Shown here: positions 1 to 12,913 of the stretch, in pieces
Position numbering within the stretch: position 1 is the first letter of the stretch
Layout of the letters: each line of letters starts with the position of its first letter
DNA from: Hyphomicrobiales bacterium
GTDB lineage: Bacteria; Pseudomonadota; Alphaproteobacteria; Rhizobiales; Aestuariivirgaceae
DNA: 12,913 bases
NCBI GenBank assembly: GCA_027031305.1
Contig: JALVRJ010000264.1
Span: forward strand, 1 to 12,913
Reading direction: 5' to 3'
Made by a program: the position numbers and the translations under genes
The notes under the pieces: model-generated
What the model saw: the letters and a program-made list of their open reading frames with translations, nothing else
Databases searched by the model: none
What the model was told of the DNA's origin: nothing

Positions 1-112
1 GCAATATCAGTGCATTATGTATACATCACGGAGGACGAAGAAATGCCTGCCCGGATGAAAAAGCGGACCACGATAGCGCTTTGCCGCGTCAAGGCATCCC
101 GCCACGTCAAAA

Positions 113-147
113 CGAAAAACGGGGACAGGCGAACCACCCATCCCCGC
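113..147 (-). terminator. Rho-independent terminator of ssrA
   Basis: Reading leftward, CGGGGA and TCCCCG close a hairpin (146 to 120) with an inner GGTG/CGCC segment around a TT apex. TTTTT (119-115) follows at once. It sits just past the predicted end of the tmRNA coding piece. Confidence 0.75.
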
Positions 148-149
148 GA

Positions 150-480
150 ATTCAGTGGGGGCTTCTGTTGCCAGGTGCCCCCGAACCCCGCCCGGACGGG
201 CTCATGCGTCCGGGACTTTATCCAGTCGGTACTGGCGCCGCATTACGCAGCGACAGCCACCGGAGCATAGTTGTCGTTGGCAACTATTGCATTTGGCCCG
301 TTACGGCGGTGCCATACCGAGCGAAAGGCTGTTCTTTCGCCTCCCCGTCGAAACTATTTCGCCCCCATCAGATGCGCCGTCCAAAGAAACCGCGCGGCGC
401 ATGTGGTGGAGGCGCCGGGTACTGCCCCCGGGTCCGGGGAGGACTACTCGAACAGCCGTTTATCGCCATAGCCTGATCGC
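150..480 (-). ncRNA. ssrA: tmRNA, circularly permuted two-piece (alphaproteobacterial type)
   Basis: Rescues stalled ribosomes and tags nascent peptides for proteolysis. Read leftward, the acceptor piece comes first. It has a T-arm-like CCGGG-GGCAGTA-CCCGG and an encoded end CGCCTCCACCA whose last base is position 404. A 37-nt intervening segment (367-403) follows and can fold through ATGCGCCG/CGGCGCAT. The coding piece then starts GGGGGCGAAATAGTTTCGACG at position 366. GGGGGCG (366-360) pairs completely with CGCCTCC (414-408, one G-U) to form the 7-bp acceptor stem, which shows that the mature 3' end is encoded before the mature 5' end. The tag frame (281-243) reads ANDNYAPVAVAA followed by TAA. 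The AA-rich, hydrophobic tag end is typical of ClpXP/ClpAP degrons. Outer ends of the mature pieces are estimates. The T-loop departs from TTCGANT, as is known for split tmRNAs. Confidence 0.95.
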
Positions 481-492
481 TCAGGCACGGTT

Positions 493-521
493 AATATAGC
501 GCACCGCCCACCCCGTTTTAA
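493..521 (-). promoter_or_regulatory. ssrA promoter (-35 TTAAAA, 17 nt, -10 TATATT)
   Basis: On the minus strand TTAAAA (521-516) lies exactly 17 nt from TATATT (498-493). Transcription would start near 485-487, just before the acceptor piece of the tmRNA. The -10 box matches the sigma-70 consensus at 5 of 6 positions and the -35 at 4 of 6. The same 70-nt gap must also serve the divergent channel gene starting at 556. Confidence 0.6.
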
Positions 522-555
522 GAGGGGGGGACAAAAAAAATCATGGTGAAAATTC

Positions 556-1479
556 ATGTCCTCTTTCCGCGCCAAGGACAGCGCCACCACCGGAAAACCC
601 CGCACGGACAAGGCGGCGAAGACCGCACGCGAAGGAAGAAACAGCCCGCCGGCGAGGCCCGCCGCGAAAGCGCCCCTCGCATCCGGGACAAAACCGCCCA
701 AGAGTGAGGCTGAAACGGGGCTGAAGCGCCAGCTGCGCCTGCTTTACGAGGGCCGCTCGCGGCGCGCCAAACGGTTTCGCTTCGCCCTGCTGGCCTTCGA
801 TTTCGTCACCATCGCCTATTTTCTCGCCGTCTCCTTCATACACCGCGCGCCGTGGCTGCGCGCCGCCGACATCATCTTCGCCACGCTCATCCTGCTGGAT
901 TTTGCCGCCCGCCTGTGGATCGCGCGTGATCGCCGGCGTTTCTTCGCCCTGCCCTCCACCTGGGCGGACATCATCGTCATCGTCTCGCTCGCCGGCACCT
1001 TCATCGTCGAGAACCTGGCCTACCTGCGCGTGCTGCGCGCGCTCAGGCTCATGCGCAGCTATCACATGCTGGCCACCCTGCGCGCCGAATCCGCCTTCTT
1101 CCGCCGCAACGAGCACGTCATCATCGCCAGCGTCAACCTGCTGGTCTACGTCTTCGTCGTCTCCGCCCTGGTCTATACCTTCCAGGCCCCGGTCAACCCG
1201 GCCATCAACAACTACATCGACGCGCTTTACTACACCGTCACCACCCTCACCACCACCGGCTACGGCGACATCGTGCTCATCGGCACGCCGGGCAGGCTGC
1301 TGGCGGTGGGCATGATGATTTTCGGCGCGGCGCTGTTCCTGCGCCTGGCGCAGGCCATCTTCCGCCCCCGCAAGGTGCGCCACCGCTGCCCCCAATGCGG
1401 CCTTCTGTATCACGACCCCGACGCCAGCCACTGCAAGGCCTGCGGGCATGTGCTGAACATCCCCTACGAGGGCCTCTGA
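556..1479 (+). CDS. Voltage-gated K+ channel family protein with C-terminal zinc ribbon
   Basis: Inner-membrane tetrameric cation channel of the Kv/ion-transport family, 307 aa. Residues 1-70 are a basic, Pro/Ala/Lys-rich cytoplasmic tail. Six hydrophobic segments follow: S1 ~75-97, S2 ~102-122, S3 ~136-150, S4 ~157-170, S5 ~187-209 and S6 ~248-268. S4 carries arginines every third position (R158, R161, R164, R167), a voltage-sensor pattern. The pore loop contains the K+ selectivity filter TTTGYGD at 232-238. After S6 the chain ends in a short basic linker and a C-x2-C...C-x2-C zinc ribbon (C278, C281, C293, C296), in place of the RCK/TrkA-N or cyclic-nucleotide domain many bacterial channels carry. 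The start at 556 has only a weak upstream GGTGAA, so a later start within the basic tail is possible. It is divergent from ssrA. K+ selectivity is inferred from the filter; gating ligand unknown. Confidence 0.9.
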   Translation: MSSFRAKDSATTGKPRTDKAAKTAREGRNSPPARPAAKAPLASGTKPPKSEAETGLKRQLRLLYEGRSRRAKRFRFALLAFDFVTIAYFLAVSFIHRAPWLRAADIIFATLILLDFAARLWIARDRRRFFALPSTWADIIVIVSLAGTFIVENLAYLRVLRALRLMRSYHMLATLRAESAFFRRNEHVIIASVNLLVYVFVVSALVYTFQAPVNPAINNYIDALYYTVTTLTTTGYGDIVLIGTPGRLLAVGMMIFGAALFLRLAQAIFRPRKVRHRCPQCGLLYHDPDASHCKACGHVLNIPYEGL

Positions 1480-1494
1480 ACTTCGCCCGCACGG

Positions 1495-1514
1495 CGTTCA
1501 CGTTCATGTGAACG
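1495..1514. other. Inverted repeat after the channel gene
   Basis: CGTTCAC (1495-1501) and GTGAACG (1508-1514) form a 7-bp stem with a 6-nt loop, 15 nt after the channel stop codon. No T-run follows, so it may be an RNA-stabilising hairpin, a weak terminator or a palindromic operator for the next gene. Function not determined. Confidence 0.35.
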
Positions 1515-1586
1515 GGCAAGGCCGCCGGCCGATGATAGCATGACGAAACGGCCCCTGATTGACCCCGCCAGCGAAAGGCCATTTCC

Positions 1587-2183
1587 ATGAAAGCCCTTCT
1601 TGCCACCGCTTGCGCGCTCGCGCTCGGCACGCAACCCGCCGCAGCCGATGCCTGCCTGGAGCGTTTCGTGAGGATTCTGACGGACGTCAGCGAGAAAGGC
1701 CCGGTGAAGATCCGCGTTACCCAGCAATACAAGGGCGCGCCGGCGACGGAGAACGTGCATTACGGCCTGAGCAGCGCCCACTGGATGACGCAGATGGTCA
1801 AACCGGCGAACGCTCCGTGGTCATTGGGTTACAGGGGCGCGCTCTACACCTCTTCGAACAAGGGCAAGACGTGGAAAAAGGTGCGCGCGCTACCGACGCC
1901 AACGCCGGAGGAACGGTTGAAGGCGCTGATGAAGAACGCCAGGACCGCGCGCAATGCCAGGTGCGGCACGGAAATGCTCGACGGCGCGCCCCATGACACG
2001 GTGGAGGGCGACTATACGTTCCAGGGCAACATGAAGATCGAGTATCACCACAAATACTGGATCACCCCGGAAACCGGCTTCATCCGCAAGGCGGTCTACT
2101 CTTTCCGTGCCCGCGCCATCTCCGGCCACATCACCCAGCTCATCGAAAAGGCCCCCGGCCTTGCCCTGCCGACGCCGGAGTGA
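1587..2183 (+). CDS. Exported protein of unknown function, 198 aa
   Basis: I do not recognise the family. A short Sec-type signal peptide is visible: MK, a hydrophobic stretch to about residue 15, and an AxA-type site near A20 (QPAAA-DAC). The C at position 9 is too early for a working lipobox, so it is probably a soluble periplasmic protein rather than a lipoprotein. The mature part has just two cysteines (C23, C126), which could form a disulfide, and many short alternating segments suggesting a beta-rich fold (for example KIRVTQQY, MKIEYHHKYWI). Its second half (TFQGNMKIEYHHKYWITPETGFIRK) recalls proteins that describe turnover of a bound substrate in LolA-like folds, but this is only an impression. 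A GAAAGG sequence about 8 nt upstream supports the ATG. Confidence 0.8.
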   Translation: MKALLATACALALGTQPAAADACLERFVRILTDVSEKGPVKIRVTQQYKGAPATENVHYGLSSAHWMTQMVKPANAPWSLGYRGALYTSSNKGKTWKKVRALPTPTPEERLKALMKNARTARNARCGTEMLDGAPHDTVEGDYTFQGNMKIEYHHKYWITPETGFIRKAVYSFRARAISGHITQLIEKAPGLALPTPE

Positions 2184-2212
2184 TTGTTTCCCGTCAAGTT
2201 TCCTTCTCCGAC

Positions 2213-2288
2213 ATGCTGGCGCAAGCCAGCATCTCCGGGAAGGAATCGCCACCGCCGCCATGTGTCCCTGGCTTTCGCCAGGGTGACG
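2213..2288. repeat. REP-like palindrome pair 1
   Basis: Two hairpins face each other: ATGCTGGC-GCAA-GCCAGCAT (2213-2232) and CCCTGGC-TTTC-GCCAGGG followed by TGACG (2266-2288). This head-to-head arrangement, with an ATC-type inner flank and a TGACG outer flank, is shared by three other pairs in the window, so it belongs to a dispersed genome family. It lies 30 nt past a stop codon. Confidence 0.75.
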
Positions 2289-2321
2289 AAAAAAGCCGCC
2301 GTACACTCGTCATTGCACCTC

Positions 2322-2449
2322 ATACCAGAATGCATAAGGAACCACGCAGAAGCCCCGCGCCCCCGCCCAAGCCCTTGTTTTTCATGATTTGGGGGTTCGG
2401 CGGGGGCGCGGGGCGGTTTGCACCGGTCAGCCTTTGTGCAAGCCGGTAT
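2322..2449 (+). repeat. 128-bp MITE-like element, copy 1
   Basis: The element runs from ATACC to GGTAT with imperfect terminal inverted repeats (ATACC-A-GAATGCATAAGG against ATACC-G-GCTTGCACAAAGG). It has a left arm (2322-2352), a core bounded by a perfect 15-bp GC-rich inverted repeat (2353-2367 and 2399-2413), and a right arm (2414-2449). The right arm can itself fold through CGGTTTGCAC/GTGCAAGCCG (one G-U). A second copy lies at 12786-12913. I see no clear target-site duplication (CTC to the left, CAC to the right) and no coding capacity. MITE is a label by structure; no parent transposase is in the window. Confidence 0.8.
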
Positions 2450-2456
2450 CACACCC

Positions 2457-2537
2457 GTCATGCCGGCGTAAGCCGGCATCTCGTGCAATAACCTCATGCG
2501 CCTGCGGTTCGAAACCCCGGCTTCCGCCGGGATGACG
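2457..2537. repeat. REP-like palindrome pair 2
   Basis: GTC followed by ATGCCGGC-GTAA-GCCGGCAT (2460-2479) is paired with the opposite-facing CCCGGC-TTCC-GCCGGG plus ATGACG (2516-2537). It starts 8 nt after the end of the 128-bp element. Together with pair 1 and that element it fills the gene-free stretch 2184-2570. Confidence 0.75.
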
Positions 2538-2627
2538 AAAAGAAAGAGGCTGGTCGTCCTCCGCCGGAATTAGACAACCCCGTCCCGCAGTAGAGGGCTT
2601 CCTTGAAAGCGGCGGCGCAAACGGCCC

Positions 2628-2656
2628 TTGACCTGCTGGCGGAAGGCGCTTAAACA
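2628..2656 (+). promoter_or_regulatory. Predicted ilvB promoter (TTGACC, 17 nt, TAAACA)
   Basis: TTGACC (2628-2633) and TAAACA (2651-2656) are exactly 17 nt apart. The expected start, about 7 nt past the -10, falls at 2663-2664, which is the first base of the leader peptide ATG. The -10 box is weak, so the call rests on the good -35, the exact spacing and the leader position. Confidence 0.5.
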
Positions 2657-2663
2657 CGTGCGC

Positions 2664-2714
2664 ATGATGCAGATGCTGGTAGTAACAGGCGCACACACCA
2701 TTCGTGGCGGATGA
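2664..2714 (+). CDS. ilvB leader peptide, 16 aa (MMQMLVVTGAHTIRGG)
   Basis: This is a short frame ending in TGA, with three consecutive branched-chain codons CTG GTA GTA (2676-2684) and an Ile codon later. It is followed at once by stable RNA structure and a terminator and then by ilvB. That is the layout of ribosome-mediated attenuation of branched-chain amino acid genes. No Shine-Dalgarno stands at the usual distance from ATG 2664 or 2667. If transcription begins at 2663-2664 the leader would be translated without a 5' UTR, as described for the trp leader of Sinorhizobium. An in-frame GTG at 2658 is a less likely start. Confidence 0.65.
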   Translation: MMQMLVVTGAHTIRGG

Positions 2715-2774
2715 TTCCTCCGCCGCGGGCGACATGGTGTGTGCCTTCCAAGGTCCCGTTTCGGGGCCTTTTTT
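2691..2774 (+). promoter_or_regulatory. Attenuator: pause/antiterminator stem plus terminator upstream of ilvB
   Basis: GCACACACCAT (2691-2701) pairs with ATGGTGTGTGC (2734-2744), an 11-bp stem enclosing the small hairpin GGCGGA/TCCGCC (2706-2711, 2719-2724). The left arm lies inside the leader peptide frame, just after the Leu-Val-Val codons, so a stalled ribosome would cover it. Downstream, AAGGTCCC (2750-2757) and GGGGCCTT (2763-2770) form a terminator hairpin with a TTTTTT tract (2769-2774). I could not identify a fully convincing antiterminator pairing that competes with the terminator, so the exact switching scheme is open. Confidence 0.7.
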
Positions 2775-2837
2775 GTTGCCCGCGCCGGAAGTTTCGGCAT
2801 ATTGAGCAGCTTGAACAACCGTGAAACGAGGTCGGCG

Positions 2838-4598
2838 ATGACGAACAAGGCGGAACCGGAGATGATGACCGGCGCGGAGATCGTTCTGCGCGCGCTGAAG
2901 GATCAGGGGGTGACGGACATTTTCGGTTATCCCGGCGGCGCGGTGCTGCCCATCTACGACGAACTGTTCCAGCAGGATGACCTGAAGCACATCCTGGTGC
3001 GGCACGAGCAGGGGGCGGTGCATGCGGCGGAAGGCTACGCGCGCTCTTCCGGACGGGTGGGCGTGGCGCTGGTCACCTCCGGGCCGGGCGCCACGAACAC
3101 CATCACCGGCATCGCCGACGCATTGATGGATTCCATTCCCGTGGTGGTCATCACCGGGCAGGTGCCAACGACGCTGATCGGCACCGACGCCTTTCAGGAA
3201 TGCGACACGGTGGGTATCACGCGACCGGCGACGAAGCACAATTACCTCGTGAAGGACGTGAATGACCTGGCGCGCATTCTGCACGAGGCCTTCTACGTCG
3301 CCACCCATGGCAGGCCCGGCCCGGTGGTGGTGGACATCCCCAAGGACGTGCAGTTCGCCACCGGGCCCTACGTTCCGCCGCAGAACGTGCGCCACCGCAC
3401 CTATCACCCGCAGACGAAGGGCGACATGGCGGCCATCGAGCGGGCGCTGGAGCTGATGGCATCGGCCAGGCGGCCCATCTTCTACACCGGCGGTGGCGTC
3501 ATCAATGCCGGGCCGCGGGCGGTGGAGGCCCTGCGGGCGCTGGTCAGGGAAACGGGCTTTCCCATCACCTCGACGTTGATGGGGCTGGGCGCATATCCGG
3601 CCTCGGACCAGCAGTGGCTGGGCATGTTGGGGATGCACGGCACCTACGAGGCGAACCTGGCCATGCACGGCTGCGACGTGATGATCGCGGTGGGGGCGCG
3701 CTTCGACGACCGCATCACCGGGCGGCTGGACGCCTTCTCGCCCGGCTCGAAGAAGATCCACATCGACATCGATCCGGCCAGCATCAACAAGGTGGTGCCG
3801 GTGGACATCGGCATTCTCGGCGATTGCGGCGAGGTGCTGGAGGAAATGCTGCGCATCTGGCACGAGAAGAAAATGAAGGAGCGCATCGACCGGCAGGCCC
3901 TGAAGGGCTGGTGGGACCAGATCGACCTGTGGCGGGCGCGCGATTGCCTGGCATACGAGCGGCGCAAGGACGCCATCATGCCGCAATACGCCATCGAGCG
4001 GTTGTGGCGGCTGACGCACGAGCTGGACCCCATCATCACCACCGACGTCGGCCAGCACCAGATGTGGACGGCGCAATATTATCGCTTCGACAGGCCCAAC
4101 CGGCTGATGACCTCCGGCGGGCTGGGCACCATGGGTTACGGTCTGCCGGCGGCCTTGGGGGCGCAGGCGGCGAACCGGGACAAGCCGGTGATCTGCATTT
4201 CCGGCGACGGCTCCATCCAGATGAACATCCAGGAACTTTCCACCGCCATTCAGCACGACCTGCCGGTGAAGGTGTTCCTGCTGAACAACAATTACCTGGG
4301 CATGGTGCGCCAGTGGCAGGAGCTGCTGCATGGCAACCGGTTGTCGGAATCCTACGTGGAGGCGCAGCCGGACTTCGTGGCGCTGGCGGAGGCCTATCAC
4401 TGGAAGGGAATGCACGTGACCAGGCCCGACGAGCTGGATGACGCCATCCGCGAGATGCTGGCGCATGATGGGCCGGTGTTCATGAACGTGCAGGTGATCC
4501 ACCAGGCCAACTGCTTCCCGATGATCCCGGCCGGGCAGGCGCACAACGAGATGCTGCTGGGCGAGGAGGTCAAGTCGGCCGAAGAGGCAGGCGTGTAG
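2838..4598 (+). CDS. ilvB: Acetolactate synthase, catalytic (large) subunit
   Basis: Condenses two pyruvates to 2-acetolactate, or pyruvate with 2-oxobutyrate to acetohydroxybutyrate, the first shared step of valine, leucine and isoleucine synthesis. The protein has 586 aa, normal for the family. The N-terminal TPP-pyrimidine domain shows [14 protein letters not shown] and the catalytic Glu57 in RHEQGA. The central domain is FAD-associated. The C-terminal domain carries the TPP-Mg motif GDGS (456-459) through LNNNY (481-485). ATG 2838 is preferred over the upstream in-frame ATG at 2739 because an ACGAGG sits 6 nt before it and the upstream extension would lie inside the attenuator. The regulatory subunit gene follows after 241 nt. 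The gene is alternatively named ilvI in many alphaproteobacteria. Confidence 0.97.
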
Positions 4599-4650
4599 AA
4601 AACGACAGGGGTTGACGATATACGCTTTGCGACCTGACGCAACACATGTG

Positions 4651-4778
4651 TCATCCCCGGGCTTGTCCCGGGGATCCAGGGTGAAACATGGCACACGTGC
4701 AGCTTTCCGAGAGGTGGGAATTCGCCTCTGGCAAACAGCCCGCCGCCCTGGATTGCCGGCACAAGGCCGGCAATGACG
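4651..4778. repeat. REP-like palindrome pair 3 between ilvB and ilvH
   Basis: ATCCCCGGG-CTTGT-CCCGGGGAT (4653-4675) preceded by GTC is paired with the opposite-facing ATTGCCGGC-ACAAG-GCCGGCAAT (4752-4774) followed by GACGC. It occupies most of the 241-nt gap between the two subunit genes, so any ilvB-ilvH read-through transcript would carry both hairpins. No other gene is visible in the gap. Confidence 0.8.
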
Positions 4779-4839
4779 CAGGAGAGAGCACTGCCATGTG
4801 GTGCTGAAAACATGTGGTGCCGAAAAGAGGACAATAGCC

Positions 4840-5409
4840 ATGAACAAGCCCACGACATCCATTCCGCCCGCCTCCACCTATTTCATGGTCGAGGGCCAGG
4901 AGCGCGAGGAACAGCACACGCTGGCGGTGGTGGTGGACAACGAGCCGGGCGTGCTGGCGCGCATCATCGGCCTGTTCTCCGCTCGCGGCTACAACATCGA
5001 GCAGCTCACGGTGTCGGAAACCGAGCACGAGCGCGGCATTTCGCGCATCACCATCGTCTGCCGTGGCACCCCGCGCACGCTGAACCAGATCCGGGCGCAG
5101 CTTTCGCGCCTGATTCCGGTGCATTCGGTGGAAGACCTGACGCTGAAGGGCGACCCCATCGAGCGTGAGCTGGCGCTGGTGAAGGTGGTGGGCGAGGGCG
5201 AGAAGCGGGTGGAGGCGCTGCGCCTGGCCGATGCCTTCCGCGCGCGGGTGGTGGACGCGCACACCGGTTCCTTCGTGTTCGAGATCACGGGCAAGAGCCG
5301 CAAGGTGGACCAGTTCATCGAGCTGATGAAGCCGCTAGGACTGATCGAGGTGGTGCGCACCGGAATCGCCGCCCTTTCGCGCGGGCCGGAGCCACTGCGC
5401 ACGGATTGA
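4840..5409 (+). CDS. ilvH: Acetolactate synthase, regulatory (small) subunit
   Basis: Binds the catalytic subunit, raises its activity and confers feedback inhibition by valine. The protein has 189 aa. It begins with about 20 poorly conserved residues, then the ACT domain (HTLAVVVDNEPGVLARIIGL, roughly residues 22-95), which binds the effector. The ALS small-subunit C-terminal domain covers about residues 98-177 (ELALVKVVGEGEKRVEAL through GLIEVVRTG). ATG 4840 is chosen because AGAGG lies 9 nt upstream; an in-frame ATG at 4798 lacks such a site and would add 14 atypical residues. ilvC is not directly downstream, unlike in many relatives. Confidence 0.96.
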   Translation: MNKPTTSIPPASTYFMVEGQEREEQHTLAVVVDNEPGVLARIIGLFSARGYNIEQLTVSETEHERGISRITIVCRGTPRTLNQIRAQLSRLIPVHSVEDLTLKGDPIERELALVKVVGEGEKRVEALRLADAFRARVVDAHTGSFVFEITGKSRKVDQFIELMKPLGLIEVVRTGIAALSRGPEPLRTD

Positions 5410-5474
5410 ATGGCGGATTGACGCAGGCACCGAATGCGTTTCATATGCGCGTTGCCGTTGGCGTTCTCGTTTCT

Positions 5475-5547
5475 GTCATTCCCGCGCAAGCGGGAATCCG
5501 GCAACCAATGACGTCAGTATGGATCCCCGCTTTCGCGGGGATGACGT
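5475..5547. repeat. REP-like palindrome pair 4 after ilvH
   Basis: ATTCCCGC-GCAA-GCGGGAAT (5478-5497), preceded by GTC, is paired with the opposite-facing ATCCCCGC-TTTC-GCGGGGAT (5523-5542) followed by GACGT. It lies between ilvH and pdxJ and may protect or end the ilvH transcript. The remaining bases of the gap show no gene. Confidence 0.8.
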
Positions 5548-5616
5548 CAAAGAGCAAGGAATGACGGAAACGGGAGAGCCACGCGGTCAAATCGCAATAC
5601 TCTGTGGGCTTCAACC

Positions 5617-6360
5617 ATGGTCAATCTTTCGGTGAACCTGAACGCGGTGGCGCTCTTGCGCAACCGGCGCGACCTGCCCTGGCCGGACGTGTGCGACATC
5701 GGGCGGCTGGCGCTGGGCGCGGGGGCGGCGGGGCTGACGGTGCACCCACGCCCGGATGAGCGGCACATCCGCAAGTCCGACGCCTACGAGATCGCCGAGA
5801 TGATCCGCCGCGAGTATCCGGACAAGGAATACAACATCGAGGGATACCCAGACGAGCGCTGGCTGAAGATCGTCGAGGATATCCGGCCCGACCAGGCCAC
5901 GCTGGTGCCAGACGCCCCCGACCAGCCGACCTCCGATCACGGTTGGGACTTCGCGGCGCAACGCGACTTTCTCGCGCCCATCGTGGAGCGGCTGAAGAAA
6001 TTGCACATTCGCGTTTCCCTGTTCGCCGATCCGACGCCGGAGGGGCTGGAGATCGCCAAGGACATCGGGGCCGACCGCATCGAGATCTACACCGGGCCCT
6101 ATGGGCAGTGTTACGACGACCGGCAGCGGCAGACGCGGGAATTGCAGAAGATCGCCTTTGCCGCCCAGGCGGCACAGGCGCTGAGGCTGGGGGTGAACGC
6201 GGGGCATGACCTGACGGTGCAGAACCTGACCCCGTTGGTCATGGCGGTGCCGAACCTGGACGAGGTATCCATCGGCCACGCACTCACGGCGGACGCGCTG
6301 AAATTCGGCATGGCCGAAACCGTCAAGCGTTTCCGCCGGGCGATGGGGGACCGGTGTTGA
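5617..6360 (+). CDS. pdxJ: Pyridoxine 5'-phosphate synthase
   Basis: Last step of the DXP-dependent vitamin B6 pathway. It joins 1-deoxy-D-xylulose 5-phosphate with 3-amino-2-oxopropyl phosphate to give pyridoxine 5'-phosphate in the cytoplasm. The protein has 247 aa and a TIM-barrel fold by family. Visible landmarks are [19 protein letters not shown] at the N-terminus, [11 protein letters not shown] (H43, R45), YNIEGYP with the catalytic Glu75, and VNAGHDLT with His197. The N-terminal motif has NLNAVALL where gammaproteobacterial enzymes have NIDHVATL, the variant I associate with rhizobial enzymes. In many bacteria pdxJ sits next to acpS; here the next gene is unrelated. There is no strong Shine-Dalgarno before ATG 5617, but homology starts right there. 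Confidence 0.96.
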
Positions 6361-6517
6361 TCCATCGCGGGCCTGGCGCTTCGTTCCTCGCCCGCGGCAT
6401 GGGTGCGGGGCGCGTTTCGGGTGGCAGAAACCACGGTGGACGAAGGGTGTGCTTTCGCCCGGAAGGTCTATGCTGGGGCCGAAATGATCATTCCACCGTG
6501 TCCACGAGGATTATTTC

Positions 6518-7225
6518 ATGACCGATTTTTCCGACCCGCGCGTGGTCATGCCGGCGCTGGAAGAAGAGGGGCGGGAGGACGATCCGCGCGCGCGGATGTG
6601 CCTGCCGCTCATCGGCGAAGCGCGCCAGCTCGTTGCCTGGCTGGCCGACCCGGAGGCCGAGCGCGAGACCATCGTGCGCCATCATCAGCAGCGTTTCGTG
6701 GCGCTGTCGCAGACGGAGCGGCAGGTGCTGGACGACATCAACGAGCAATTGCCCGAAAACGCGCGCATCATGCCCTTTTCTCTCCTTCCCCCGTCGGTGT
6801 GGCAATCGGAGCTGGAGGCACGCTTGATGTCGTGGGGGCTGGTGCCCATTCACCCCTACCTGAACATGTATCTGCCACAGTCGGAGGCCGGCAACGCGGT
6901 GCTGCACTTGCCAGCGGCCCCGCGCAGCTATCACGAGAGCCATTCGGAAGGCGCGCTGCGCGAGGTGCGCCGCATCTGTGAGGCATACGTGGAACGGCGC
7001 GGCCCGGCGCCGGACGCCGCCGCCGGGGCGGAAGTGCTTGAGGAGTGGCTCGAGGCGGAGGAAGAGCAGCGGCTGGAGGCGGTGGAAGGGGTGCTGATGC
7101 TGGCGGAGTTCCTCGCCCGCCGCCTGCTGGGCAACGAGATCGTCGAGCGCCACGAGGGGCTGTTCGGTTCGGTGATGAAGCGGGCCATGGGGTTCCCGCC
7201 GGGGTTGCTGATGGACAGGGTATGA
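6518..7225 (+). CDS. Conserved-looking protein of unknown function, 235 aa
   Basis: I do not recognise the family. It is rich in Glu, Leu and Ala, has no signal peptide or membrane segment, and is probably a cytoplasmic, mostly helical protein. A first helical part (to ~80) is followed by a Pro-containing part (ENARIMPFSLLPPSVWQSEL, and IHPYLNMYLPQ near 113-123). A long acidic helix-prone stretch follows (~165-195, LEEWLEAEEEQRLEAVEGV) and may form a coiled coil. The start is supported by CGAGGA ending 7 nt before ATG 6518, and codon use matches the flanking genes. It ends 5 nt before the 3' end of the leftward RHH gene. A phage or mobile origin is not suggested by composition. Confidence 0.75.
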   Translation: MTDFSDPRVVMPALEEEGREDDPRARMCLPLIGEARQLVAWLADPEAERETIVRHHQQRFVALSQTERQVLDDINEQLPENARIMPFSLLPPSVWQSELEARLMSWGLVPIHPYLNMYLPQSEAGNAVLHLPAAPRSYHESHSEGALREVRRICEAYVERRGPAPDAAAGAEVLEEWLEAEEEQRLEAVEGVLMLAEFLARRLLGNEIVERHEGLFGSVMKRAMGFPPGLLMDRV

Positions 7226-7230
7226 GGCGC

Positions 7231-7458
7231 TCAGGCCCGTTCCGTTGCGTCCGTTTCCGTTTCGGCCCGTTCCGCGTGCTCCTCGCGCCGAGCCTTGCGC
7301 GCCAGGGCCTCGCGCAGGGCGTGGGCGATGAAGCGCCCGCGCGCGCCTGCCGGCACTTGTTCCTTCAGCGCCCGCACCAGCGAGGTGGGAAGAAAGACCG
7401 AGAGCCGTTCCAGGGCTTCTCCGCCTTCCGTGGATGGACCGCGTCGTTGAATGTTCAT
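7231..7458 (-). CDS. Ribbon-helix-helix protein, orphan antitoxin-like, 75 aa
   Basis: Small predicted DNA-binding protein. Residues 16-23 (LERLSVFL) look like the DNA-contacting beta strand, 25-35 (TSLVRALKEQV) like helix A and 40-54 (RGRFIAHALREALAR) like helix B, the order seen in the MetJ/Arc/CopG fold. A charged tail of Glu, Arg and Thr follows (55-75). ATG at 7458-7456 is preferred over an upstream in-frame ATG at 7548 because AGGGGG lies 5 nt before it and the 30 extra residues are unlike the family. No toxin gene (RelE, PIN or similar) lies next to it: its 3' end abuts the convergent 235-aa gene and its 5' side faces parC divergently. It may be an orphan antitoxin or a stand-alone repressor. 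Confidence 0.7.
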   Translation of the reverse strand: MNIQRRGPSTEGGEALERLSVFLPTSLVRALKEQVPAGARGRFIAHALREALARKARREEHAERAETETDATERA

Positions 7459-7639
7459 GGCCGCCCCCTGGCTTGCCGAAAAGATCGTCCCTGGCCACAT
7501 GGCCTTGTTCCTGCTGAATATTCTTGTGGCATCGTTTCCGGGCGACATTGAGGCGCGGAGCTGAATGGCGGATGAACGCCATCAGTGCGCGGGGGCGTTT
7601 CATGTCGCCGAAGGTTGTGCATGAATGGGCATGGGCGAG

Positions 7640-7668
7640 TTGCCGCCCCCGGGGCGCCGTTCTACAAT
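7640..7668 (+). promoter_or_regulatory. Predicted parC promoter (TTGCCG, 17 nt, TACAAT)
   Basis: TTGCCG (7640-7645) and TACAAT (7663-7668) are separated by exactly 17 nt. A start 7 nt past the -10 coincides with the A of the parC ATG at 7675. There is no Shine-Dalgarno before that ATG, which agrees with a leaderless message. Confidence 0.6.
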
Positions 7669-7674
7669 TGTCCC

Positions 7675-9903
7675 ATGACCGAACAGACGCACAATGATTC
7701 GCCGAACACCGAGCCGGTGTCGCTGAAAGAGGCGCTGGAGGAGCGCTATCTGGCCTATGCGCTCTCCACCATCATGCACCGCGCCCTGCCCGATGTGCGC
7801 GATGGGCTCAAGCCCGTGCACCGGCGGCTGCTGTATGCCATGCACGTGCTGCGCCTTGACCCGCAGGCGGGCTTCAAGAAGTGCGCGCGCGTGGTCGGCG
7901 ATGTCATCGGCAAGTTCCACCCGCACGGCGACCAGGCGGTCTATGACGCCATGGTGCGCCTGGCGCAGGACTTCGCCCAGCGCTATCCGCTGGTGGAGGG
8001 CCAGGGCAACTTCGGCAACATCGACGGCGATGGCGCCGCCGCCTACCGCTACACCGAGGCGCGGCTCACCGACGTGGCCATGGCCCTGCTCGAGGGGCTG
8101 GAGGAAGACGCCGTCGATTTCCGCGAGACGTATAATGGCGAGGACACCGAGCCGGTGGTGCTGCCCGGCGCCTTTCCGAACCTGCTGGCCAATGGCGCGC
8201 AGGGCATAGCGGTGGGCATGGCCACCTCCATCCCGCCACACAACGCCGAGGAGGTGTGCAACGCCGCGCTGTATCTCATCAAACACCCTAACGCCGGCAT
8301 CGACAAGCTCATGGAGTTCCTGCCCGGCCCGGACTTTCCCACCGGCGGGGTGCTGGTGGAGCCGCGCGAGAGCATGGCCAAGGCCTACCAGACGGGCCGG
8401 GGCGGCTTTCGCCTTCGGGCGAAGTGGCAGAAGGAGGAGCTGGGCCGCGGCCAGTGGCAGATCGTCATCACGGAGATTCCCTACCAGGTGGCCAAGGCCA
8501 AGCTGGTGGAAAAGATCGCCGAGTTGCTGGAAGCCCGCAAGCTGCCGCTGCTGGGGGACGTGCGCGACGAATCGGCGGAGGACGTACGGCTGGTGCTGGT
8601 GCCGAAGAGCCGCAACGTCGACCCGGTGTTGCTGATGGAATCGCTGTTCCGCCTGACCGACCTGGAAGTGCGCATCGGCCTGAACATGAATGTGCTGTCG
8701 CAAGGGCGGGTGCCAAGGGTCTTGTCTCTGCGCGAGGTGTTGCAGGAGTGGCTGGAACATCGCATCGATGTGTTGGTGCGGCGCAGCTACTGGCGGCTGG
8801 AGAAAATCGCGCACCGCATGGAGGTGCTCGAAGGACTGCTCATCGCCTATCTCAACATTGACGAAGTGATCCGCATCATCCGCTTCGAGGATGATCCGAA
8901 GGGTGAGCTGATCAAGCGTTTTCATCTGAGCGAGGTGCAGGCAGAGGCCATCCTGAACATGCGCCTGCGGGCGCTTAACAAGTTGCAGGAAATCGAGATC
9001 CGCCGTGAACACGGGGAGTTGGCGAAGGAACGCGCGGAGCTGCAAGAGCTGCTGGCCTCGGAAGACCTGCAATGGCAGCGGGTGGCGAAGGAAATCCGCT
9101 TCATCCGCGACAAATGGTCGAAGAAGACCGAGCTTGGCCGGCGGCGCACGGAGATCGCCGAGGCGCCAGAGATAGAGGTGGACCTGGACGCGGCGCTGAC
9201 GGAGAAGGAGCCGATCACCGTGGTCTGCTCCGCCAAGGGCTGGATCCGGGCGCTGAAGGGGCATCTGAGCGACGAGCAGATCGGCAAGCTCAGCTACAAG
9301 GAAGGGGATTCGGGCCGCTTCGCCTTTCATGCCCATACGACGGACAAGCTGCTGCTGGCCTCATCGTCGGGGCGGTTCTACACGCTGGACGCGGGCAAGC
9401 TGCCCGGCGGGCGCGGCGCTGGCGAGCCGGTGCGGCTGAGCATCGACATGGCGGCGGAAGACGACATCGTGGCGCTGTTCGTGCACGAGAAGGACGGGCG
9501 GCTGCTACTGGCCAGTTCGGAGGGCAACGGCTTCATCGTGCGCGAGGCCGACGTGGTGGCCAACACGCGCAAGGGCAAGCAGGTGATGAACGTGAAGGCC
9601 CCGGCGAAGATGGTGGTCTGCCGCCGCATCGAGGAGGGGCACGACCACGTGGCCGTGGTGGGCACCAACCGCAAGATGCTGGTGTTCCCGCTTTCCGAGC
9701 TGCCAGAAATGACCCGCGGCAAGGGCGTGCGCCTGCAGCGTTATCCCAAGGGCGTCAGCCTTGCCGACGCCCGCCCCTTCCACCTGGAAGACGGCCTGCA
9801 ATGGCAGGATTCGGCCGGGCGCACGCGGACGGAAAAAGACATCCCCCCCTGGCTTGGCAAGCGGGCGCAGACAGGGCGGCAGGCGCCAAGGGGGTGGAGA
9901 TAA
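7675..9903 (+). CDS. parC: DNA topoisomerase IV subunit A
   Basis: Cleaves and passes duplex DNA together with ParE to decatenate daughter chromosomes. The protein has 742 aa, the usual ParC length. The breakage-reunion domain starts near residue 16 ([19 protein letters not shown]). The helix-turn-helix region contains [22 protein letters not shown] (79-100), and the catalytic tyrosine is Tyr126 in YRYTEAR. A coiled-coil segment lies around 440-460. From about 500 a beta-pinwheel C-terminal domain begins, with repeats such as [19 protein letters not shown], and the chain ends [13 protein letters not shown]. The C-terminus and missing GyrA box favour ParC over GyrA. In the quinolone-determining region Gln87 stands where enterobacterial ParC has Ser80. 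An in-frame ATG at 7585 would add 30 unrelated residues. Stop TAA is doubled (TAATAA), and the methyltransferase gene begins 20 nt later. Confidence 0.97.
9733..9738. other. Only CTGCAG site in the window
   Basis: CTGCAG is the sequence recognised by BsuBI and PstI. Reading every TGCA in the window I find this single hexamer, inside the 3' part of parC, 185 nt before the methyltransferase start. Confidence 0.85.
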
Positions 9904-9922
9904 TAATATAGGAGAGCTTACC

Positions 9923-11407
9923 TTGTTTTCTAATATTGAAAAAAAAAGATTGCAGCTTTCAAAATGCTTAGATGCCACAAAAAAGTCCCAATTGGGGCAA
10001 TTTTTTACCCCAGCCAGGATTGCCGAGTTTATGGCCAGCCTTTTTCCCGATGCATCAGGCACATGCCGTTTACTGGATGCAGGGGCGGGAATGGGAGCGC
10101 TCTCCGCTGCCTTCTTGGAGAGGTGGGCTAGCGGCGGATTTCATTTTGATCAGGTTATCCTTGATGCCTTTGAAATCGACAAGTCATTGACACCTCACCT
10201 GTATGACACCCTGCAAAGGTATATAAATTTAAAAGGATTTTCATTAAATGTAATTGAACGCGATTTCATTGAAGAGGCCACAAGGCATTTGAGTGGGGAC
10301 ATGTTTTCAGGAAGGGAATTAGAATATACACATGCAATATTAAATCCCCCCTACAAAAAAATACGCTCCAACTCTGTCCAACGGCTAGCCTTGCGCCGTG
10401 TTGGTATCGAGACGGTAAATTTATATAGCGCTTTTGTCGCACTTGCCATTGCTCTGACCATACCGGGAGGGCATATCATCGCCATTATTCCACGTAGCTT
10501 TTGTAATGGCCCTTACTATCGTTCATTCAGAAGGTTTATTTTAAGTCACACATCTATCCACAGAATACATCTATTTGATTCTCGAAGGAAGCCCTTTAAA
10601 GATGATAATGTCCTCCAAGAAACCATGATTATACATATGCAACGAAGTGGCGTGCAAGGGCCTGTGATCATTTCATTGTCCGATGATGAATCCTTTTCAG
10701 ATATTGAAAAAACTGAATACCGTTTTGAAGATTTGGTGAAGCCAGGCGATCCAGAGAATTTTATCCACATTCCGATGTCATCTCACGGAAGAATTGTTGA
10801 ACTTCCATCCTTGGCTCGTCATTCACTGGACGAAATAGGCCTCAGTGTATCTACCGGCCCAGTTGTTGATTTCAGATTACGAGAATATTTACATCAGCTA
10901 CCTGAAGAAGGAACAGTTCCTCTGCTTTATCCGGCGCATTTCAGCAATGCAGGGATCATGTGGCCTATAAAAGAAATGAAGAAACCGAATGCTATAGAAT
11001 GTAATGACATCACAAAAAAATGGCTATTTCCAATCGGATATTATTGCACTGTCCGTCGCTTTTCATCCAAGGAGGAAAGGCGGCGTATCGTGGCCAACGT
11101 TGTTGATCCTGATATCTTTCAAGGTGCCTCATTGTTAGGATTTGAGAATCATCTCAATGTTTTTCACGAACAGAGAAAAGGGATGTCTAAGAAATTAGCA
11201 TGGGGACTAGCTACCTATTTGAATGCGCCCATCGTTGATGACTATTTCAGGCAATTTAATGGGCACACACAAGTCAACGCTACGGACTTAAGGTGCTTGC
11301 GGTATCCAAGCAGAGAAAAGCTCATCAGGCTTGGCGAATTGGCAATGGAAAGAACTTTCGATCCATATGAAATAAATTTGCAATTAGAGGCCTTGAAAAA
11401 TGACTGA
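9923..11407 (+). CDS. N6-adenine DNA methyltransferase of a BsuBI/PstI-type R-M system
   Basis: Probably methylates the adenine of CTGCAG to protect host DNA. The protein has 494 aa, close to what I recall for M.BsuBI and M.PstI (about 500). Motif X is LGQFFTP (24-30), the SAM-binding motif I is LLDAGAGMGAL (50-60), motif II is around LDAFEID (80-86), and the catalytic motif IV is NPPY (141-144). The second half (~330-494) should hold target recognition. I chose TTG 9923 because GGAGAG ends 6 nt before it. An upstream in-frame ATG at 9761 would add 54 residues that overlap parC and read as its out-of-frame shadow. Base composition is far poorer in GC than parC, which points to horizontal transfer. 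It overlaps the endonuclease gene by 8 nt (ATGACTGA). Confidence 0.93.
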   Translation: MFSNIEKKRLQLSKCLDATKKSQLGQFFTPARIAEFMASLFPDASGTCRLLDAGAGMGALSAAFLERWASGGFHFDQVILDAFEIDKSLTPHLYDTLQRYINLKGFSLNVIERDFIEEATRHLSGDMFSGRELEYTHAILNPPYKKIRSNSVQRLALRRVGIETVNLYSAFVALAIALTIPGGHIIAIIPRSFCNGPYYRSFRRFILSHTSIHRIHLFDSRRKPFKDDNVLQETMIIHMQRSGVQGPVIISLSDDESFSDIEKTEYRFEDLVKPGDPENFIHIPMSSHGRIVELPSLARHSLDEIGLSVSTGPVVDFRLREYLHQLPEEGTVPLLYPAHFSNAGIMWPIKEMKKPNAIECNDITKKWLFPIGYYCTVRRFSSKEERRRIVANVVDPDIFQGASLLGFENHLNVFHEQRKGMSKKLAWGLATYLNAPIVDDYFRQFNGHTQVNATDLRCLRYPSREKLIRLGELAMERTFDPYEINLQLEALKND

Positions 11408-12347
11408 GAAGGAAACCCGCATAAAGGAAGCCATCGAAATTTTGCAAGCTTTGGGCTTACCGAAGGCCCAGCAAAACGAGCGTTCTGCCCTTTGCCTCTT
11501 AGCACTCCTAAATCTTACACCTACGAAAAATTGGCCAGAGGCAGAAAATCCACATATGGGAATAACACCCATCATGGAATGGGTACGCGAGCATTACGAC
11601 AGGGAATATGCGCCAAATACACGTGAAACCTTCCGCAGGCAGACCATGCATCAGTTTTGTGACGCCGGTTTGGTGCTTTATAATCCTGATAAACCAGAAC
11701 GCCCTGTCAACAGCCCAAAAACCGTATACCAAATAGAGCCCGAAGCTCTTGCTTTGTTGCGCGCATATGGAACCACAGAATGGAATAATAAACTGAATTC
11801 CTATCTGGCTAAGAAGAAGACATTGGCGGAACGGTATGCGCGTGAGCGAAAACAATGCCTCATACCAGTTAGATATAAAGGAGATAAAATCACCCTGAGC
11901 CCAGGAGAACATAGTGCGCTTATTAAAGCTATCATTGAGGAATTCGCTCCACGCTTCGCACCAGGCAGTGAATTGGTTTACGTGGGAGATACGGGAAATA
12001 AATGGCGATACTTTGATAACGATCTACTCTCCAAGTTAGGTATCACTATCGATACGCATGGAAAGATGCCGGATGTCGTTTTATATTTCCCTAAGAAAAA
12101 TTGGCTATTATTGGCCGAAGCTGTTACCAGCCATGGGCCTATAGATACGAAACGGTATACTGAGTTGGCGGCATTATTCGCCAACTCCACTGCTGGACTG
12201 GTATATGTAACCGCTTTTCCGAGTAAAGAGGTGATGGGGCGTTATATCAGCGAAATTGCTTGGGAAACGGAAGTCTGGGTTGCAGAGTCACCTTCGCATC
12301 TTATTCATTTTAATGGCGAACGGTTCCTTGGACCATATAATGGTTGA
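11400..12347 (+). CDS. Type II restriction endonuclease, BsuBI/PstI family
   Basis: Cuts unmodified DNA, most likely at CTGCAG. The protein has 315 aa, close to the length I recall for R.BsuBI and R.PstI. Residues 1-~135 look like the N-terminal winged-helix domain of the family (QNERSALCLLALLNL; RRQTMHQFCDAGLVLYN). The C-terminal catalytic domain begins near 150. It contains LVYVGDTGNKWRYFDNDLLS (192-211), the acidic PD pair at 224-225 in GKMPDVVLYF, and LLAEAVTSHGP with Glu240, a divergent PD-(D/E)xK arrangement in which the usual Lys is replaced by Val. EAVTSHGP is the stretch I most associate with this family. ATG 11400 overlaps the methyltransferase stop, so translation is probably coupled. 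No controller (C) protein gene is present. AT-rich like its partner. Confidence 0.93.
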   Translation: MTEKETRIKEAIEILQALGLPKAQQNERSALCLLALLNLTPTKNWPEAENPHMGITPIMEWVREHYDREYAPNTRETFRRQTMHQFCDAGLVLYNPDKPERPVNSPKTVYQIEPEALALLRAYGTTEWNNKLNSYLAKKKTLAERYARERKQCLIPVRYKGDKITLSPGEHSALIKAIIEEFAPRFAPGSELVYVGDTGNKWRYFDNDLLSKLGITIDTHGKMPDVVLYFPKKNWLLLAEAVTSHGPIDTKRYTELAALFANSTAGLVYVTAFPSKEVMGRYISEIAWETEVWVAESPSHLIHFNGERFLGPYNG

Positions 12348-12356
12348 GGAAAATAG

Positions 12357-12512
12357 CCTCTCGCAATGATAGATACAAGCCTCTGGCTGGAACCTGTGGC
12401 GCTTTCTTCCTCAAAATACTTTTCAGCGCATGAATTGAGCACATTGTTGCGTCATGTTATGAAGCACAGGCTACGGTTGCTGGAGGCGTGGCATGACCAT
12501 TTCGGCAGTTGA
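12357..12512 (+). pseudogene. DUF4160 gene remnant, 3' end only
   Basis: An open frame runs from just after a TAG (12354-12356) to TGA 12510-12512. Its product from ATG 12366 would be 48 aa, with WLEPVALSSSKYFSAHEL followed by RLRLLEAWHDHFGS. This corresponds to the C-terminal half of DUF4160 proteins, which usually end in a helix such as LLEAWHDHFG. The N-terminal half, with the conserved PPHFH-type motif, is missing. Its place is taken by the AT-rich restriction cassette, whose last stop codon is 10 nt upstream. The frame overlaps the DUF2442 start by 20 nt, as in intact pairs. It has no Shine-Dalgarno before ATG 12366, so expression is doubtful. The family match is from memory of its C-terminus. 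Confidence 0.65.
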
Positions 12513-12747
12513 AGCGCAGGCTCTGGCGCGGGATGTGGCCTTCACGGAAGACGAGATGATCGTCTCGCTCGTGGATGGGCGGCGGATTGCCGTGCCGTTG
12601 GCGTGGTTTCCGCGGCTGGCCGCCGCTTCGCGGGCACAACTGGAGAACTGGGGACTGCTCGGCGACGGCGAGGGCATCCACTGGCCCGATCTGGACGAGG
12701 ACATCAGCGTCGCTGGCCTGCTGCGCGGGAAAAGGGCGGCGGGGTAG
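12493..12747 (+). CDS. DUF2442 domain protein, 84 aa
   Basis: A small protein whose core (DEMIVSLVDGRRIAVPLAWFPRL, residues 21-43) has the beta-hairpin followed by the PL-WFPRL motif of DUF2442, and then a WPDLDEDISVAGLL segment (58-73) typical of the family end. The family is usually found beside DUF4160, and the pair is often listed as a possible toxin-antitoxin-like module, though a biochemical role is not established. GGAGG (12482-12486) 6 nt before the ATG gives a strong start. Composition returns to GC-rich chromosome level. Its partner is truncated immediately upstream, so this copy is unpaired. Confidence 0.85.
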   Translation: MTISAVEAQALARDVAFTEDEMIVSLVDGRRIAVPLAWFPRLAAASRAQLENWGLLGDGEGIHWPDLDEDISVAGLLRGKRAAG

Positions 12748-12785
12748 GGCCTGTTGCAGGATTTATCGCGGGACGGGATTGTCTA

Positions 12786-12913
12786 ATACCGGCTTGCACA
12801 AAGGCTGACCGGTGCAAACCGCCCCGCGCCCCCGCCCAAGCCCTTGTTTTTAATGATTTGGGGGTTGGGCGGGGGCGCGGGGCTTCTGCGTGGTTCCTTA
12901 TGCATTCTGGTAT
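12786..12913 (-). repeat. 128-bp MITE-like element, copy 2 (inverted arms)
   Basis: Reverse complement of copy 1 in both arms: 36 of 36 bases for 12786-12821 and 31 of 31 for 12883-12913. Between the arms the core (12822-12882) instead matches copy 1 in the direct orientation, with two substitutions (TTTTTA for TTTTTC, and GTTGGG for GTTCGG). The last base of the window is the last base of the element, so its right flank and any target duplication cannot be seen. Confidence 0.85.

Follow-up and report, generated by a model that had tools for sequence, protein, structure and literature searches.

Inversion of the loop or spacer between inverted repeats has been described for individual cases in rRNA genes (PMC8794818), yeast genes (PMC8604942) and chloroplast spacers (PMC6824564). 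Such inversions are usually observed locus by locus, and a repeat family with dozens of paralogous copies per genome allows them to be counted and roughly dated. Dispersed palindromic repeats are themselves familiar from alphaproteobacteria: for Bru-RS1 and Bru-RS2 of Brucella, another mobile element is described as inserting preferentially in them (PMC2266754). Here, we analyzed a window of 12,913 nucleotides that makes up an entire contig of a draft genome of 2.0 Mb (G000; 87% complete, 438 contigs), and compared it with the genomes of relatives (G002, G003, G004, G005, G007, G008, and G010). The window contains 2 copies of a 128-bp repeat, one of which carries its core the other way round. 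Events of this kind are known; what is useful here is the setting, a multi-copy bacterial repeat in which flips can be counted. We refer to the majority orientation, that of copy 2, as BA, and to the flipped orientation, that of copy 1, as AB. The features of both copies are as follows.

2322..2449, plus strand: whole of copy 1, a palindromic repeat of the flipped (AB) type
2322..2351, plus strand: outer arm A of copy 1 (ATACCAGAATGCATAAGGAACCAC...), 30/30 bases shared with reverse-complemented copy 2
2352..2414, plus strand: central hairpin of copy 1, with 23-nt stems that are 91% complementary and a 17-nt loop
2371..2395, plus strand: minimum inverted segment of copy 1 (orientation-informative core), 14/15 informative positions direct and 0/15 reversed
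2415..2449, plus strand: outer arm B of copy 1, 35/35 identical
12786..12913, minus strand: whole of copy 2, which is of the majority (BA) type and terminates at the contig end
12821..12883, plus strand: central hairpin of copy 2, with 23-nt stems that are 96% complementary
12840..12864, plus strand: orientation-informative core of copy 2

When copy 1 was compared with the reverse complement of copy 2, 16 of 128 positions differed, all of them within positions 50–77, while the outer arms were unchanged over 65/65 positions; the earlier note, which drew the boundaries differently, had likewise counted identical arms (67/67). The 63-nt hairpins, on the other hand, matched at 61 positions when aligned directly and at only 47 when one of them was reversed. 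We defined as informative those 15 positions where the hairpin of copy 2 differs from its own reverse complement (hairpin positions 20–44, a stretch of 25 nt). At these positions, copy 1 agreed 14 times with the direct reading and never with the reversed one, just as the earlier note had read the core. In other words, the spacer between the inverted-repeat arms is present in copy 1 as its reverse complement. The stems, being almost perfect inverted repeats, read alike in either orientation, and the inverted piece can therefore be demonstrated only over some 25 to 29 nt. The inversion inside the arms, as first proposed, therefore stands, but not its size of about 60 nt; similarly, GC-rich inverted repeats do bracket the core, but as stems of 23 nt rather than 15 bp.

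A chance origin of the stem motif is excluded: a 19-nt version of it occurs 4 times at up to 3 mismatches, against an expectation of 0.04, and none of 200 shuffled sequences reached 4 occurrences. DNA folding predicted strong hairpins on both strands of both copies (z-scores from −4.4 to −6.5), with none of 200 shuffled sequences as stable. The folding energies of the 2 copies were −37.0 and −38.9 on one strand and −38.6 and −45.1 on the other, a gap that cannot be ascribed to the flip alone, as a stem mismatch distinguishes the copies as well. Elsewhere in the window, a permuted tmRNA gene of the alphaproteobacterial type lies at 154–525 on the minus strand; it was the sole find of an Rfam scan (under 2 models), in which the element itself matched no family. 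Positions 9923–12347, following a topoisomerase IV/gyrase A gene, encode an Eco57I-type methylase and a BsuBI/PstI-type restriction endonuclease, and this region looks AT-richer by eye.

The 2 copies belong to a dispersed family of near-palindromic repeats of about 128 bp that is found in one genus of Hyphomicrobiales. Searching the source genome and 39 relatives, we found the element, among the matches listed, in 7 of 10 genomes of the same genus, while in the 29 genomes outside the genus the listed matches were very weak and confined to 2 genomes. In a pattern scan of named genomes, the core turned up in 2 draft genomes of Hyphomicrobiales bacterium and in Thermopetrobacter sp. TC1. Alignment by the core shows a GC-rich central hairpin flanked by 2 different outer arms, type A on one side and type B on the other; many copies also have short terminal inverted repeats, ATACC...GGTAT, as judged by eye and uncounted. 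In 4 copies (L068, L069, L073, and L077), the right stem reads CCCAAG in place of the TTGGG type seen elsewhere, possibly another small inversion. One query of viral contigs gave no exact match to the core pattern, and one query of a plasmid collection gave no match to copy 2. Among the titles and abstract openings listed in literature searches, which mostly covered journals outside subscription, none describes the family.

Unoccupied counterparts of one copy, L003 of the source genome, support insertion of the element as a unit, as far as can be judged from sequence comparison. The flanks of L003 lie 6 nt apart without the element at at least 2 places in G004 (C106:10614-10903 and C127:1-290), and 9 to 10 nt apart at at least 4 places in G002 (C38, C110, and twice in C21), a genome without the element among the matches listed in the family search; these flanks are themselves multi-copy sequence. 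Judging from the coordinates, the occupied site has about one extra base and no long duplication. The terminal inverted repeats and the unoccupied sites of L003 are MITE-like features. REP elements that depend on a RAYT (Y1) transposase are dispersed palindromes too, but a RAYT-driven REP was rejected, as the Y1_Tnp domain (PF01797) was absent from all 11 genomes of the genus searched, while 5 of 14 control genomes matched. By description, the family can be likened to Bru-RS1 and Bru-RS2, also dispersed palindromic repeats of an alphaproteobacterium (PMC2266754), and to ERIC, which is of similar length (127 bp) and predicted to form a single long stem-loop, but is described from different bacteria (PMC2267715). 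A second small element, with ends GGGGCTGTCC...GGACAGCCCC, sits inside the repeat loop in 4 copies, L299 (G000:C89), L059 (G000:C71), L082 (G000:C139), and L292 (G004:C70), which parallels the mobile-element insertion described for the Brucella repeats (PMC2266754). It spans a few hundred bp in L299, where the flanks are inverted rather than directly duplicated; in L059, an 8-bp direct duplication (TTTCATGA) is found across a run of N.

To call orientation across the family, we used 2 profile models, one trained on 93 BA copies as found and the other on these copies after reversal of their hairpins, and set the two bit-scores against each other at each place. We scored 254 places, which represent a subset of the copies in G004, G005, G007, and G010; of these 254, 65 were short or weak, 11 were ambiguous and 178 could be oriented. 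The oriented copies comprised 168 BA and 10 AB, numbers that were unchanged by a second check for duplicates (9 possible pairs, none joining 2 oriented copies). An earlier, smaller count had given 95 BA and 7 AB among 135 entries, some of which were chance matches. Per genome, the BA and AB copies numbered 60 and 4 in G000, 28 and 0 in G003, 25 and 6 in G004, 9 and 0 in G005, and 38 and 0 in G007; the remaining places were all BA (6 in G010, 1 in G008, and 1 with no genome assigned). All 10 AB copies are thus confined to 2 draft genomes, with none among the 28 copies of G003 (by inference Thermopetrobacter sp. TC1) or the 38 of G007. Those of G000 are the copy at window position 2322 and copies on contigs C301, C364, and C61, while the 6 of G004 are diverged and lie inside contigs; L021, one of the AB copies, abuts a contig end. 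The earlier note had named frequent occurrence of both orientations as support for its reading; both do exist, but the flipped one is rare. Since 168 of 178 oriented copies resemble copy 2, we rejected copy 2 as the flipped member. Copy 1 is the exception, with its loop and innermost stem turned relative to its arms in the assembled sequence.

We then grouped the copies into age classes by the distance to their nearest neighbor within the same genome (176 copies; 2 of the 178 had no partner in their own genome and were dropped). AB copies made up 1/91 at distances below 0.10, 0/37 at 0.10–0.15, 7/33 at 0.15–0.20, and 2/15 above that. Expressed differently, flips numbered 1 among 91 copies that have a near neighbor in their genome and 9 among 48 that do not, and the former is copy 1. 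Its 6 nearest relatives are all BA at 3% to 5% difference, in a set that omits copy 2, whose arms are identical, because it touches a contig end. With its closest relatives unflipped, the flip of copy 1 is recent; the earlier note had considered it either recent or recurrent. On a tree of the elements, for which the flipped hairpins had first been restored to the majority orientation, the 10 AB copies require 10 changes, compared to a shuffled mean of 9.8, and there is therefore no sign of a single flipped lineage. As the tree rests on about 130 columns, diverged copies are placed poorly, and an old AB subfamily within G004 is possible. Most of the copies compared had no counterpart site in other genomes. 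Among the 13 cross-genome flank matches listed, none joined an AB and a BA copy at a common site; 2 pairs adjoin the same gene on the same side (at offsets of about 90 and 41 nt), and these are BA in each genome.

We consider sporadic inversion of the loop by polymerase template switching at the hairpin the best explanation, and a probable one. As the hairpin is replicated, the growing strand would switch to the complementary strand within the stem and copy the loop backwards, and a return switch in the other stem would leave the arms untouched; which strand was copied, and when the switch took place, we can only infer. Flips of this kind would accumulate slowly with the age of a copy. Considering that this process predicts inversion between the stems, untouched arms and slow accumulation with age, it is supported by the data, and of the 2 causes that the earlier note had offered, it is the one that fits best. 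The change is probably neutral, since the fold is expected to depend little on the direction of the loop.

A less likely explanation, though one with several observations in its favor, is that the flip of copy 1 is an artefact, made either during library amplification, through snap-back copying of the GC-rich hairpin, or during assembly, by misjoining of near-identical copies. Several contig ends (L031, L033, L234, and L235) extend into the hairpin, where the sequence doubles back as a perfect or nearly perfect palindrome, so the hairpin does yield doubtful sequence in these drafts, and copy 1 is, after all, the lone flip among the 91 copies with a close relative. The window also differs from G003, G004, and G007 upstream of ilvB, where these genomes have a gene that, from its translation, we take to be miaA-like; the window has only its 3′ end at approximately 2604–2650, with more of it present in the 3 relatives, and a query with part of the gene matched nothing else in G000 apart from a stretch of 32 nt. 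In the relatives, the sequence upstream of ilvB is rearranged, with no empty site for copy 1 seen there. In addition, the flanks of another young copy, L005 (G000:C300), map to different contigs in all 4 relatives searched, with no unoccupied site in these 4, pointing to either a misjoin or rearrangement at this repeat. The miaA-like order is not general, however, as 6 of 8 ilvB stretches from other relatives gave no match to the gene (L221 and L227 being cut by a contig end). Gene order before ilvB therefore varies, and the order in the window is no proof of a misjoin. Copy 1 is, moreover, flanked on both sides by unique sequence within one contig, and its arm-core joins share only 16 to 19 nt of perfect stem with normal copies. 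This is shorter than the usual word sizes in assembly. A flip by assembly alone would thus need 2 jumps over a perfect stem of 16 to 19 nt, which we think unlikely. The 6 flipped copies of G004, diverged and internal to their contigs, also speak against an artefact.

The sequence TTAGACAAYCCCGTCCCGC is found at window positions 2563–2588 and 12768–12793 in inverted orientation, its only 2 occurrences in G000; among 5 genomes searched, it occurs once in G004, beside a relative of the gene at 12493–12747. Copies 1 and 2 also share, together with contig C285, a base in the A arm that is absent from the other G000 matches listed. The shared base and the inverted pair hint at an inverted duplication or an inversion between the 2 places. 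The 34 nt with which contig C285 begins are the same as those at the contig end of copy 2.

Considerably less probable than an artefact is conversion, in which the core of another element, annealed in reverse by way of the palindromic stem, would have replaced the original one. Near-identical cores are numerous, and copies with 2 A arms or 2 B arms away from contig ends (L100, L103, and L069) suggest exchange between elements, but conversion requires 2 exchanges in short stems, where a local switch is simpler; the core of copy 1 cannot discriminate between the two, as its loop is the commonest form. Weakest of all, and very improbable, is a miniature invertible element, in which a recombinase would use the GC-rich stems as sites and flip the core repeatedly, perhaps as a regulatory switch: the core is indeed bracketed by inverted repeats and both orientations occur in 2 genomes, but a functional switch would be expected to produce both orientations among young copies, and these are nearly uniform (90 of 91 in one orientation, with flips commoner among diverged copies), while the stem centers lie only about 40 bp apart and no recombinase domain was found in the 10 window proteins scanned (the open reading frame at 7231–7548 was outside the scan). 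The earlier note's suggestions of a recombinase acting on the arms and of such an invertible element accordingly find no support.

Returning to template switching as the preferred reading, we tentatively suggest that the family may serve as a natural multi-copy recorder of loop inversion in a wild bacterium, in which copies start out one way and flip independently and slowly, so that template-switch inversion could be measured from the share of flipped copies in each age class. The rate is possibly higher in one lineage (6/31 in G004, compared to 4/64 in G000, 0/28 in G003, and 0/38 in G007). On the practical side, a core read in the wrong direction can mislead repeat alignments, as well as assemblies across such repeats.

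The inversion described here resembles the cases described for rRNA genes (PMC8794818) and yeast (PMC8604942) in that the spacer becomes its reverse complement while the inverted-repeat arms are kept. At 25 to 29 nt, the inverted segment is longer than in the yeast cases described, which amount to 2 to 5 substitutions (PMC8604942), and than the longer rRNA loops described, of 7 to 8 nt (PMC8794818); also unlike the cases in those 2 reports, the flips occur in a dispersed, multi-copy bacterial repeat. The small inversions described for chloroplasts (PMC6824564) share with our family a common and a rare loop orientation; they, too, are thought to be neutral, and some of them change repeatedly on the tree. 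Those inversions are compared at plastid loci between species, whereas the flips reported here distinguish paralogous copies within and between bacterial genomes.
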